Shown here: positions 1-64,000 of the stretch, piece by piece | Layout: every line of letters starts with the position of its first letter | How positions within the stretch are numbered: the stretch's first letter is position 1 | NCBI GenBank assembly: GCA_009781315.1 | Contig: WQYI01000002.1 | Span: 125,415 to 189,414 of the forward strand | Direction: 5' to 3' | From: Candidatus Endomicrobium embiratermitis | GTDB taxonomy: Bacteria > Elusimicrobiota > Endomicrobiia > Endomicrobiales > Endomicrobiaceae | DNA: 64,000 bases | Made by a program: the position numbers and the translations under genes | The notes under the pieces: model-generated | What the model was told of the DNA's origin: nothing | What the model saw: only the letters and a program-made list of their open reading frames with translations | The model's database searches: none

Positions 1-729
1 GGGAAAGTTTTGCATAAACTTTCGATGTTCTGGTTTGATTTTGTCCAGGGTGTTATTCCAAACCATATAATAACAGGCGATTTTGAGCAATTTCCGCAAG
101 CCTTAAAACAATACGGATATTTACGCGACAGATCTATGATAGTAAAAAAGGCGGACAGGGTTGACATTGAATGCATAGTCCGCGGTTATCTCGGAGGGTC
201 GGGCTGGAAAGAATACCAAAAATCAAAAACAGTATGCGGCATAAAACTTCCGGACGGACTTAAGGAATCGTCAAAATTGCCCGAGCCTGTTTTTACGCCG
301 TCAAGCAAAGAGGAAGGCGGAAAACACGATGAAAATATTTCTTTTGCCGAAACAGTCAATCGCGTCGGAAAAGAAACGGCGGAAGCTTTGCAAAAATATT
401 CAATAGAGCTTTACAGGAAAGTCAACGATTATTCTTTATCCAAAGGAATAATTCTTGCGGATACCAAACTCGAATTCGGTTTTTATGACGATAAGCTGAT
501 TTTAATAGATGAAATATTTACTCCCGATTCTTCAAGATTTTGGGAAGTTGAAAAATATCAGGAAGGAAAATCGCAGGATAGTTTAGACAAACAATACGTC
601 CGCGATTATCTTGAAAAAATTAATTGGGACAAGGCTTCTCCTGCTCCAGAGCTCCCTAAAGAAATTGTAGAAAAAACGATGGAAAAATATGTCGACGTTT
701 ATGAAAAGCTGACAGGTAAGAAATTTTAA
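1..729 (+). CDS. purC: SAICAR synthetase PurC, 5' end cut by window edge
   Basis: Phosphoribosylaminoimidazole-succinocarboxamide synthase, the ATP-dependent purine step joining aspartate to CAIR. The frame is open from base 1 and reads GKVLHKLSMFWFDF, which matches the end of the N-terminal ATP-grasp-like lobe of PurC, so the true start lies upstream of the window; the TTG at 10 is not a credible start. Further family motifs are IECIVRGYLGGSGW, the TNxN-like segment ISFAETVN, LADTKLEFGF and IDEIFTPDSSRFW, which carry substrate and Mg/ATP contacts. It is followed closely by the other purine genes in the same orientation, consistent with an operon that begins upstream. Confidence 0.95.
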   Translation, partial: GKVLHKLSMFWFDFVQGVIPNHIITGDFEQFPQALKQYGYLRDRSMIVKKADRVDIECIVRGYLGGSGWKEYQKSKTVCGIKLPDGLKESSKLPEPVFTPSSKEEGGKHDENISFAETVNRVGKETAEALQKYSIELYRKVNDYSLSKGIILADTKLEFGFYDDKLILIDEIFTPDSSRFWEVEKYQEGKSQDSLDKQYVRDYLEKINWDKASPAPELPKEIVEKTMEKYVDVYEKLTGKKF

Positions 730-767
730 CCGGGGATCTGTTTTTACAAATAAAAAAGGAAATTTTT

Positions 768-1238
768 ATGTATCAGATTGAAATAAGTTCCAAGAAGGGT
801 TTCAAGGACGTTCACGGAGAACATACATTATCTGAAATTTCAGGTCTTGGCATAAAACAAGTCGAGAAAGTCTCATACTCGCAAGTTTATGAGATACACG
901 GAGAAATAAATCCGGCGCAGGCAAACGAAATAGCCGAAGAATTATTAAGCGATAAAATAACCGAAAAACCGTTGGTAAAAAAAATCGAAACCGGCGGTAG
1001 TCGCTCGGCTGTTAATTCCAAACTTTCCGTTATAGAGGTCTGGTACAAAAAAGGCGTTACCGACACAGTCTCAGAAAGCGTCGCAAAAGCCGTCAAAGAT
1101 TTGGGAATAAAAGAAGAAATAAAAGTTAAAACCGGACATAAATATTACCTTTACGGAAATCTTTCACAGAAAATTTTGAATACTATTGCCACAAAACTGT
1201 TGGCAAATACACTTATACAGGAATATAAAATAAAATGA
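768..1238 (+). CDS. purS: Tandem PurS protein (FGAM synthase PurS subunit, two domains)
   Basis: PurS bridges PurL and PurQ in formylglycinamide ribonucleotide amidotransferase. This 156-residue protein is about twice the usual 80-85 residues and reads as two PurS-like folds in a row: residues 1-75 (YQIEISSKKGFKDVHGEH, then LGIKQVEKV and YEIHGEI) and residues 84-156 (LSVIEVWYKKGVTDTVSES, then LGIKEEIKV and YYLYGNL). Each half has the beta-alpha-beta-beta pattern and the post-helix GI..V strand. AAGGAAATTTTT precedes the ATG, and the stop overlaps the purL start by 4 bases (ATGA). Fused PurS-PurS-PurL proteins are known; here the PurS pair is a separate gene. The tandem call rests on motif similarity by eye. 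Confidence 0.8.
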   Translation: MYQIEISSKKGFKDVHGEHTLSEISGLGIKQVEKVSYSQVYEIHGEINPAQANEIAEELLSDKITEKPLVKKIETGGSRSAVNSKLSVIEVWYKKGVTDTVSESVAKAVKDLGIKEEIKVKTGHKYYLYGNLSQKILNTIATKLLANTLIQEYKIK

Positions 1239-3646
1239 ATTGTAAAACAAACTGCGCCATAATTGAAATTTTACCGTTATCGGACAATCAGCTTATAGAA
1301 CTAAGCAGGAAAAACGTGCTTTCTCTTTCTCTTGAGGAAATGAAAGCCGTTCAAAATTATTTCAGAAGATTAAAAAGAAATCCTACCGACGTCGAACTTG
1401 AAACAATAGCCCAAACCTGGAGCGAACATTGCAAACATAAAACGCTTACCGGAGTAATCGAATATACGGAAGAACATAACGGCAAAAAGAAAAAAAGAGT
1501 TTACGAAAATCTTTTAAAAGAGACCATTTTTGAAGCTACTATGGAATTAGATAAAAAATGGTGCTGGTCTGTTTTTAAAGACAATGCGGGCGTTATAGAG
1601 TTTGACTCGGAAAACGGCGCCGCGTTTAAAGTTGAGACGCATAATCATCCGTCGGCATTGGAGCCTTACGGCGGTTCGGCTACCGGAATAGGCGGAGTTA
1701 TAAGAGATATCTTGGGAGTAGGTCTTGGCGCAAAACCCGTGGCAAATACCGACGTATTTTGTTTTGGAAATCCTAATACGAAATTATCGGATGTGCCTGA
1801 CGGAATGCATCATCCTAAAAGAATCGCAAAAGGCGTTGTTTCCGGCGTGCGCGATTACGGCAACAGAATGGGAATACCGACTGTCAACGGTTCTGTTTAT
1901 TTTGACGACGGCTATATGGCGAATCCTTTGGTTTATTGCGGCACAATGGGTATAATGCCGAAAAAATATATAAATAAAACCGTAAAATCAGGAGATTTAA
2001 TTTTAGTTGTCGGAGGCAGAACCGGCAGAGACGGCATACACGGAGCGACTTTTTCGTCTGTTCAGCTTGATAAAGAGTCCGACGTAAGCGCGGTTCAGAT
2101 AGGAAACCCCATAGTAGAAAAAAAAGTCTTGGATACAATGCTTAAAGCCAGGGATTTGAATCTTTACAGAGCCGTTACCGATTGTGGCGCCGGCGGCCTT
2201 TCAAGCGCGATAGGGGAGCTTGGCGAGAAGACAGGCGCATATGTGGAACTTGATAAAGTGCCGTTAAAATACGATGGGCTTAGTCCCTGGGAAATTTGGA
2301 TTTCGGAAGCGCAGGAAAGAATGGTTTTTGCCGTGCCTGCGAAAAACAAGAAAAGAATAATTGAAATTTTTGAAAAAGAGAACGTCGAAGCGGTTTTTGT
2401 CGGAAGATTTACAAACGATAAAAAACTTACGCTTGTTTACAATAAAGACATTGTCGCTGATATGGATATGGAGTTTTTACATAACGGAGTGCCTAAACCC
2501 GTGCGTCCGGCGGTTTATAAAATTGCCGACGAAAAAGAGCAAAAACCCGTAAAAATGAGCGCTGCCGAAATATTAAAAACTTTAAAATCCGCCCTTTCGG
2601 ATTTGAACGTTTGTTCCAAAGAGTGGATTGTACGGCAATATGACCACGAAGTTCAGGGACAGACTGTTATAAAACCTTTACAGGGGACGTCAATAGAGGT
2701 TTCTGGTCCCGGAGATGCCGCGGTAATTTATCCTTATACGTTAGTTAAAGGCACAAAAAAAGGAATAGTTTTGTCCAACGGTTTAAATCCGCAGTACGGT
2801 AAAATAAATACTTATAAAATGGCTTCTTCCGCAATAGAAGAAGCTCTAAGAAACGCAGTCGCCGTAGGAGCAGACATAGAAAAAATTTCCGTTCTTGATA
2901 ATTTTTGCTGGGGAAATCCTAACAAACCTGAAATTCTGGGAAGTTTAGTCCGCGCGGCAAACGCATGTTACGATATGTCTCTGGCTTTCGGCGTTCCTTT
3001 TATATCAGGCAAAGACAGTCTGCATAACGAATATTCTATAGGCGGCAAAAAATATTCAATTCCGCCTGCGCTTTTGATTTCGGCTATGGGCGTAATTCCC
3101 GATGCGGCAAATACCGTGACAATGCCTTTTAAACAATCCGGAAATAAAGTTTTTATTTTGGGAGTTACGAGAAACGAACTTGGCGGTTCGGTTCTTTCCA
3201 AAATAAAAAACATGAAAGGCGGAGTTGTTCCGTCGGTTTATCCTGCGCAGTCCAAACCTTTGATGAAAAGCGTCTATGACGCTATTAATAAAGGGCTTGT
3301 AGAATCCTGTCATGATGTTTCTGAAGGCGGCCTTGCCGTAGCAATAAGCGAAATGGCTTTCTCCGGACAAAAAGGCGTAAAAATAAATATTGACGCAGTG
3401 CCCGTCATCAAGTCTTTAACTCCTGCCGAAATATTATTTTCCGAGTCAAACGGCAGGTTTATCGTAGAAGTAAATCCCGAAAATGAAAAAAAATTCAAAG
3501 AAATTTTTAAAGGCGTGAAACACGCGGAAATAGGCATCATTACTGAAGACAATAAAGTAATATTTGAAAGCATAAAAAATAAAATAAAATTTTCAGAGAA
3601 ATCGGAAGTTCTTTTTAATTGTTGGAAGAATACGATTAATTGGTAG
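1235..3646 (+). CDS. purL: FGAM synthase large subunit PurL
   Basis: ATP-dependent synthetase subunit of phosphoribosylformylglycinamidine synthase, which converts FGAR to FGAM with ammonia from PurQ. At 803 residues it is the small PurL type (about 720-800), not the 1,300-residue fused enzyme. Visible motifs are the N-terminal SEHCKHK (63-69), ETHNHPSA (134-141) with the glycine-rich GGSATGIGG, GGRTGRDGIHGA, DCGAGGLSSAIGE, and in the second half HEVQGQTVIKPL, ISGKDSLHNEY and CHDVSEGGLAVA, giving the internal pseudo-twofold repeat of the family. The start overlaps purS by 4 bases, suggesting translational coupling. No PurQ-like glutaminase domain is fused; purQ follows 59 bases downstream. 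Confidence 0.97.
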   Translation: MNCKTNCAIIEILPLSDNQLIELSRKNVLSLSLEEMKAVQNYFRRLKRNPTDVELETIAQTWSEHCKHKTLTGVIEYTEEHNGKKKKRVYENLLKETIFEATMELDKKWCWSVFKDNAGVIEFDSENGAAFKVETHNHPSALEPYGGSATGIGGVIRDILGVGLGAKPVANTDVFCFGNPNTKLSDVPDGMHHPKRIAKGVVSGVRDYGNRMGIPTVNGSVYFDDGYMANPLVYCGTMGIMPKKYINKTVKSGDLILVVGGRTGRDGIHGATFSSVQLDKESDVSAVQIGNPIVEKKVLDTMLKARDLNLYRAVTDCGAGGLSSAIGELGEKTGAYVELDKVPLKYDGLSPWEIWISEAQERMVFAVPAKNKKRIIEIFEKENVEAVFVGRFTNDKKLTLVYNKDIVADMDMEFLHNGVPKPVRPAVYKIADEKEQKPVKMSAAEILKTLKSALSDLNVCSKEWIVRQYDHEVQGQTVIKPLQGTSIEVSGPGDAAVIYPYTLVKGTKKGIVLSNGLNPQYGKINTYKMASSAIEEALRNAVAVGADIEKISVLDNFCWGNPNKPEILGSLVRAANACYDMSLAFGVPFISGKDSLHNEYSIGGKKYSIPPALLISAMGVIPDAANTVTMPFKQSGNKVFILGVTRNELGGSVLSKIKNMKGGVVPSVYPAQSKPLMKSVYDAINKGLVESCHDVSEGGLAVAISEMAFSGQKGVKINIDAVPVIKSLTPAEILFSESNGRFIVEVNPENEKKFKEIFKGVKHAEIGIITEDNKVIFESIKNKIKFSEKSEVLFNCWKNTINW

Positions 3647-3652
3647 TCATAA

Positions 3653-3692
3653 AGGCAATTTCAAATTACGAATAAACGACAACAAATAATTA
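3653..3692 (+). repeat. Short copy of the modular arm-core repeat
   Basis: Between purL and purQ. It reads GGCAATTTCAAATTACG, then AATAAACGACAACAAATAATT. The GGCAA end, the TTAC-type 7-base units and the AACGAC core match the longer copies elsewhere in the window. Confidence 0.5.
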
Positions 3693-3705
3693 AGGATAGA
3701 AAGAT

Positions 3706-4515
3706 ATGAAAAAAGTTAAAGTTTTGATTTTAAGAACAGCAGGAACAAACTGCGACTATGAAACGCAGGCGGCTTTTGAACTTTGCGGCGCGTTTGCCGA
3801 GAGAGTTCATATAAACGCATTGATTGAAAACAAGAATAAAATATTCGAATATGATATTTTGGCGTTTCCCGGCGGGTTTTCTTACGGGGACGATATCGCT
3901 TCCGGGAAAATTTTAGCCAATGAAATTAAAAACAAACTTGGCGATAAAGTTAAAAAATTCGCTTTAAGCGGCAGACCTATAATAGGGATATGCAACGGTT
4001 TTCAGGTATTGGTAAAAATGGGATTGCTTCCCGATTCTAAACTTTTTAAACAAGTTTCAACTCTTTCCTATAACGATTCCGATAAATTCGAGTGCCGCTG
4101 GGTGTATTTAAAAACGGTTAGGAATGAGGAGTTAGGAGTTAGAAATTTAAATACAGCTGAAATTAAATGTTTATGGTCTAGAAACTTGCCCGATATTATA
4201 ACATTGCCCGTTGCTCACGGCGAGGGGAAATTTATTCCCGAGAGCAAATCTCTCTTGGAAAGTTTAAATAAAAGTAACCAGATAGTTTTCAGATATTGCG
4301 ATAAAAACGGGTTGCAGCCGCAGTATCCTTTAGATCCCAACGGTTCTATGCGGCAAATTGCCGGAATATCCAACGACAAAGGCAATGTTTTTGGTCTTAT
4401 GCCCCATCCCGAAAGATACGTTTACGCGCTTCAGCATCCTTCCAGAGAAAGTTTTAACGGAGAACACGGTTGGGGAAAAGTGATTTTCCAAAACGCCGTG
4501 GACTACGTAAAATAA
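3706..4515 (+). CDS. purQ: FGAM synthase glutaminase subunit PurQ, with repeat-derived insertion
   Basis: Class I glutamine amidotransferase that supplies ammonia to PurL. The nucleophile elbow GICNG has Cys96, and MPHPERY supplies His234 and Glu236, so the triad is complete; PGGFSYGDD near residue 55 is the usual oxyanion-strand motif. AAGGATAGAAAG precedes the ATG. At 269 residues it is the longer PurQ type. Residues 138-147 (VRNEELGVRN) are encoded by four degenerate heptamers at 4117-4144 that match intergenic repeat arms, so a repeat arm appears to have been inserted in frame between two strands of the domain, away from the active site. No frameshift follows and the C-terminus is normal, so it is probably functional. 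Confidence 0.95.
   Translation: MKKVKVLILRTAGTNCDYETQAAFELCGAFAERVHINALIENKNKIFEYDILAFPGGFSYGDDIASGKILANEIKNKLGDKVKKFALSGRPIIGICNGFQVLVKMGLLPDSKLFKQVSTLSYNDSDKFECRWVYLKTVRNEELGVRNLNTAEIKCLWSRNLPDIITLPVAHGEGKFIPESKSLLESLNKSNQIVFRYCDKNGLQPQYPLDPNGSMRQIAGISNDKGNVFGLMPHPERYVYALQHPSRESFNGEHGWGKVIFQNAVDYVK
4117..4144 (+). repeat. Four heptamers of a repeat arm inside purQ
   Basis: The units GTTAGGA, ATGAGGA, GTTAGGA and GTTAGAA follow each other exactly. The same unit occurs twice just before lnt (38693-38706), and related heptamers form the arms of intergenic repeats. Confidence 0.8.
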
Positions 4516-4590
4516 TTTCACAAAAACTTCACGTACAATTCTTACCGATTTTAATTTTTTTAGCTAAAATATTTTGCAGATATATATACA

Positions 4591-4620
4591 TTGTAAAATC
4601 TGTGAAATATTTTGTAAAAT
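4591..4620 (+). promoter_or_regulatory. Possible sigma-70 promoter upstream of the Cys-rich gene and purD
   Basis: TTGTAA at 4591-4596 and TAAAAT at 4615-4620 are separated by 18 bases in the 150-base gap after purQ. The region is very A+T-rich, so chance matches are likely. Confidence 0.3.
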
Positions 4621-4666
4621 TATATCTAATTTCAAGAATTTTAATATTTTTAAAAGGTGGGGCGGT

Positions 4667-4987
4667 ATGGGACATTGCATTAATTGTTTATATCAGGGAG
4701 ATAATGGGCTTGACGAAAAGGGCAAGGGCACGGTTTTTTGTATGGTCAAAAGAAGATGGATGGCGGAAAATGATTCTTGTCCCGATTTTACGGAATACGC
4801 CGATTTAAGTAAAGAAATACGCAGCCATTACGCGTTTGATTTACGAACAAACAAACTCGGTTCAAATAATAATAATAAAATGGCTGAGGTTATAAAGCAA
4901 AGCTGGAAAGCCATGATTATAACTTTGATAATATCTTTTATCATGTTTATACTTGCGGTTAAGATTTTTGATAAATACATATTTTAA
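4667..4987 (+). CDS. Small Cys-containing protein with C-terminal membrane anchor
   Basis: I do not recognise this 106-residue protein. The chosen ATG follows AAAGGTGGGGCGG, a good ribosome-binding site; the frame is open further upstream without a better start. The N-terminal part has four cysteines (CINC near residues 4-7, VFC, then DSCPDF), a spacing that could bind a metal such as zinc. Residues 50-75 are polar with an Asn run, and the last 25 residues (MIITLIISFIMFILAVKIF) form a single membrane segment with a very short tail, so it is probably tail-anchored with the Cys region in the cytoplasm. It sits between purQ and purD but may have its own promoter. Nothing links it directly to purine synthesis. 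Confidence 0.6.
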   Translation: MGHCINCLYQGDNGLDEKGKGTVFCMVKRRWMAENDSCPDFTEYADLSKEIRSHYAFDLRTNKLGSNNNNKMAEVIKQSWKAMIITLIISFIMFILAVKIFDKYIF

Positions 4988-5027
4988 TGACAATGAGCAG
5001 TTAACAGCGTAGTTATACGGAGTTTAA

Positions 5028-6308
5028 ATGAAAGTTTTAGTTGTAGGTTCGGGCGGACGGGAACATGCTATTTGTCGGGAATTTTCGCAAAGTTCTAAAA
5101 TAGACGAAGTCTATTGCGCTCCCGGAAACGGCGGAACTTCTGAAATCGCGCAAAATGTGAATATCACGGTTGATGATTTTTCAAAACTCACGGATTTCGT
5201 TATAAATAATAATATAGATTTTACATTTGTCGGTCCCGAAGTGCCTTTGGCGCTTGGGATAGTCGACTTTTTTGAGAGCAAAGGGCTTAAAATAGCCGGA
5301 CCTTCAAAAGAAGCGGCAAAGCTTGAATCCAGCAAAATATATTCCAAACAGTTTATGCGCAAATACGATGTGCCTACGGCGCAATACGAAAGTTTTTCAA
5401 ACGTCGGCGCCGCGCTAAAATATCTTGAAAATTGGGAAGAGAATAAAAAAGTCGTTGTAAAAGCCGACGGTCTTGCAGCCGGAAAAGGCGTTTATATGTG
5501 CGCCGGCAGGCTCGACGCGGTAAACGCCGTTAAAAGCATGATGGAAGATAAGGCGCTGGGCGATGCGGGAACAAGAATAATAATTGAAGAATATATAGAC
5601 GGGCAGGAACTTTCATATCTTGTTTTTACCGACGGAATGTCATATTCAATAATGCCTGCTTCGCAAGACCATAAAAGAATAAACGATAATGACGAAGGTC
5701 TTAATACGGGCGGTATGGGCGCGTACGCGCCTGCTCCTTTGGCAACCGTTGAACTTACGAAAAAAGTCGAAGATACAATAATTAAAAAAGTTATAGACGG
5801 TATAAAAGCCGAGAAACTGAATTATAAAGGCGTATTGTACGTCGGCGTGATTATGAACGGAGAAACTCCGTACGTTTTGGAATTCAACTGCCGTTTCGGC
5901 GACCCGGAAACTCAGGCTGTTTTGCCTTTGCTCGATACGGATTTAACGGATATAAGCCTTGCTCTTATCGATAAGAAACTTTCAAATATTGAAATTAAAT
6001 GGAAAAAAGAATCCGCGGTTTGCGTGGTTTTGGCTTCCGGCGGGTATCCGGGAAAATTTGAGTCCGGGCTTGAAATACAAGGGCTTGAAAATATTAAAGA
6101 GAAAAATACGATAGTATTTCATGCGGGAACGAAGTCTGAAAACGGAAAGATTGTCACTGCCGGCGGCAGAGTACTCGGAGTTACGTCGATTGCCGGAGAC
6201 ATAAAATCCGCTATAGACAAAGTATATTCGCAGGTGAAATTGATATCTTTTAAGAATATGCATTACAGGAAAGATATAGCGCAAAAAGCGATCAGGAGTT
6301 TAAAATGA
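5028..6308 (+). CDS. purD: Phosphoribosylamine-glycine ligase PurD
   Basis: GAR synthetase, an ATP-grasp ligase that joins glycine to phosphoribosylamine early in purine synthesis. The 426-residue length is normal. The N-terminal VVGSGGREHAI binds substrate; FVGPEVPLALGIVD, KADGLAAGKG (145-154, ATP grip), EEYIDGQELS, the Mg/ATP segment NTGGMGAYAPAP and FNCRFGDPETQAVL are all present. Start ATG follows ACGGAG. The stop overlaps the purE start by 4 bases, so purD and purE are probably translationally coupled. Confidence 0.97.
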   Translation: MKVLVVGSGGREHAICREFSQSSKIDEVYCAPGNGGTSEIAQNVNITVDDFSKLTDFVINNNIDFTFVGPEVPLALGIVDFFESKGLKIAGPSKEAAKLESSKIYSKQFMRKYDVPTAQYESFSNVGAALKYLENWEENKKVVVKADGLAAGKGVYMCAGRLDAVNAVKSMMEDKALGDAGTRIIIEEYIDGQELSYLVFTDGMSYSIMPASQDHKRINDNDEGLNTGGMGAYAPAPLATVELTKKVEDTIIKKVIDGIKAEKLNYKGVLYVGVIMNGETPYVLEFNCRFGDPETQAVLPLLDTDLTDISLALIDKKLSNIEIKWKKESAVCVVLASGGYPGKFESGLEIQGLENIKEKNTIVFHAGTKSENGKIVTAGGRVLGVTSIAGDIKSAIDKVYSQVKLISFKNMHYRKDIAQKAIRSLK

Positions 6309-6838
6309 GCGAAAAAACAGATGTTGCAATAGTAGTCGGTTCAGGCTCGGATTTGGCGGTTGTAAATGAAACCGTAAAAACTTTAAAAGAGTTCGGTTTG
6401 TCGTACAGTTTGAATGTCGCCTCCGCGCACAGAACTACGGAACATTTAAAACAGTGCATAGCAGGCGCTCATTCTTCGGGCGTAAAAGTTTTTATTGCCG
6501 GAGCGGGAATGGCTGCAGCGTTGCCGGGCGTTGTCGCGTCTGAAACCGTTTTGCCGGTCATAGGTATTCCGATGGAAGGAAAGAACCTTGCGAGTATGGA
6601 TTCTCTTTTCTCAATAGTTCAAATGCCTAAAGGCGTTCCGGTGGCAACCGTAGCGATCGGCAAAGCAGGAGCGATAAACGCCGCGGTGCTTGCGGCTCAG
6701 ATAATAGCAATAAGCGATGATTCGTTAAAAGAAAAACTCGTTCAGTATAAAAAGAAACAGGCTGAAGCTGTTATAAAAGAAGATTTAAAACTTCAGAAAG
6801 ACGGGATTGAAAAATATTTAGAGGAACTTAAGAAATAA
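6305..6838 (+). CDS. purE: N5-carboxyaminoimidazole ribonucleotide mutase PurE (class I)
   Basis: Converts N5-CAIR to CAIR in purine synthesis. VVGSGSDLAVV is the phosphate-binding loop, VASAHRTTEHL carries the conserved AHRT, and AGAGMAAALPGVVAS, DSLFSIVQMPKGVPVATVAIGKAGAINAA completes the signature. The SIVQMP segment and the full C-terminal helix favour class I, which normally needs PurK (N5-CAIR synthetase); no purK is in this window. The ATGA overlap with purD and a one-base overlap with pyrR show tight packing. The 177-residue length is slightly above the usual 160-170. Confidence 0.95.
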   Translation: MSEKTDVAIVVGSGSDLAVVNETVKTLKEFGLSYSLNVASAHRTTEHLKQCIAGAHSSGVKVFIAGAGMAAALPGVVASETVLPVIGIPMEGKNLASMDSLFSIVQMPKGVPVATVAIGKAGAINAAVLAAQIIAISDDSLKEKLVQYKKKQAEAVIKEDLKLQKDGIEKYLEELKK

Positions 6839-7368
6839 TGGAAGAAATAATACTAGATTCCAAATCGTTTAAAAACGCTATAGAAAAAATTTCCAAAGAG
6901 ATTTTCGAAAAAAACAAAAATCTTTCGGAACTTGCCGTCGTAGGAATACAAAATAAGGGCGTTTTTATAGCAAAAAGGATTTTATCCGAAATAGCCGGAC
7001 TTGCGAAAGTTCCGGAGGCTCAGATTCCTTTCGGGACGCTTGATATTACCCTTTACAGAGACGATCTTGACGATTTCGGTTCGGATATGCCCGTAATAAA
7101 AGATACGGTTATAGCTTTTGACATAAGCCAGAAAAACATAATTTTGGTTGACGACGTTTTATATACGGGAAGAACCGTAAGAGCCGCTTTGGACGTGTTG
7201 ATGGATTTTGGAAGACCTAAGTCTATACAGCTTGCTGTTTTGGTTGACAGAGGATACAGGGAACTCCCGATAGAAGCCAATTACGTCGGCATTAAACATT
7301 TGACCAAAGGAAAAGTAAAGGTTCAGTGTAAAGAAGCGGAAGGCGAAGACAAAGTTTTTATTTTATAA
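6838..7368 (+). CDS. pyrR: PyrR bifunctional regulator / uracil phosphoribosyltransferase
   Basis: PyrR binds pyr mRNA in response to UMP and often has uracil phosphoribosyltransferase activity. The PRPP-binding signature reads [18 protein letters not shown] near residue 100, and [11 protein letters not shown] and [11 protein letters not shown] are PyrR-type. In this window it sits between purE and pyrB. Its start overlaps the purE stop by one base, so there is no 5' leader in which a classical attenuator could precede pyrR. I found no clear PyrR-binding hairpin or terminator between pyrR and pyrB either, so the regulatory mode is open. Confidence 0.93.
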
Positions 7369-7381
7369 TAAAGAGGGGAAT

Positions 7382-8329
7382 ATGTCTCTTAACCGCAAAG
7401 ATTTGCTTGGTTTAGAACATCTGGACAAAAAAGATTTGCAGTTAGTTTTGGATTCAGTAAAGCCGTTTAAAGACCTTTTCACAAGGTCTGTTAAAAAAAC
7501 CCCGACATTAATAGGAAAAACCGTCGTAACTCTTTTTTACGAACCTTCCACAAGGACAAGAACTTCTTTTGAAATCGCCGCAAAACGCCTTTCCGCAGAC
7601 GTTGTAAACATTGCCGTAAATACATCAAGCGTTGTAAAAGGCGAAAGTCTTATAGATACCGGAAAAACTTTGGAAGCCATGAAAGCGGATTATATTATTA
7701 TCAGGCATTCTCTTGCCGGAGCTCCGGATATCCTTGCAAGAAATTTAAACGCTTCGATAATAAACGCCGGAGACGGTTTCCATGAACATCCGACGCAAGG
7801 GCTGCTTGATCTCTATACAATGTATGAAAAAAAGAAAAAAATCGAAGGGCTGAAAGTTCTTCTTGTAGGAGACATACTTCATTCAAGAGTAGCAAAATCC
7901 AATATATGGGCGCTGACTAAAATGGGCGCTCAAGTCGCCGTTGCAGGACCTCCGACTTTAATTCCGCCCAGCATTACCGATTTGGGCGTAAAAGTTTATT
8001 ACGATTTGGACGAAGCCATAAAAGAAGCCGACGTGGTAAATATTTTAAGAATACAGCTTGAACGCCAGCAGGAAAATTTGTTTCCGTCGGTTCACGAATA
8101 CGTCGCGCTTTATCAGGTGACAAAAGAAAGGCTTGCCAAAGCCAAGCCCGGCGTGATAATTATGCATCCGGGACCCATGAACAGGGGAATAGAAATATCT
8201 TCCGAAGTGGCAGACAGCGCGAATGCCGTGATAAACGAACAGGTTACAAACGGAATCGCGGTCCGTATGGCGGTATTATATCTTTTAAAACCAAATAATA
8301 AGGTGAAAAAAAATGCGGCTACAAATTAA
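7382..8329 (+). CDS. pyrB: Aspartate carbamoyltransferase catalytic subunit PyrB
   Basis: Catalyses the first committed pyrimidine step, carbamoyl phosphate plus aspartate to carbamoyl-aspartate. The carbamoyl-phosphate motif [10 protein letters not shown] is at 55-64; [11 protein letters not shown] and [12 protein letters not shown] follow, and [12 protein letters not shown] is the aspartate-domain motif. The 315-residue length is standard. AAAGAGGGGAATATG gives a strong ribosome-binding site. No pyrI regulatory subunit is nearby, consistent with the unregulated or dihydroorotase-associated type. Its 3' end overlaps pyrC by 17 bases. Confidence 0.97.
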
Positions 8330-9581
8330 AAACATAAGAATTATCGACCCTTCGCAAAACAAGGATTACGCAGGAGACATTTTCGTTGAAAACGGGGTTA
8401 TAGTTTCAAAACTTTCCGGAGCTGCCGATGAGATTTACGACGGCTCGGGCAAAATAGCCGTTCCGGGACTTATTGACGTTCACTCGCATTTGAGAGAACC
8501 CGGGCAGGAAGGCAAAGAAACGATTAAAACCGGCACGCAGGCAGCGGCAAAAGGCGGTATAACTACCGTATTTTGCATGCCAAATACGAAGCCTGCTATA
8601 GATAATGCTCCTGCAGTAGAATTTATTCTTTTGAAAGCCCAGAAAGAAGGCCTTGTAAACGTGTTCCCTATAGGGTGCGCAACTAAAGGTTCGCAAGGCG
8701 AAGAACTTTCCGAAATCGGCGTTCTAAAAAAAGCCGGTATAGTGGCAATAAGCGACGACGGTCTTCCCGTTTCAAATTCATTGATAATGCGCCGTACTTT
8801 GGAATACACAAAGATGTTTAAAATTCCCGTAATTTCCCACAGCGAAGATAAAGAGCTTAGCAAAAACGGCGTTATGAACGAAGGCAAAAGCTCGATGGTA
8901 TTGGGCTTAAGGGGCATACCCGGGCAAGCCGAAGAAGTTATGGTAGCAAGAGATATCATGCTTGCCGAACTTACCGGCGGATATTTGCACATAGCTCACG
9001 TTTCAACGGCAGGTTCGGTAGACTTGATTCGTCAGGCGAAAAAGAAAGGCATAAAAGTTACGGCGGAAACTTGTCCGCATTATTTTACGCTGACCGACGA
9101 TATAGTAAAAGTTTTTGATACAAATACGAAAATGAATCCTCCTTTAAGGGAGCAAAAAGACGTCGACGCTATAAAACAGGGGCTTGTCGACGGAACTATC
9201 GACTGCATAGCCACAGACCACGCTCCGCATACCTCCGAGGAAAAAAATAAAGAATTTGATTTGGCGCCTTTCGGAATAATCGGTTTTGAAACCATATTAA
9301 GCCTTGTATTAAACGAGCTTGTAGATAAAAAAGTTTTGTCTTTAAGCCAAGCCGTAGCCAAAATGACTTTAAATCCCGCAAAAATATTTAATCTTGAAGG
9401 AAGAGGAAGCTTAAAAGAAGGAAGTATTGCGGATATAACCGTAATTGATCCTAAATACTCTTATGAATTTACAAAAGAAAGCATAGTTTCAAAAAGTAAA
9501 AACTCGCCTTTTATAGGAAGAAAATTCCAAGGCGGAGCCGTGCTCACAATCGTAGGCGGAAAAATAGTTTATAAAGCATAA
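8313..9581 (+). CDS. pyrC: Dihydroorotase PyrC (type I)
   Basis: Zinc amidohydrolase that cyclises carbamoyl-aspartate to dihydroorotate. The metal-binding HSHLREPG lies at 57-64; other motifs are [38 protein letters not shown] and [11 protein letters not shown] near residue 302. The 422-residue length and these motifs match the class I enzymes that pair with PyrB. The ATG lies inside the end of pyrB after AAGGTGAAAAAAA. It is the last gene of the block; a strong terminator begins 17 bases after its stop. Confidence 0.97.
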
Positions 9582-9597
9582 TAAAAATTTACGAATA

Positions 9598-9634
9598 AAA
9601 AACTGCTATGTTTTGCTATAGCAGTTTTTTTTAT
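9598..9634 (+). terminator. Rho-independent terminator of the nucleotide operon
   Basis: A perfect 12-base stem (AAAAACTGCTAT with ATAGCAGTTTTT) closes an 8-base loop and runs into a T tract. It closes the nucleotide block. Confidence 0.9.
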
Positions 9635-9844
9635 TTTGTCGTTAAATATCCGGTTTTGTCTGCGACAGCCGCATTATTGCGCCTATGAGCAAGTATTTTT
9701 AAGATTAACATGAACGCCATCCTTTAGTGCCGTTATTGGCGTAAGTTGTTGAAATTGCTTGAAAAATACGAGTGAATGCAATCAGCGGCAAAGCAGGCAA
9801 AACAAAAAAATCTGCTTGAAAAATATATCAGCAAATTATAAAAT

Positions 9845-10102
9845 ATGGGCATGGGAAATTTGGAGATTTTGTCCGTAAAAATAAAAAAAGTAGCTGAAAG
9901 CATAAAAAAACTTAATTATGAGAATATAAAACTCAAGGCCGAAATAGAATCTCTTAACAAAACTCTCGGTTTTTATGAGCAGGAACGCAAAAAATACGCG
10001 CAAAAGATGAGCGAATTTGCCCAAATGGAAAAAAACGCCGAACAAGCCATAGTTAAGATTGAAAGGATTTTAAAAAAAATCGATACGGCAAAGGTATCTT
10101 AA
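9845..10102 (+). CDS. ZapB-like coiled-coil cell division protein
   Basis: An 85-residue, highly charged protein that is almost entirely coiled coil: residues 8-48 and 50-80 show heptad spacing of Leu, Ile and Val with Lys and Glu between. The opening (GNLEILSVKIKKVAESIKKL) follows the pattern of ZapB-like proteins. It lies 2 bases before a ZapA-like gene, and ZapA and ZapB act together in bundling FtsZ at the division site. The start is uncertain: ATG 9845, ATG 9851 or TTG 9860 are possible and none has a strong ribosome-binding site; a TATAAA lies only a few bases upstream. Function is inferred from shape and context. Confidence 0.6.
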   Translation: MGMGNLEILSVKIKKVAESIKKLNYENIKLKAEIESLNKTLGFYEQERKKYAQKMSEFAQMEKNAEQAIVKIERILKKIDTAKVS

Positions 10103-10104
10103 AA

Positions 10105-10398
10105 ATGGACAATAAGATTAATACAAGAATTATGGGAATACCTGTGTCTTTGAATCTTGAAGAAATGGACGATTTAAGTTTCAGTGCCGTAGAGCGCCGT
10201 ATAAACGACACTTGGCAAGAAGTAAAAAAAGATAATCCCGACGTAGTGGATAGCTGGAAAACGGCAATTTTAACGGTTGTAAAAATCACCAAAGAACTGA
10301 ACAGATTAGAAAATTTACAAGGAAATATTTCAGATAGTCATGAGAGAAAGATGAAAGAGCTCATTAGGCAGTTGGATGAAGTAAATTATCCAAACTGA
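10105..10398 (+). CDS. zapA: ZapA-like FtsZ-ring associated protein
   Basis: A 97-residue protein with the ZapA layout: a short N-terminal strand pair (INTRIMGIPVSLNL), a linker ending in a helix with WQEVKK, and a long C-terminal coiled-coil helix from about residue 50. ZapA dimers cross-link FtsZ filaments in the cytoplasm. The start is 2 bases after the ZapB-like stop. It is followed by a structured RNA that I call 6S; zapA, the 6S RNA gene and 5-formyl-THF cyclo-ligase are neighbours in many proteobacteria, and all three occur here in that order. Sequence similarity alone is weak; context raises confidence. Confidence 0.65.
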   Translation: MDNKINTRIMGIPVSLNLEEMDDLSFSAVERRINDTWQEVKKDNPDVVDSWKTAILTVVKITKELNRLENLQGNISDSHERKMKELIRQLDEVNYPN

Positions 10399-10410
10399 AA
10401 TATTTCTATA

Positions 10411-10574
10411 TTTTCCCTGCAGCGTTGGTGATTTGTTTTAAGCGTGTTTATTCCTACAAGTCTATTCAGGAGAACAGCAGTCGAGCGTATGCTCGCGGGC
10501 ACATGCCACTGTATCTCACTTAAAAAAATGGGCTTTAAACCGCTTAAGGCGCACGGCGCGGCGGGGTTTTTTTT
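10411..10574 (+). ncRNA. ssrS: 6S RNA candidate
   Basis: About 160 nt of G+C-richer sequence ending in eight T. CCCTGCAGCGTTGG (10415-10428) pairs with ACGGCGCGGCGGGG (10553-10566) with one or two mismatches, forming a long closing stem. An apical hairpin CGAGC-GTAT-GCTCG lies near 10485-10498, flanked by segments (GGAGAACAGC and ACTGTATCTC) that can partly pair. A single long hairpin with a central open region is the 6S RNA shape, which mimics an open promoter and binds sigma-70 RNA polymerase. The position just after zapA and before fthC is the classic 6S location. A covariance-model search would settle it. Confidence 0.65.
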
Positions 10575-10706
10575 ACGGCAATTAACAATTTTCAAATAAC
10601 AAAGTTCAAATTTGGAGTTTTCGCAAAGCGAAAACTTATTAATTTAGTTTCGGTTTTACCGAAACACTGTAATTGTTAATTGTAATTTGTAAATTGTTAA
10701 TTATTT
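10575..10706 (+). repeat. Modular palindromic repeat, long form with double hairpin core
   Basis: Begins ACGGCAATTAAC and ends in GTTAATT, GTAATTT, GTAAATT, GTTAATT heptamers that complement the left arm. The core carries two hairpins, GTTTTCGC-AAA-GCGAAAAC (10617-10635) and GTTTCGGT-TTT-ACCGAAAC (10647-10665). An inverted, closely similar copy lies at 12579-12708. Confidence 0.85.
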
Positions 10707-10714
10707 TTAGAATT

Positions 10715-12034
10715 ATGAAACAAACAAACTTTCTTGAAAATGCTGTAGCCCAAAAAAACAAGCCTTTAGCCGCCAGAATGGCTCCTAAAAGTTTTGAAGA
10801 TTTTATGGGGCAGGACAATATTGTAGGCGACGGCAAACTTTTGCGCCGTTCTATTGAAGCTGACAATTTGGGATCAGTCATATTTTTCGGTCCTCCGGGC
10901 ACCGGAAAAAGCGCTTTGGCAAGGATTATCGCTTCTAAAACTAAAGCCTATTTTGAAGAAGCTAATGCCGTAACTATAGGCATAGCGGATATAAGAAAAA
11001 TTATCGATCAGGCTAAAGCCAGGCTTGAGATGTCGGGTAAAAAAACGATTCTTATGCTTGACGAAATACACCATTTCAACCGCTCGCAGCAGGACGCATT
11101 GCTTCCGGACGTTGAAAGGGGAACGATAACGCTGATAGGAATTACCACGGAAAATCCGTTTTTTTATATTAACGCGGCGATAATTTCAAGAAGCATAGTT
11201 TTTGAGTTTCAGCTTTTGTCAAAAGAGGCTCTTTTAAAAATTCTCGATACCGCTTTAACGGATAAAGAAAACGGACTCGGGAAATACAAAGTAGAAATGT
11301 CGGCTCAGGCTAAAGAACATTTGGTTTTAAACGCCGGCGGCGACGCCAGAAAACTTCTTAACGCTCTTGAAATAGGCGTTCTTTCCACCAAAGTAAACGG
11401 GGAAGGCATAAGAGTTTTTGACATTGCCGTAGCGCAGGAATCCATGCAGAAAAGGGCGGTTTTATACGACCGCTCCGGCGACGGGCATTATGACCACATT
11501 TCCGCGTTCATTAAATCGATGAGGGGTACGGACCCCGATGCCGCGATTTATTGGATGGCGAAAATGCTTGCGGCCGGGGAAGACCCCCGTTTTATCGCAA
11601 GAAGGATAATAATTTGCGCGTCGGAAGACGTAGGTATGGCAGATCCTCGGGCTTTAACGCTTGCGGTATCGGCTTTAAATGCCGTTGAGTTTGTGGGTAT
11701 GCCGGAAGCGAGAATAATCTTAGCGCAGGCGGCTGTTTATGTTGCCACTGCTCCAAAGTCAAACGCGTCTTATATGGCTGTTGAAAATGCTCTGGCGGAA
11801 GTTAGAAACGGCAAAACCAGAAACGTTCCGAATCATTTGAAAGACGCAAATCTTGACGGGAAAGAATTGGGTCACGGGCAGGGTTACAAATATCCGCACA
11901 ATTATGAAGGGCATTACGTAAATCAGGACTATTGGACCGATCCTGTCGAGCTTTATAAGCCGTCGGGAGAAGGTTACGAGGGGAAAATTCGTGAAAGACT
12001 CTTTGGAATCAGAAAAAAGAAAAGTAAGATATGA
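10715..12034 (+). CDS. rarA: Replication-associated recombination ATPase RarA (MgsA)
   Basis: AAA+ ATPase of the RarA/MgsA/WRNIP1 family, acting at stalled replication forks. Walker A is GPPGTGKS (59-66), Walker B is ILMLDEIHHFN, and sensor 1 is GITTEN. The C-terminal tetramerisation region includes EDVGMADPRAL and the family tail PNHLKDAN, then GYKYPHNYEGHYV. The frame is open upstream into the repeat, but ATG 10715 gives the normal family N-terminus (KPLAARMAPKSFEDFMGQ) and a 439-residue protein. The start has no clear Shine-Dalgarno because the repeat ends immediately before it. The 3' end overlaps fthC by 44 bases. Confidence 0.95.
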   Translation: MKQTNFLENAVAQKNKPLAARMAPKSFEDFMGQDNIVGDGKLLRRSIEADNLGSVIFFGPPGTGKSALARIIASKTKAYFEEANAVTIGIADIRKIIDQAKARLEMSGKKTILMLDEIHHFNRSQQDALLPDVERGTITLIGITTENPFFYINAAIISRSIVFEFQLLSKEALLKILDTALTDKENGLGKYKVEMSAQAKEHLVLNAGGDARKLLNALEIGVLSTKVNGEGIRVFDIAVAQESMQKRAVLYDRSGDGHYDHISAFIKSMRGTDPDAAIYWMAKMLAAGEDPRFIARRIIICASEDVGMADPRALTLAVSALNAVEFVGMPEARIILAQAAVYVATAPKSNASYMAVENALAEVRNGKTRNVPNHLKDANLDGKELGHGQGYKYPHNYEGHYVNQDYWTDPVELYKPSGEGYEGKIRERLFGIRKKKSKI

Positions 12035-12584
12035 GTTTTTGAATTTAAGAAACAGAATAGACCCTATTCTGGCGGCTGCTTACAGCAACGTTATTTTTTC
12101 AAAAATAATCAAACTTCCCGTCTATGAAAAAGCGGAAACGGTGATGTTTTATCTTTCTTACGGTTCGGAAGTAATTACCGACGGTATGATATCGTCGGCA
12201 ATTGAAGAAGGAAAGGCGGTCGTGGTTCCGGCCATAGAAAATCCGGGAGACGGAAAAATGGAAGCGGTTAAAATAGCAAGAGTTGAAGACGCTTACCAGT
12301 CTGTCTACGGAATAAGGCAGCCGGAGATAAACCGCGAAGATTTAATCGGCAAAAACGACATCGATTTAATTTTTGTTCCGGGCATTGCTTTTGACAATAA
12401 CGGCTACAGAACAGGTTACGGAAAAGGTTATTTTGACAGATGGCTTCAAGGCGTGCCGCCGGAAAAAACAATAGGGCTTGCTTACGATTTTCAAGTTACG
12501 GATAAACTTCCGTCCGGAAAGTACGATCTTCCGGTAGGCATGATTGTGACGGAAAAAAGAATTATTACGACAATTAAAAATTAA
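11991..12584 (+). CDS. fthC: 5-formyltetrahydrofolate cyclo-ligase
   Basis: Converts 5-formyl-THF to 5,10-methenyl-THF with ATP. The diagnostic C-terminal signature is PGIAFDNNGYRTGYGKGYFD near residues 129-148; the N-terminal basic ATP-contact segment (SEKRKVRYEFLNLRN) is also present. At 197 residues it has normal length. GTG start with GAGGGGAAAATTC upstream, inside rarA. The stop TAA and the last codon fall in the AATTAAC unit of the following repeat, so the repeat supplies the end of the gene. It belongs to the zapA-6S-fthC neighbourhood, with rarA in between. Confidence 0.93.
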   Translation: MKDSLESEKRKVRYEFLNLRNRIDPILAAAYSNVIFSKIIKLPVYEKAETVMFYLSYGSEVITDGMISSAIEEGKAVVVPAIENPGDGKMEAVKIARVEDAYQSVYGIRQPEINREDLIGKNDIDLIFVPGIAFDNNGYRTGYGKGYFDRWLQGVPPEKTIGLAYDFQVTDKLPSGKYDLPVGMIVTEKRIITTIKN

Positions 12585-12708
12585 CAATTTACAAAGTACA
12601 ATTAACAATTGTATTATTTCGGCTTTGTCGAAACAGTATTAACAAGTTTTCGCGTCGCGAAAACTCTAAATTTGAACTTTGTTATTTGAAAATTGTAATT
12701 TGTAGTTA
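12579..12708 (-). repeat. Modular palindromic repeat, inverted copy of 10575-10706
   Basis: Read on the minus strand it matches the copy before rarA through TTTTCAAATAACAAAG, TTCAAATTTAGAGTTTTCG and TTGTAAATTGTTAATT, with the same two core hairpins in altered but still paired form (GTTTTCGC-GAC-GCGAAAAC). It overlaps the fthC stop codon. Confidence 0.85.
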
Positions 12709-12725
12709 AAAAGGGGAGCGGAGAA

Positions 12726-14282
12726 ATGGAAAACATGATTGCGATAGCTATAACCGCTGCTGTTGCCTTTGTAATAGGATTTGTTTTGCGTTTGGTATAT
12801 GCGAAAATGAATGCGAAGTCAACAGAGCAGGTTTCAGAACAAATTATCAAAGAAGCGAAACTGACTGCTGAAGCAAAATTGAAAGACGCTTTGATTGAAG
12901 CGAAGCAGATAGTCGATAAAGAAAGAAAAGAATTTGAGCAGGAAATAAAGGAAAGAAAGCAAAGCGCGCAAAATACGGAAAACAGACTCAACCAGCGCGA
13001 GGAAAATTTAGAACGCAAGCTTGACGCATTGGAGCAAAAAGAAAAAAATTTGGTCAATAAAGAAAAAGCCGTAGCTGACAAAGAACAGAGCCTTAAAGTA
13101 AAATTTGACGAAGCCGAAAAGATAAAAGAAGAACAGAAAAAAGTACTTGAAAGAATTTCCGGCATGACGCGCGAGGAAGCGAAAAAAACTCTTATAAGCG
13201 CTATGGAAGAAGAAGCCAAACAGGATGCCGCGGTTTTGGCCCAAAGAATCGAACAGGAAGCGCGCGATAACGCGGATAGAAGATCAAAAGAGATTATTTC
13301 CGTGGCTATCCAGCGCATTGCCGCGGACCACACGGCTGATATCACGACTTCCACTGTGCAAATTCCAAATGATGAAATTAAAGGCAGGGTTATCGGCAGG
13401 GAAGGCAGGAACATAAGAGCTTTTGAACAGGCTACGGGAGTTGATTTGATAGTTGACGATACGCCGGAGGCAATAACGGTTTCCGCTTTTGACGGCGTAA
13501 GAAGGCAGATTGCAAAAATTGCTTTAGAGAGGCTTATTGCAGACGGTAGAATCCATCCGGCAAGAATCGAAGAAGTAGTTGAAAAAGTAAAAAAAGAAAT
13601 GGATATTCACATAAAAGAAGTCGGCGAACAGGCTGCTATAGACTCGGGCGTTCCCGGACTCAACCCTGAAATTATCAAACTTCTCGGCAAGCTGAAATAC
13701 AGAACTTCATACGGTCAAAACCAGCTTCAGCATACTTTGGAAGTCACTTGGCTTGCGGGAGCTATAGCCGGCGAACTGGGGCTTGACGTTATGTTTTGCA
13801 AAAAAGCCGCTTTGCTTCACGATATAGGAAAAGCCGTTGACCATGAAGTCGAAGGTACGCATCACCAAATTTCCGCAGATATCGCAAAAAAATACGGCGA
13901 ATCGCCGAAAATGATAAATGCCATTCTTTCACACCATGAAGGTTTTGAAACGCCTAACAGCGCGGAAGCTTTTGTAATAGCCGCCGCAGACGCGATTTCA
14001 GCGGCAAGACCGGGCGCGAGAAGAGAGTCTGTAGAGCATTATCTCAAAAGGCTTGAAAAACTTGAAAAGGTCGCGAAAGAATTTAAAGGCGTTTCAATGG
14101 CGTATGCCATACAAGCGGGAAGGGAAGTACGTATTCTCGTGGAGCCTGAAGATGTTGACGATAAACAGTCTCAGGTTTTAGCGCACGATATAGCTAAAAA
14201 AGTTGAGCAGGAACTAGAATATCCCGGACAGATAAAAATAACGGTAATAAGAGAAACAAGAGCGCAGGACATAGCGAAATAA
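12726..14282 (+). CDS. rny: Ribonuclease Y
   Basis: Membrane-anchored endoribonuclease that starts mRNA decay. The 518 residues read in family order: an N-terminal membrane segment (residues 4-24), a long charged coiled coil (about 30-150), a KH domain ([17 protein letters not shown] near 218-234), and an HD domain with [15 protein letters not shown] and ILSHHEGFE, followed by [17 protein letters not shown]. The HD pair that binds the catalytic metals is present. Start ATG follows AAAAAGGGGAGCGGAGAA, a strong ribosome-binding site. A long open frame on the opposite strand is a mirror of the coiled coil and not a gene. Confidence 0.97.
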
Positions 14283-14284
14283 AA

Positions 14285-14364
14285 ACGGCAATTAACAAAT
14301 TACAATTTACAATTAACGACAAGTTGCCTTTAATTGTAAATTGATAATTGTTAATTTTAAATTG
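14285..14364 (+). repeat. Modular palindromic repeat, A+T-rich arms
   Basis: Starts ACGGCA. The left arm is AATTAAC, AAATTAC, AATTTAC, AATTAAC in exact 7-base steps, the core begins AACGACAAGTTGCC, and the right arm (TTAATTG, TAAATTG, ATAATTG, TTAATTT) is complementary. It lies between rny and xseA; the xseA ribosome-binding GGAG begins at its end. Confidence 0.85.
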
Positions 14365-14375
14365 GAGTTGTATCG

Positions 14376-15617
14376 GTGTCAAAAGAGATTGAATTTGATT
14401 TTAACGGCACGGGAAACGACGGCAGGTTTATATATACCGTCTCACAGATAAGTAATGAAATAAAATCCATTTTGGAAGGTTCTTATCCGTCGGTTTGGCT
14501 TCGCGGCGAGATTTCAAATTATAAACTTTACGGTTCCGGGCATGCGTATTTTAGTCTGAAAGATGAAGGAGCGCAGATAAGGGCCGTAATGTTTAATGCG
14601 GTTGATACATTGGCTTTTGAGCCTCAGGACGGAATGGAAGTTTTGGTCCGCGGCCGCATAAGCTCTTATCCTAAGCGCGGCGATTATCAGATTATAGTGG
14701 GTTCTATTGAAAATTTCGGTCGAGGCGATTTAGCGGCTGCTTTTGAAAAACTTAAAAAGAAGCTTGAAACCGAAGGGCTTTTCGACGTTTCGGTTAAAAG
14801 AAAAATACCTAAACTTGTAAATAAAATCGGAGTTGTCACTTCTAAAGACGGTGCGGCGTTACACGATATTTTGAAAGTTTTAGACGATTTGAATGCGAAC
14901 GTTGAAGTTCTTATTTATCCGGTAAGAGTTCAGGGAAAAGAAGCCGAAAAAGAAATCCCCAAGGCTTTGCGCTATTTAAACAGAAATCACGGAGATTTAG
15001 ACGTTTTGATTGTGGGGCGCGGGGGCGGTTCCACGGAAGACTTATGGGCGTTTAATACCGAGCCTGTGGCAAGAGCTATGTTTGATTCCAAAATTCCGGT
15101 TATCTCCTGCGTAGGACATGAAACGGATTTTACTATAGCCGATTTTGTCGCTGATATGCGCGCTCTTACGCCGTCTGCGGCGGCTGAGATGGTTGTAAGA
15201 GGCAAAACCGAATTAAAAAACATGCTCAAAAATATGAGCGCCGCGCTGTTTGACAGCATAGATTTTATTTACGAAAACAGCAGGCAAAAGTTTGAAATTC
15301 TTTTATCGTCAAGGTCGTTTCAAAAACCGTATCTTATATATGAGGATAAAATAAAATATGTCGGAGAACTTGGCGAAAGGCTCGGTTTCTTAATTAAAAA
15401 TATTTTTAATTTGAAAGAATACTCTTTGATTAGTTTTTCGCATAAATTGGATTTAGTTTCGCCTCTTTCCGTATTGAAAAGGGGTTTCGCAGTAGTTAAA
15501 AGCGAAAGCGGGAAAGTAGTAAAAAATTCAAAAATATTAAACGCGGGAGACAAAGTCAACGTAACTCTTGCCAAAGGAAATTTTAGAGCAAAAGTGGAGG
15601 TAATAAACAATGGTTAA
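14376..15617 (+). CDS. xseA: Exodeoxyribonuclease VII large subunit
   Basis: Catalytic subunit of the single-strand exonuclease ExoVII. An N-terminal OB-fold for ssDNA binding covers about residues 8-115 (VWLRGEISNYK, GHAYFSLKDEGAQI, LVRGRISSYPKRGDYQI). The nuclease region shows KIGVVTSKDGAALHDI, LIVGRGGGSTEDLWAFN, CVGHETDFTIADFVAD and RALTPSAAAEM. The C-terminal part forms the long helix that binds XseB, and PLSVLKRGFAVV is the family's ending motif. GTG start with GGAG 8 bases upstream. Overlaps xseB by 8 bases. Confidence 0.97.
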   Translation: MSKEIEFDFNGTGNDGRFIYTVSQISNEIKSILEGSYPSVWLRGEISNYKLYGSGHAYFSLKDEGAQIRAVMFNAVDTLAFEPQDGMEVLVRGRISSYPKRGDYQIIVGSIENFGRGDLAAAFEKLKKKLETEGLFDVSVKRKIPKLVNKIGVVTSKDGAALHDILKVLDDLNANVEVLIYPVRVQGKEAEKEIPKALRYLNRNHGDLDVLIVGRGGGSTEDLWAFNTEPVARAMFDSKIPVISCVGHETDFTIADFVADMRALTPSAAAEMVVRGKTELKNMLKNMSAALFDSIDFIYENSRQKFEILLSSRSFQKPYLIYEDKIKYVGELGERLGFLIKNIFNLKEYSLISFSHKLDLVSPLSVLKRGFAVVKSESGKVVKNSKILNAGDKVNVTLAKGNFRAKVEVINNG

Positions 15618-15831
15618 AACGGTTAAAAAACAACAGTCTTTTGAAACGTCTATAAAACGTCTTGAAGAAATAGTTTCGGAAATGGAAAATTCCGCCCCGG
15701 ATTTGGATAACGCTCTTGCTTTGTTTTCGGAAGGCGCGGAACTTGTAAAATTTTGTTCCGCAAAACTTTACGATACTAAAAAGAAAATTGAAATATTGGT
15801 TGACGGCAAAAAGCATATGATGAGAGGATAA
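15610..15831 (+). CDS. xseB: Exodeoxyribonuclease VII small subunit
   Basis: A 73-residue helical partner that decorates the XseA helix. The family pattern is clear: FETSIKRLEEIVSEMEN, then LDNALALFSEGAELVKFC and a final helix of Lys-rich residues. The ATG lies within the end of xseA after GTGGAGGTAATAAACA, so the two subunits are translationally coupled. Length is normal for the family (60-85). Confidence 0.95.
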   Translation: MVKTVKKQQSFETSIKRLEEIVSEMENSAPDLDNALALFSEGAELVKFCSAKLYDTKKKIEILVDGKKHMMRG

Positions 15832-15906
15832 GAGGGTGTGGAACGGCAATGAAATAATGCCGTTACTCATATTCCCGTAATCTCGCATTCTCAAACGGAG
15901 TTTATA

Positions 15907-16791
15907 TTGGACTTAAAATCATGCCTTTCAAAACAAGCAAAGCTTGTAGACAGCGCTTTAAAAAAATCTTTGCCTAAAGGCAATTCCATAATGTCTCAGG
16001 CAATGCGTTACAGTTTGCTTGCCGGCGGAAAAAGGCTTCGTCCGATTTTTGTTATTTTAGCTGCCGAATTGTTCGGAGTTAAGCCTGAAAAAGTTATGCC
16101 CGCAGCCTGCGCTATCGAGTATATCCACACTTATTCTTTGGTTCATGATGATTTGCCGGCAATGGATAACGATGATTTAAGAAGGGGAAAACCTACAAGC
16201 CACAAAAAGTTCGGCGAACCTGCGGCGATTTTATGCGGCGACGCTTTGCTTACGGAAGCATTTAATCTCATAATAAAGTCGTCTGCGAAAGACAAAAATA
16301 TAAATAGAGCAGTTTCAATTCTTTCAACATATTCCGGTTTTAAAGGTATGATTGCCGGGCAGGCTGAAGATACGATTTTTGCCGGAAAATGGAATAAGAA
16401 TAACAAAGCTTTTCTTGAAAAGAAATTAAGGTTTATACAAACAACAAAAACGTCTGCTTTGCTTGTTGCAAGTTTAAAAATCGGCGCGGTTTTAGCGGGT
16501 GCTGACGATAAAAGTATTAAAGCTCTTGAAACATACGGTAATAATGCGGGAATAGCGTTTCAGATAGCCGACGATATATTGGACGTTTACGCCGATAAAA
16601 AACTTCTAGGAAAAAAAGGAAGCGACAAAGATAACGATAAGCTGACGGAGCTTTCACTTTTCGGCAAAGAGCAGGCTGAAAAAAACGCGGCTTTATATGT
16701 TAAAAAAGCCAAAAACGCTTTGAAAATTTTCGGAAATAAAGCCGAAAAATTAATTGCTTTGGCCGATTATATGACGGAAAGAAAATATTAA
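15907..16791 (+). CDS. ispA: Farnesyl diphosphate synthase type polyprenyl synthetase
   Basis: Short-chain trans-isoprenyl diphosphate synthase, condensing IPP with DMAPP and GPP. The first aspartate-rich motif is DDLPAMDNDDLRRG starting at residue 81, GKPTSHKKFG follows, and the second is FQIADDILD near 217-225. GGKRLRP is the IPP-binding segment. The family and the two residues inserted in the first motif indicate the bacterial IspA type, giving farnesyl diphosphate for undecaprenol. TTG start, chosen because ACGGAG precedes it at good spacing and the protein (294 residues) has normal length. dxs follows 19 bases on. Confidence 0.93.
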   Translation: MDLKSCLSKQAKLVDSALKKSLPKGNSIMSQAMRYSLLAGGKRLRPIFVILAAELFGVKPEKVMPAACAIEYIHTYSLVHDDLPAMDNDDLRRGKPTSHKKFGEPAAILCGDALLTEAFNLIIKSSAKDKNINRAVSILSTYSGFKGMIAGQAEDTIFAGKWNKNNKAFLEKKLRFIQTTKTSALLVASLKIGAVLAGADDKSIKALETYGNNAGIAFQIADDILDVYADKKLLGKKGSDKDNDKLTELSLFGKEQAEKNAALYVKKAKNALKIFGNKAEKLIALADYMTERKY

Positions 16792-16810
16792 TTGCGCAGG
16801 AGTTAATACG

Positions 16811-18652
16811 TTGAGCATTTTAGATAATATAAACAATCCGAATGATTTAAAAAAAATCAAAAAAGAACACTTGCCTGAAGTCGCTTCGGAAATCAGAAAA
16901 AAAATAATAGAGACCGTTTCAAAAACCGGCGGGCATCTTGCCTCAAGCCTCGGCGCGGTTGATTTAACCGTGGCTCTTCATTACGTTTATAATTCTCCCG
17001 TAGATAAAATAATTTGGGACGTGGGGCATCAGGCTTACGCGCATAAAATTTTAACCGGACGCGGGGATAAATTTGAAACTTTGAGAACCCACAACGGCAT
17101 AAGCGGATTTCCTAGACGTTCCGAGTCCGAACACGATGCTTTCGGCGTCGGACATTCGTCAACGTCAATTTCAGCCGCTTTGGGTTTTGCGGCCGCTAGA
17201 GATTTGAGAAAAGAAAATTATAAAGTCGTGGCCGTGATAGGCGACGGTTCCATGACCGGCGGGCTTGCTTTTGAGGGACTTCAAAACGCGGGACATTTGA
17301 AAAAAGACATGCTTGTAATTTTAAACGATAATGAAATGTTTATATCTCAGAAAGTCGGGGCTATCGCGGGTTATTTCGCGAAGCTTTTGACTGTCGGAAT
17401 GGTTAAAAAAGCCGAACAGAAAATCATGAAAACGGTAAGCCGTTTTCACGGTTTCGGTTCGCCTTTCGGCAAACTTATAAAAAGAGCGAAAGTAATGCTT
17501 TTTCCAGGAATGCTTTTTGAAGAAATGGGGTTTACTTATATCGGTCCCGTACAGGGTCACGATATATCAAATCTTGAGAATATCCTTACAAACATTAAAG
17601 ATATGCAGGGGCCGGTTTTGCTGCACGTGATAACAAAAAAAGGAAAAGGTTACGCTCATGCCGAGGAAAATCCGGAAAAGTTTCACGGCGTAGGAAAATT
17701 TAACGTTAATACCGGTAAAACCGCGAAAAATGAAGAAGTAACTTATACGCAGGTTTTTTCAGACACTCTGGTAAAACTTGCCAATGCCAATGATAAAATT
17801 GTCGCTATAACAGCGGCTATGCCCGAAGGAACGGGGCTTGATAAATTCGCGAAGCATTTTCCCGAAAGATATTTTGACGTCGGAATCGCAGAGGAACACG
17901 CCGTTACTTTTGCTGCCGGAATGGCGGCAGAGGGAATGCAGCCTGTTTGCGCCGTATATTCTACTTTTATGCAGAGAGCGTTGGATAATATAGTTCACGA
18001 CGTGGCTTTGCAGAATCTTCCGGTTGTGTTTGCTTTGGACAGAGCGGGTCTTGTCGGCGAAGACGGCGGAACGCATCACGGAGCTTTTGATTTTTCATAT
18101 TTGAATTTTATTCCGAATTTAATCGTTATGGCGCCTGCTGATGAAAATGAATTGCAGCATATGCTGAAAACCGCGTTAAACTCAAATAAACCCTGCGCTT
18201 TAAGATATCCCAGAGGAGCGGTAGTCGGAGTTGCTCTTGATATGGCTCCGTCTGTTTTGCAGATAGGAAAAGCTAAAGTTATTTCCGAAGGAAAGGATAT
18301 ATGTCTGCTTGCGATAGGCAATCATGTCGATACATGCGTTAAAGCCGCGGAAATGCTTTCCGAAAGAAATATTAAAGCGTCGGTTGTAAATATGAGATTT
18401 TTAAAGCCTCTTGACGAAGAAATAATAAAAGAAATGCTTTCAAAAACCAAAAAATTTATTACCGTAGAGGAAAACGCTTTGACAGGCGGGCTTGGCGAAA
18501 GCGTTAAAAGTTTGTTGTGCAATACCGGCGCTGTCGTCGAATGCATAGGGTTGCCGGATAAATTCATAGAGCACGGAAGCCAGAAGACATTGAGAAAGAA
18601 ATACGGGCTTACGGCTGAAAATATCGCGGAAACGGCGTTAAAAATGCTATAA
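16811..18652 (+). CDS. dxs: 1-deoxy-D-xylulose-5-phosphate synthase
   Basis: Thiamine-diphosphate enzyme that makes DXP from pyruvate and glyceraldehyde 3-phosphate, the entry to the MEP isoprenoid pathway. The ThDP motif is GDGSMTGG (144-151) to NDNEMFIS; WDVGHQAYAHKILTGR carries the conserved His, and AEEHAVTFAAGMA plus DRAGLVGEDGGTHHG are the second-domain motifs. 613 residues, normal. TTG start after CAGGAGTTAATACG. The ispA-dxs pair puts supply of isoprenyl precursors and chain formation in one unit. Confidence 0.97.
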   Translation: MSILDNINNPNDLKKIKKEHLPEVASEIRKKIIETVSKTGGHLASSLGAVDLTVALHYVYNSPVDKIIWDVGHQAYAHKILTGRGDKFETLRTHNGISGFPRRSESEHDAFGVGHSSTSISAALGFAAARDLRKENYKVVAVIGDGSMTGGLAFEGLQNAGHLKKDMLVILNDNEMFISQKVGAIAGYFAKLLTVGMVKKAEQKIMKTVSRFHGFGSPFGKLIKRAKVMLFPGMLFEEMGFTYIGPVQGHDISNLENILTNIKDMQGPVLLHVITKKGKGYAHAEENPEKFHGVGKFNVNTGKTAKNEEVTYTQVFSDTLVKLANANDKIVAITAAMPEGTGLDKFAKHFPERYFDVGIAEEHAVTFAAGMAAEGMQPVCAVYSTFMQRALDNIVHDVALQNLPVVFALDRAGLVGEDGGTHHGAFDFSYLNFIPNLIVMAPADENELQHMLKTALNSNKPCALRYPRGAVVGVALDMAPSVLQIGKAKVISEGKDICLLAIGNHVDTCVKAAEMLSERNIKASVVNMRFLKPLDEEIIKEMLSKTKKFITVEENALTGGLGESVKSLLCNTGAVVECIGLPDKFIEHGSQKTLRKKYGLTAENIAETALKML

Positions 18653-18712
18653 ACGGCAAAGTTCAAAGTGAAAAGTGAAAATAACGACAAAAATAATTAA
18701 AACGGAAAGTCA
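18653..18712 (+). repeat. Modular repeat, one arm and core
   Basis: AACGGCAAAG is followed by GTTCAAA, GTGAAAA, GTGAAAA and then TAACGACAAAAAT. The ACGGCA end, 7-base steps and AACGAC core match the family; the second arm is not clear. Confidence 0.6.
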
Positions 18713-18721
18713 AATTTGTTG

Positions 18722-18761
18722 TTTCCCTCGCCACTTGCGGGAGAGGGACTAAGGGTGAGGG
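18722..18761 (+). repeat. CCCTC/GAGGG hairpin repeat at the tlyA start
   Basis: CCCTCGCCACTTGCGGGAGA followed by GGGACTAAGGGTGAGGGG. It resembles the hairpin at 41933-41988 and overlaps an open frame that would read PSPLAGEGLRVRG. GAGGGG at its end is placed as the tlyA ribosome-binding site. Confidence 0.6.
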
Positions 18762-18769
18762 GTTTGCCT

Positions 18770-19507
18770 TTGGAAAAAAAGAAAGACAAGAAACGTTTGG
18801 ATGTCATGTTATTTGAAAAAGGTTTCTCTGAAACCCGTACGAAAGCGCAGGCGTTTATTATAGGCGGCAGCGTTTATGTCAACGGTGAAGTTCAGTATAA
18901 AGCCGGAACGCTTGTCGGAGACGACGACTTAATCGAAATAAAAAATGTAAATCCGTATGTTTCCCGCGGCGGATTAAAATTAGAATCCGCGTTAAACGCT
19001 TTGAATATAGACGTTTCGGGTTTTATATGTCTGGATATAGGCGCGTCAACCGGCGGTTTTACGGATTGTATGCTTCAAAAAGGCGCGGTTAAAGTTTACG
19101 CCGTAGATGTCGGAACAGGGCAGCTTCATTATAAATTAAGGCAAGACTCCAGAGTAATTAACATAGAAAACGTAAATTTCAGATATTTTGACAATGCTCT
19201 TTTAAAAGACAAAATAGATTTTGCGACAATAGACGTTTCTTTTATATCGCTTGATAAAATTCTTCCTATGGCTTACAAAAGCGTAGGCGAAGATGCTTTT
19301 GTTTTAGCTATGATAAAACCCCAGTTTGAGCTTGAACCGTCCGAAATAAAAAAAGGCGTGGTGAGAGACGAAAAGCTGAGGCAGAAAGCCATAGATAAAA
19401 TTAAAAATTTTGCTTTGGGATTGGGTTTTAAAATAATTTCCGAAGCCGATTCGGGACTTAAAGGCCCAAAAGGTAATTTAGAGCATTTTGTTTTGTTAAA
19501 GAAATAA
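18770..19507 (+). CDS. tlyA: TlyA family rRNA 2'-O-methyltransferase
   Basis: S4-domain plus FtsJ-like methyltransferase that modifies rRNA riboses. The S4 domain opens with KKRLDVMLFEKGFSETRTKA and QAFIIGGSVYVNG; after NPYVSRGGLKLESAL comes the SAM motif CLDIGASTGGFTDCML, then VDVGTGQLHYKLRQD and IDVSFISLDKILP, and KPQFELEPSEIKKGVVRD. The frame is open to TTG 18716, but the extra residues (PSPLAGEGLRVRG) are repeat-encoded. TTG 18770 gives the usual N-terminus, with GAGGGG about 9 bases upstream, and 245 residues. Confidence 0.9.
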   Translation: MEKKKDKKRLDVMLFEKGFSETRTKAQAFIIGGSVYVNGEVQYKAGTLVGDDDLIEIKNVNPYVSRGGLKLESALNALNIDVSGFICLDIGASTGGFTDCMLQKGAVKVYAVDVGTGQLHYKLRQDSRVINIENVNFRYFDNALLKDKIDFATIDVSFISLDKILPMAYKSVGEDAFVLAMIKPQFELEPSEIKKGVVRDEKLRQKAIDKIKNFALGLGFKIISEADSGLKGPKGNLEHFVLLKK

Positions 19508-19522
19508 AAATAATATTTGCTG

Positions 19523-19595
19523 TGTCACCCTGAATTTATTTCAGGGTCTAGTAGTTTGTTAAAGACAAGATTCTGAAACAAGTTCAGAATGACAC
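19523..19595 (+). repeat. GTCA/TGAC double-hairpin element
   Basis: TGTCACCCTGAA-TTTA-TTTCAGGGTCT on the left and AGATTCTGAA-CAAG-TTCAGAATGACA on the right are inverted copies of one another, each with its own hairpin. The stems differ (CCCTGAA versus ATTCTGAA) but both pair. Located between tlyA and leuS. Confidence 0.8.
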
Positions 19596-19614
19596 TTCTA
19601 ACAGAGGTTGTGAA

Positions 19615-22068
19615 ATGTCAGAGTATAATCATTCGGAAATTGAAAAAAAATGGCAGAAAAGATGGGCGGACGATAAGATTTTTAAAGCCGTAAAACAAGA
19701 CGGCAAAGAAAAATATTACTGTCTTGTCATGCTTCCTTATCCGTCGGGAAATCTCCATATGGGACATGTCCGTAATTACAGCATAGGAGACGTTTTCGCC
19801 CGTTTTCATAAAATGAAAGGGAAAAACGTCATTCATCCCATGGGTTGGGACGCTTTCGGTCTTCCGGCTGAAAACGCGGCGATTAAAAATAAAATCCATC
19901 CTGCCAAATGGACAAAGCAAAATATAGCCCGTATGAGGGAGCAGCTTAAAACTTTGGGCATATCTTACGATTGGGACAGAGAAATCGCGACGTGCGATCC
20001 GGAATATTACAAATGGAATCAGTGGTTTTTTATAAAGATGTGGGAAAAAGGGCTGGTTTTCAGAAAAAGTGCGAATGTTAACTGGTGCGTTTCCTGTAAT
20101 ACCGTTTTGGCTAATGAACAAGTTTCCGACGGCGTTTGCTGGAGATGTAAAAATCCGACCGAACACAGAGAGCTTGAGCAGTGGTTTATAAAAATTACGG
20201 ATTATTCCGACGAGCTTCTTGAAGGACACAAGGAGCTTGGAGGCTGGCCTGAACAGGTTTTATCTATGCAGAGAAACTGGATAGGCAAATCTTTCGGCGC
20301 TGAAGTCGATTTTGAACTGGCGGCCGGCGATAAGAAAACAGGAAAAAAATTAAAAATTTTTACCACGCGTCCGGACACTCTTTTCGGAGCGACTTTTATG
20401 GTTGTGGCTCCGGAACACGAAATAATAGACGAACTCAAATCCGAAATAAAAAATAACGCCGAAGTTGAAAAATATATAACCGCGGCGTCTGCAAAATCAA
20501 ATATTGAACGCTCGCAGAGCAAAGACAAGACGGGTGTTTGTCTGCAGGGAATAAAAGCAATAAATCCCGTCAACGGAAATTTAATTCCTGTTTTTACCGC
20601 GGACTATGTTTTAACGGGTTACGGTACGGGCGCAATAATGGCTGTGCCTGCCCACGACCAAAGAGACCATGATTTTGCAAAAAAACATAGTATTCCTATT
20701 ATTGAAGTTATTAAAGGCGAAACGCCTTTCGACGTGCAGGATAAAGCTTATGAAGACGAGGGTGTAGTTGTAAATTCCGGTCAGTTTAACGGAATAAAAT
20801 CGACGGAAGCTTTTGAAAAAGTTTCGGAATGGGTTGAAAAACAGGGTTTTGGTAAAAAGACAATAAACTTTAAATTAAAAGACTGGCTTATTTCCCGCCA
20901 AAGATATTGGGGAACGCCTATTCCTTTTATACATTGTAATATGTGCGGTACGGTTCCTGTTTCTATAAAAGATTTACCGGTAACTTTGCCCGAAGATGTT
21001 GAATTTACTGGTGAAGGGGAATCTCCTTTAAAAACAAGTCAGAGCTTTGTAAACGCAAAATGTCCGAAATGCGGTATGGACGCAAAAAGAGAAACCGACA
21101 CAATGGACACGTTTGTTGATTCCTCATGGTATTATGCCAGATACTGCGACGCTCATAACGATAACGCGCCTTTTGACAACAAGGAATTAAATTACTGGAT
21201 GCCTGTAAACCAGTACATAGGCGGAATAGAGCATGCATGCATGCATTTGATATATTCAAGATTCTGGTATAAAGTGATGAGAGATTTTGGCCTTGCAAGA
21301 GATAATGAACCTTTTACAAATCTTTTAACCCAGGGTATGGTTACGCTCGGCGGAAGCGCGATGTCAAAGTCCAGAGGAAATACGGTAAGCCCGGATGAAA
21401 TAGTTGAAAAATACGGAGCGGATACCGCAAGGCTTTTTATTTTGTTTGCCGCGCCTCCGCAGAAACAGCTTGACTGGTCTTCCGACGGCGTCGAGGGCTG
21501 CTGGAGATTTATCAACAGAATATGGAGGCTTTACGAAATCGTAAACTCTAAATCCGAAATTGTCGCGGCTGATAAAGACAAAGAAGAACTTTTAAGGATA
21601 ACTCATCAGACAATAAAAAAAGTTACCGGCGACATAGAAAAAGAATTTCAATTTAACACGGCGATATCTTCGGTTATGGAACTTGTAAACGCTTTATATT
21701 CGTATAAATTCCACGGTAATGACAACGGAGTTTCCAAAGAAGCTTATAAAACGGTTGTTTTGCTTATGTCTCCGTTTACGCCTCACTTATGCGAGGAAAT
21801 TTGGGAGAAACTCGGAAATAATAATTGTATTTCATCTTCCGAATGGCCTGCCTATGATGAAAAATTTATAAAACAAAATGAAATTGAAATTCCCGTGCAG
21901 ATAAACGGAAAACTTAAAGGCAGAATAACCGTCGCGTCTGACAGCGATGAGGAACAAGTGAGAAAGCAAATCGAAAACGACGAAAAAATTTCCCAACAGC
22001 TTAAAGACAAACAGATAATAAAATTTATATACGTCAAAGATAAAATTGTTACAATCGTTGTGAAATGA
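19615..22068 (+). CDS. leuS: Leucyl-tRNA synthetase
   Basis: Class I aminoacyl-tRNA synthetase charging tRNA-Leu. The HIGH motif appears as HMGH (48-51) in LPYPSGNLHMGHVRNYSIGD, and the KMSKS motif as AMSKS (582-586). Two zinc-type Cys clusters (NWCVSC with CWRC, and CNMCG with CPKCG) and the CP1 editing domain (TTRPDTLFGATFMV, GYGTGAIMAVPAHDQRD) are present. 817 residues, bacterial length. The start ATG follows AGAGGTTGTGAA. The 3' end is followed directly by rnhB. Confidence 0.98.
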   Translation: MSEYNHSEIEKKWQKRWADDKIFKAVKQDGKEKYYCLVMLPYPSGNLHMGHVRNYSIGDVFARFHKMKGKNVIHPMGWDAFGLPAENAAIKNKIHPAKWTKQNIARMREQLKTLGISYDWDREIATCDPEYYKWNQWFFIKMWEKGLVFRKSANVNWCVSCNTVLANEQVSDGVCWRCKNPTEHRELEQWFIKITDYSDELLEGHKELGGWPEQVLSMQRNWIGKSFGAEVDFELAAGDKKTGKKLKIFTTRPDTLFGATFMVVAPEHEIIDELKSEIKNNAEVEKYITAASAKSNIERSQSKDKTGVCLQGIKAINPVNGNLIPVFTADYVLTGYGTGAIMAVPAHDQRDHDFAKKHSIPIIEVIKGETPFDVQDKAYEDEGVVVNSGQFNGIKSTEAFEKVSEWVEKQGFGKKTINFKLKDWLISRQRYWGTPIPFIHCNMCGTVPVSIKDLPVTLPEDVEFTGEGESPLKTSQSFVNAKCPKCGMDAKRETDTMDTFVDSSWYYARYCDAHNDNAPFDNKELNYWMPVNQYIGGIEHACMHLIYSRFWYKVMRDFGLARDNEPFTNLLTQGMVTLGGSAMSKSRGNTVSPDEIVEKYGADTARLFILFAAPPQKQLDWSSDGVEGCWRFINRIWRLYEIVNSKSEIVAADKDKEELLRITHQTIKKVTGDIEKEFQFNTAISSVMELVNALYSYKFHGNDNGVSKEAYKTVVLLMSPFTPHLCEEIWEKLGNNNCISSSEWPAYDEKFIKQNEIEIPVQINGKLKGRITVASDSDEEQVRKQIENDEKISQQLKDKQIIKFIYVKDKIVTIVVK

Positions 22069-22079
22069 GGAAAGTAAAA

Positions 22080-22700
22080 ATGGATTTATTTTTATTTGAT
22101 AAAAATTATCGCGATAAAGGTTTTAAATTTGTAGCCGGCATTGACGAGGCTGGCCGAGGTCCTTTGGCAGGACCTGTTATAGCAGCGGCCGTTATACTCC
22201 CGCAAGGCATAGACATTCCTCATTTAAACGATTCCAAACAGCTTACCGAAAAAAAAAGAGAAACTCTTTTCGACATAATAAGAGAGAAAGCTTTAGCTTA
22301 TGCCGTTTCGTCTATCGATAATAATGCAATCGATAGAATCAATATTTTGCAGGCCACGTTTATTGTCATGAAAAATTCCATAGACGGATTAAAAATAAAT
22401 CCGGAATTATGTCTTGTGGACGGCAATCATAAAATACCGGGATTACAATTTAATCAGCAAGCTGTTGTAGACGGCGACGCGAAAAGCGCTTCCATAGCCG
22501 CGGCTTCAATACTTGCCAAGGTCACAAGAGACAGAATTATGATTGAATACGCAAAACAATACCCTTTATACAAGTTTGAAAAACATAAAGGTTACGGCAC
22601 TAAAACCCACATTGAAGCTTTAAAAGCTCACGGCGCATGTCCTATTCACCGTAAAACTTTTGCTCCTGTAAAACTTTATTTGAGAAACTCAGATGACTGA
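22080..22700 (+). CDS. rnhB: Ribonuclease HII
   Basis: Removes RNA from RNA-DNA hybrids, including single ribonucleotides. GIDEAGRGPLAGPV carries the first catalytic Asp and Glu, followed by LNDSKQLTEKKRE, the third Asp in CLVDG, then DGDAKSASIAAASILAKVTRD and KHKGYGTKTHIEAL. An earlier in-frame ATG (22065) overlaps the leuS stop; ATG 22080 is preferred because GAGGAAAGTAAAA places a ribosome-binding site correctly and the protein (206 residues) begins like the family. Overlaps yraN by 8 bases. Confidence 0.95.
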   Translation: MDLFLFDKNYRDKGFKFVAGIDEAGRGPLAGPVIAAAVILPQGIDIPHLNDSKQLTEKKRETLFDIIREKALAYAVSSIDNNAIDRINILQATFIVMKNSIDGLKINPELCLVDGNHKIPGLQFNQQAVVDGDAKSASIAAASILAKVTRDRIMIEYAKQYPLYKFEKHKGYGTKTHIEALKAHGACPIHRKTFAPVKLYLRNSDD

Positions 22701-23061
22701 CGCCAGAGAAATAGGATTTGATAAAGAAAAAGAAGCTGCTAAGTTTTTAATAAAAAACGGCTATAAAATAATTGAAACGAATTTTAATACAAAATACGGC
22801 GAAATAGATATAGTCGCAAAACATAAAGATTATTTAGTATTCATAGAAGTCAAATACAGAAAATCCTCGGATATTCTCTCTCCTCAGGAAGCCGTAACAT
22901 TTCAAAAACAGCAAAAAATAATAAAATCCGCAATTGTTTACTTAAAACAAAATCGAATAAAAAGCGATATAAAGTTTGACGTCGTCGCCATAAACGATAA
23001 CGAAATAACCCTTATAAAATCCGCGTTTGATATTCCTGAAAGTAAATACTACGGAATCTAA
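22693..23061 (+). CDS. yraN: YraN family putative endonuclease (UPF0102)
   Basis: A 122-residue protein of the YraN family, predicted nuclease fold of the Holliday-junction-resolvase type. The core motif is YGEIDIVAKHKDYLVFIEVKYR, which supplies the E-D-ExK residues of the PD-(D/E)xK active site; GFDKEKEAAKFLIKNGYKI precedes it. The biochemical role is not established in general. rnhB followed by yraN is a common pair in bacteria, as here, with an 8-base overlap. The stop is directly followed by a repeat. Confidence 0.92.
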   Translation: MTDAREIGFDKEKEAAKFLIKNGYKIIETNFNTKYGEIDIVAKHKDYLVFIEVKYRKSSDILSPQEAVTFQKQQKIIKSAIVYLKQNRIKSDIKFDVVAINDNEITLIKSAFDIPESKYYGI

Positions 23062-23067
23062 TAAAAG

Positions 23068-23166
23068 GAAGATTGGATGCATAGAAGTTTAGAGGCATAG
23101 TAACGGCTTTGGAGCAAAACTTTTTTGTTTTTCCATGCATCTATGCATCCTAGCCTCTATGCGTCT
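23068..23166 (-). repeat. Modular palindromic repeat, octamer arms
   Basis: Left units GGATGCAT, AGAAGTTT, AGAGGCAT step by 8 bases; the right arm (ATGCATCT, ATGCATCC, TAGCCTCT, ATGCGTCT) is complementary. It ends TGCCGT, the reverse of the ACGGCA end, so it is in minus orientation. Confidence 0.8.
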
Positions 23167-23178
23167 GCCGTAATGTAA

Positions 23179-23207
23179 TTGTCTTTATTCGCCGTTTTTG
23201 GTAAAAT
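23179..23207 (+). promoter_or_regulatory. Probable sigma-70 promoter for the receiver gene block
   Basis: TTGTCT (23179-23184) and TAAAAT (23202-23207) with a 17-base spacer, just after a repeat and directly before the receiver gene. The -10 is only 6 bases from the ATG, so the transcript would be nearly leaderless. Confidence 0.5.
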
Positions 23208-23213
23208 TTTATT

Positions 23214-23591
23214 ATGATAAAAATTATGCTTGTTGATGATGAGATTTTTGCCAGAGACAATATGGCAAGAATTGTACAAAGAAAAGGGTTTTCCGTATGC
23301 TGTGCCGGTACGGCTGAGGAAGCTCTTGAAGTTTTTAAAAAAGAGAAACCTGAGATAGTTTTTCTAGATCTTATGCTTCCGGATTTGGACGGCGATCATC
23401 TGTTCCCGTATTTTAAAGAGATTAATGCTTTCGTGGATATTTATTTTATAACCGGTTCCGGAATAGTTTTTAACGAAGAAAAAGCGAAAGAACTCGGCGC
23501 TGCCGGTTATATGCAAAAACCAGTTTACCCTGAAGATTTGTTTAAACTTTTGGAAGAAATAAAGTTAAAAAAATCGGCAGAGCAAAAATGA
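23214..23591 (+). CDS. Stand-alone response regulator receiver protein
   Basis: A 125-residue CheY-like receiver with no output domain. Asp9 and neighbouring Asp/Glu in IMLVDDEIFARDN form the acidic pocket, the phosphorylated Asp is in IVFLDLMLPDLDGD (about residue 53), FITGSG supplies the Thr and MQKPVYP the Lys. A complete set of conserved residues means phosphorylation is expected. It must act through protein contacts or a separate partner; no histidine kinase is in the window. Its stop overlaps the start of the next gene (ATGA), tying it to an exported protein of unknown function, an unusual coupling. Confidence 0.92.
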   Translation: MIKIMLVDDEIFARDNMARIVQRKGFSVCCAGTAEEALEVFKKEKPEIVFLDLMLPDLDGDHLFPYFKEINAFVDIYFITGSGIVFNEEKAKELGAAGYMQKPVYPEDLFKLLEEIKLKKSAEQK

Positions 23592-24418
23592 AAAAAATTA
23601 TAATTTTAATTTTATCAATGTGCGTTTTTGCGAACGTGTCTTTTGCTTACGGAAGCCTTAATTACGAAGATTTCGGCGAATATAAATCCAAATACAGAAT
23701 ACTTTACGGACTTTTACTTATAGTAGGCGGCGGAGCATTGGCTTATGACGGCTTCAGAACTGTTAAAGTTGATATTTCGAAACCTTCTTACAGTATTACC
23801 GCTAGTGGAAGATGGTTTGAAGGTCCATTCTCTGGTCAAGTGACGCTTGAGTCAATAGGAACTTTCACAAACACCGGTAATGTGGTATTGAGAGATATCG
23901 CATTTCAGGTAAGATATAGAAGTACTGGTTATCAAGCCGGAGCATATTTTCCAGACCAAGGTATTCCTTATGACCCTAACAATCCGGTCGGAGTTTGGGT
24001 TAATTTTCCTCCCGACCCTGATACTGGTATAGTACCACAGACTCTTTACACTTCAGAAATTGGTCAGACTTGTGATTGGAGCAGAGGCCCGGAGCCTTTT
24101 AGCTTAACAGATACTGCTGGACAGTGGCCAGATGCCTTTGATCAAAATACTTGGTATTCTGAAGAGTTGGACCCTGAGTATCCACTGGTTGAAGTTATAA
24201 ATGTAGAATATAATTGGGATAAAAAATACAAAGAAGAAATGAATAACGTATATGAAGGAATAGCCGGGGCTGTTCTTCTTGGCGCAGGGGTATATATTTT
24301 GGTTGACTATTTAGTAAGTTTAAAGCGTTTCAACTACTATATGAAAAAACACGGAATGGATATATATGTGGAAAATTATTATGATGAATTCCGTCTGAAG
24401 CTAAGTAAGAAAATATAA
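23588..24418 (+). CDS. Exported or membrane protein of unknown function
   Basis: I do not recognise this 276-residue protein. It begins with a signal peptide (MKKIIILILSMCVFANVSFA), has a hydrophobic segment near residues 38-56 (ILYGLLLIVGGGALAY), a central region of about 140 residues rich in Pro, Asp and Tyr with strands such as GTFTNTGNVVLRDIAFQVRY, reminiscent of small beta-sandwich domains, and a second membrane segment near 218-238 before a basic C-terminal tail. The topology suggests a periplasmic loop held by two membrane segments. The 4-base overlap with the receiver gene suggests co-expression. A gliding or envelope role would be a guess. Confidence 0.7.
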   Translation: MKKIIILILSMCVFANVSFAYGSLNYEDFGEYKSKYRILYGLLLIVGGGALAYDGFRTVKVDISKPSYSITASGRWFEGPFSGQVTLESIGTFTNTGNVVLRDIAFQVRYRSTGYQAGAYFPDQGIPYDPNNPVGVWVNFPPDPDTGIVPQTLYTSEIGQTCDWSRGPEPFSLTDTAGQWPDAFDQNTWYSEELDPEYPLVEVINVEYNWDKKYKEEMNNVYEGIAGAVLLGAGVYILVDYLVSLKRFNYYMKKHGMDIYVENYYDEFRLKLSKKI

Positions 24419-24454
24419 TATTCCTCTTCTTATTTGTCATTAACAGGATTTTGG

Positions 24455-27001
24455 ATGAACTTCATAAAAACATTCCTCGCAATTTTTCTTTTTTCAGCCG
24501 CCTTTTCCATAGCCGCTTTTGCAGATGAAATAAAAAAAGATACAGATTTTTTTAAAGTACTTCCTTATGGGGATTTTTATCTCCATATTCCTTTCCAAAC
24601 AATAAAAGTTAATCGTTTAGACGGGGTTAAAGAATTTTTTGTTAAAAGCACAGGACTTTTACATGAAATAAACTATGACAATTATACCCAAAGGACAAAT
24701 GTTTTTAATATTCCTATGAATAGTTATATATCTTCTGATTCCAATGGATATAATTCTGTTAAAATATCAAGAGATTTGAATAATGATATTTATATTGCTG
24801 GTAATCTTGGCGGTGGGTATGATGTAATAAAAAAATTCACGAATAATATTGAACAGTGGAGTGCTTCGCCAAGCATGACCGAATGTGTACACCAAGACGG
24901 ACTGATTATTTCAAAGAGTAATGATTTTTTATATGTAATTTATAACAAATATTTTATACCAGTTGGCGCGATGAAAACAATATATAAACTTAATAAAAAA
25001 ACCGGTGCATATTCTATTATATATAGTACTCCTACATCAGCGCTTGAAGTTATCGCTAGAGTTAGATTTACTACAGATGAAGATGATAATATTTATCTTT
25101 TATCTGCAACAGACAGTAAGAAACTTGTTTTGCAAAAATTAGATTCTTCAGGAAACCAGATATTCATTAAAGAATTTACTGGTATTTCTGGAAATTATAT
25201 TATTCCTGCAGAATTATTTTTTTTAAAAAATGGAACAATATTTATTAGAGGAAGAGATGGTTGGCTTGAAAATGGGCAATGGTCAACTGGGGGCGGTAAC
25301 GATATTATTGCTTTAGTTGATAAAAATGGTAGTGTAATTTCAAATTTTGTTATATCGGGTATTTCAGATCTAACAGCAATCCCAAATTTTTCTTGTATCC
25401 TTGCCGGCGCAGATGAAAATAACATCTATTATATACGCTCACAATACTACAGCCCTTCTACTGATGTCCGTAATAAAACAGACGGAGGAAGTCAAAAAAT
25501 GTTAGTATATAATTATCAAAATCAATTGGTTAAAACTCTATTCTTGCCTACTAAAACGGCTGATTTTGATTATGCATATTTTACTTTGGATTATATGGGA
25601 ACAGAAGGAGATAATGCCTATCCTCACATTTATCCTTTTGTAAAGGACAAAAAACTATATGTTCCTAAAGTAATCAATTCTATATGGTCTGCCCACGCAG
25701 AGACAGTTAAATGGGCATCGTATAATATTGATATCGATAATCCTCTTATATCATTAAAATACAGTGAAAATCCAAACTTTATAGACAAAGTATCTAATCC
25801 TATATACATAACACAAAACAACCATAATATAACGTTTAGAGCAAAGTATAAGAATTTCAGAGAAAGAGCTCCTGTATCAAATTTTCCGAGAGTTCATATT
25901 TACGCTAACGGGGTTTCTATAACAAGCAGTCCGTTTGTAATGTCTGCTGTTAATCCGGGCGATATTGATTATGCTAAGGGAGTTGATTATTCGGTTTCAG
26001 TTCCGATGGCATTTACTTCTCAAACGCAATATTCTTATATGCTTGAGTTAACTGACGGAATAGACGTATTTAACAGCGACACGTATGTGCTGCCTAATTA
26101 CTTGCCGACGAAACCTATAGCAATAAGCCCGAACGCCAATGGCGAAAAAGTCGGCAGAGCAAATGTTCCTTTGGAATGGTTCTGCGTTGCTTCAAGCCTG
26201 ACATATACTTTACAAGTTGCCGGACCTTACGACAATCCTGTAAGTACTTATTCGTGGACAACAAAATATTCCGGCAGTTCTACGACATACGCTTTGACAA
26301 ACTTGGAACAAGGCAAATATTATTATTGGAAAGTTTCGGCTGCTAATTCTGCCGGCATTACCGAAGAGAGCGATGTTTTTTTCTTTAGAGCATTTGATAT
26401 GCCGGTTGCGCCTGTACGGATAAGCCCTAACGATTTGGTCGAGATAATCGGCGCTGCAAATGTCCGGCTTGAATGGTTCTGCCCGACTCCAAACGTAACA
26501 TACTCACTAAGAATCGCAGGACCTTATGAATCTACTACAAGTAGTCATGTATGGACGGAAATATATAACGGCGCTGACAGAAATTATCATACAGCTTCAC
26601 TGGAACACGGCAAACATTATTACTGGAAAGTTTCAGCTTCAAATTCCGAAGGCGATATCGCGGAAAGCACAATATTTTATTTTAGTACCGCAAATGTAGG
26701 AAAAAAAGCTTTTAACGCCCCGAATCCTTTTAATCCCGCAAAAGGCCAGCAGACGCAATTTGTTTTTGAAATGCCTGAATCGGGAACGGCGCAAATAGCG
26801 ATTTATTCCGAATACGGCGACAAAGTATGGGAATCCGAAACGTTTTATAAACCGGCAGGGCAGGGTTTTTCGGAAATTACGTATAACGGCAGAGATAATT
26901 CAGGAAAGATGTTGTATAATGGAACATATCTTGCAGTTATAACGAAGAAATACAATGGAAAAACAAGCGCGGAAAAATGCAGGATTCTGGTAATAAAATA
27001 A
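24455..27001 (+). CDS. Large secreted beta-rich protein with two Fn3-like repeats and FlgD-like C-terminal domain
   Basis: 848 residues. The chosen ATG follows ACAGGA and begins a clear signal peptide (MNFIKTFLAIFLFSAAFS up to FADE). Residues 40-430 contain repeated four-strand-like segments (NDIYIAGNLGGGYD, DDNIYLLSAT, ENNIYYIRS), suggesting a beta-propeller. Two Fn3-like repeats follow (about 550-650 and 652-750), matching in PLEWFC/RLEWFC, VAGPY/IAGPY and KYYYWKVSA/KHYYWKVSA. The last 95 residues start NAPNPFNPAKG and match the FlgD/T9SS-type C-terminal Ig domain. The propeller-like part is more A+T-rich than neighbouring genes. The protein is probably on the cell surface; its ligand is unknown. 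Confidence 0.75.
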   Translation: MNFIKTFLAIFLFSAAFSIAAFADEIKKDTDFFKVLPYGDFYLHIPFQTIKVNRLDGVKEFFVKSTGLLHEINYDNYTQRTNVFNIPMNSYISSDSNGYNSVKISRDLNNDIYIAGNLGGGYDVIKKFTNNIEQWSASPSMTECVHQDGLIISKSNDFLYVIYNKYFIPVGAMKTIYKLNKKTGAYSIIYSTPTSALEVIARVRFTTDEDDNIYLLSATDSKKLVLQKLDSSGNQIFIKEFTGISGNYIIPAELFFLKNGTIFIRGRDGWLENGQWSTGGGNDIIALVDKNGSVISNFVISGISDLTAIPNFSCILAGADENNIYYIRSQYYSPSTDVRNKTDGGSQKMLVYNYQNQLVKTLFLPTKTADFDYAYFTLDYMGTEGDNAYPHIYPFVKDKKLYVPKVINSIWSAHAETVKWASYNIDIDNPLISLKYSENPNFIDKVSNPIYITQNNHNITFRAKYKNFRERAPVSNFPRVHIYANGVSITSSPFVMSAVNPGDIDYAKGVDYSVSVPMAFTSQTQYSYMLELTDGIDVFNSDTYVLPNYLPTKPIAISPNANGEKVGRANVPLEWFCVASSLTYTLQVAGPYDNPVSTYSWTTKYSGSSTTYALTNLEQGKYYYWKVSAANSAGITEESDVFFFRAFDMPVAPVRISPNDLVEIIGAANVRLEWFCPTPNVTYSLRIAGPYESTTSSHVWTEIYNGADRNYHTASLEHGKHYYWKVSASNSEGDIAESTIFYFSTANVGKKAFNAPNPFNPAKGQQTQFVFEMPESGTAQIAIYSEYGDKVWESETFYKPAGQGFSEITYNGRDNSGKMLYNGTYLAVITKKYNGKTSAEKCRILVIK

Positions 27002-27032
27002 AATGATAAAAAGCGGGGGGAGATACCCAATT

Positions 27033-30000
27033 ATGATTATAAAAAAAATCAGGCTATGGCTTGCTGTTTTCATAGCTGCGGTAGTTTTATGTTCTTTTGC
27101 CTTTGCCGCGCCTAATCCGGGCGGGAAAGCTTCTTTGAGAAACCAATCTTTTACCCAGCTTGGCACTGCAAAGGTTTCTTCCGGTGTGTCCATGCCGTAC
27201 CCCACAAACAGATGGTTCGGTTCATCATATATTTATTCTGTGGGCGCAGGAAGAGACTATAATCCCAGCGCTACTTTTAAAATGGCGCCGCGTCCTTTGG
27301 TTTTTACAACCTTCAATGATTATTGGTCATGGGAGTCTTGGGGCGAACTTACAGTTAATGGCGAAGGATATGTCTTAGGTTTTGAAAATGTTCCGGCTAA
27401 CGCTATGGCAAACAACTTGGTTATGAATTTTGGATCAAATGTTCCGTCTTATCCGACCCGTTATAATTTGAAAGTTTCAATTGTAAAATCCGACGAGCAA
27501 AAAATAAGTCCTGATTATACTCAGCTTGACAGTTATTCGGACTGGTCTGCAACTATTTTGTGTAAAGATAAGAATTCAAATTTGTTTATGAAAACTACAA
27601 TAGGAAAAGGTTTTGTTTTTACTTATAATACTTATTCCGAAGGAGTGAAACCGCGTATAGAAGGCGTTTGGACGACTAATTCGGAATTTGGAAGTATTCT
27701 GACTTTTTATGATAAAGACGGAACAGAAATAAATGTTTCAACTTGTTTTTATAGTGATATGTTAATAATTCGATCCGCAAATTCCACACTAGGCCCAATA
27801 TATTATGGCGTATATACTTCATCAAATGCGTATTTTGATATTCGTAATGCCGGCGCTAATAACGCAAATTTGACTGTAACTTTTGACGCTAATGCCTCTT
27901 ACGATAACAGATTTTTATCAATAGCTCTTTTGTCTGTTGGTGGCGATGTTAATAATGCAAAAAATATTTTAGGGGAATATTATCCTTACGCATATAATTT
28001 TATAGTTGATACGAATGCTTCTTATTCTTTCGATAAAACATCTTCCAATCTTAATACGAAATTTAATTTTACGACTGAAAATAAAAGAGCCGCGGATTCT
28101 TCGTTTTCCGCTTCGCCCGGAACAGTCGTGGCGATTTTCCCTCATCATTACAGAAACGGAAATATTACCTACGACGGTATTGACACGTCGCGAAGTTTTC
28201 AGACTATGAGAGGGTTGCTTAATGTGCTGGAAGGAGTCAGCTCTTTTCAAACCACTTATAATTTCAAAGGCGTTCTTCCTGCTTTAACTTTTGAAGTGCC
28301 GGCTAACAAAACGGGACAGCTTCAATCATATATCGACGGTGTCGGAACGGATAAGAATTTTGTTATTACTTCCGTTAGAAATCCTGATAATAATATACAG
28401 GATACATATTATGGCGGAAAAGCCCTCGCTAAGGCCGCTAATTTAATTCCGGTTTTTCATCAGGCTTCGTCATATAACAGCAGTAATCTTACCAACAGAA
28501 ACAATATGATTGATCAGCTGAAAAGCCAATTGAAAGACTGGTATAGCGGAAGCTCCGGCAGTAAATATTTTGCGTATAACCCGTTCCCTTGGGGAGGAAT
28601 TATAGGTTATCCTTATTATTTCGGAACGCAAAATTATAACGACCATCATTACCATTACGGATATTTTGTTTATGCTTCTGCGCTGCTTGCCATGTTTGAC
28701 CCGTCTTTCGCTTTGGAAAGCGAATATAAAGGCATAGTTGATTTACTTATAAAAGATTTCGCGAATCCTCCGCCTCTCTTTGGAGCAACGGTCGACCAGA
28801 ATTTCCCGGTATTGAGAAGTTTTGACGTCTATGAAGGACATTCCTGGGCGAACGGCGTTGGATACAGCCATAACGACGGCATAGACCATGAATCTTCTTC
28901 TGAAGCTATGAACGCATGGGCTGCTATAATTTTATGGGGTATGGTTACCAATAATCAGAAATTTATAGATTTGGGAATTTACGGTTACACTACGGAACTT
29001 GAGGCTACAAAAGAATATTATTTTGACAATGCGGCGTATTATTCGGGCGGCAGCGGTCCGACTAATTATGCGCCCTACGTTCCTCCGTACGCTTATAATT
29101 CTGTAGGAATTCTCTCCGATAACAGAATAGATTATACTGTGATATGGAATAGGGTTAATCCTATGAGCCAGGAAATAAAAGGCATACAAGTTTTGCCTTT
29201 GGCGCCGTCGATGCTTTATTTGGGGCACAATACCGCTTATGCTCAAAGCTTTTATGACCAGTTAGCTATAGGGCCTAATCATACTCCTAGTAAATGGAAA
29301 AGTATATGGTACAGATTCAGAGCATTGTTCGAACCCATAGCTTCTATGCCTTTTTTGATTTCTTCTTTTGAGACAGATTCTTTTACTGCCGGTCCTGCCG
29401 GAGAAGATGAAGGCAGCAGCTTGACTTATTCTTATCAGTTTATAAACTTTTTTAATTCTTTAGGCAAAGTTAACGTAAATTATTATGCCGATGCTCCGGG
29501 TTTTGTTGTTATGGATACAGGTTCGCAAAAAACTTATATAGCTTATAATGCGGACGCAAAACGCCCGAAACGCGTAAAATTTTATCAAACAGGCGGAACT
29601 CAAGTCGGGGAAATGACGGTTTTGCCGAGAAGCTTTGCAAAGACTTCTGATTTTGTAAATATTGAAACCCAAAGTTTCGGGTATGTCGTGTTTAGTTCCG
29701 ATACAAGCAAAAACGTTTTGGTTTCTGGCGGAGTATTAGATTTTGACGGTAATCCTGATTTAAATATCATTCCCGCCTCTTTGCCGTATGAGAACAGCGA
29801 CTACATTTATCTCGGTCCGTCTTTTGAAATAACAAAAGATTCCGGCGTAAATATTTTAAGTCCCATATATCTTTCCGTTGCTTTTGATACCGCTTTAATT
29901 CCTTCGGGATATAGTATAAACGCTTTAAGGCTTGTTTCTTATAACAACGCAGGGGAGCTCGTAGTTACGGATAACAACCCTGAAATTGTTCAGGTGAATT

Positions 30001-30341
30001 CAAAAACTATAATTACCGTAAAAATAATAGATTCCGGGAAATATTTATTGGCATTGTCTGCAACTCCCGCAAATGCCAATGTAATAGCGTATCCCAACCC
30101 ATACAAACCTTCTAAACACGGCAATATAGGTATTAAGTTTGCAAATTTAAAACAGGGTGCTCAGATAAAGATTTTCAATATCGCCGGAGAAATGGTTTAC
30201 AGTACGAAAGTCAATTCCGACGGCGAATACCTGTGGGATGTTAATAATAATTCCGGATACAAAATTGCCTCGGGAATATACATATACCATATAACTTCAG
30301 GCGGAAAAACTTCTAAAGGCAAGTTTGCGATAGAACGATAA
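27033..30341 (+). CDS. Secreted GH81 endo-1,3-beta-glucanase with C-terminal sorting-like domain
   Basis: Glycoside hydrolase family 81 enzymes cleave beta-1,3-glucans such as laminarin, callose and fungal or euglenoid storage glucan. The 1,102-residue protein has a signal peptide (residues 1-30), an N-terminal beta-sandwich with PYPTNRWFGSSYIY, and the catalytic helical domain with DHHYHYGYFVYASALLAMFD, FDVYEGHSWANG and the signature DHESSSEAMNAW, where Glu620 and Glu624 form the conserved pair. Residues from about 1,020 (AYPNPYKPSKHG) form a FlgD-like Ig domain as in the preceding gene. The start at 27033 is preferred over 27003 because GCGGGGGGAG precedes it and the signal peptide fits. 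A follow-on repeat ends the block. Confidence 0.9.
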   Translation: MIIKKIRLWLAVFIAAVVLCSFAFAAPNPGGKASLRNQSFTQLGTAKVSSGVSMPYPTNRWFGSSYIYSVGAGRDYNPSATFKMAPRPLVFTTFNDYWSWESWGELTVNGEGYVLGFENVPANAMANNLVMNFGSNVPSYPTRYNLKVSIVKSDEQKISPDYTQLDSYSDWSATILCKDKNSNLFMKTTIGKGFVFTYNTYSEGVKPRIEGVWTTNSEFGSILTFYDKDGTEINVSTCFYSDMLIIRSANSTLGPIYYGVYTSSNAYFDIRNAGANNANLTVTFDANASYDNRFLSIALLSVGGDVNNAKNILGEYYPYAYNFIVDTNASYSFDKTSSNLNTKFNFTTENKRAADSSFSASPGTVVAIFPHHYRNGNITYDGIDTSRSFQTMRGLLNVLEGVSSFQTTYNFKGVLPALTFEVPANKTGQLQSYIDGVGTDKNFVITSVRNPDNNIQDTYYGGKALAKAANLIPVFHQASSYNSSNLTNRNNMIDQLKSQLKDWYSGSSGSKYFAYNPFPWGGIIGYPYYFGTQNYNDHHYHYGYFVYASALLAMFDPSFALESEYKGIVDLLIKDFANPPPLFGATVDQNFPVLRSFDVYEGHSWANGVGYSHNDGIDHESSSEAMNAWAAIILWGMVTNNQKFIDLGIYGYTTELEATKEYYFDNAAYYSGGSGPTNYAPYVPPYAYNSVGILSDNRIDYTVIWNRVNPMSQEIKGIQVLPLAPSMLYLGHNTAYAQSFYDQLAIGPNHTPSKWKSIWYRFRALFEPIASMPFLISSFETDSFTAGPAGEDEGSSLTYSYQFINFFNSLGKVNVNYYADAPGFVVMDTGSQKTYIAYNADAKRPKRVKFYQTGGTQVGEMTVLPRSFAKTSDFVNIETQSFGYVVFSSDTSKNVLVSGGVLDFDGNPDLNIIPASLPYENSDYIYLGPSFEITKDSGVNILSPIYLSVAFDTALIPSGYSINALRLVSYNNAGELVVTDNNPEIVQVNSKTIITVKIIDSGKYLLALSATPANANVIAYPNPYKPSKHGNIGIKFANLKQGAQIKIFNIAGEMVYSTKVNSDGEYLWDVNNNSGYKIASGIYIYHITSGGKTSKGKFAIER

Positions 30342-30343
30342 AA

Positions 30344-30436
30344 ACGGCAATTAACAATGTACAATTAAAAAGTAACAAATTTTGTCTCGTCGTTATTAAT
30401 TATAATTTGTAAATTGTTATTTGTTAATTTTAGTTA
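30344..30436 (+). repeat. Modular palindromic repeat, A+T-rich arms
   Basis: Starts ACGGCAATTAAC 2 bases after the GH81 stop. Left units AATTAAC, AATGTAC, AATTAAA; core TTTGTCTCGTCGTT (AACGAC on the other strand); right units TAATTTG, TAAATTG, TTATTTG, TTAATTT. Confidence 0.8.
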
Positions 30437-30438
30437 TT

Positions 30439-31128
30439 ATGAATGATATAAATATAACTTTTTTAACCAGCTTTCTTGCGGGTGTCGCCACTTTTATAAG
30501 TCCTTGCATTTTGCCTATAATACCGGGTTTTATTTCTCTTATCGCCGGAGATTCTGCCCAGCCTTTGAAAAAAACTTTTTTTAAAACTCTTATGTTTACG
30601 CTCGGTTTTAGCGTAATATTTGTCGTTTTGGGAATGTCGTCAGGATGGCTTGGCGGTTTGGTCGGCTCAAACAAAACCGCTCTAAGATATATAGGCGGAA
30701 CGCTTGTAATTATTTTTGGTTTTCATATAGCGGGTTTTATAAAATTAGGTTTTTTATATAAGCGTTTTTCAGTGTTTGATAAAATGTCTTCCGCTGCCGG
30801 CGCAGCCGGAGCGTTTTTAGTCGGCGCGGCTTTTGCTTTGGGATGGACGCCGTGCGTGGGTCCGGTTCTTGCTTCCGTTTTGATATTTGCTTCGACCCAG
30901 GGAAACGCGTCAGCTGGGTTTTGGCTGCTCTTTTTTTATTCTCTAGGACTTGCGGTTCCTTTTTTGATTGCCTCTCTTTTTATCAATAAATTTTTGAAAT
31001 TTTTTGACGTTATAAAAAAACATTACCGTACAATAGAAATCGTTTCGGGCGGGATTCTTATAGCCGCCGGAATTCTTATAATCTTAGACGGTTTTTCCAT
31101 TATTACTTCATATATACTTCGTATATAG
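30439..31128 (+). CDS. ccdA: CcdA/DsbD-like thiol-disulfide membrane transporter
   Basis: Integral membrane protein of the CcdA family, which passes reducing power from cytoplasmic thioredoxin to the periplasm, often for cytochrome c maturation or envelope disulfide repair. 229 residues with six membrane segments. The two active cysteines are in FISPCILPIIPGF (near residue 25) and GWTPCVGP (near 140), the exact spacing of the family. ATG 30439 is preferred to the in-frame TTG in the repeat. No cytochrome c or thioredoxin-like partner is adjacent. The stop TAG is formed with the first bases of the following repeat. Confidence 0.9.
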   Translation: MNDINITFLTSFLAGVATFISPCILPIIPGFISLIAGDSAQPLKKTFFKTLMFTLGFSVIFVVLGMSSGWLGGLVGSNKTALRYIGGTLVIIFGFHIAGFIKLGFLYKRFSVFDKMSSAAGAAGAFLVGAAFALGWTPCVGPVLASVLIFASTQGNASAGFWLLFFYSLGLAVPFLIASLFINKFLKFFDVIKKHYRTIEIVSGGILIAAGILIILDGFSIITSYILRI

Positions 31129-31206
31129 ACGCATAGAAGCATGGAGGTATAGATGTATGGCAAAGATAAGGGTCGTTGCTATGCATCTAAGCTTCTATGC
31201 ATCCAA
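31127..31206 (-). repeat. Modular palindromic repeat, octamer arms
   Basis: Left units GCATAGAA, GCATGGAG, GTATAGAT, GTATGGCA in exact 8-base steps (31131-31162), core CAAAGATAAGGGTCGTTGCT, right units ATGCATCT, AAGCTTCT, ATGCATCC. It overlaps the ccdA stop codon. Confidence 0.85.
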
Positions 31207-31246
31207 TCTTCTTCCTTTTGTCTTTATATTAATGTAAAATACAAAA

Positions 31247-32083
31247 ATGATTAACAACAGAAAAAGGAAATTTGCCGATATACTTTTTATAATTCTGCTT
31301 GCGGCCGGATTTGCGCTGATAATCGCAAGATCAACGCCGTTTGTCGGGCTTATAAAGAATTTTATTTATTTTGTTTCTTTTCCGAATGTCAGCGCGGCAA
31401 ATAAAATATTCCAGTATGCCGGCGATTTTGCGGATAATATAAAATCAATTGTGTATATCCGGCAGGAAAACCTTTTGTATAAACAAAAAAATCAGGAACT
31501 TTCCGATAAGCTCAGAAATTATGAAACCGTTATGGAACAATACGATAACCTCGTAAAACTTTTAAACGTTCCGAAAATAAAAGATACGCAATCAGTATTC
31601 GCAAGAATTTCGGTGAGAGAACCCGGCGAATGGTTTCAGTGGTTCATTATAGATAAGGGCTCGGAGGAAGGTTTGTATAAAGAGCTTCCCGTAGTTATGT
31701 TAAGAGATAACGGTCAGTTATGCGCCGTCGGGAGAATAATGGAAGCGCGCAAAGGTTCGTCTAAAGTCGGGCTTATAACGAATTCGTTGTCCGCGATTCC
31801 CGTTGAAATTAAAGGCAAAAGAATCAATTGCCTTGCCGAAGGTTTCAATTCTAATTTACTTAAAATAACTTACATACCTTTAAACGCCAATGTGGAGCCG
31901 GGCGATGAAATTATAGCAAGCCCGTTCAGCTCGGTGTTTAACGCGGGTATGCCCATAGGCGTTATTAAAAGTATCTCTAAAGAACTTTCGCTTGATTTTA
32001 AAACTGCGCTGGCCGAAGTCTATTTTGAGTCCGATATTTTGTATGAGGCTATTATTTTAGTTCCGAAAGGCGCTGTGAAATGA
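31247..32083 (+). CDS. mreC: Rod shape-determining protein MreC
   Basis: Bitopic inner-membrane protein that links MreB to the periplasmic wall-synthesis enzymes. 278 residues: a short basic N-terminus, one membrane segment (residues 12-30), a coiled coil (about 75-105, ENLLYKQKNQELSDKLRNYE) and two periplasmic beta-barrel domains with WFIIDKGSEEGL, GLITNSLSAIPVEI and the closing PIGVIKSI. It starts the mreC-mreD-PBP2-rodA cluster; mreB itself is not in this window. Overlaps mreD by 4 bases. Confidence 0.95.
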   Translation: MINNRKRKFADILFIILLAAGFALIIARSTPFVGLIKNFIYFVSFPNVSAANKIFQYAGDFADNIKSIVYIRQENLLYKQKNQELSDKLRNYETVMEQYDNLVKLLNVPKIKDTQSVFARISVREPGEWFQWFIIDKGSEEGLYKELPVVMLRDNGQLCAVGRIMEARKGSSKVGLITNSLSAIPVEIKGKRINCLAEGFNSNLLKITYIPLNANVEPGDEIIASPFSSVFNAGMPIGVIKSISKELSLDFKTALAEVYFESDILYEAIILVPKGAVK

Positions 32084-32580
32084 AAAAAGTTATAAGCTAT
32101 GTTTTCTTTTATGCTTTCTTTTGTCTGCTTCAGTTTTTTTTCGGAAAATATCTTACCGTCGGAGGAATATTTCCGAATTTTATTTTAATAGCCGTCGTAT
32201 ATTTAGGTTTTTCGCGCGGACGCATTAGCGCGCAGACAATGGGTTTCTGTTTCGGCCTTACGTGGGACGTATTTTCTACGGATGTATTCGGAGCAAGAAC
32301 CCTGATGCTTACCGTGATAGGGTATTTTTCCGGTATGTTTAACAGGCAGTTTGATAAAGACCAGATTGCCGCGCAGGTTACGGCGGTTTTTTTAGCCAGC
32401 TTAGTTTATTGGGCGGGATTCAGCACGGTTTATTTTATTTTGCCCGAAGGAAGCAGAAATTATGTTCCGTTTGCCGTAACTCTTCCCGGAACGCTTAAAA
32501 TAGTTGTTACGGTTTTAATAACGCCGTTAGTATTTTGGGTTTTAAATTTTGCTTCCGTGTTAAAAAGAAGGTATTTGTAA
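32080..32580 (+). CDS. mreD: Rod shape-determining protein MreD
   Basis: Small polytopic membrane protein of the Rod complex, thought to stabilise MreC and the PBP2-RodA pair. 166 residues with about five membrane segments; the family trait GLTWDVFSTDVFGARTL (near 62-78), with Gly and Asp in the membrane, is visible. ATGA overlap with mreC upstream; PBP2 starts immediately after the stop, so this is one transcription unit. Sequence conservation in MreD is low, so position in the cluster supports the call. Confidence 0.93.
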   Translation: MKKVISYVFFYAFFCLLQFFFGKYLTVGGIFPNFILIAVVYLGFSRGRISAQTMGFCFGLTWDVFSTDVFGARTLMLTVIGYFSGMFNRQFDKDQIAAQVTAVFLASLVYWAGFSTVYFILPEGSRNYVPFAVTLPGTLKIVVTVLITPLVFWVLNFASVLKRRYL

Positions 32581-34389
32581 ATGGTTTGGCAGAAAGAAGA
32601 TAAATACGCCTATGAAATCTTTCTTGAAAAACACAAGATAATACTTGTGTTTTTTGCGTTATTGTTTATTTTTATATCCGTAAGGCTCTTTTATCTTCAG
32701 GTTATAAAAGGAAATCATTACAGAAGAGTTTCCGACCAGCAAAGGATGTATAACACGCACGAACGCGCGCCAAGAGGGATTATATATTCGGACAACGGCT
32801 CAATGATGGTAGTCAACGATTTTTCTTACGTCGCTTTATTTTACCCTTTTGAGCAGCAGGAAACGCCGTCCGACGAAACCATAGAACAGCTCAGCGTGAT
32901 TTTAAAAAGAGACATAAAACCAAGTATAGATAAAAGCTGGCGTTACGGCAGAGTCGTCAAACTTGCCGATAACCTCACAATGGAAGAAATGTTTAAAATT
33001 CAGGAGAAAAAACTTGTTTTAAGCGGCATATCCGTGGTCAAAGAGCCGAAAAGAGTTTATTCTTTTTCGGAACAAAACAGCCATGTTACGGGTTATACGG
33101 GAGAAATAAGAGCCGATGAAATAGAGAGATTATCGGAATACGGTTACAAAATGGGAGATTATGTAGGAAGAGGCGGAGTGGAACAGCAATACGACGCGTA
33201 TCTTCAAGGTACGGACGGCGGCTGGCAGCTTGAAGTCAATGCAAAAGGTCACCAGACAAAAGCGTTTAAATACATTCCTCCGGAAATCGGCGCAAGCGTG
33301 CATTTAACCGTAAATCAAAATCTTCAAAATGCCGCTTACGATGCGTTGAAAAACAGCGCGACCGGAAGAGGAGCAGTAGTAGTTTTAGATACAAAAACCG
33401 GAGCTGTAAAAGCGCTGGTTTCTTCGCCCGGTTTTGACACAAATTCAGCCGGTACTAAAGAATTTTTAAGATACCTCAATGATAAGAAAAATTTGCCTCT
33501 TTTTAACAGGGCTTTACAGGCATTATATCCTCCGGGTTCCATTTTTAAAATAATAACTTTTGTCGCGGCGACGGAAGTTTTAAATATCAACCCTAAAGAA
33601 GCGGATTATTGTACCGGCAGTTTTGAACTTGGCAATAGGTGGTACACCTGCTGGCTTAAAACCGGACACGGACGAGTCAATCTGATCTCGGCAACGGCGC
33701 AGTCGTGTAATATTTATTTTTATGATCTTGGTTTAAAGCTTGGCGTAAGGAATCTTGAAAAATACGCCAGGAAATTTTATATAGGCGAAAGAACCGGCAT
33801 AGATTTGCCAAATGAAAAAAAAGGCTTTATACCGACTCCCGAATGGAAAAAGTCGCTATTTAAAATGTCATGGCTTCAGGGTGACACGGTAATACTTGCA
33901 ATCGGGCAGGGAGCGTTGGACGTTACTCCTTTGCAAATGGCCGCTATGATAAGCGCCGTTGCAAACAAGGGCGTATATTACAGGCCTTATATAGTCGATA
34001 ATATCGTCAACATAAAAGGCGAAGAGGTTTACAAACACACGGTAAGAACCAGAGATACTATAGACTTGTCAGATAGAACTTGGGATTTGCTTCACCGGTC
34101 TTTAATTGAAACAGTGGATAACGGAACCGGGCGAAGGAGTCAATTACCCGGGATAAAAGTCGCGGGGAAAACCGGTACTGCGCAAAACCCGCAGAAAATT
34201 GACCATGCGTGGTTTGTTACCTTTGCGCCGGCTGACAATCCGGAAATTGCTATTGCCGTTATAGTCGAACACGGCGGAGGCGGCGGGCTTAACGCCGTTC
34301 CGATAGCTAAAAAAATATACGAAGCTTATTTCGGAATAGAACCTGAAGAAGAAGATACTGCAGAAAAACAAAAAGGAAAGAAACAATGA
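32581..34389 (+). CDS. mrdA: Penicillin-binding protein 2 (elongation transpeptidase)
   Basis: Class B PBP that cross-links peptidoglycan during elongation, working with RodA. 602 residues: cytoplasmic tail, one membrane segment (about 20-38), the dimerisation domain with RAPRGIIYSDNG, and the transpeptidase domain with SxxK at Ser320 (PPGSIFK), SxN at Ser375 (SCN) and KTG at Lys530 (KTGTAQ). The tail is acidic and then Lys-rich. It directly follows mreD and overlaps rodA by 4 bases. Confidence 0.96.
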   Translation: MVWQKEDKYAYEIFLEKHKIILVFFALLFIFISVRLFYLQVIKGNHYRRVSDQQRMYNTHERAPRGIIYSDNGSMMVVNDFSYVALFYPFEQQETPSDETIEQLSVILKRDIKPSIDKSWRYGRVVKLADNLTMEEMFKIQEKKLVLSGISVVKEPKRVYSFSEQNSHVTGYTGEIRADEIERLSEYGYKMGDYVGRGGVEQQYDAYLQGTDGGWQLEVNAKGHQTKAFKYIPPEIGASVHLTVNQNLQNAAYDALKNSATGRGAVVVLDTKTGAVKALVSSPGFDTNSAGTKEFLRYLNDKKNLPLFNRALQALYPPGSIFKIITFVAATEVLNINPKEADYCTGSFELGNRWYTCWLKTGHGRVNLISATAQSCNIYFYDLGLKLGVRNLEKYARKFYIGERTGIDLPNEKKGFIPTPEWKKSLFKMSWLQGDTVILAIGQGALDVTPLQMAAMISAVANKGVYYRPYIVDNIVNIKGEEVYKHTVRTRDTIDLSDRTWDLLHRSLIETVDNGTGRRSQLPGIKVAGKTGTAQNPQKIDHAWFVTFAPADNPEIAIAVIVEHGGGGGLNAVPIAKKIYEAYFGIEPEEEDTAEKQKGKKQ

Positions 34390-35735
34390 TTCATGAAAAA
34401 GGTTTTTTTCAGCGTTTTATAAACGCGGTAGATTTATGGCTTTTTACCGCTCTTGTAATACTTGTATTAATCGGCGTGTTTGCCATATATTCCGCGAGCT
34501 TTAATTACGGCGTATCTTCAAAATATATAACCGTTCAAACTGCGGCTTTTTTTCTGGGGCTTATATGCATGTTTGTAGCCGCAGGTTTGAATTACCAGTA
34601 TTATAAGCAATTTGATAAAGTTATTTACATATTTTCGCTTGTTCTTTTGGTATCCGTACTTATTTTCGGCGTAACCGTAAACGGAGCCAAACGCTGGATT
34701 AGTTTCGGGCCTTTATCGTTTCAGCCGGTCGAAATAACAAAGCTGATTTATATTCTTGTCATTTCTTCGTTTTTGGATAAAAACTGGAAAAATATCAGAA
34801 AACCTTCGGCTCTTGCGTATACTTTTGCGATACTTATGGGGCATTTTGCTCTTATTATGATGCAGCCCGCTTTTTCATCCACGCTTCCGTACTTTTTAGT
34901 GACGCTTGTTCTTTTGTATGTCGCCGGCGCCGAGCCGTTTTATCTTTTATGTGTATCTCTGTTTTGCGGTTTAACCGTGGGAATCCCTTTGTTTATAGAA
35001 TTTTTAAAACTTCAGGAATTTGTTATTTATCCTGTTTCGCAGTTAGGGCATTTTATAAACTCTATTCAAGACAATGTTATGGGGATTTTTTACGTCGCTG
35101 TCATTATAATCGCTGTTATATTTGCCGTGTGGTGGTTTTTATGGAAATTGAAAACAAAAATTTCCATAATATATCCGATTTTGCTTGGATTTGCGATTAT
35201 GTTCGGGTTCACAGCTTCGATGTCTGTTGAAAAATCGTTAAAAGATTATCAGAGAAAAAGGATGGTAGTGTTTTTATATCCGGAAACCGATTCGCGCGGT
35301 GCGGGATATAATGTTATACAGTCTAAAATCGCAATGGGTTCCGGTAAAATTTCCGGCAAAGGTTTTTTAAAAGGCACCCAGACGCAGTTAGGTTTTCTCC
35401 CCGAACAGCATACGGATTTCATCTTTTCCGTAATAGGCGAAGAAGGCGGATGGCTTGTTTCTCAGACCATCATTTTACTGTATTTTATTTTTATATGGCG
35501 TGCTTTAGTAATCGCAAGAGAAGCTCGCGACAGATACGGTTCTCTTGTGGCAATCGGCATAGCCGCCATGTTTGCTTTTTACGTAGTCATAAATATAAGC
35601 ATGGTTACGGGTCTTATGCCTGTGGCAGGCGTGCCTCTGTTGTTTCTTTCATACGGAGGCTCTTCAATGGTTTCGTCCATGATTGCCGTAGGAATATTGT
35701 TTTCAATACATATGAGAAGATACACGTACTATTAG
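34386..35735 (+). CDS. rodA: Rod shape-determining SEDS glycosyltransferase RodA
   Basis: SEDS-family peptidoglycan polymerase of the elongation machinery. Motifs include GAKRWISFGPLSFQPVEITK, GFLPEQHTDFIFSVIGEEGG and LMPVAGVPLLFLSYGGSSM. At 449 residues it is longer than most RodA (360-410); the extra length is in the central part (about 205-290), which carries additional hydrophobic and basic segments before KRMVVFLYPETDSRG. The gene is separate from ftsW further on, and its pairing with PBP2 identifies it as RodA. The stop TAG lies in the first unit of the following repeat. Confidence 0.95.
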   Translation: MIHEKGFFQRFINAVDLWLFTALVILVLIGVFAIYSASFNYGVSSKYITVQTAAFFLGLICMFVAAGLNYQYYKQFDKVIYIFSLVLLVSVLIFGVTVNGAKRWISFGPLSFQPVEITKLIYILVISSFLDKNWKNIRKPSALAYTFAILMGHFALIMMQPAFSSTLPYFLVTLVLLYVAGAEPFYLLCVSLFCGLTVGIPLFIEFLKLQEFVIYPVSQLGHFINSIQDNVMGIFYVAVIIIAVIFAVWWFLWKLKTKISIIYPILLGFAIMFGFTASMSVEKSLKDYQRKRMVVFLYPETDSRGAGYNVIQSKIAMGSGKISGKGFLKGTQTQLGFLPEQHTDFIFSVIGEEGGWLVSQTIILLYFIFIWRALVIAREARDRYGSLVAIGIAAMFAFYVVINISMVTGLMPVAGVPLLFLSYGGSSMVSSMIAVGILFSIHMRRYTYY

Positions 35736-35814
35736 AAGATTAGATGATGATAAGTTTAGAAGATGAGCAAAAACAAAGTCGTTACCCAACCTCTCAACTT
35801 CTCATCCTCTAATC
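35733..35814 (-). repeat. Modular palindromic repeat, octamer arms
   Basis: Left units TTAGAAGA, TTAGATGA, TGATAAGT, TTAGAAGA in 8-base steps; core AAAAACAAAGTCGTTA; right arm CCTCTCAACTTCTCATCCTC is complementary. TTTGCCGTTTTT just beyond is the ACGGCA end in reverse. It contains the rodA stop codon. Confidence 0.85.
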
Positions 35815-35888
35815 CTTTGCCGTTTTTGTTTCGTCTGTCGTAAAAATTATATATAATTAAACGATTTCAATATATTAAGGGGAAACAA

Positions 35889-38507
35889 ATGTTAAAGAAA
35901 ATTTTAGGGGCGATTTTCGGATCGCAAAATGAAAGGGATATCAAAGCCATATTGCCGATAGTCCAAAAAGTCAATGCTTTGGAACCTTCAATAAAAAAAC
36001 TTTCCGACGATGAATTGAAAGCAAAAACCGCGGAGTTTCGCGAAAGGCTTGAAAAAGGCGAAACGCTTGAAGATATTATGTCAGAAGCGTTTGCATGCGT
36101 AAGGGAAGCCTCCGTGAGAACCATAGGCTTAAGGCATTTTGACGTCCAGATTATGGGCGGATATATTTTGCACAAAGGCAAAATAGCCGAAATGCGCACC
36201 GGAGAAGGAAAAACTTTGGTGGCTACTCTTGCGTCGTATTTAAACGCTTTGCCCGCCAAAGGCGTGCATATCGTAACGGTCAACGATTATCTTGCCAAAA
36301 GAGACAAAGAGTGGATGGGCAGCATTCATGAAAAACTGGGGTTAACGGTCGGCAACGTTTCGCATGATAATACTAACGATGAAAGACGCGCCGCTTATAA
36401 TTGCGATATAACTTACGTCACAAACAACGAACTCGGTTTTGATTATTTAAGAGACAATATGGTTATATCAAAAGAGGACAGAGTATTGCGTCCTTTGAAT
36501 TACGCGATTATAGACGAAGTCGATTCGATTTTGATAGACGAGGCAAGGACGCCTTTGATTATTTCAGGCGCGGGCGAGCAGTCAACGGAAAAATATTATA
36601 TTTCCGACAGAATAGTTCCGATGCTTAAAGGCAGAAAAGTGACGGAGAACGAAGAAATAAAGGCGAAATACTCCGGCGAGGATTTGTCTAAAGGATATGA
36701 TTATCTCGTAGACGAAAAAAATCATTCGGTTGTTTTGACTGAGCAGGGCGTTCAGAAAGCCGAAAGAATTTTGGGCGTAAAAAATATTTACGACGATTTG
36801 CAGTCCGAGTGGGTTCATCATATAACGCAGGCCGTAAGGGCGCATAATTTGTATCACCGCGACGTGGAATACGTCGTAAAAGACGGTGAAGTTATTATTG
36901 TCGACGAATTTACGGGAAGGCTTATGCCTGGCAGAAGATGGTCGGACGGGCTTCATCAGGCGGTTGAAGCCAAAGAAAATATGAAAATAGCCGATGAAAA
37001 CCAAACGCTTGCCACAATAACTTTTCAGAATTTTTTCAAAATGTATAAAAAAATCGCGGGTATGACTGGTACGGCTTCTACGGAATCCGCCGAATTTTGG
37101 GAAATATACAAACTCGGCGTAGTCGAAGTTCCGACAAATAACGCGATGATAAGAAAGGATTTTCCCGACGTAATTTACAGAACCGAAAGGGAAAAAGACA
37201 ACGCGATAATAAACGAAGTCGAGGCGTCTTGGAGAAAAGGCCAGCCGGTTCTTGTGGGTACAAGATCTATCGAGAAATCCGAGAAACTTTCGGCGATGCT
37301 TAGAAAAAAAGGTATTCCGCATCAGGTTTTAAACGCAAAATACCATGAACTTGAAGCGCAGATTATAGCTAACGCCGGCGCAAAAAGCGCGGTGACGATT
37401 GCCACGAATATGGCGGGCAGAGGAACGGATATTGTTTTAGGCGCCGGAGACGTTGAACAAAATAAAGAAGTCATAGCTTTAGGCGGACTTCATATTATAG
37501 GCACCGAAAGGCATGAATCGCGAAGAATCGATAATCAGTTAAGAGGACGTTCAGGCAGACAGGGAGACCCGGGTTCATCAAGGTTTTTCTTATCCACGGA
37601 AGACGAACTTATGAGGCTTTTCGGTTCCGACAGAATAGGCGTTTTTATGCAGAGGCTCGGTCTTAAAGAAGGCGAAGATATTCAGCATCCTTTGATATCA
37701 AAAGCCGTTGAAGGCGCTCAAAGAAAAGTCGAAGGAAGCAACTTTGACATAAGAAAGCAGCTTGTAGATTTTGACAATGTAATGAACAAGCAGAGAGAAG
37801 CCGTTTACAGGCTCAGAAATGAAATCCTTGAAGGCGAAGACATAACGGAAACAATTAAGGATATGATAAAAGAGTCTGTTGACGAGAAAGTACAGCTCTG
37901 GGCTACAGCAAAATATCCCGAAGAGTGGGATTGGACAAGCATAGAAACCTGGATTTTGAAAGCTTTCGGAATAAAATACGAAATAGATAAAGATGCGATA
38001 GCTTATGTGACTCAGGAGGCTCTTGCTGAAGATTTAAACACGAAAATCCTTGAGGCTTATGAAAAAAGAAAAGAACAGTTAACTCCGGAATTATTGTCGC
38101 ATATCCAAAGAATGGTTTTGCTTCAAATGATAGATTCGTCATGGAGAGATCATTTATATGAGCTTGATCAGGTAAGGCGCGGAATAGGTTTCAGGGCGTA
38201 TGCGCAGAAAGATCCGAAAATCGAATATCAAAAAGAGTCTTTCAGGTTATTTGAATCGATGATGAAAAGAATAAGAGAAAGCACCGTGGAATACATTTTT
38301 AAAGTTCAGGTTGACGTAAGACCGCAGGGGATGATGAGGCCTCCGCAGGACGCGACGCAGTATAAAAATGAGGATTCAAAAGTAAATCCCGGATTGAAAA
38401 ATCCGTCAAACGATAAGGTTAAACCAAAAGATTTGAATAAAATAGGCAGAAACGACCCTTGTCCGTGCGGCAGCGGGAAAAAGTATAAAAAATGCTGCGG
38501 AGCTTAA
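35889..38507 (+). CDS. secA: Preprotein translocase ATPase SecA
   Basis: Motor of the Sec pathway that pushes unfolded proteins through SecYEG. 872 residues. Walker A is TGEGKT (104-109) after MR, the DEAD-type box is [20 protein letters not shown], motif III-VI follow ([32 protein letters not shown]), and the C-terminal zinc motif is [16 protein letters not shown] (CxCx8CC), which binds SecB or lipids. Start ATG follows AAGGGGAAACAA. It has its own upstream region after the rodA repeat; a TATAAT lies at 35852-35857 with only a weak -35. lnt follows after a repeat-filled gap. Confidence 0.98.
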
Positions 38508-38513
38508 ACGGCA

Positions 38514-38541
38514 GTGAGTAGTTAGTAGTGAGAATAAGTAG
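38514..38541 (+). repeat. Heptamer repeat arm after secA
   Basis: After AAACGGCA come GTGAGTA, GTTAGTA, GTGAGAA, TAAGTAG in 7-base steps. It is an arm of the modular family without a clear second arm; a GTCA element follows. Confidence 0.7.
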
Positions 38542-38559
38542 TGGACGTCAATTTGTTGT

Positions 38560-38668
38560 TGTCATTCCGGGCTTGACCCGGAATCCATGGTTGTTAAGAA
38601 CAATATTTTATTCCTTATTCTTTTAATGGCAAAGGCAAACGTGGATACCGGTTTTCACCGGTATGACA
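38560..38668 (+). repeat. GTCA/TGAC double-hairpin element
   Basis: Left hairpin ATTCCGGG-CTTGA-CCCGGAAT after TGTC, a middle of about 60 bases, and right hairpin ATACCGGT-TTTC-ACCGGTAT before GACA. It is closely related to the element inserted in prmC, sharing the whole left half and CAATATTTTATTCCTTA-like middle. Confidence 0.9.
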
Positions 38669-38692
38669 AATGTTTGTCTTTAGAGATACTCA

Positions 38693-38706
38693 GTTAGGAG
38701 TTAGGA
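38693..38706 (+). repeat. Two GTTAGGA heptamers serving as ribosome-binding site of lnt
   Basis: GTTAGGA occurs twice in succession and ends at the A of the ATG. The same unit forms the purQ insertion. Confidence 0.65.
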
Positions 38707-40268
38707 TGATAAGGAAGCGTCTGTCATTGCGTTGGAGAAAAGCTTTGTTTAAAGCTCCCAAAGCAATCCGGAAACTTTTAGTAAAAAATTCCCGTAATAT
38801 TTTTCTTTCAGTTTTAACAGGTTTATTGGCGGTTGCCGCGTTCCCTAAAATAAGCCTGTTTTTTTTAGCGTGGATTGCGCTTGTTCCTTTATTACTTGTA
38901 TTGTCGCGCTCAAGCGTTAAACAATCGTTTTTTTACGCGTTTTTGTCGGGTTTTGTTTTCAACGCGGCAGGGCTTTACTGGCTTATTCCTATGCTTCATT
39001 TTAACACGGGTTCGTATGTTCAGGCTTTTTCAGCTTCGTGCGTTTTATGGGCATATCTTGCTTTATATTGGGGAGTTTGGGGTTGGCTCTTTGCCGTAGC
39101 TAAAAAATATTTTTCATCTACGTGGATTTTTTCGGTTTTTATGCCAGCCGCATGGGTTGTTTTGGAATACGCGAGAACTTATTTCTTAACAGGTTTCCCG
39201 TGGATGCTTGCGGGTTATTCACAGTACCGTTTTACGGAAATAATACAAATCGCGGAATTTACCGGAGTTTACGGCGTGTCTTTTGTCTTGGTTTTTTGCA
39301 ATATACTTTTTTATTTCTGGATGACTGACAAAAAAGGAAATAAATATTTGTACTCCGCTCTGTTTTTAATAACAGCTCTTTCGGTTTTTGGCGCTTTCAG
39401 GCTCGATAAGTTTAAATTTTTCGGAAACGAAGAATTTACCGTCGCCATAGTTCAGCCCAATATCGACCAATATAAAAAATGGGATCAGGGATTTAAAGAC
39501 GAAATTTTATACAGCCTTGAATATTACGCCGATAAAATTTCCGACGATAAAGTAGATTTGGTGGTCTGGCCTGAAGCCGCGATGCCTGATTTTGTCCCTT
39601 ATGATAAACAGGCTCTGTTAACTGCCGAAAAAATCGCAAAAACCGCAGGCGGTTTAAATATCATAGGAGCTCCTCATAACGACAAATCCGGAAAATTGTT
39701 TAACGCGGTTTTTGAGTTTGACGGAAGCGGATATAAATCCGTTCATAAAAAAAATCACCTTGTGCCGTTCGGCGAATACGTGCCTTTGAGAAAACAATTA
39801 GGCAGATTTTTCGGCGTTTTAAACGATATGGGCGATTTTGAAAAAGGGACGGATAAAAAAGTTTTTACCGACGGTAAAGTTTTTGCCGGACCTACGATAT
39901 GCTCGGAAAATTTTTATCCGGACATATCAAGACAGTTTTGTCTTGACGGCGCAAAAGTTTTGACAAACCACACTAACGATGCGTGGTTTTTCGATACGGC
40001 GGCTCCTTACCAGCATTTTATGATGAATGTTTTCAGAGCCGTAGAAAACCGCAAATTTGTTTTAGTTTCGGCAAATTCGGGCGTGTCCGGCATTGTTGAA
40101 GCGTCGGGAAGAATAGTTTCTTTTATTCCCGCGTCGCAGGAAGCGCTTATAACAGCCGAGTTTTTACAAAATGATTTCCATACGTTTTATACGTTACGCG
40201 GCGATATTTTTGTAAAAATATGCATGTTTGTATTGATATTTTTGTTTGTAACGATTTTAATTTTGTAA
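38706..40268 (+). CDS. lnt: Apolipoprotein N-acyltransferase
   Basis: Adds the third acyl chain to lipoproteins in the inner membrane, implying a lipoprotein system of Gram-negative type. 520 residues: six or so membrane segments in the first 230 residues, then a nitrilase-like domain with the catalytic triad, Glu290 in VVWPEAAMPD, Lys in KNHLVPFGEYVP and Cys in GPTICSENFYPD. A terminal membrane segment follows. The frame is open from TTG 38670, but those 12 residues are repeat-encoded; ATG 38706 is preferred, with its ribosome-binding AGGAG formed by two GTTAGGA heptamers of a repeat arm. Confidence 0.93.
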   Translation: MIRKRLSLRWRKALFKAPKAIRKLLVKNSRNIFLSVLTGLLAVAAFPKISLFFLAWIALVPLLLVLSRSSVKQSFFYAFLSGFVFNAAGLYWLIPMLHFNTGSYVQAFSASCVLWAYLALYWGVWGWLFAVAKKYFSSTWIFSVFMPAAWVVLEYARTYFLTGFPWMLAGYSQYRFTEIIQIAEFTGVYGVSFVLVFCNILFYFWMTDKKGNKYLYSALFLITALSVFGAFRLDKFKFFGNEEFTVAIVQPNIDQYKKWDQGFKDEILYSLEYYADKISDDKVDLVVWPEAAMPDFVPYDKQALLTAEKIAKTAGGLNIIGAPHNDKSGKLFNAVFEFDGSGYKSVHKKNHLVPFGEYVPLRKQLGRFFGVLNDMGDFEKGTDKKVFTDGKVFAGPTICSENFYPDISRQFCLDGAKVLTNHTNDAWFFDTAAPYQHFMMNVFRAVENRKFVLVSANSGVSGIVEASGRIVSFIPASQEALITAEFLQNDFHTFYTLRGDIFVKICMFVLIFLFVTILIL

Positions 40269-40281
40269 AGAGGAGAATATT

Positions 40282-41371
40282 ATGTTGGAAAACCAGAAAG
40301 AAAGAATCGGGGAATTAAGGAGGTCTCTTTGATATAGATTCTAAAACGAATCAGATCAAAGAGCTTGAAATAGAAATTTCAGACCCTGATTTTTGGAACG
40401 ACCAGAATAAAGCGAAAAAAATTATGTCTGAACTTGACAGTCTGAAAAATCTGTGCGGTCTTTGGCGCGATATGGATAAGCGCGTAAAAGATTTGTCGGA
40501 CTTAAAAGAGCTTGCGGATTTGGAAAACGACGAAATTCTTTTGAAAGACATTGAAGAAGGAAGCAAAAAACTTGAAAAAGAGTTGTCTGCTTTTGAAACG
40601 AAAACCAAACTCGGCGGGCAACACGATAAAAATAACGCTATTATGTCCATTCACGCGGGAGCCGGCGGTACTGAATCCTGCGACTGGGCGCAAATGCTTG
40701 TGAGAATGTATTCAAGATGGGCCGAAGATAAAGGTTTTGAAGTCGAAGTCGTAGACAGTCTGGACGGCGACGAAGCGGGAATAAAAAGCATTACTATGAT
40801 AATCAAAGGAGAATACGCTTACGGTTTATTGCAGTCTGAAATAGGCGTTCACAGGCTTGTGAGGATTTCCCCTTTTGACGCGAACAAAAGAAGACATACG
40901 TCTTTTTCGTCTGTTGACGTAATACCTGAAGTCGAGGATAATATAGACATTGTTGTTGATGACAAAGATATAAGAATCGACACTTACAGGGCAAGCGGAG
41001 CCGGCGGTCAGCATATAAATAAAACCGATTCTGCCGTAAGAATTACGCATTTGTCTACGGGAATTATAGTCCAGTCCCAAAACGACCGTTCGCAGATAAA
41101 AAACAGAGCTACCGCTATGAAACTTTTAAAAGCGAAGCTTTACGAACTTGAGCGTGAAAAACAGCGCGCTTCCTATGAGAAACATTACAGCGAAAAAGGG
41201 GCGATAGAATGGGGGAGCCAGATACGCTCTTACGTGTTTATGCCTTATCAGCTTGTAAAAGATAACCGTACGGGTTATGAAACGTCCCAGGTCGCGGCCG
41301 TAATGGATGGCGACATAGACGATTTTATCGGGACGTATTTATCTTGGAAACTCGGCAATAAGAAAAAATAA
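40282..41371 (+). CDS. prfB: Peptide chain release factor 2 with programmed +1 frameshift
   Basis: RF2 releases the peptide at UGA and UAA. The first 16 codons from ATG 40282 (AGAGGAGA upstream) end at CTT followed by an in-frame TGA (40330-40332), with AAGGAGG placed just upstream as the internal stimulatory site; reading resumes in the +1 frame at GAT 40331. This is the known autoregulatory RF2 frameshift. The +1 frame carries SPFDANKRRHTSF (the SPF codon-recognition tripeptide) and SGAGGQHINKTDSAVR with the GGQ catalytic motif. The combined product is 362 residues, normal for RF2. It follows lnt by 13 bases. Confidence 0.97.
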
Positions 41372-41376
41372 TATAC

Positions 41377-41460
41377 GGATGCACGGAGGCGCAGATGCAT
41401 TGATGCATGGCAACTACTTTTGTCTTTGCTATGCATCCACGCATCTAAGCATATAATCTT
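41377..41460 (+). repeat. Modular palindromic repeat, octamer arms
   Basis: ACGGATGCAC start, units GGATGCAC, GGAGGCGC, AGATGCAT, TGATGCAT, core GGCAACTACTTTTGTCTTTG, right arm ATGCATCCACGCATCTAAGC. The core is in the orientation AACGACTTTGTCTTTGC. Confidence 0.85.
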
Positions 41461-41472
41461 CTGTCGTTGTAT

Positions 41473-41501
41473 TTGACAAATATAGAAAATTATTGCATAA
41501 T
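41473..41501 (+). promoter_or_regulatory. Sigma-70 promoter of rpmE
   Basis: TTGACA (41473-41478), a 17-base spacer and CATAAT (41496-41501). It lies 38 bases before the rpmE start and directly after a repeat. Confidence 0.75.
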
Positions 41502-41538
41502 TAATATCAATTTTTAATGAAAAAGGAGACGTTTAGAT

Positions 41539-41877
41539 ATGAAAGAAGCAATACATCCGAAATACGAGGAATGCACGGTATCGTGCGCCTGCGGTTATAC
41601 TTTTAAAACGCGTTCAACGAAACCTTCCATTAAGCTGGAAATATGCTCTAACTGCCATCCATTTTTTACAGGTAAGCAGAAACTTATAGATACGGCCGGA
41701 AGAGTCGAGAAATTCCAGAAACGTTTTGCAAAAACCGAAGGCAAAACCATAGTGAGAAAGAAAGCGGAAAAGAAAGTCCCGGCGCCTAGGAAAACTTCGG
41801 GAAAAATTCTTACGACTTCGCCTAAAAAAGCGAAGACTCCGGTAAAGAAAGACAAAGAAACAAAAGAAAAGAAATAG
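41539..41877 (+). CDS. rpmE: Ribosomal protein bL31 with long basic C-terminal tail
   Basis: Large-subunit ribosomal protein L31. The first 70 residues are the family: [11 protein letters not shown], then [27 protein letters not shown] and [10 protein letters not shown]. Cysteines in CAC and CSNC are the zinc-binding (C+) type. At 112 residues the protein is about 40 longer than the usual 66-75; the extra tail is almost all Lys, Pro, Thr and Ala, probably disordered and RNA-binding. AAAAAGGAGACG precedes the start. A strong terminator follows, so rpmE is probably transcribed alone. Confidence 0.95.
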
Positions 41878-41892
41878 TTTAATATAAAAAAA

Positions 41893-41935
41893 TATGACAG
41901 AGGGTCTTTAAACAACCTCTGTCATATTTTTTTTT
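41893..41935 (+). terminator. Rho-independent terminator after rpmE
   Basis: Perfect 11-base stem TATGACAGAGG with CCTCTGTCATA, 12-base loop, then a run of nine T (41927-41935). Confidence 0.9.
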
Positions 41936-41988
41936 CACCCTCACCCAACCCTCTCCCTGATTAGGGATAGGGTTGGGTGAGGGTGAAA
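41933..41988. repeat. Near-perfect long hairpin, CACCCTCACCC type
   Basis: TTTCACCCTCACCCAACCCT continuing CTCCCT pairs with AGGGAT, then AGGGTTGGGTGAGGGTGAAA, 25 of 26 bases, around a GATT loop. A related, shorter copy overlaps the start of tlyA. Confidence 0.85.
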
Positions 41989-42012
41989 TGAATCATTTTT
42001 AAGGGTGAAAAT

Positions 42013-43083
42013 ATGTTTTTGGAAAAACTTAAATCGTTAAACGAACAATTTAAAGAAGTTGAAAAAAAGCTCGGGGATCCTTCAATCGTCGCAAATCAGG
42101 AAGAATACCGCGAGCTTACAAAACAACATTCTTATCTTTTGCCTCTTTCGGAAAAATATAGCGAATATTCGAAACTTTTGTCGGACATAAAAGATGTCGA
42201 GGAATTGAAAAAATCCAATGACAGCGAAATAAAAGAAATGGCTTTGGCGGAATATGACGATTTGATAAGCAAAAGAGAAAAGACGGAAGCAGAAATAAAA
42301 GTTTTGCTTATACCTCCCGACCCTAATGAAAATAAGAACATCATAATTGAAATCCGCGCCGGTACGGGCGGCGAAGAAGCCGCGTTATTTGTCGGCGATT
42401 TATTTAGAATGTACACGAGATTTGCCGAAAGAAACGGCTGGAAATACGAGGTTATGGATTCAAACCCTACGGGACTGGGCGGTTATAAAGAAGTAATTTT
42501 TGAAGTCTCGGGCAACAGAGTCTGGCGTTATTTTAAATTTGAACGCGGCGCCCACAGAGTGCAGCGCGTGCCTGAAACCGAAGCTTCGGGCAGGGTGCAT
42601 ACTTCGGCTGTGACGGTTGCCGTTCTTCCCGAAGCCGAAGAAGTCGATGTTGAAATTAAAACGGACGAATTACGTATCGATACTTACAGGGCAAGCGGAG
42701 CCGGCGGGCAGCATGTAAATAAAACCGATTCCGCTATAAGAATTACCCATTTGCCGACAGGCCTTGTAGTCGCGTGTCAGGACGAACGCAGCCAGATAAA
42801 AAACAGGGCAAAAGCGTTTAAAGTTTTAAGGGCAAAGCTTTACGAGCAGAAAGTTCTTGAACATGAAAAAAAGCTGGCAGGCGAAAGAAAACAGCAGGTA
42901 GGCACCGGAGACAGGTCTGAAAAAATAAGAACTTACAATTTTCCGCAAAACAGGATAACCGATCACAGGATAGGATACAGCGTTTATAATATCGGCGAAG
43001 TCATGGACGGAGATTTGTCCGAACTTGTCAATAAACTGATTGAAGCCGATACGGAACGGCAATTAACAATTAATAATGAATAA
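42013..43083 (+). CDS. prfA: Peptide chain release factor 1
   Basis: RF1 releases the peptide at UAG and UAA. 356 residues. The codon-recognition PxT motif is PET in [16 protein letters not shown], and the GGQ motif is in [32 protein letters not shown] starts the central domain. The last residues (RQLTINNE) are encoded by a repeat arm, AACGGCAATTAAC and following heptamers, which also supplies the stop codon. prmC, which methylates the Gln of GGQ, follows 32 bases downstream, a common pairing. Confidence 0.97.
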
Positions 43084-43090
43084 TTAACGC
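43055..43090 (+). repeat. Heptamer repeat arm at the 3' end of prfA
   Basis: AACGGC is followed by AATTAAC, AATTAAT, AATGAAT, AATTAAC in 7-base steps; the prfA stop codon is inside. Second arm not found. Confidence 0.75.
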
Positions 43091-43115
43091 TTAATCGTAT
43101 CGCCCGAGGAATTAG

Positions 43116-44072
43116 ATGATGAAACAATCCAGAGACGTTTACTCGGTATTAAAATACGCCGTTCAACTATTGACGGATAGCGGATTATCAGACGCCAAAG
43201 CTTCCGCCGAAACACTTTTAAGTTTTGTTTTAAACACAAGCCGTTCAAAGCTTCCTTTGATAAGAAACCAAAAACTTTCCGAAAAAGAAATCAGCGTTTT
43301 TAACGATTATATTTTAAGACGTTCTAAAAGAGAACCCGCGGCTTACATAACCGGTTTTTGCGGTTTTATGGGATATGAGTTTTCGGTAAATAAAAACGTT
43401 TTGATACCGCGCCCGGAAACAGAACTTTTGGTTGAAGAAGTTTTAAAACTTAAATACAGTTATTCTTGTCATTCCGGGCTTGACCCGGAATCCATTGTTT
43501 CTAAAAACAATTCTTTATTCCTTAAGTTTTTAAAAAATGCTAACGTGGATTCCCGCTTTTGCGGGAATGACGGCAAAGTTGTTTTGGATTTATGCACGGG
43601 ATCCGGCTGCATAGCCGTAAGTCTGGCAAAATCCGGTTTATTTGAAAAAATTACAGCCGCGGATATAAGCGATAAAGCTTTGGAAACGGCCGTTAAAAAT
43701 GCGGATTTAAACGGTGTAAAAAATATAGAGTTTATAAAAAGCGATGTCTTTGAAAATCTTGCCGGAAGAAAATTTGATATAATTGTTTCAAATCCTCCTT
43801 ATATTTCACAGGAAGAGCGTGAACGGCTTGAGCCGGAGCTCGGCTTTGAACCTGTAATTGCTCTTATCGCTCCGAATGACGGTCTGTTTTTTTACAGGAA
43901 AATAGCAGAGCAGGCGAAACTATATTTGAATCAGGGCGGAATTATTTTACTTGAATTAAACGCGAATAAATCCGCTGAAATAAAAAAGATATTTCAGGAC
44001 GCCGGGTTTGAAGACGTCAAAATAATAAAAGACTATTCTGATCTGGACAGAATATTAAAAATAAGGACATAA
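43116..44072 (+). CDS. prmC: Release factor glutamine methyltransferase PrmC, with repeat insertion
   Basis: N5-glutamine methyltransferase acting on the GGQ motif of RF1 and RF2. The N-terminal helical domain ends in IPRPETELLVEEVL; the SAM motif is LDLCTGSGCIAVSLA and the catalytic NPPY is at 226-229 (IVSNPPYIS). At 318 residues it is about 35 longer than usual (275-290). The excess is residues 118-152 (CHSGLDPES to RFCGND), encoded by a complete GTCA/TGAC element of 105 bases that preserves the frame, in the linker between the two domains. The rest is intact. GAGGA precedes the start; ATG 43119 is an equally good alternative. Confidence 0.94.
   Translation: MMKQSRDVYSVLKYAVQLLTDSGLSDAKASAETLLSFVLNTSRSKLPLIRNQKLSEKEISVFNDYILRRSKREPAAYITGFCGFMGYEFSVNKNVLIPRPETELLVEEVLKLKYSYSCHSGLDPESIVSKNNSLFLKFLKNANVDSRFCGNDGKVVLDLCTGSGCIAVSLAKSGLFEKITAADISDKALETAVKNADLNGVKNIEFIKSDVFENLAGRKFDIIVSNPPYISQEERERLEPELGFEPVIALIAPNDGLFFYRKIAEQAKLYLNQGGIILLELNANKSAEIKKIFQDAGFEDVKIIKDYSDLDRILKIRT
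43467..43571 (+). repeat. GTCA/TGAC double-hairpin element inside prmC
   Basis: TGTC, hairpin ATTCCGGG-CTTGA-CCCGGAAT, a 55-base middle, hairpin ATTCCCGC-TTTT-GCGGGAAT, GAC. Length 105 bases, which is 35 codons. It matches the intergenic copy at 38560-38668. Confidence 0.92.
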
Positions 44073-44073
44073 T

Positions 44074-45327
44074 GTGGATAAAATAATAATTAACGGCGGC
44101 AGAAAATTAAAAGGCGAAGTAAAAATATCAGGATCAAAAAATTCGGCTTTGCCGATATTGTTTGCTTCTCTTTTAACGGACGAGCCTGTTGCCATTACAA
44201 ACGTACCGTCTCTTGCCGATATAGATACGACGATAGATTTTCTGAATTTCATAGGCAAAAAAAGCGTTAAAAAGGGAAATACGTTTAAAGCTTTGTCTTC
44301 CGGAAAATACAAGCACATTGCTCCTTACGATTTGGTAAGAAAAATGCGCGCGAGCGTTTTGATAATGGGGCCTCTTTTGGCAAGGCTGAATAAGGTGGAC
44401 GTTTCTCTGCCCGGAGGCTGCGCGATAGGCGCAAGACCCATAGATATTCATCTTGAAGCTTTTAAAAAACTCGGCGTGAAGATAGAAGTCGAAGGAGGGT
44501 ACGTAAAAACTTCTTGTGAAAACGGTTTATGCGGAGCGGATATAAAGTTCAGGTTTCCGAGCGTCGGAGCAACGGAAAACTTAATGCTTGCCGCAGTTTT
44601 GGCAAAAGGAACAACAAGAATAATAAACGCCGCTAAAGAACCCGAAATCGAAGATTTGGCTGATATTTTAAACAAAATGGGCGCGAAAGTTTCAGGCGCC
44701 GGTTCTAAAACCATAACAATAGAAGGAACGGACAAACTTCACGGCTGCAAACATAAAGTTATTCCGGACAGAATAGAAGCAGCCACTTATTTGATTGCAG
44801 CGGCTATTACAAAAGGCGAGATACTTCTTAAGGATGTAAATCCCAAGCATGTTAAAGCGGTTACGGACAAACTTAAAAAAGCAGGGATGTTTATTAAAGA
44901 GACTGAAAATACCGTTTACGCGAAATGGGTTAAAAATTTAAAGCCGCGCGATATAAGCACTGAAGTTTACCCGGGATTTCCTACCGACGTTCAGGCGCAG
45001 TGGATGGCTTTAATGTGCCTGTTGAAAGGCAAATCATGCATACAGGAAAATGTTTTTGAAAACAGGTTTTTGCATGTTGCTGAGCTCCAAAGGTTTGGAG
45101 CGGATTTAACCGTGGACGGCAAACTGGTTGGCATAAAAGGCGTGGAAAAACTTTCGGGCGCTCCGGTCATGGTTTCCGATTTAAGAGCCGGTGCTGCATT
45201 GGTTTTGGCAGGTCTTGCGGCTGAGGGGAAGACTGTTGTTTCAAGGATTTATCATCTTGACAGAGGATATGAATTTTTGGAAAAAAAATTTAAAAAACTC
45301 GGAGCGGATATAAAAAGAACAAAATAA
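44074..45327 (+). CDS. murA: UDP-N-acetylglucosamine 1-carboxyvinyltransferase MurA
   Basis: First committed step of peptidoglycan synthesis, adding enolpyruvate to UDP-GlcNAc. 417 residues. KISGSKNSALPIL carries the catalytic Lys and Asn; the PEP-binding cysteine is Cys116 in LPGGCAIGARP, so the enzyme is of the fosfomycin-sensitive type; FPTDVQAQWMAL and ENVFENRFLHV are further signatures. GTG start overlapping the prmC end region with TAAGGACATAAT upstream. A promoter for the tRNA gene follows closely, so murA may end its transcription unit here. Confidence 0.97.
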   Translation: MDKIIINGGRKLKGEVKISGSKNSALPILFASLLTDEPVAITNVPSLADIDTTIDFLNFIGKKSVKKGNTFKALSSGKYKHIAPYDLVRKMRASVLIMGPLLARLNKVDVSLPGGCAIGARPIDIHLEAFKKLGVKIEVEGGYVKTSCENGLCGADIKFRFPSVGATENLMLAAVLAKGTTRIINAAKEPEIEDLADILNKMGAKVSGAGSKTITIEGTDKLHGCKHKVIPDRIEAATYLIAAAITKGEILLKDVNPKHVKAVTDKLKKAGMFIKETENTVYAKWVKNLKPRDISTEVYPGFPTDVQAQWMALMCLLKGKSCIQENVFENRFLHVAELQRFGADLTVDGKLVGIKGVEKLSGAPVMVSDLRAGAALVLAGLAAEGKTVVSRIYHLDRGYEFLEKKFKKLGADIKRTK

Positions 45328-45333
45328 CCGCTG

Positions 45334-45362
45334 TTGACTTCAAAAGTATTTTTAAGTATAAT
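45334..45362 (+). promoter_or_regulatory. Strong sigma-70 promoter of the tRNA(CAT) gene
   Basis: TTGACT (45334-45339), a 17-base spacer and TATAAT (45357-45362), 18 bases before the tRNA. It is near the consensus. Confidence 0.85.
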
Positions 45363-45379
45363 TTGCGGACATTTCAGGC

Positions 45380-45453
45380 GGGCCTGTAGCTCAGTTGGTT
45401 AGAGCACTCGACTCATAATCGAATGGTCGTAGGTTCAAGTCCTACCAGGCCCA
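45380..45453 (+). tRNA. tRNA with CAT anticodon (Met, or Ile2)
   Basis: 74 bases. GGGCCTG pairs with CAGGCCC in the acceptor stem, the D arm is GCTCAGTTGGTTAGAGC, the anticodon loop CTCATAA gives CAT, and the T arm is CGTAGGTTCAAGTCCTACC. CCA is not encoded. A CAT anticodon could be elongator Met or lysidine-modified Ile2; the C1-type initiator mismatch is absent. Confidence 0.93.
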
Positions 45454-45476
45454 ATTAATAAATAAAAAATACAAAT

Positions 45477-45504
45477 AACTCTTGAGAAATCAAGGGTTTT
45501 TTTT
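45477..45504 (+). terminator. Terminator after tRNA(CAT)
   Basis: AACTCTTGA, loop GAAA, TCAAGGGTT with one G-T pair, then eight T. Confidence 0.8.
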
Positions 45505-45516
45505 ATGCTTAGTATA

Positions 45517-45525
45517 TGCTATAAT
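45517..45525 (+). promoter_or_regulatory. Extended -10 promoter of tRNA-Val
   Basis: TGCTATAAT, an extended -10 element, 22 bases before the tRNA; no convincing -35. Confidence 0.55.
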
Positions 45526-45547
45526 TTTGCATTATTAAATAAAAAAC

Positions 45548-45619
45548 GGGTATGTAGCTCAGCGGAAGAGCACTCGCCTCACACGCGAGTGGCCACAGGT
45601 TCGAACCCTGTCATACCCA
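45548..45619 (+). tRNA. tRNA-Val (CAC anticodon)
   Basis: 72 bases. Acceptor GGGTATG pairs with CATACCC, D arm GCTCAGCGGAAGAGC, anticodon stem CTCGC/GCGAG around loop CTCACAC (CAC, Val), T arm CACAGGTTCGAACCCTG. CCA not encoded. Its last 17 bases are repeated at 45709-45725. Confidence 0.94.
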
Positions 45620-45725
45620 TTATACGCTGTAAGCGTATGGGTATGGTTCAGAAGGGCTACTAAAATATTGTTTTTGCTTTTGAAGCCATTGACTTGTGGC
45701 AAAGACGAGAACCCTGTCATACCCA
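45603..45725. repeat. Direct repeat of the tRNA-Val 3' end (att-like)
   Basis: GAACCCTGTCATACCCA occurs at 45603-45619 (tRNA 3' end) and again at 45709-45725. The pattern resembles attL/attR of an element that integrates in tRNA genes, but only about 90 bases lie between, with no integrase. Confidence 0.55.
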
Positions 45726-45801
45726 GTTTTTGCTTCATCTTTTAATAAAATGCTTTGCAAAAGTTTTATTCAAAATTTATGATATATTTGTAGAGGTATA
45801 A

Positions 45802-46512
45802 ATGGAAAATTTAAAACAGGATTTGGAGTTGTTGTATAATCTTCAGGAGTATGATATTAAAATTGCCGCTTTGAGAAATCATATAGCCGGTATTCCTGTC
45901 ATAATATCCTCAAAGCAAAAAGAAATTGAAAATAAAAAAACCGAAATCGAAGTAAAAAAGAAAGATTTTGTGGATTTAAATTCATTGAAAAAGGAAAAAG
46001 AAGCTTTGCTTGATTCTAAGGAAAAAGCTATTGCTAAAAATTCAATGGAACTTAACAGCGTGAAATCAAACGATACTTATAAAGCTTTGCTTTTGGAAAT
46101 TGAAAAAGCGAAAGCGGATAAAAGCGTTGTTGAGGATGAGATATTGGAACTTATGCTTAAAATAGATTCCGAGTCTTCGATTGTAAAAAATGCGGAAAAC
46201 GATTTTAAAAATTTTGAACAGAAGCTAAAATCCGAAATAACAGAACTTGAAAATTCAGTAAAAAAAGACGAGGAATCAATAGCGGGCATTGAAAAAGAAA
46301 GGGAAGAATATAAACATAAAGTCAGCCCAAAAATTTTGGAACAATATGAGAGAATCCGCGAAGGCAGAGACGGGCAGGGTATAGTTCTTGTCGACGGAGA
46401 AAGCTGCGGCGGATGCAGCATGGTTTTAAGGCCTCAGCTTATAAACCAGGCTCATAAATGTAATGAGCTTGTATTTTGCGACAATTGTTCAAGAATACTC
46501 CTAAAGAAATAA
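45802..46512 (+). CDS. Zinc-ribbon coiled-coil protein (C4-type, DUF164 family)
   Basis: A 236-residue protein: residues 10-175 are a long antiparallel coiled coil rich in Lys and Glu (the segment EEYKHKVSPKILEQYERIREG ends it), and the last 60 residues form a C4 zinc ribbon with GESCGGCSMVLRPQ and FCDNCSRIL. The family is widespread and has been linked to RNA or nucleotide metabolism and flagellar regulation in some groups, but its molecular role is not settled. In this window it lies just before the RNase P RNA gene, an arrangement I note without drawing a functional link. Start ATG after GTAGAGGTATAA. Confidence 0.88.
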   Translation: MENLKQDLELLYNLQEYDIKIAALRNHIAGIPVIISSKQKEIENKKTEIEVKKKDFVDLNSLKKEKEALLDSKEKAIAKNSMELNSVKSNDTYKALLLEIEKAKADKSVVEDEILELMLKIDSESSIVKNAENDFKNFEQKLKSEITELENSVKKDEESIAGIEKEREEYKHKVSPKILEQYERIREGRDGQGIVLVDGESCGGCSMVLRPQLINQAHKCNELVFCDNCSRILLKK

Positions 46513-46646
46513 TAATTAACAAATAACAATGAACAATTGTAGGTTTTGCGTAAGTGAAATATAATTAATTAGTTTTTTCAGGGAGAAAGTTTCAGTAAAA
46601 ACACAATAATTGTTAACTGTTAATTGTAAATTATTAATTGTAGTTA
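46513..46646. repeat. Modular palindromic repeat, A+T-rich arms, long core
   Basis: Left units AATTAAC, AAATAAC, AATGAAC; right units AATTGTT, AACTGTT, AATTGTA, AATTATT, AATTGTA. The core of about 70 bases is unlike other copies. Confidence 0.7.
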
Positions 46647-46650
46647 AATA

Positions 46651-46985
46651 GGCGGATTGCAATCGCTTTGCTTTATGTGTTTGCAAAGAGGAAAGTCCGA
46701 ACTTTACCGGCGTTAAGAAACTTTGTTTCTAACGCCGAAAACGGTAGCAGGCAATTCCTGCGGCTCGCAAGAGTAAAGGTGCGAACAGAGACGCTTTTGC
46801 CGGAAACGGCAAAAGTATCCTCGTCAGAGGATAAGTTTTTGCGGCAACGCGAAAATTGAAACGGCTAAATCCTTACCGGAAAGCAAGGCCGAAGTATGGC
46901 CGCTTGACCGTTAAAAGCGATTTTAACGGCAGAGAAATGATTGCGCTTCGGGAAACCGGAGACAGAATTCGGTGTATAATCCGCC
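46651..46985 (+). ncRNA. rnpB: RNase P RNA, class A
   Basis: Catalytic RNA that matures tRNA 5' ends. The terminal stem GGCGGATT pairs with AATCCGCC, giving a length of 335 bases. The conserved P4 segment GAGGAAAGTCC lies near 46688-46698, and the 3' conserved block GACAGAATTCGGTGTATAA near 46961-46979; further hairpins such as GCTTTTGCCG/CGGCAAAAGT and CGTTAAGAAA-TTTCTAACG are clear. A T run follows. A short open frame across it is chance. The gene is flanked by modular repeats on both sides. Confidence 0.96.
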
Positions 46986-46996
46986 TTTTTAACGAC

Positions 46997-47097
46997 AGTG
47001 TACAATTTACAGATAACAATTAACAATTAAAAAGCTATGTTGTCGTTAATTGTAATTTGTAAATTGTTATTTGTTAATTGTAAACTGAAAACTGAAA
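46997..47097 (-). repeat. Modular palindromic repeat, A+T-rich arms
   Basis: Right arm TTAATTG, TAATTTG, TAAATTG, TTATTTG, TTAATTG, TAAACTG, AAAACTG in seven consecutive 7-base steps; left arm complementary; core TTGTCGTT (AACGAC reversed). It is the best example of heptamer periodicity. Confidence 0.88.
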
Positions 47098-47099
47098 AA

Positions 47100-47453
47100 A
47101 TGAACATATTAACTTGTTTAGGTATTGGTCTTGCCGGCGGGATTTTAAGCGGGCTTATGGGCGTCGGCGGGGGAATAGTTTTAATCCCTCTTATGATTAT
47201 CTTTCTCAAAATGACGCAGCATCAGGCGCAGGGCACGTCTCTTGCCATAATAATGCTGAGTTTTGTTTCAATGATGGTTTATTATAAAAAAGGACACGTC
47301 AATTTGGGAATAGCCGCTTTAATAGGAGTCGGTTTTATTGTCGGCGGCTTAATCGGGGCTTATTTTGCGACTTCTTTGCCCGAGCACGTTTTAAAAAAAT
47401 GTTTTGCCGTTTTTCTTCTTATAGTCGCTTTCAAAATGCTGTTTTTCAAATAG
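47100..47453 (+). CDS. Half-size TauE/SafE family membrane transporter
   Basis: A 117-residue membrane protein with three to four membrane segments. The N-terminal GIGLAGGILSGLMGVGGGIVLIPLM is the repeat signature of TauE/SafE (DUF81) anion or sulfite exporters, followed by HQAQGTSLAIIML and GLIGAYFATSLPEHVLKKCFA. Full-length family members have two such halves (about 250 residues); this one has a single half, so it would need to dimerise, as known for other short members. ATG 47100 is chosen because the open frame upstream is repeat sequence. Substrate is unknown. Confidence 0.82.
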   Translation: MNILTCLGIGLAGGILSGLMGVGGGIVLIPLMIIFLKMTQHQAQGTSLAIIMLSFVSMMVYYKKGHVNLGIAALIGVGFIVGGLIGAYFATSLPEHVLKKCFAVFLLIVAFKMLFFK

Positions 47454-47465
47454 GCGTATATACAA

Positions 47466-48341
47466 ATGTATCATATCTCGGTTATGCCTTCGGAATCGTC
47501 TCAATATCTTGTCAACAATCCGCGCGGAACATACGTCGATTGTACGTTCGGAGGCGGCGGTCACACTTTTTACCTGCTTGAAAAACATAAAGATATTAAA
47601 ATTATAGCTTTCGACTGGGACGACGATGCTTTCGGACAGTTTAAGGAAAAAGAAGAATCTTTCTCGGGCAGAGCGGTTTTTATAAGAGACAATTTTAAGA
47701 ATATTAAAAACGCTTTGGCGCAAAAAGGCATTTATAAAGTCGACGGAATTTTGGCCGATATAGGAGTTTCGTCAAAACAGTTTGACGACGCGGAAAGAGG
47801 TTTTTCTTTTAATTCCAAAGTTTTGGATATGAGGATGGATTTAAGAAATCCTCTTACGGCAAAAGAGATCGTGAACAAATACGGCGAAGAAGCTATGGCT
47901 GATATTTTTTATAAATACGGCGAAGAGCGTTTTTCAAGGCAAATAGCCAAAGCGATAGCGGCCCGCAGAAAAAAAGGTACGATTAATACGGCGCAGGAAC
48001 TGCAGGACATAATACGCTCCGTTAAAAGACCCGAAGGTAAAATAAACCCCGCGACGAAAGTTTTCCAGGCTTTAAGAATTTTTGTGAACGCCGAACTCGA
48101 TAATCTCGAAACTCTGCTTAACGATACGCCTTCAATTTTAAATAACGGCGGAAGAATAGTCATAATAAGCTTTCATTCCCTTGAAGACAGAATTGTGAAA
48201 CAAAATTTCAGACAAAACGCTTCCGATGATGTTTATAAAATACTGACAAAAAAAGTGGTTACGTCGTCCGATGATGAAATAAAAAGTAATCCGCGTTCAA
48301 GGAGCGCAAAAATAAGGGCTGCGGAGAGAATTAATGTATAA
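47466..48341 (+). CDS. rsmH: 16S rRNA (cytosine-1402-N4)-methyltransferase RsmH (MraW)
   Basis: Methylates N4 of C1402 in the ribosomal P site. 291 residues. YHISVMPSES is the family N-terminus, VDCTFGGGGHTFYLL is the SAM motif, and FSFNSKVLDMRMD, PATKVFQALRIFVNAELDNL and IISFHSLEDRIVK are signatures. It opens the dcw cluster here; mraZ, which normally precedes it, is missing and a transporter lies upstream instead. Overlaps ftsL by 8 bases. Confidence 0.97.
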   Translation: MYHISVMPSESSQYLVNNPRGTYVDCTFGGGGHTFYLLEKHKDIKIIAFDWDDDAFGQFKEKEESFSGRAVFIRDNFKNIKNALAQKGIYKVDGILADIGVSSKQFDDAERGFSFNSKVLDMRMDLRNPLTAKEIVNKYGEEAMADIFYKYGEERFSRQIAKAIAARRKKGTINTAQELQDIIRSVKRPEGKINPATKVFQALRIFVNAELDNLETLLNDTPSILNNGGRIVIISFHSLEDRIVKQNFRQNASDDVYKILTKKVVTSSDDEIKSNPRSRSAKIRAAERINV

Positions 48342-48585
48342 ACCCGTATTATTTTTAATACTTGTGTCTTTGGGAATCTTTGTTTATATCTGGCAGCAGA
48401 CTACAGCCGTACGGCTTGAATATAAAGTAAACGCTTTGCATGCCAAATACAATATAATTAACGCCGAAAACGATTCCCTGAAGTTCAGGATTAACGCCAT
48501 TTTGGCCCTTGAAAAAATGGACAAAATAGCCAAAGAAAAAAAATTATTTAGGCCGGATGAAAAATCCATAGTGTATATCGAATAA
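48334..48585 (+). CDS. ftsL: FtsL-like cell division protein
   Basis: An 83-residue bitopic protein: a very short N-terminus, one membrane segment (VLFLILVSLGIFVYIW), then a coiled coil (residues 25-70, VRLEYKVNALHAKYNIINAEND) ending in the family-like KIAKEKKLFRPDEKSIVYIE. FtsL assembles with FtsB and FtsQ to activate FtsWI at the septum. Sequence conservation is low; size, topology and the position between rsmH and ftsI make the call. Confidence 0.85.
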   Translation: MYKPVLFLILVSLGIFVYIWQQTTAVRLEYKVNALHAKYNIINAENDSLKFRINAILALEKMDKIAKEKKLFRPDEKSIVYIE

Positions 48586-48590
48586 ATAAA

Positions 48591-50312
48591 ATGCCAAACA
48601 AAAACAACAAACAGATTAACAGGGTAACAGTTCTCATCTCCGTTATACTTGCCGGGTTTTTTTTCATATTTTTAAAACTTGCCTTTATTCAGATAGTGAA
48701 GTATTCCGAGATAAATAAGTCAGTCGAAAAAATGATAAGAAGGGAAAATGTGGAAACTCCGAAACGCGGAGATATTATCGATTCAAACGGCAGAATTCTG
48801 GCGACAAGCGTTATAATGTACACTTTGTACATAGATCCTCAGGAAATAAAAAAGTTTGACAAAGTAAAAAGCGGATTATCGCGCTACGGCATAAATATAA
48901 AGCAGAAGAATTTGAAAGAATTCGGCAACACCGCGTACGTTCCTTTGGCGTATAATCTCGATTACGAAACCGTAAGGAAAATAAAAGACGAAAATATAGA
49001 CAGAGGGATAGGTTTTGAAGGCAAATACGCAAGGCAGTATCCCGAGGGCAGGCTGTTGTCTCACATTTTGGGAATTGTCGGCGATGACGGCAACGGTTTG
49101 TCGGGAATAGAAAAAATATGCAACTCTTATCTTTACGGAGAATCCGTAGTGACGGAATATAAAAAATACGGCAAAAAGATGATAAGCGATAAGCCCGTGG
49201 ATAAGGCTAAAATACGGGGACGCAGCGTAGAACTTACCATAGATAAGAAAATTCAGTTTATTGTAGAACAGGAGCTCGGCAAAGCTTTTGCCGACAATAA
49301 AGCAAAAAGAGCTTTTTGCATAGTGCAAAAACCGGACAGCGGCGAAATACTCGCAATGGTTTCATTTCCGAATTTTGACTCTTCCGATAAGATAAAAGAT
49401 ATAGAGGTTTTAAAAAATCTGGCGATATCTTATAATTACGAGCCCGGCTCGACTTTCAAAATAATCGCGATAGCCGCGGCTTTGGAAGAAAATAAAATAA
49501 AACCTTCTGAAAAATTTTTTCTTGAAGACGGCAAATATAAAATAGGCGCTCATAACATAAGAGACGATCATAAAATTAAAGGAATCGCTTCCGTATACGA
49601 GATTATGGAGCAGTCGTCTAATATAGGAATGGTTAAAATCGCGCAGAAACTCGGCAGACCTCTTTTTTATGAATATATAAGAAAGTTCGGTTTTTTCTTT
49701 CTGACCGGGATAGATTTAAACGGAGAAGAAAGAGGAATTTTGGCGGAAGAAAAAAAATGGAATAATTTGTCTTTGCCCACGATTTCTTTCGGTCAGGGAA
49801 TAAGCGTTACCGGAATACAGCTTATAAACGCGTTTTCCGCGACGGTAAACGGCGGCGTTCTTATGAAGCCGATAATAATTAAAAATATCGAAGGCATGCA
49901 TGCGGAAAATTCCGATTTCGGCCCTAAAAAAATAAGGCGCGTAATTTCCGAAGAAACTTCCGCGGAAATGAGGAAAATTTTAAGAAATACCGTAGATAAA
50001 GGAACCGGAAAATCAGCCAAAATCGACGGTTATTCCGTTGGCGGAAAAACCGGAACGGCGCAAAAAATAGATGAAACAAAACAGTATTCGAAAAAACATT
50101 ATATATCGTCGTTTTGCGGTTTTTTCCCCGTATCAAAACCGGAGATTGTCATTCTTGTCGTAATTGACGAGCCTAAAGGGGATTATTACGCGTCTTCCGT
50201 AGCCGCGCCCGTATTTGCCAGAATCGCCGAGAGAATAGCCGAGTATTTGAATATTCCAAAAGACGACGTTAAAAAGACGGGGTTAACGGCGAACAAAAAG
50301 GATAAAAAATGA
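48591..50312 (+). CDS. ftsI: Penicillin-binding protein 3 (septal transpeptidase FtsI)
   Basis: Class B PBP that cross-links septal peptidoglycan. 573 residues: a basic cytoplasmic N-terminus, one membrane segment (about 12-30), the domain starting ETPKRGDIIDSNGRILA, and the transpeptidase domain with SxxK at Ser287 (EPGSTFK), SxN in EQSSNIGM and KTG at Lys486 (GKTGTAQK). The Lys-rich tail is not a PASTA domain. It overlaps murE by 4 bases. ftsW lies five genes downstream. Confidence 0.96.
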   Translation: MPNKNNKQINRVTVLISVILAGFFFIFLKLAFIQIVKYSEINKSVEKMIRRENVETPKRGDIIDSNGRILATSVIMYTLYIDPQEIKKFDKVKSGLSRYGINIKQKNLKEFGNTAYVPLAYNLDYETVRKIKDENIDRGIGFEGKYARQYPEGRLLSHILGIVGDDGNGLSGIEKICNSYLYGESVVTEYKKYGKKMISDKPVDKAKIRGRSVELTIDKKIQFIVEQELGKAFADNKAKRAFCIVQKPDSGEILAMVSFPNFDSSDKIKDIEVLKNLAISYNYEPGSTFKIIAIAAALEENKIKPSEKFFLEDGKYKIGAHNIRDDHKIKGIASVYEIMEQSSNIGMVKIAQKLGRPLFYEYIRKFGFFFLTGIDLNGEERGILAEEKKWNNLSLPTISFGQGISVTGIQLINAFSATVNGGVLMKPIIIKNIEGMHAENSDFGPKKIRRVISEETSAEMRKILRNTVDKGTGKSAKIDGYSVGGKTGTAQKIDETKQYSKKHYISSFCGFFPVSKPEIVILVVIDEPKGDYYASSVAAPVFARIAERIAEYLNIPKDDVKKTGLTANKKDKK

Positions 50313-51835
50313 AACTCAAAGATATTTTGCCATTGGAAAATGAAACCGTTTACGGAAACAATGAAATTGAAATTTCCGGCATAGCTTACGATTCGAGAAA
50401 AACCGGTAAAAATTATTTGTTTTTCGCGCTTCCCGGGCATAACGTTGACGGAAAAAAGTATATCGGCGACGCGGTAAAGAAAGGCGCCGCCGCAGTGGTT
50501 TCAGACGTTTACGACGAAAATATTCCGTTAACGCAGATAATAGTTAAAGACGTTTTCCGTTATATGTCTTTGTTTTCGGCGAAATTTTACAATTATCCCG
50601 ACAGAGAAATGACAATTATCGGAATTACGGGAACAAACGGAAAAACCACGATAACGTATATGATTGAAGGAATTCTATCCTATATGAAAGAGCAATGCGG
50701 CGTCATCGGCACTGTAAACTACAGATATGCCGGAAAAGTTACCGGCGCGGACAATACGACCCCGCAGTCTTTAGATTTATATAAAATGATGAGAGAAATG
50801 TCTGATGCAGGAGTCAAATATCTTGTTATGGAAGTTTCGTCGCACGCATTGAGTCTGGGCAGGGTTTTAGGCATAGAATTTGATATTGCCGCGTTTACGA
50901 ACCTTACGAGAGACCATTTGGATTTTCATAAAGATTTTGAGAGCTATTTTGAAGCCAAATCGATATTGTTTAAAAGCCTTGGAAAAGGAACAAAAATTTC
51001 TGAAAAGTATGCTATAATTAATGCTGACGATGTGTACGGAGTTAAGTTGTCAAAAACGGCTATAAATGCCGAAATAAAATTATATTCCGTGAAAAATAAA
51101 GAAGCGGATTTCAGAGCAGAAGATATTTTGATTGAAAGCGGCGGAACGAGTTTTAGCGTAGTTTATAAAAACCAAAAAGAAAAAGTAAGCATAAAGCATA
51201 TAGGTCTTCACAACGTATATAACGCGCTTGCGGCTTTGGGCTGCGCGGTAAGTCTTGGTAAAAATTTTGAAGAAGCCGTTAAGGGATTAAATAATTCGCC
51301 TCAGGCTCCGGGAAGACTTGAAAGGGTTGATTGCGGCCGCGCGGATTTTGAAACTGTTGTTGATTATGCTCATACCGACGATGCTTTAAACAATGTTATT
51401 TCGGCGTTAAAATTACTGAAACATAACAGGCTTATAACCGTTTTCGGCTGCGGCGGCGACAGAGACCGCACAAAAAGGCCTATAATGGGCAAGACAGCCG
51501 TAGAAATGAGCGATTTTGTTTTTATAACTTCCGATAATCCCCGTACGGAAGACCCGAAACAAATACTTTTGGATATAGAAGTAGGGGTTAAAAGGACGGG
51601 GAAAAGAAATTATAAAGTCACGGAAGACCGTGAAAATGCGATAAAAGAAGCGGTTATGATGGCTTCCAAAGGCGACATTGTTTTAATCGCCGGCAAAGGA
51701 CATGAAACATATCAGATTATAGGAACCGAAAAACTACATTTTAACGACGTAGAGATTGCAAAAAAGTTTATTGGTTTAAAAGAAAAACAAAAAAGCGATT
51801 CCGGCCGGATTGAACAAAAGGAGTTTAATTTCTGA
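50309..51835 (+). CDS. murE: UDP-MurNAc-tripeptide synthetase MurE (meso-DAP type)
   Basis: Adds the third amino acid of the stem peptide. 508 residues. ATP loop GITGTNGKTT near residue 110, then TPQSLDLYKMM, EVSSHALSLGRV, NLTRDHLDFHKDFE and VFGCGGDRDRTKRP. The substrate-selecting motif is DNPR (TSDNPRTEDP), which marks the meso-diaminopimelate enzymes rather than lysine types. A short extension after the last domain ends the protein. The stop overlaps the murF start by one base. Confidence 0.96.
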   Translation: MKLKDILPLENETVYGNNEIEISGIAYDSRKTGKNYLFFALPGHNVDGKKYIGDAVKKGAAAVVSDVYDENIPLTQIIVKDVFRYMSLFSAKFYNYPDREMTIIGITGTNGKTTITYMIEGILSYMKEQCGVIGTVNYRYAGKVTGADNTTPQSLDLYKMMREMSDAGVKYLVMEVSSHALSLGRVLGIEFDIAAFTNLTRDHLDFHKDFESYFEAKSILFKSLGKGTKISEKYAIINADDVYGVKLSKTAINAEIKLYSVKNKEADFRAEDILIESGGTSFSVVYKNQKEKVSIKHIGLHNVYNALAALGCAVSLGKNFEEAVKGLNNSPQAPGRLERVDCGRADFETVVDYAHTDDALNNVISALKLLKHNRLITVFGCGGDRDRTKRPIMGKTAVEMSDFVFITSDNPRTEDPKQILLDIEVGVKRTGKRNYKVTEDRENAIKEAVMMASKGDIVLIAGKGHETYQIIGTEKLHFNDVEIAKKFIGLKEKQKSDSGRIEQKEFNF

Positions 51836-53235
51836 TGGAAGAGATTTATCTGAAAGATTTAATTAAAATTGTGAACGGGAGATTCCTTATAGGCGATCCG
51901 AATCTCTCCGTAAAAAGCATATCCATAGATTCCAGAACCGTCAGAAAAGGCCAGTTTTTCTTTGCCATCAAAGGGAAGACTTACGACGGACATGATTTTA
52001 TAAAAGAGGCGATGGAACGCGGAGCCGACGGTATACTCTATTCAAGGAAAGACGTGGATTTTATAAAACCTTTCCCGAATTTTTCTTCCGTAGTGAAAGT
52101 CGATAATACCCTTTTAGCTCTGGGAGAATTTGCTAAGGCCTACAGGGAAAGGTTTAAAGATTTGAAAGTGGTCGGCATTACCGGTTCCAACGGAAAAACT
52201 ACGACTAAAGAGATGCTTTCGTCGATTTTAAAAACCAAAAATAAAACTGTGTCGAACAGGGGGAATTTTAACAACAGAATAGGGCTGCCTCTTTCCCTTC
52301 TTGAGCTTGACTCGGAAACAAAATTCGGCGTTTTTGAAATCGGGACTTCGGTTTACGGAGAAATAAAAATTTTGGCTGATATTTTAAAACCGGATGTAGC
52401 TGTAATTACGAACATAGGTTTCTCGCATCTTGAAACTTTCGGTTCTCCTCAGGGAGTTTTTAAAGAAAAACGCGAGTTATTGGAAAGCGTTTCGGAAGAC
52501 GGTTTCGTAGTTTTAAACAATGACGATGAAATATTAAAGAAAATTTCCCATAAGATGTATCCTAAAGTTATTACTTTTGCCCTTTACGGCGGAGCCGACA
52601 TTTATGCCAACAACGTAATTCTTTGGTCGGATAAACCCAGATTTACTCTTCATTACGGCGATTCGTCGGCTGAAATAATAATGCCCGTAAAGGGAAAATT
52701 CAATATATTAAATGCTCTTGCCGCCGCCGCAACGGCCTTTGGATTGGGATATAACATAGACGACGTGAAAAAAGGAATAGAATCGTTTACTCCTCCGGTT
52801 ATGAGAATGGAAACTTTTGTGACGCAATCCGGGGTAACTTTGATAAATGACGCGTATAACGCAAATCCGTCTTCGACGAGAGAGGCCATTCAGGGAGTAT
52901 GCGAAGCCTATATAGACAGCGAGATAAGCCTTGTTTTGGGAGATATGCTTGAACTTGGCGCGAACTCGGACGAGTATCATTTTGAACTCGGCAATTTTAT
53001 AAATACGCAGAATATAAAGTCCGTGTATCTTATAGGCGATATGACCGCTTATACTAAAGAAGCCTTGAATAAAAACGCGGTTCATCATTCTAAAGGAATG
53101 GATTCCCTTCTCAGAAATTTAGAGCAGGCTTCGCTGAATCCAAGATCCGTATTTTTATTTAAAGCTTCCCGCGGCATGAACCTGGATGAAGTCTGCAGAA
53201 AATTTTTTACAATACTTGAAAGAAGGAAAAAATAG
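51835..53235 (+). CDS. murF: UDP-MurNAc-pentapeptide synthetase MurF
   Basis: Adds D-Ala-D-Ala to the tripeptide precursor. 466 residues in three domains: the N-terminal substrate domain with SIDSRTVRKGQFFFAIKG, the ATP domain with GITGSNGKTTTKEM and NFNNRIGLPLSLL, and the C-terminal domain with NDAYNANPSSTREAI and LVLGDMLELG. The start overlaps the murE stop, and mraY starts directly at its end, so these genes are one unit. Confidence 0.96.
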   Translation: MEEIYLKDLIKIVNGRFLIGDPNLSVKSISIDSRTVRKGQFFFAIKGKTYDGHDFIKEAMERGADGILYSRKDVDFIKPFPNFSSVVKVDNTLLALGEFAKAYRERFKDLKVVGITGSNGKTTTKEMLSSILKTKNKTVSNRGNFNNRIGLPLSLLELDSETKFGVFEIGTSVYGEIKILADILKPDVAVITNIGFSHLETFGSPQGVFKEKRELLESVSEDGFVVLNNDDEILKKISHKMYPKVITFALYGGADIYANNVILWSDKPRFTLHYGDSSAEIIMPVKGKFNILNALAAAATAFGLGYNIDDVKKGIESFTPPVMRMETFVTQSGVTLINDAYNANPSSTREAIQGVCEAYIDSEISLVLGDMLELGANSDEYHFELGNFINTQNIKSVYLIGDMTAYTKEALNKNAVHHSKGMDSLLRNLEQASLNPRSVFLFKASRGMNLDEVCRKFFTILERRKK

Positions 53236-54320
53236 TGTTATATCATCTGTTTTATCCGTTGAGCGAATTATTTACGCCTTTTAATGTTTTTCAGTATATA
53301 ACATTCAGAGCCGGCGGCGCCGTGCTTACTAGCCTGCTTGTATGTTTTATATTCGGTCCATTAATAATAAAAAAACTTAAAGAATTGAAAGTCGGGCAAA
53401 CCGTAAGAACAGACGGACCTTCTACGCATCAATGCAAAACCGGCACTCCTACTATGGGCGGTTTGATTATAATGCTGTCGATACTCGTTTCCTGCCTGCT
53501 TTGGGCAAGGCTTGACAACAGATTTATAATATGGCTTTTGTGCGGCACTTTATGGCTTGGTTTTTTAGGTTTTTTGGACGATTATGTTAAACTCACCAAA
53601 AAAAATACAAAAGGACTTTCAGCTGTCAGCAAATTGTTCGGGCAGACTGTTTTTGCCGCTTCTCTTGCCGCATATTTAAGCTTTTTTCCACAAAACCACG
53701 AATTTGCCACCCTTGTAAATATTCCGTATTTGAAAGGCTTTTTTGTCAATTTGTCGTTTTTTTACATAGTGTTTGCTATAGTGGTAGTCGTGGGAAGTTC
53801 GAATGCCGTAAATTTAACGGACGGATTGGACGGGCTTGCCATAGGAAATATAGTTATTGCGGCCTTTGCCCTGGGATTATTTGCTTATTTTGCAGGACAT
53901 TTTCAAATCGCGAATTATTTAAAAATCGTTCCTGTTTCAGGCTCCGGAGAAATAACGGTTTTTCTGTTTGCCGTAGTTGGCGCCGGGCTTGGATTTTTGT
54001 GGTATAATGCGCATCCTGCGGAAATTTTTATGGGAGATACGGGAAGCTTGTTTTTAGGCGGCGTTCTCGGAATGACAGCGGTTTTTATAAAACAGGAACT
54101 GATACTTGTTCTTTTAGGAGGCGTTTTTGTCGCTGAAGCAATATCGGTTCTGCTGCAGGTTTCTTATTACAAAAAAACGAAAAAAAGAATATTTAAAATG
54201 GCTCCTCTTCATCATCATTACGAGATGCTGGGCATTTCCGAAACTAAAGTTACGATAAGATTTTGGATTGTGGGAATAATTCTCGCGATACTTTCTTTTG
54301 CCTCTCTCAAGTTGAGATAG
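53235..54320 (+). CDS. mraY: Phospho-MurNAc-pentapeptide translocase MraY
   Basis: Transfers phospho-MurNAc-pentapeptide to undecaprenyl phosphate, forming lipid I. 361 residues with ten membrane segments. TGTPTMGGLIIML, LGFLDDYVKL (Asp-Asp pair), NAVNLTDGLDGLA, FMGDTGSLFLGG and PLHHHYEMLG, with the histidine cluster, are all in place. GTG start overlapping the murF stop by one base. Confidence 0.97.
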   Translation: MLYHLFYPLSELFTPFNVFQYITFRAGGAVLTSLLVCFIFGPLIIKKLKELKVGQTVRTDGPSTHQCKTGTPTMGGLIIMLSILVSCLLWARLDNRFIIWLLCGTLWLGFLGFLDDYVKLTKKNTKGLSAVSKLFGQTVFAASLAAYLSFFPQNHEFATLVNIPYLKGFFVNLSFFYIVFAIVVVVGSSNAVNLTDGLDGLAIGNIVIAAFALGLFAYFAGHFQIANYLKIVPVSGSGEITVFLFAVVGAGLGFLWYNAHPAEIFMGDTGSLFLGGVLGMTAVFIKQELILVLLGGVFVAEAISVLLQVSYYKKTKKRIFKMAPLHHHYEMLGISETKVTIRFWIVGIILAILSFASLKLR

Positions 54321-54356
54321 CGTTTTTCTAAAAACCCTTCTAATGAGGAAATTTTA

Positions 54357-55676
54357 ATGTCGAAAAAAATAGGAGTTTTGGGTCTTGGGAAAAGCGGCGT
54401 TTCAGCGGCGAATCTTGCCATTAAATTAGGCTACGGTGTTTTTGCCAGCGACAGCAATAAAAAGAAAGAAATAGCAGGTCTTAACAAAAAAGTAAAAACC
54501 GAATTCGGCGGGCATACCGGCGAGATTTTAAATTCGGATATAATAATAAAGAGCCCGGGCATTCATTCCGATATTTCGGTTTTAAAAGAAGCAAAAAAAA
54601 GAAAAACAAAAGTCATAAGCGAACTAGAGTTTTCCCTGTCTAATTCCAAATATAAAAAAATAATAGCGATAACCGGAACAAACGGGAAAACAACGGTTAC
54701 GGATTTAACTTCAAAAATAATAAAAGCCGCTTATAAAGATTCTATTGTCGCCGGAAACATAGGTTTTCCTCTGTCGGACAAATCTTTGAAAACCACGAAA
54801 AATACGTATATAACTACGGAACTCTCAAGTTATCAGCTTGAAGACACTCCTTGTTTCAGTCCTGACATTTCGGTTCTTCTCAATATTACTCCCGATCATC
54901 TCGAGCATCACAAAACCATGTCAAAATATATAAAGGCAAAAGAAAATATTTTTATAAACCAGAAACCAAAAGATTACGCCGTAATTAATTTTGACGATAA
55001 AATCTGCAGAAAAATCGCTTCAAAGACTGCCGCAAGAATAGTGTTTTTCAGCAAGGGTAAATTGAAAAAGGGCGTTTACTACGATAACGGTTCTTTTGTC
55101 ATATCTTTAGGCAAAAAGAAAATCGCCGTAAATCCGAAAATCAATATTGTCGGCATGCATAATATTGAAAATATTCTGGCTTCCGTAGCCGCTTCTTATT
55201 GCGCGGGAGTAAAACCCGCAATAATTGAAAGAGTCATATCAAATTACAAAGGCGTCGAACACCGTATAGAATTCGTGAAAAAAATAAACGGCGCGGATTA
55301 TTACAACGATTCTAAATCTACAAATGTCGATTCAACGAGAGTCGCTTTGGAGTCTTTCGGCGGCAATATATTGCTTATAATGGGCGGTCTTGATAAAGGC
55401 GCTCCGTATCTGCCGCTGAAAAATCTTTTAAAAGAAAGGGTAAAAGGTGTTTTTTTAATAGGTTCCGCTTCGGAAAAAATTAAAAAAGAATTGGGCGGCT
55501 TCGCTGCTTTTTATAATTGCGGCGATATAAATAAAGCGCTAAATAAAGTTTATTCCGTAGCAAAAAGCGGCGATACGGTTTTGCTTTCTCCGGCTTGCGC
55601 TTCTTTTGACCAGTTCAGCAATTTTGAAGAGAGAGGCAGAGTTTTCAAAGAACTGGTAAATTCAATTACGAATTAA
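54357..55676 (+). CDS. murD: UDP-MurNAc-L-alanine:D-glutamate ligase MurD
   Basis: Adds D-Glu to UDP-MurNAc-Ala. 439 residues. LGLGKSGVSAANLA is the uracil-binding N-terminal loop, ITGTNGKTTVTDL the ATP loop, TTELSSYQLED, NITPDHLEHHKTM, HRIEFVKKINGADYYNDSKSTN and LSPACASFDQFSNFEERG complete the signature. The last codons (ITN and the stop) lie in a heptamer run, AATTACG, AATTAAA, AATTACG, so a repeat supplies the gene end. Confidence 0.96.
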   Translation: MSKKIGVLGLGKSGVSAANLAIKLGYGVFASDSNKKKEIAGLNKKVKTEFGGHTGEILNSDIIIKSPGIHSDISVLKEAKKRKTKVISELEFSLSNSKYKKIIAITGTNGKTTVTDLTSKIIKAAYKDSIVAGNIGFPLSDKSLKTTKNTYITTELSSYQLEDTPCFSPDISVLLNITPDHLEHHKTMSKYIKAKENIFINQKPKDYAVINFDDKICRKIASKTAARIVFFSKGKLKKGVYYDNGSFVISLGKKKIAVNPKINIVGMHNIENILASVAASYCAGVKPAIIERVISNYKGVEHRIEFVKKINGADYYNDSKSTNVDSTRVALESFGGNILLIMGGLDKGAPYLPLKNLLKERVKGVFLIGSASEKIKKELGGFAAFYNCGDINKALNKVYSVAKSGDTVLLSPACASFDQFSNFEERGRVFKELVNSITN

Positions 55677-55700
55677 AAATTACGAATTTTGGAGCGGCAA
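55664..55700 (+). repeat. Heptamer repeat arm at the 3' end of murD
   Basis: AATTACG, AATTAAA, AATTACG, AATTTTG in 7-base steps followed by GAGCGGCAAAACCG. The murD stop codon is inside. Confidence 0.6.
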
Positions 55701-55746
55701 AACCGCAATTGTTAAGTATTAATTTAAAATTGTTTTTAGGTATAAA

Positions 55747-56883
55747 ATGTTTGATTTTAATTCAAAAAAATACGATTATTGGCTGATGTTCTTTATATTA
55801 TCGGCAGTTCTTTTCGGCGCTTATATGGTGTTTTCTTCAAGCACCATAATGGCGGACTTGAGATGGGCTTCTCCGTATAAATTTTTTATAAAACACCTGA
55901 TTTTGTCTTCAATAGGTTTTATCGCAATGTGCGTTACGGCATTTTTAATTGATTATAAGTTATATCAAAAATATGCCAAAGTTATTTATACAGTTGCTTT
56001 TATCGCGGTTGTGGCGGTTTTAATTTTCGGAGTGTCAAAAGGCGGTGCTAAAAGGTGGTTTAATCTCGGTTATTTTACGTTTCAGCCTTCGGAAATCGCT
56101 AAAATTGCCGTTATTATTTTTGTTTCGGATTATATAGCCAGAAAAAAAGATTTTTATGAGACATGGAAAGGCGTTTTCGTACCTGTTTTGATGCTTGTCG
56201 CTATTATAACGCCGATAGCCAAAGAGCCTGATTTGGGAACTCCTGTTTTGATTTCAGCCGTATTTTTTTCATTGCTTTTTTGCGCCGGGATAAAAATGAG
56301 ATGGATTCTCGGGTTGTTCGGAGCCGGAATTGCCTTTATATCTTTGGAAATAATAAGAAAACCCTACAGGCTTTCAAGATTCAACGTTTATCTTGAATCG
56401 GTTTTCAATATTGATAAAGTTTTAGGAAGCGCAACCGCAGGCGTCGAGCAAGTGAAACAATCTTTGCAGGCATTGGGTTCAGGCGGGTTATTTGGCAGGG
56501 GATTCGGCAAAGGCGAAATAAAAATAGCTTATCTTTCCGAACCTCATACGGATTTTATATTCGCAATCATAGGAGAAGAGCTTGGATTTGTCATGTCGTC
56601 GCTCGTTTTATTTTTTTTTATATACCTTTTGCATAAAGGAATACAAATAAGCAAAAATGCTCCCGATGAATTCGCTCGTTATCTGGCGTTGGGAATAACT
56701 TTGCTGATAGTTTATCAGGCGTTTATAAATTTATCCGTAGCCGTCGGAAATCTGCCCGCGAAAGGCATGACGCTACCTTTTATATCTTCCGGCGGAACTT
56801 CTCTTATAACCAATATGGCTATGGCCGGAATATTAATAAATCTGTCGCAATACAGCGGTAAAAAGGCTAGAAATGGAAAATAA
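55747..56883 (+). CDS. ftsW: Septal SEDS glycosyltransferase FtsW
   Basis: SEDS peptidoglycan polymerase acting with FtsI at the division site. 378 residues with about ten membrane segments. GGAKRWFNLGYFTFQPSEIAK, AYLSEPHTDFIFAIIGEELG and GMTLPFISSGGTSLITNM are the family motifs. The position between murD and murG in the dcw cluster distinguishes it from RodA at 34386. It has a short gap after murD and overlaps murG by 11 bases. Confidence 0.96.
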   Translation: MFDFNSKKYDYWLMFFILSAVLFGAYMVFSSSTIMADLRWASPYKFFIKHLILSSIGFIAMCVTAFLIDYKLYQKYAKVIYTVAFIAVVAVLIFGVSKGGAKRWFNLGYFTFQPSEIAKIAVIIFVSDYIARKKDFYETWKGVFVPVLMLVAIITPIAKEPDLGTPVLISAVFFSLLFCAGIKMRWILGLFGAGIAFISLEIIRKPYRLSRFNVYLESVFNIDKVLGSATAGVEQVKQSLQALGSGGLFGRGFGKGEIKIAYLSEPHTDFIFAIIGEELGFVMSSLVLFFFIYLLHKGIQISKNAPDEFARYLALGITLLIVYQAFINLSVAVGNLPAKGMTLPFISSGGTSLITNMAMAGILINLSQYSGKKARNGK

Positions 56884-57943
56884 AAATATTATAATTGCCG
56901 CAAGCGGAACAGGCGGCCACATATATCCCGGAATATCTTTGGCGCATGAGTTTAAAGACAACGGATACCATGTGACTTTTTTTATAAGCAATAACATAGC
57001 GTCGGTAAACATAATGAAAAACAGCGGTTTTGAATACGTAACTTTTAACCTGTCCGGCATGCCCCGCGGATTTTCAATCCGCATTTTTAGTTTTGCGTTC
57101 AAATTAGTTTATTCGTTTTTCAAATCTTTTAAGTTGATTTTTAAAATCAAGCCTTTGGCTGTTATCGGTACGGGCGGATATATTTCAGTACCGACGGTCG
57201 CCGCGGCAAAAATACTCCGGATAAAAACTTTTATACACGAGCAAAACTCATTGCCCGGCGCGGCGAATAAACTATTAAGCCGTATTGCCGATAAAACGTT
57301 TATAAGTTTTAAACATTCCAAAAAGTATTTTAATAAAAATACTTTTTTTTCGGGATATCCGGTCCGGAAAGATATTTTTTCCGTTTCAAAAGAAGATGCG
57401 TTGCGCAGATTTGATTTTAAAAACGACGTTTTTACGCTGTTGGTCTTCGGAGGAAGCCTCGGAGCGTTAAAAATCAACGAAATCGCTTTTGAAGCAGTAA
57501 AAGAATTGTCTTTGAAAGAGCAACTTCAGGTCTTGCATATTACGGGCGGCAGAGGTTATAGCGATATAAAAGACAGAGTCAGATATTATTCTTGGTATAA
57601 AGTATTTGATTATATGCATGATATAAAATACGCGTACGCCGCAAGCGACGCGGTTGTATGCCGTTCCGGAGCAGGAACGGTTTTTGAATTAAAAATGTTA
57701 AATAAACCGGCGGTTTTAGTACCTTATCCTCACGCTACGGACAATCATCAGTTTTATAATGCCAAAGAAAAAGAAAACGACGGGAAAACGGAAATTTTGG
57801 AAGAAAACGATTTTACGCCGTTAAGACTTTTAAAATCGATAAAAAAACTTAAATCGGATTTAAAAAGAGGAGAAGATATTCCGACAGAACAGTTTGCCCA
57901 GGAAATAATTTTCGGAGAAATAGCAAAATGTATAAAGTCTTAA
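56873..57943 (+). CDS. murG: UDP-GlcNAc:lipid I N-acetylglucosaminyltransferase MurG
   Basis: Makes lipid II on the cytoplasmic face of the membrane. 356 residues. GTGGHIYPGISLAHEF is the first glycine-rich loop, GTGGYISVPTVAAA and HEQNSLPGAANKLLS follow, and the C-terminal domain has FGGSLGALKINE and CRSGAGTVFELK with PYPHATDNHQFYNA. Overlaps ftsW and surE. In many bacteria murC or murB follows; here surE does. Confidence 0.96.
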   Translation: MENKNIIIAASGTGGHIYPGISLAHEFKDNGYHVTFFISNNIASVNIMKNSGFEYVTFNLSGMPRGFSIRIFSFAFKLVYSFFKSFKLIFKIKPLAVIGTGGYISVPTVAAAKILRIKTFIHEQNSLPGAANKLLSRIADKTFISFKHSKKYFNKNTFFSGYPVRKDIFSVSKEDALRRFDFKNDVFTLLVFGGSLGALKINEIAFEAVKELSLKEQLQVLHITGGRGYSDIKDRVRYYSWYKVFDYMHDIKYAYAASDAVVCRSGAGTVFELKMLNKPAVLVPYPHATDNHQFYNAKEKENDGKTEILEENDFTPLRLLKSIKKLKSDLKRGEDIPTEQFAQEIIFGEIAKCIKS

Positions 57944-58656
57944 TTTCTAACGACGACGGATTAAAAGCGCCCGGACTGCGCCCTTTAATAAAAGAAATTT
58001 CAAAAATAGCTAAGGTTTATGTCGTTGTTCCAAAAAAGCAGATGTCCGGCACGGGACACAGCATAACTCTTTCAAAGTATAAAAAAGCCGTAAAAATAGC
58101 GGATGATTTTTACTCCGTTGACGGAGGCACTCCGGCGGACTGCGTGAAATACGGTTTGGTCGCTTTCGGTAAAGACAAAATAGATTTGGTTATTTCCGGA
58201 ATAAACACTTGCCCTAACATGGGGCAGGACGTAATTTATTCGGGCACGGTCGGCGCGGCAAGGGAAGGGGCTATGAAAGGAGTGGCGTCGCTTGCCGTTT
58301 CAGCGGCGGAAATGCATGCAAAGGAATACGGACATTCCGCAATCGCGACAAGAGATATAGCCGAGAAAATATTGAAAAATAAGAACAAATATAAATCAGT
58401 CTGTCTTAACATAAACATTCCAAAAAACTATAAAGGAATCAAAATCGTTCCTTTGGGTTTAAACGATTATAACGAAAATGTAGTGACGGTAGCGGATAGA
58501 AAAGGAAATTTCAGTTATAAACTGACCGGAAGATATTTTTCCGGAGGAAAAAACAAGGGAAGCGATATAGACGCCGTGGAAAAAGGATATATTTCAATTA
58601 CTCCGTTACATATAGATCAAACTGATTTTAAGCTTTTGAGAAAAGTAAAATTGTGA
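57928..58656 (+). CDS. surE: 5'-nucleotidase SurE
   Basis: Metal-dependent nucleoside 5'- and 3'-monophosphatase with activity on short polyphosphate, linked to stationary survival. 242 residues. ISNDDGLKAPGL holds the metal-binding Asp pair; SGTGHSITL, VDGGTPADCVKYG and SGINTCPNMGQDVIYSGTVGAAREG are the family motifs. It overlaps murG by 16 bases. Its stop lies at the boundary of a GTCA-type element. Confidence 0.96.
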   Translation: MYKVLISNDDGLKAPGLRPLIKEISKIAKVYVVVPKKQMSGTGHSITLSKYKKAVKIADDFYSVDGGTPADCVKYGLVAFGKDKIDLVISGINTCPNMGQDVIYSGTVGAAREGAMKGVASLAVSAAEMHAKEYGHSAIATRDIAEKILKNKNKYKSVCLNINIPKNYKGIKIVPLGLNDYNENVVTVADRKGNFSYKLTGRYFSGGKNKGSDIDAVEKGYISITPLHIDQTDFKLLRKVKL

Positions 58657-58835
58657 TGAACAGATCTTGTCACACCGACGAAAGTCTGTATTATGAAAGT
58701 TACACTAATGTAAATGAAGCTATTCACAGAGAAAAAATGCTGAAAGAATGGAAGCGTATTTGGAAGATAGAGTTAATAGAACAGAATAATCCGAATTGGG
58801 ATGACTTGATTGAGAAAGACGTTTTTATAAGTTAA
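58653..58835 (+). pseudogene. C-terminal remnant of a GIY-YIG nuclease
   Basis: The readable frame encodes 60 residues, of which the last 46 (YYESYTNVNEAIHREKMLKE, then WKRIWKIELIEQNNPNWDDL) match the C-terminal half of YhbQ-type GIY-YIG nucleases, including the Glu of the AxxREK helix. The N-terminal half with the GIY and YIG strands and the catalytic Tyr and Arg is absent; the frame instead begins with TGTCACACCGACGAAAGT, an arm of a GTCA element. This looks like an internal deletion that joined the left repeat arm to the middle of the gene. Catalytic activity is not expected. Confidence 0.75.
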
Positions 58836-58864
58836 CATGGATGCCGACTTTCGTCGGCATGACA
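58668..58864. repeat. GTCA/TGAC inverted arms flanking the GIY-YIG remnant
   Basis: Left arm 58668-58685 and right arm 58847-58864 are inverted copies matching at 16 of 18 bases. The right end keeps its hairpin ATGCCGAC-TTTC-GTCGGCAT (with one shared base) and the TGAC end; the left hairpin is cut. Confidence 0.8.
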
Positions 58865-58901
58865 ACTAATGCTGTGTAGTTTTTATCTGAGAATATTTGT
58901 T

Positions 58902-60905
58902 ATGGAAAACTTTAAATTAGTTTCAAACTTCATGCCTTCCGGCGACCAGCCTGCCGCTATAGAAGAACTTTGCCGTAATTATGAAAGTAAAATAAATTCG
59001 CAGGTTTTGCTCGGCGTTACGGGATCCGGTAAAACGTTTGTAATGGCAAACGTCATCGAGAAGCTTCAAAAACCTACTCTTATAATTTCGCCAAACAAAA
59101 TTTTGGCGGCTCAGACTTACGCGGAATTTAAATCTTTTTTTCCGCATAATGCCGTGGAATATTTCATTTCATATTATGATTATTACCAGCCCGAAGCGTA
59201 TATACCTTCAAGCGACACTTACATAGAAAAAGACGCGTCGATTAACGACCATATAGACAGGCTGCGTTTAAAGGCGACAACGTCGCTGCTTGAGCGTAAA
59301 GACGTTATAGTCGTGGCTTCGGTTTCGTGTATTTATAATCTCGGTTCTCCGAAAGATTACCAGAATATGTGCGTTGAAATTATCGCGGGACAGGAAAAAT
59401 CAAGAGAGCGTCTTTTGTCGGAGCTGGTTGCGATACATTACGAGAGAAACGAAATCGAATTTATAAGAGGCCGTTTTCGCGTCAAAGGCGATACGGTTGA
59501 AATTTTTCCGGCTTATCTTGAAACTGCAATAAGAATTGAATTTTATGGCGATACCATTGAAAGCATAAAAGAATTTAACCCTCTGACCGGTGAAGTTGCG
59601 GTTAAAAAAGATAAGTCTTACATTTACCCTGCAAAACATTTTGTCACTACCGGTCCGAAGATAGAGCGCGCTTTGCAAACCATAAAAGCCGAACTTGACG
59701 AAAGGCTTGAAGTTTTAAAATCGCAGAAAAGACTTCTTGAAGCGCAAAGGCTTGAACAAAGAACAAAATACGATATGGAAATGCTTCGCGAAACCGGTTT
59801 TTGCAACGGCGTGGAAAATTATTCAAGGCATTTGTCCGGTAATCCCGAAGGCGCAAGACCCATGACTTTAATAGATTATTTTTTGCAGGATAACGATGAT
59901 TTTTTGATGATAGCCGACGAATCTCACATATCTCTTCCTCAGATACGCGGAATGTACGAAGGCGACAGAAGCAGAAAACAGACTCTTGTTGATTTCGGTT
60001 TCAGGCTTCCTTCGGCTTTGGACAACAGACCTTTGAAATTTCCCGAATTTGAGAGTCTTATAAAAAAGTTTATGATGGTTTCCGCGACTCCCGGTGTTTA
60101 TGAACTTGAACGCAGCCATGAACATATTGTGGATTTGATAATACGTCCAACAGGGCTTGTGGATCCTGAAGTTATAATACGCCCTATTGACGGACAAATT
60201 AAAGATTTAATGAACGAAATTCAAAAAAACGTAGATAGAAAACAAAGAACTCTTGTAACTACCCTTACAAAAAAAATGTCTGAAGATTTGGCCGGTTATC
60301 TTAAAGAAAAAGGTTTCAAGGTAGAATATCTGCATTCCGAAATAGACACGCTTACAAGAATAGAAATTCTTAAAAATTTAAGGCTAGGAAAATTTGACGT
60401 TCTTGTCGGAATAAATCTATTAAGGGAAGGCTTAGATTTACCGGAAGTTTCTTTGGTTGCTGTTTTAGACGCTGATAAAGAAGGTTTTTTGCGTTCGGAA
60501 CCTACGCTTATACAGATATGCGGCAGAGCCGCAAGAAACGTTGACGGCAGAGTAATTTTTTATGCCGATACGATGACCGGCTCTATGCAGAGAGCTTTAA
60601 AAGAAATGAGCCGCCGCCGCAATAAACAGCTTGAATACAATGAGGAAAATAAAATAACTCCGAAATCAATTGTAAAAGCCGTGCATGAACTTGACGAATT
60701 TCAAAATTTGTCCAGGTCCGAGTCGGTTACGCATCTTGTTGCCGAGAGCCAAGCCGATTATAAAATCACTCCTAAAAATATAGACGGCATTATAAAAGAA
60801 ATAGAGCAGCGGATGAAAGAAGCGGCTGACAATCTGGATTTTGAATCCGCCGCGGTTTTAAGAGATAAAATGCTTGAACTTAAATCCATGAAAGGCAGAA
60901 GCTGA
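58902..60905 (+). CDS. uvrB: Excinuclease ABC subunit B UvrB
   Basis: Damage-verification helicase of nucleotide excision repair. 667 residues. Walker A GVTGSGKT (38-45), the beta-hairpin region [34 protein letters not shown] as Walker [25 protein letters not shown] and QICGRAARN, and the C-terminal UVR motif [20 protein letters not shown]. The frame is open 11 codons earlier, but ATG 58902 gives the family N-terminus ([15 protein letters not shown]). The 3' end, including the stop, lies in octamers of the next repeat. Confidence 0.97.
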
Positions 60906-60982
60906 GAAGCTGGGAAGTTGGGTAAAAGAAAAGACAAAGTCGTTGCTCAGCTTCTCAACATCCCATCATCCCAACTTCTGGC
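60897..60982 (-). repeat. Modular palindromic repeat, octamer arms
   Basis: Units GCTGAGAA, GCTGGGAA, GTTGGGTA; core AAAGACAAAGTCGTTGCT; right arm GCTTCTCAACATCCCATCAT then CCCAACTTC. It contains the uvrB stop codon. Confidence 0.85.
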
Positions 60983-60986
60983 GTTA

Positions 60987-61015
60987 TTGTGTTTTTTTTC
61001 AAAATCTTGTATAAT
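60987..61015 (+). promoter_or_regulatory. Probable sigma-70 promoter of the HIT gene
   Basis: TTGTGT (60987-60992), a 17-base spacer and a perfect TATAAT (61010-61015), 30 bases before the start codon. Confidence 0.65.
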
Positions 61016-61044
61016 TTTCAATATCTTTTATAAAAGGTAGGGCT

Positions 61045-61392
61045 GTGTCCGATAATTGTCTTTTTTGTAAAATAGCCAAAGGGGAAATTCCTTCTCAGAA
61101 AGTTTATGAAGATGAGAAGGTTTTTGCGTTTAGAGACATAAATCCTCAGGCGCCGCTTCACGCGGTTATTATTCCTAAAAAACATATAAGCGCTTTGAAT
61201 GTTGTTTCAGCGTCGGACGACGATATTTTAGGACATATTCAGTTCGCGGCTGCCGAAATTGCCAAACAATTTCCGGAAACAAAAAACGGTTTCAGAGTAG
61301 TAAATAATTGCGGCGCAGACGCGGGACAGACGGTATTTCATATACATTATCATTTGCTTGCCGGAAGAACTTTCGGCTGGCCTCCGGGATAA
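61045..61392 (+). CDS. hinT: HIT family nucleotide hydrolase (HinT-like)
   Basis: Histidine-triad purine nucleoside phosphoramidase. 115 residues. CLFCKIAKGEIPSQKVYEDE is the N-terminal signature, PQAPLHAVIIPKKHI the middle, and VFHIHYHLLAGR carries the HxHxH triad. GTG start after AAAAGGTAGGGCT with a matching promoter upstream; TTG would be the next option and too short. HinT proteins hydrolyse AMP-lysine and related adducts; the physiological role is uncertain. It stands alone between two repeats. Confidence 0.94.
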   Translation: MSDNCLFCKIAKGEIPSQKVYEDEKVFAFRDINPQAPLHAVIIPKKHISALNVVSASDDDILGHIQFAAAEIAKQFPETKNGFRVVNNCGADAGQTVFHIHYHLLAGRTFGWPPG

Positions 61393-61395
61393 AAA

Positions 61396-61518
61396 GACAG
61401 GTAGGAAGTAGAAGGCAGGAAGTAGGAGGTAATGAGTTTCGGCGAAGCCGAAACCGATTATAAGTTTTCGCAAAGCGAAAACACATTACTTTTTCCTTTC
61501 TCCCTCCTCCCTCCTAGT
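61396..61518. repeat. Modular palindromic repeat, heptamer arms with double hairpin core
   Basis: Left units GTAGGAA, GTAGAAG, GCAGGAA, GTAGGAG, GTAATGA in exact 7-base steps (61401-61435); core hairpins GTTTCGGC-GAA-GCCGAAAC and GTTTTCGC-AAA-GCGAAAAC; right arm CATTACTTTTTCCTTTCTCC then CTCCTCCCTCCTA. Same core hairpins as 10575-10706, with unrelated arms. Confidence 0.9.
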
Positions 61519-61543
61519 TGTCGTTAAAAAGGCGGTGTTTAAA

Positions 61544-61750
61544 TTGGTTAACGTAAAAGTGCGCGAAGGCGAATCTATTGAAGAGGCGATAAGACGTTTT
61601 AAAAGAGAATGCGAAAGAAACGGAATTATGCAGGAAATAAAAAAACGCGAGTTCTACAAAGCTCCGAGCGTTTTGAAAAAAGAAAAACTTGCCGAAGCTA
61701 AGAGAAAAATCCGCCGTAAAATGCTTAAAGACAACAGATGGGGAAAGTAA
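61544..61750 (+). CDS. rpsU: Ribosomal protein bS21
   Basis: Small basic protein of the 30S subunit that helps initiation by base-pairing contacts near the anti-Shine-Dalgarno. The 68-residue sequence VNVKVREGESIEEAIRRFKR continues with ECERNGIMQEIKKREFYKAP and an Arg/Lys-rich tail. An earlier in-frame GTG (61535) overlaps the only ribosome-binding site AAAAAGGCGG, so TTG 61544 is preferred. It starts an rpsU to dnaG arrangement like the macromolecular synthesis operon, with one extra gene between. Confidence 0.92.
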   Translation: MVNVKVREGESIEEAIRRFKRECERNGIMQEIKKREFYKAPSVLKKEKLAEAKRKIRRKMLKDNRWGK

Positions 61751-61825
61751 AATACTTGTAAAATAACAGGGGGGCCGTTGTTATTTACGGCTCCCACGGT
61801 GTTTTCTTTTTATTGCGGGGGGATT

Positions 61826-62788
61826 ATGAAGCTTAAACAAATACAGGATTTATTTGTCAAAGAAGGAATGAAAGAAGATCCCAGAGGAATAGGCGAAGTA
61901 GAGCTTGACCTTTTAAAACGCAAACAGGATTATGACGCCCTTTCCAAAGAGAAAAAAGAAAAATTTGACCTTGAAAGTCTTGAAAATCCGTATTACGATT
62001 CCAGAATTTTAAACGGCGCCAAAGAAACGGAAGTCAAAACCGTTATGGTCGGCATAGATATAGAAACTCCTGAAATTTTGCTTGCAAAACAACTCATAAA
62101 TTCAGGAAAAAAAATAGATTTAGTCATTGCTCATCATCCCGAAGGCTACGCTTATTCTACATTTCATAACGTTTTATCTATGCAGTCCGATATTTTGCAT
62201 AAAATCGGAATACCGATTAATATCGGCGAGAAACTTCTTTCGCCGCGTATCAAAGAAGTCCACAGAAGCGTAATGCCGCAAAACAACGAAAGAGTTTCCG
62301 ACGCGGCAAAACTTTTAGACGTTAACATTATGACGGCGCACACCGTAGCGGATAATCACGTAGCTTCGTTTTTACAAAAAGAAATAGACGCGTTAAGTCC
62401 CAGATATTTAAAGGATATAATCGCGTTTTTAAATAAACAGCCTGAATATAAACATTCGGCGGATTTTGCGCTTCCTCCGGTTATTTTGCTGGGAAACGAC
62501 GATTCCAGATGCGGTAAAGTTTTTGTAGATATGACTGGCGGCACTGAAGGCCCCGTGGAAGTTTTTGAAAAGCTTTCCTCCGCGGGAGTCGGCACAATTA
62601 TATGTATGCATTTAAGCCCTAAAGCCGTTAAAGAAGCCGAAAAATATAATCTCAACGTGATTTTGGCAGGGCATATTTCATCCGACAATCTGGGCTTAAA
62701 CCTTTTATTTGATAAACTGGAAAAAGAACACGGCAAACTTGATTTTATAGAAGCCTCCGGGTTTAGAAGATTCAGAAGAAACGCATAA
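61826..62788 (+). CDS. NIF3-like dinuclear metal protein
   Basis: A 320-residue protein of the NIF3/NGG1p-interacting type. The metal ligands are suggested by IDLVIAHHPEGYAY (His-His near 107) and VILAGHISSDNLGLNLL near the C-terminus, with a helical N-terminal region of about 75 residues (KQIQDLFVKEGMKEDPRG, DLLKRKQDYDALSKEK) not found in short members. VKTVMVGIDIETPEIL opens the core. Family members bind two metals; their substrate is not firmly known. ATG 61826 follows GCGGGGGGATT, and the open frame upstream is rejected. It sits between rpsU and dnaG. Confidence 0.8.
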   Translation: MKLKQIQDLFVKEGMKEDPRGIGEVELDLLKRKQDYDALSKEKKEKFDLESLENPYYDSRILNGAKETEVKTVMVGIDIETPEILLAKQLINSGKKIDLVIAHHPEGYAYSTFHNVLSMQSDILHKIGIPINIGEKLLSPRIKEVHRSVMPQNNERVSDAAKLLDVNIMTAHTVADNHVASFLQKEIDALSPRYLKDIIAFLNKQPEYKHSADFALPPVILLGNDDSRCGKVFVDMTGGTEGPVEVFEKLSSAGVGTIICMHLSPKAVKEAEKYNLNVILAGHISSDNLGLNLLFDKLEKEHGKLDFIEASGFRRFRRNA

Positions 62789-62875
62789 AGGCAAATTACA
62801 ATTTACAAATAACAATTAACGGCAAAACCGCTTTTAAAATTTATTTGTTATTTATAAATTGTTAATTGTTAATTG
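62789..62875. repeat. Modular palindromic repeat, A+T-rich arms
   Basis: GGCAAATTAC start, units AAATTAC, AATTTAC, AAATAAC, AATTAAC; centre GGCAAAACCGCTTTT; right units ending TTAATTG, TTAATTG. It ends 2 bases before dnaG. Confidence 0.8.
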
Positions 62876-62877
62876 AT

Positions 62878-64000
62878 ATGGCAATACCTGACGATATAAT
62901 TGAAAGGGTTAGGCTCTCAAGCGATATAATATCCGTTATCAGAGAGTATTTGCCCGACTTAAAAAGGGCTGGCAGAAACTGGAAAGCCTGCTGCCCTTTT
63001 CATAATGAAAAAACGCCGTCTTTTATGGTAAATCCCGAAAAAGGAATATTCAAATGTTTCGGGTGCAATGCGGCGGGAGACGTTTTTAAGTTTGTTATGC
63101 TTATGGACAATCTTTCGTGGGTTGAGTCCATAAAGAAACTGGCAAAAAAATCCGGTATAGAAATAAAAGAAACAAAAGAAGACGTTGTAAAAGTTTCCGA
63201 GAAAACAAAGCTCTTTGAGATTTTGGAAAGTTCGGCAAGGTTTTATCACAGGCATCTTTTAGAAAGCGAATCCGCCAAAAAAGCGAGAGAATACCTTTCA
63301 AAACGCGGAATTACGTCTGAAACAGTTAAAAAGTTTCAATTGGGATACGCTCCCAAAGGACAACTTTTGCAGTCAGCGTTGAAAAAAGGTTATACGACGG
63401 AAATACTTTCTAAAGCGGGAATTATAACCAAAACCGAAAGAGGAAGTTTTTACGAATATATGTCGGAAAGGTTAGTGTTTCCGATTTTTGACGTTCAGGG
63501 AAGAGTCGTGGCTTTCGGCGGAAGAACTTTGACGGACCAGAACCCGAAATATTTAAATACTCCCGAAACGGCTGTTTATTCAAAGTCTTTCAATCTTTAC
63601 GGACTGTTCCAGACGCTTCCCGAGTTGAGAAAAGAAAGAAAGATTATAGTTCTGGAAGGTTATGTCGACGTTGTTATTCCCCAGCAGTTCGGAATAACCG
63701 GAGCAGTGGCTTCTTTAGGAACGGCTTTTACGCATAGCCACGCGAAACTTATCGCAAGATACGCAGATTCGGCCAGACTTCTTTTTGACGCGGATGAAGC
63801 CGGCAGAACCGCGACACAGAGAGCTTTGGAAATTTTGGTTGAAGATTCGGTTGAATGTTCTGTATCGTCTTTGCCCGAAAATACGGACGCGGACGAATAT
63901 CTTAACGAGCACGGCAAAGAGAAATTTCTTAAACTCTTGGATGAGACGTCCGAAACCGCGATAAGTTTTATGATTAACAGGGTTTCGTCTTTGGTAAAAG
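62878..64000 (+). CDS. dnaG: DNA primase DnaG, 3' end cut by window edge
   Basis: Makes RNA primers at the replication fork. The frame runs open to the window end (374 codons). The N-terminal zinc domain is CCPFHNEKTPSF to GIFKCFGC, a CHC2 type; the RNA polymerase domain has LFPIFDVQGRVVAFGGR (with F at the V), KYLNTPETAVYSKS, and the TOPRIM segment VLEGYVDVV, LGTAFTHSHA and LLFDADEAGRTA. ATG 62878 gives the family start AIPDDIIERVRLSSDI. The repeat ends directly before it, so there is no strong ribosome-binding site. rpoD may follow, as in the standard operon, but is outside the window. Confidence 0.97.
   Translation, partial: MAIPDDIIERVRLSSDIISVIREYLPDLKRAGRNWKACCPFHNEKTPSFMVNPEKGIFKCFGCNAAGDVFKFVMLMDNLSWVESIKKLAKKSGIEIKETKEDVVKVSEKTKLFEILESSARFYHRHLLESESAKKAREYLSKRGITSETVKKFQLGYAPKGQLLQSALKKGYTTEILSKAGIITKTERGSFYEYMSERLVFPIFDVQGRVVAFGGRTLTDQNPKYLNTPETAVYSKSFNLYGLFQTLPELRKERKIIVLEGYVDVVIPQQFGITGAVASLGTAFTHSHAKLIARYADSARLLFDADEAGRTATQRALEILVEDSVECSVSSLPENTDADEYLNEHGKEKFLKLLDETSETAISFMINRVSSLVK

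Follow-up and report, generated by a model that had tools for sequence, protein, structure and literature searches.

The window (the whole stretch of 64,000 nucleotides analysed) from Candidatus Endomicrobium embiratermitis holds prmC between prfA and a murA-like gene. A double-hairpin element lies in frame inside prmC, and related copies lie elsewhere in the window:

42013..43083, forward strand: prfA (RF1, the PrmC substrate), upstream neighbour of prmC, GGQ motif present
43116..44072, forward strand: prmC (release factor glutamine methyltransferase), intact, 318 aa, with the in-frame insert as residues 118-152
43467..43572, forward strand: complete head-to-head REP dimer, 106 bp, outer tags TGTC ... 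GACG (CGTC on the other strand)
43467..43494, forward strand: left REP unit, tag TGTC, 8-bp stem ATTCCGGG/CCCGGAAT, 5-nt loop CTTGA, tail CCA
43495..43545, forward strand: A+T-rich spacer between both units, related to the spacers of other full copies
43546..43572, reverse strand: right REP unit, tag CGTC, 8-bp stem ATTCCCGC/GCGGGAAT, 4-nt loop AAAA, tail CCA
44074..45327, forward strand: murA-like gene, directly downstream of prmC
38560..38668, forward strand: intergenic copy of the dimer between secA and lnt, with a prmC-type left unit and a different right stem (GTCATACCGGTGAAAACCGGTATCCA)
58838..58863, reverse strand: single REP unit GTCATGCCGACGAAAGTCGGCATCCA; ORFs across it reach at most about 30 codons

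Both hairpins of the GTCA/TGAC element reported in the earlier note were recovered exactly. Positions 43468-43494 read GTCATTCCGGGCTTGACCCGGAATCCA, and positions 43546-43571 read GTCATTCCCGCAAAAGCGGGAATCCA on the reverse strand; 0 chance occurrences of either are expected from shuffles of the window. The stretch from GTCA to TGAC is 104 bp (43468-43571), and the T at 43467 brings it to 105 bp, or 35 codons. This length was given correctly before; the bounds then placed at 43467-43571 are better set at 43467-43572, with the tags included. The left unit is translated as CHSGLDPES, and the right unit, read on the forward strand, as VDSRFCGND. The residues said to be added, from CHSGLDPES to RFCGND, are indeed residues 118-152 of PrmC (CHSGLDPESIVSKNNSLFLKFLKNANVDSRFCGND). 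The left half shares TGTCATTCCGGGCTTGACCCGGAATCCAT with the intergenic copy at 38560-38668 without a mismatch, as had been noticed, and the spacer consensus of the other full copies contains ..CTAAAAATAATNTNTTATTCCTTATGTCTTTTAAC... The prmC element folds at -32.9 kcal/mol with a z-score of -4.6. No Rfam family matched within 38000-45400, the prmC element included.

The domains and motifs of PrmC are intact on both sides of the insert, including the N-domain, IPRPETE, LDLCTGSGC, and NPPY. Retention of the SAM motif and NPPY is therefore correct as first described, and the protein scores 270.8 bits against TIGR03534 (cutoff 199.1). This was the single PrmC match in the whole genome. The prfA-prmC order is kept in the relatives examined, and murA follows where the locus extends that far. 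GGQ is kept in both release factors of the genome. The description of prmC as essential was overstated, since hemK was deleted in Xanthomonas citri (PMC8999716); the gene is not strictly essential.

Two observations concern the release factor genes. The last residues of PrfA, RQLTINNE (window 43060-43083), are encoded by the start of a AATTAACAATTAATAATGAATAATTAAC simple repeat that is found elsewhere in the genome, and PrfA C-termini vary between relatives. Upstream, prfB (window 40282-41371) has the classic RF2 layout, with a short ORF from about 40282 and AGGAGG followed by CTTTGA near 40327-40332. The CTTTGA is likely a programmed +1 frameshift site, and for this reason the 315-aa ORF at 40424 would be only the later part of RF2.

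Empty site in relatives and position of the insert

PrmC orthologues were aligned from 29 genomes of the same family, 3 of them from the same genus. The possibility that all relatives carry the same 35 residues does not hold, as the insert was absent from all 29 orthologues. In nearly all relatives, 17 residues separate IPRxETE from motif I, and the full range is 13 to 24 (13 in G001, 14 in G002, and 24 in G004), compared with 52 here. Since 52 is 17 plus 35, the net insertion is 105 bp and falls within the linker that precedes the SAM-binding strand. The short spacing between IPRxETE and the SAM motif also indicates an empty site in every relative. When exactly 105 bp were cut from prmC, the remaining DNA aligned to that of G003 over 102 bases without gaps (73/102 identical).

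The linker position assigned in the earlier note agrees with this spacing and with solved structures. In E. coli HemK (2b3t, 1t43), the corresponding site is a stretch of 8 residues that lies between positions 104 and 113 of the chain. The match of the N-terminal part to HemK runs up to residue 104 of the chain and that of the methyltransferase part starts at 113, which places the element in the hinge that leads into the first strand of the methyltransferase domain. AlphaFold prediction of PrmC without an alignment gave a mean pLDDT of 40.6 and was uninformative.

No target duplication was visible at the prmC insertion when compared with the family relatives. With its tags the element measures 106 bp, against a gain of 105 bp, so a single base was either lost or is shared with the target. 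The alignment proposed as a check in the earlier note delivers the net boundary of 105 bp, while the exact base needs an empty allele from the same species, as orthologues from other species do not fix it to a single position.

The repeat family and its copies in reading frames

The element belongs to a family with many copies. An exact pattern detected 105 REP units in both orientations across the whole genome, and the reversed control pattern detected 0. The 26-mer left unit has 9 exact copies in the 1.9 Mb genome and 20 within three mismatches. With the prmC copy as the query, BLAST returned 43 matches. Among about 76 elements, at least 31 are complete head-to-head dimers, 64 to 125 bp in length; the others are singles and dimers with degenerate partners. 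Unit lengths of 26 nt (51 units) and 27 nt (18 units) fit loops of 4 and 5 nt, and both prmC units fit this scheme. Another 32 units measure 31 nt and have an extended loop or stem.

Base pairing is preserved while the stem sequence changes. Across 107 distinct units, 850 of 856 stem positions pair, perfect 8-bp stems occur in 101 units, and 26 different left stems with compensatory changes were counted. The search pattern fixed stem positions 1-2 and 4-5 and the tail (CCA or CTA by construction), so the informative positions are the free ones (3, 6, 7, and 8), which are paired in nearly all units. The third position is mainly T-A (63), A-T (21), or C-G (18), and positions 6-8 are likewise variable yet paired. 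Covariation in the free stem positions is strong. The base before GTC, which lies outside the pattern, is T in 95 units and C in 12, a pyrimidine in 107/107.

Unit counts range from 0 to 473 across genomes of the one family, and are not matched by counts of Y1 transposases. The highest count was found in G017, where the units form dense tandem-like clusters, for example on contigs C43 and C44.

The only Y1/RAYT-like transposase gene of the genome encodes 250 aa (L081, 1465-2217; G000:C1, about 62880-63633). It scores 68.6 bits against NF047646, below the cutoff of 80. No REP units flank this gene; it is bounded by inverted repeats of the form GTGTCA..GGGGACGTTGTTTTTGACAC, which have no relation to the GTCATTCC units, and it resembles the TIR-flanked type described in PMC3733652. 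Among the relatives, the presence of Y1 genes does not follow unit counts, and G003 has 127 units and no Y1 gene. A RAYT as the mobiliser is unsupported, given the different inverted repeats of the Y1 gene and the lack of agreement between Y1 genes and unit counts.

All collected units were checked for ORFs across them, and at least five ORFs with in-frame copies, prmC included, were found. The four further ORFs of this genome are as follows:

G000:C1, about 390300-390393: PolA (L096), full in-frame REP dimer in the linker that joins the 5' nuclease to the Klenow part
G000:C1, 270540-270565: MurJ (L090, 577-2271), one in-frame unit in a loop, query residues 218 to 263
G000:C4, 27999-28024: FolK (L043, 1114-1713), single in-frame unit read as ANVDSRFRGND, in a loop before the TIPHKE strand
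G000:C2, 193971-194045: 1003-aa ORF (L113, 192-3200), in-frame dimer read as VIPTKVGIQ...VDSDFHRND

The inserts of PrmC, PolA, MurJ, and FolK are located in linkers or loops when compared with solved structures or relatives. In solved MurJ, about six residues take the place of loop 218-263. The 1003-aa ORF has no Pfam match. The ORFs of Ddl (L128), Hpt (L015), and L009 were left out, as they overlap units only through upstream start codons; ORFs below about 150 aa over units in G017 and other relatives were counted as spurious. Besides the unit, the MurJ loop contains AATTAACAATTAA-like stretches, and the unit stands beside a AATTAATAATGAACAATTAATAATTAAC-type simple repeat, both being translated.

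All five ORFs share a single phase for the distal unit, translated as xDSxFxxND. A second reverse phase, WIPAFAGMT, is likewise free of stops but hydrophobic, and a TGA interrupts the remaining one. The terminal GAC of the distal unit forms a codon (..GND or ..GDD) in the five genes and in a 984-aa UvrD-like helicase ORF of G003 (L322, G003:C11), which carries an in-frame dimer SVIPEGFYRETTFKNGSPIQTFGDD in the equivalent phase.

Two of these copies have counterparts in the sister species G001. At the matching site of G001 PolA, 64 of 96 nt are identical to the dimer, and 0 of 1000 codon shuffles score as high; judged from this similarity, the PolA copy is present there in a decayed form that is still in frame. 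Similarly, G001 FolK carries the unit-like TTGGTTCCGGATTTCGCCGGAACGGC in the same phase (21/26 identical to the MurJ unit and 19/26 to the FolK unit), and its loop has about 30 more residues beside this diverged stretch. The FolK copy probably persists in G001 in the same way, although an independent insertion may account for it instead. In both remnants the frame is held and the residues have changed (SVLIGDP to SASAGN), which fits a tolerated spacer. The PrmC copy looks the youngest of the copies compared, because its stems are perfect and it is absent from G001-G003. G003 carries, in the same PolA linker, a REP-like unit of another kind (ATTCTGCG...CGCAGAATGAC). These loops also accommodate other simple repeats, namely the AATTAACAATTAA-like stretches in MurJ here and AATTACGAATTACG in PolA of G003.

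Origin and fate of the prmC insert

It is very probable that a head-to-head CGTC-type REP dimer was inserted in the prmC linker, survived in frame, and now forms a near-neutral loop. That inserted DNA became coding sequence, as the earlier note held, is borne out by the multi-copy element and the empty site in every relative. Mobility was also claimed; repetition and the empty site stand, and from the copy number and this site the element is presumably mobile. The dimer would have entered, by a putative transposition, the short, length-variable linker between the end of the IPRPETE helix and the VLDLCTGSGC strand. The net 105 bp would by chance be a multiple of three and free of stops, and the allele would survive. 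The ribosome would then read through the insert and produce a full PrmC with an extra hydrophilic loop, presumably with its activity retained. The 35-residue hydrophilic loop would most likely be of little functional consequence. Survivorship would explain the recurrence in several genes: the rare alleles that are in frame, stop-free, and well placed would be kept, as near-neutral spacers in tolerant linkers. At least one of six frames is open throughout in 26 of the 31 complete dimers, usually only one, and exonisation therefore needs no special property of the element. The permissive factor seems to be the loop and not the element.

Other readings of the same data were weighed. From the shared phase one could argue that the family itself was filtered for units that translate into a hydrophilic spacer, in which case exonisation would belong to the way these elements persist and would be no accident. 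This is unlikely, and the phase preference is a lead only, because the cases are few and were noticed post hoc. The insert could also have been selected, if the loop altered PrmC-release factor docking or PrmC stability to the benefit of the cell. The same hydrophilic phase (xDSxFxxND) of the distal unit in all five genes would agree with selection, as would the decayed in-frame dimer persisting in PolA of the sister species. However, tolerance of hydrophilic loops explains the phase bias, and the PolA and FolK remnants keep the frame and not the residues, as a spacer would. The proteins hit are unrelated to each other, and no other PrmC of the family has the insert. A selected benefit is thus quite improbable.

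Inactivation of prmC, with a young pseudogene whose frame is open by luck, is very improbable. An insertion beside motif I could disturb folding, and the activity of PrmC is a prediction from sequence; but the ORF is full length, all four regions named above (N-domain, IPRPETE, LDLCTGSGC, NPPY) are intact, and the TIGR03534 score is above the cutoff. The gene is also the sole prmC copy in a genome where both release factors keep GGQ, and an unconstrained allele would keep the frame in about 1 of 3 cases and be open in few frames. The genome is a 25-contig draft, and repeats are often breakpoints, which would allow a misjoin at the repeat during assembly or binning. Such an artefact is extremely improbable, as prfA, both prmC halves, and murA are contiguous and ordered as in relatives, the net insertion is exactly in frame, several other genes are alike, and contig C2 is 212 kb with the element far from its ends.

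The insertion of a dimer that survived as a tolerated loop therefore remains the preferred reading. The locus offers a clear case, and one that can be dated, of a short, presumably mobile hairpin turned into coding sequence in an enzyme that modifies translation factors. A fresh copy in PrmC and decayed copies in PolA and probably FolK provide, together with the sister genomes, a small age series, which makes the question of how a non-coding repeat becomes a protein loop testable. Annotators are warned that protein stretches like CHSGLDPES and WIPAFAGMT are repeats.

Comparison with known systems

REPINs consist of two inverted REPs and a spacer that behave as one unit and are mobilised by RAYTs. 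The elements here are REPIN-like as inverted REP pairs with a spacer. Unlike the REPIN/RAYT system, they have no GTAG tag, and no RAYT flanked by units is present.

The closest description is the CGTC REP superfamily of Di Nocera et al. 2013 (PMC3733652). In the available part of that paper, these REPs have an unpaired terminal CGTC tag, often TGTC, stems of 8-9 bp with complementary AT at the first and second positions, a loop of 4 or 5 nt, and a CCA tail. They occur mainly as head-to-head dimers, mainly intergenic, with some copies inside genes such as that of DNA polymerase I, and no transposase gene is linked to them there. The units here show the same features of tag, stem, loop and tail, head-to-head dimers, and no transposase gene; common to both are the tags, the 8-bp stems starting with AT, the loops, the CCA tail, the dimers, the mainly intergenic placement, and the intragenic copies. 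The prmC dimer is longer, 35 aa against the 20-30 residues given as typical in the available part of PMC3733652, which does not describe the additional 31-nt, longer-loop units or name prmC, folK, or murJ as hosts.

The comparison with Rickettsia drawn in the earlier note is correct and can be sharpened to this superfamily, as R. conorii RPE-4 and RPE-6 are equated with CGTC repeats in the same part of PMC3733652. Rickettsia RPEs are palindromic inserts coding in frame in unrelated housekeeping genes at solvent-exposed sites (PMC3767692, citing Ogata et al. 2000, 2002). RPE-4, RPE-6, and RPE-7 resemble the units here in their in-frame insertion in conserved genes with the ORF kept. Rickettsia orthologues without recognisable RPEs have diverged insert DNA at the same site (PMC3767692), a pattern similar to PolA here and in G001. 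Such conservation of the site in related species holds for PolA and probably FolK in G001, but not for PrmC. The decorated genes of Rickettsia are far more numerous and are conserved between species, whereas the PrmC insertion is found in one species of the sampled genus. A PrmC-related Rickettsia case may exist, because the Rickettsia tRNA(m7G) methyltransferase carries RPE-6 (PMC3767692) and NCBIfam names a PrmC/TrmB fusion. The phenomenon has thus been described before, in Rickettsia and in some other bacteria, and neither the element nor the event is new in kind; the host gene and the lineage may be new.
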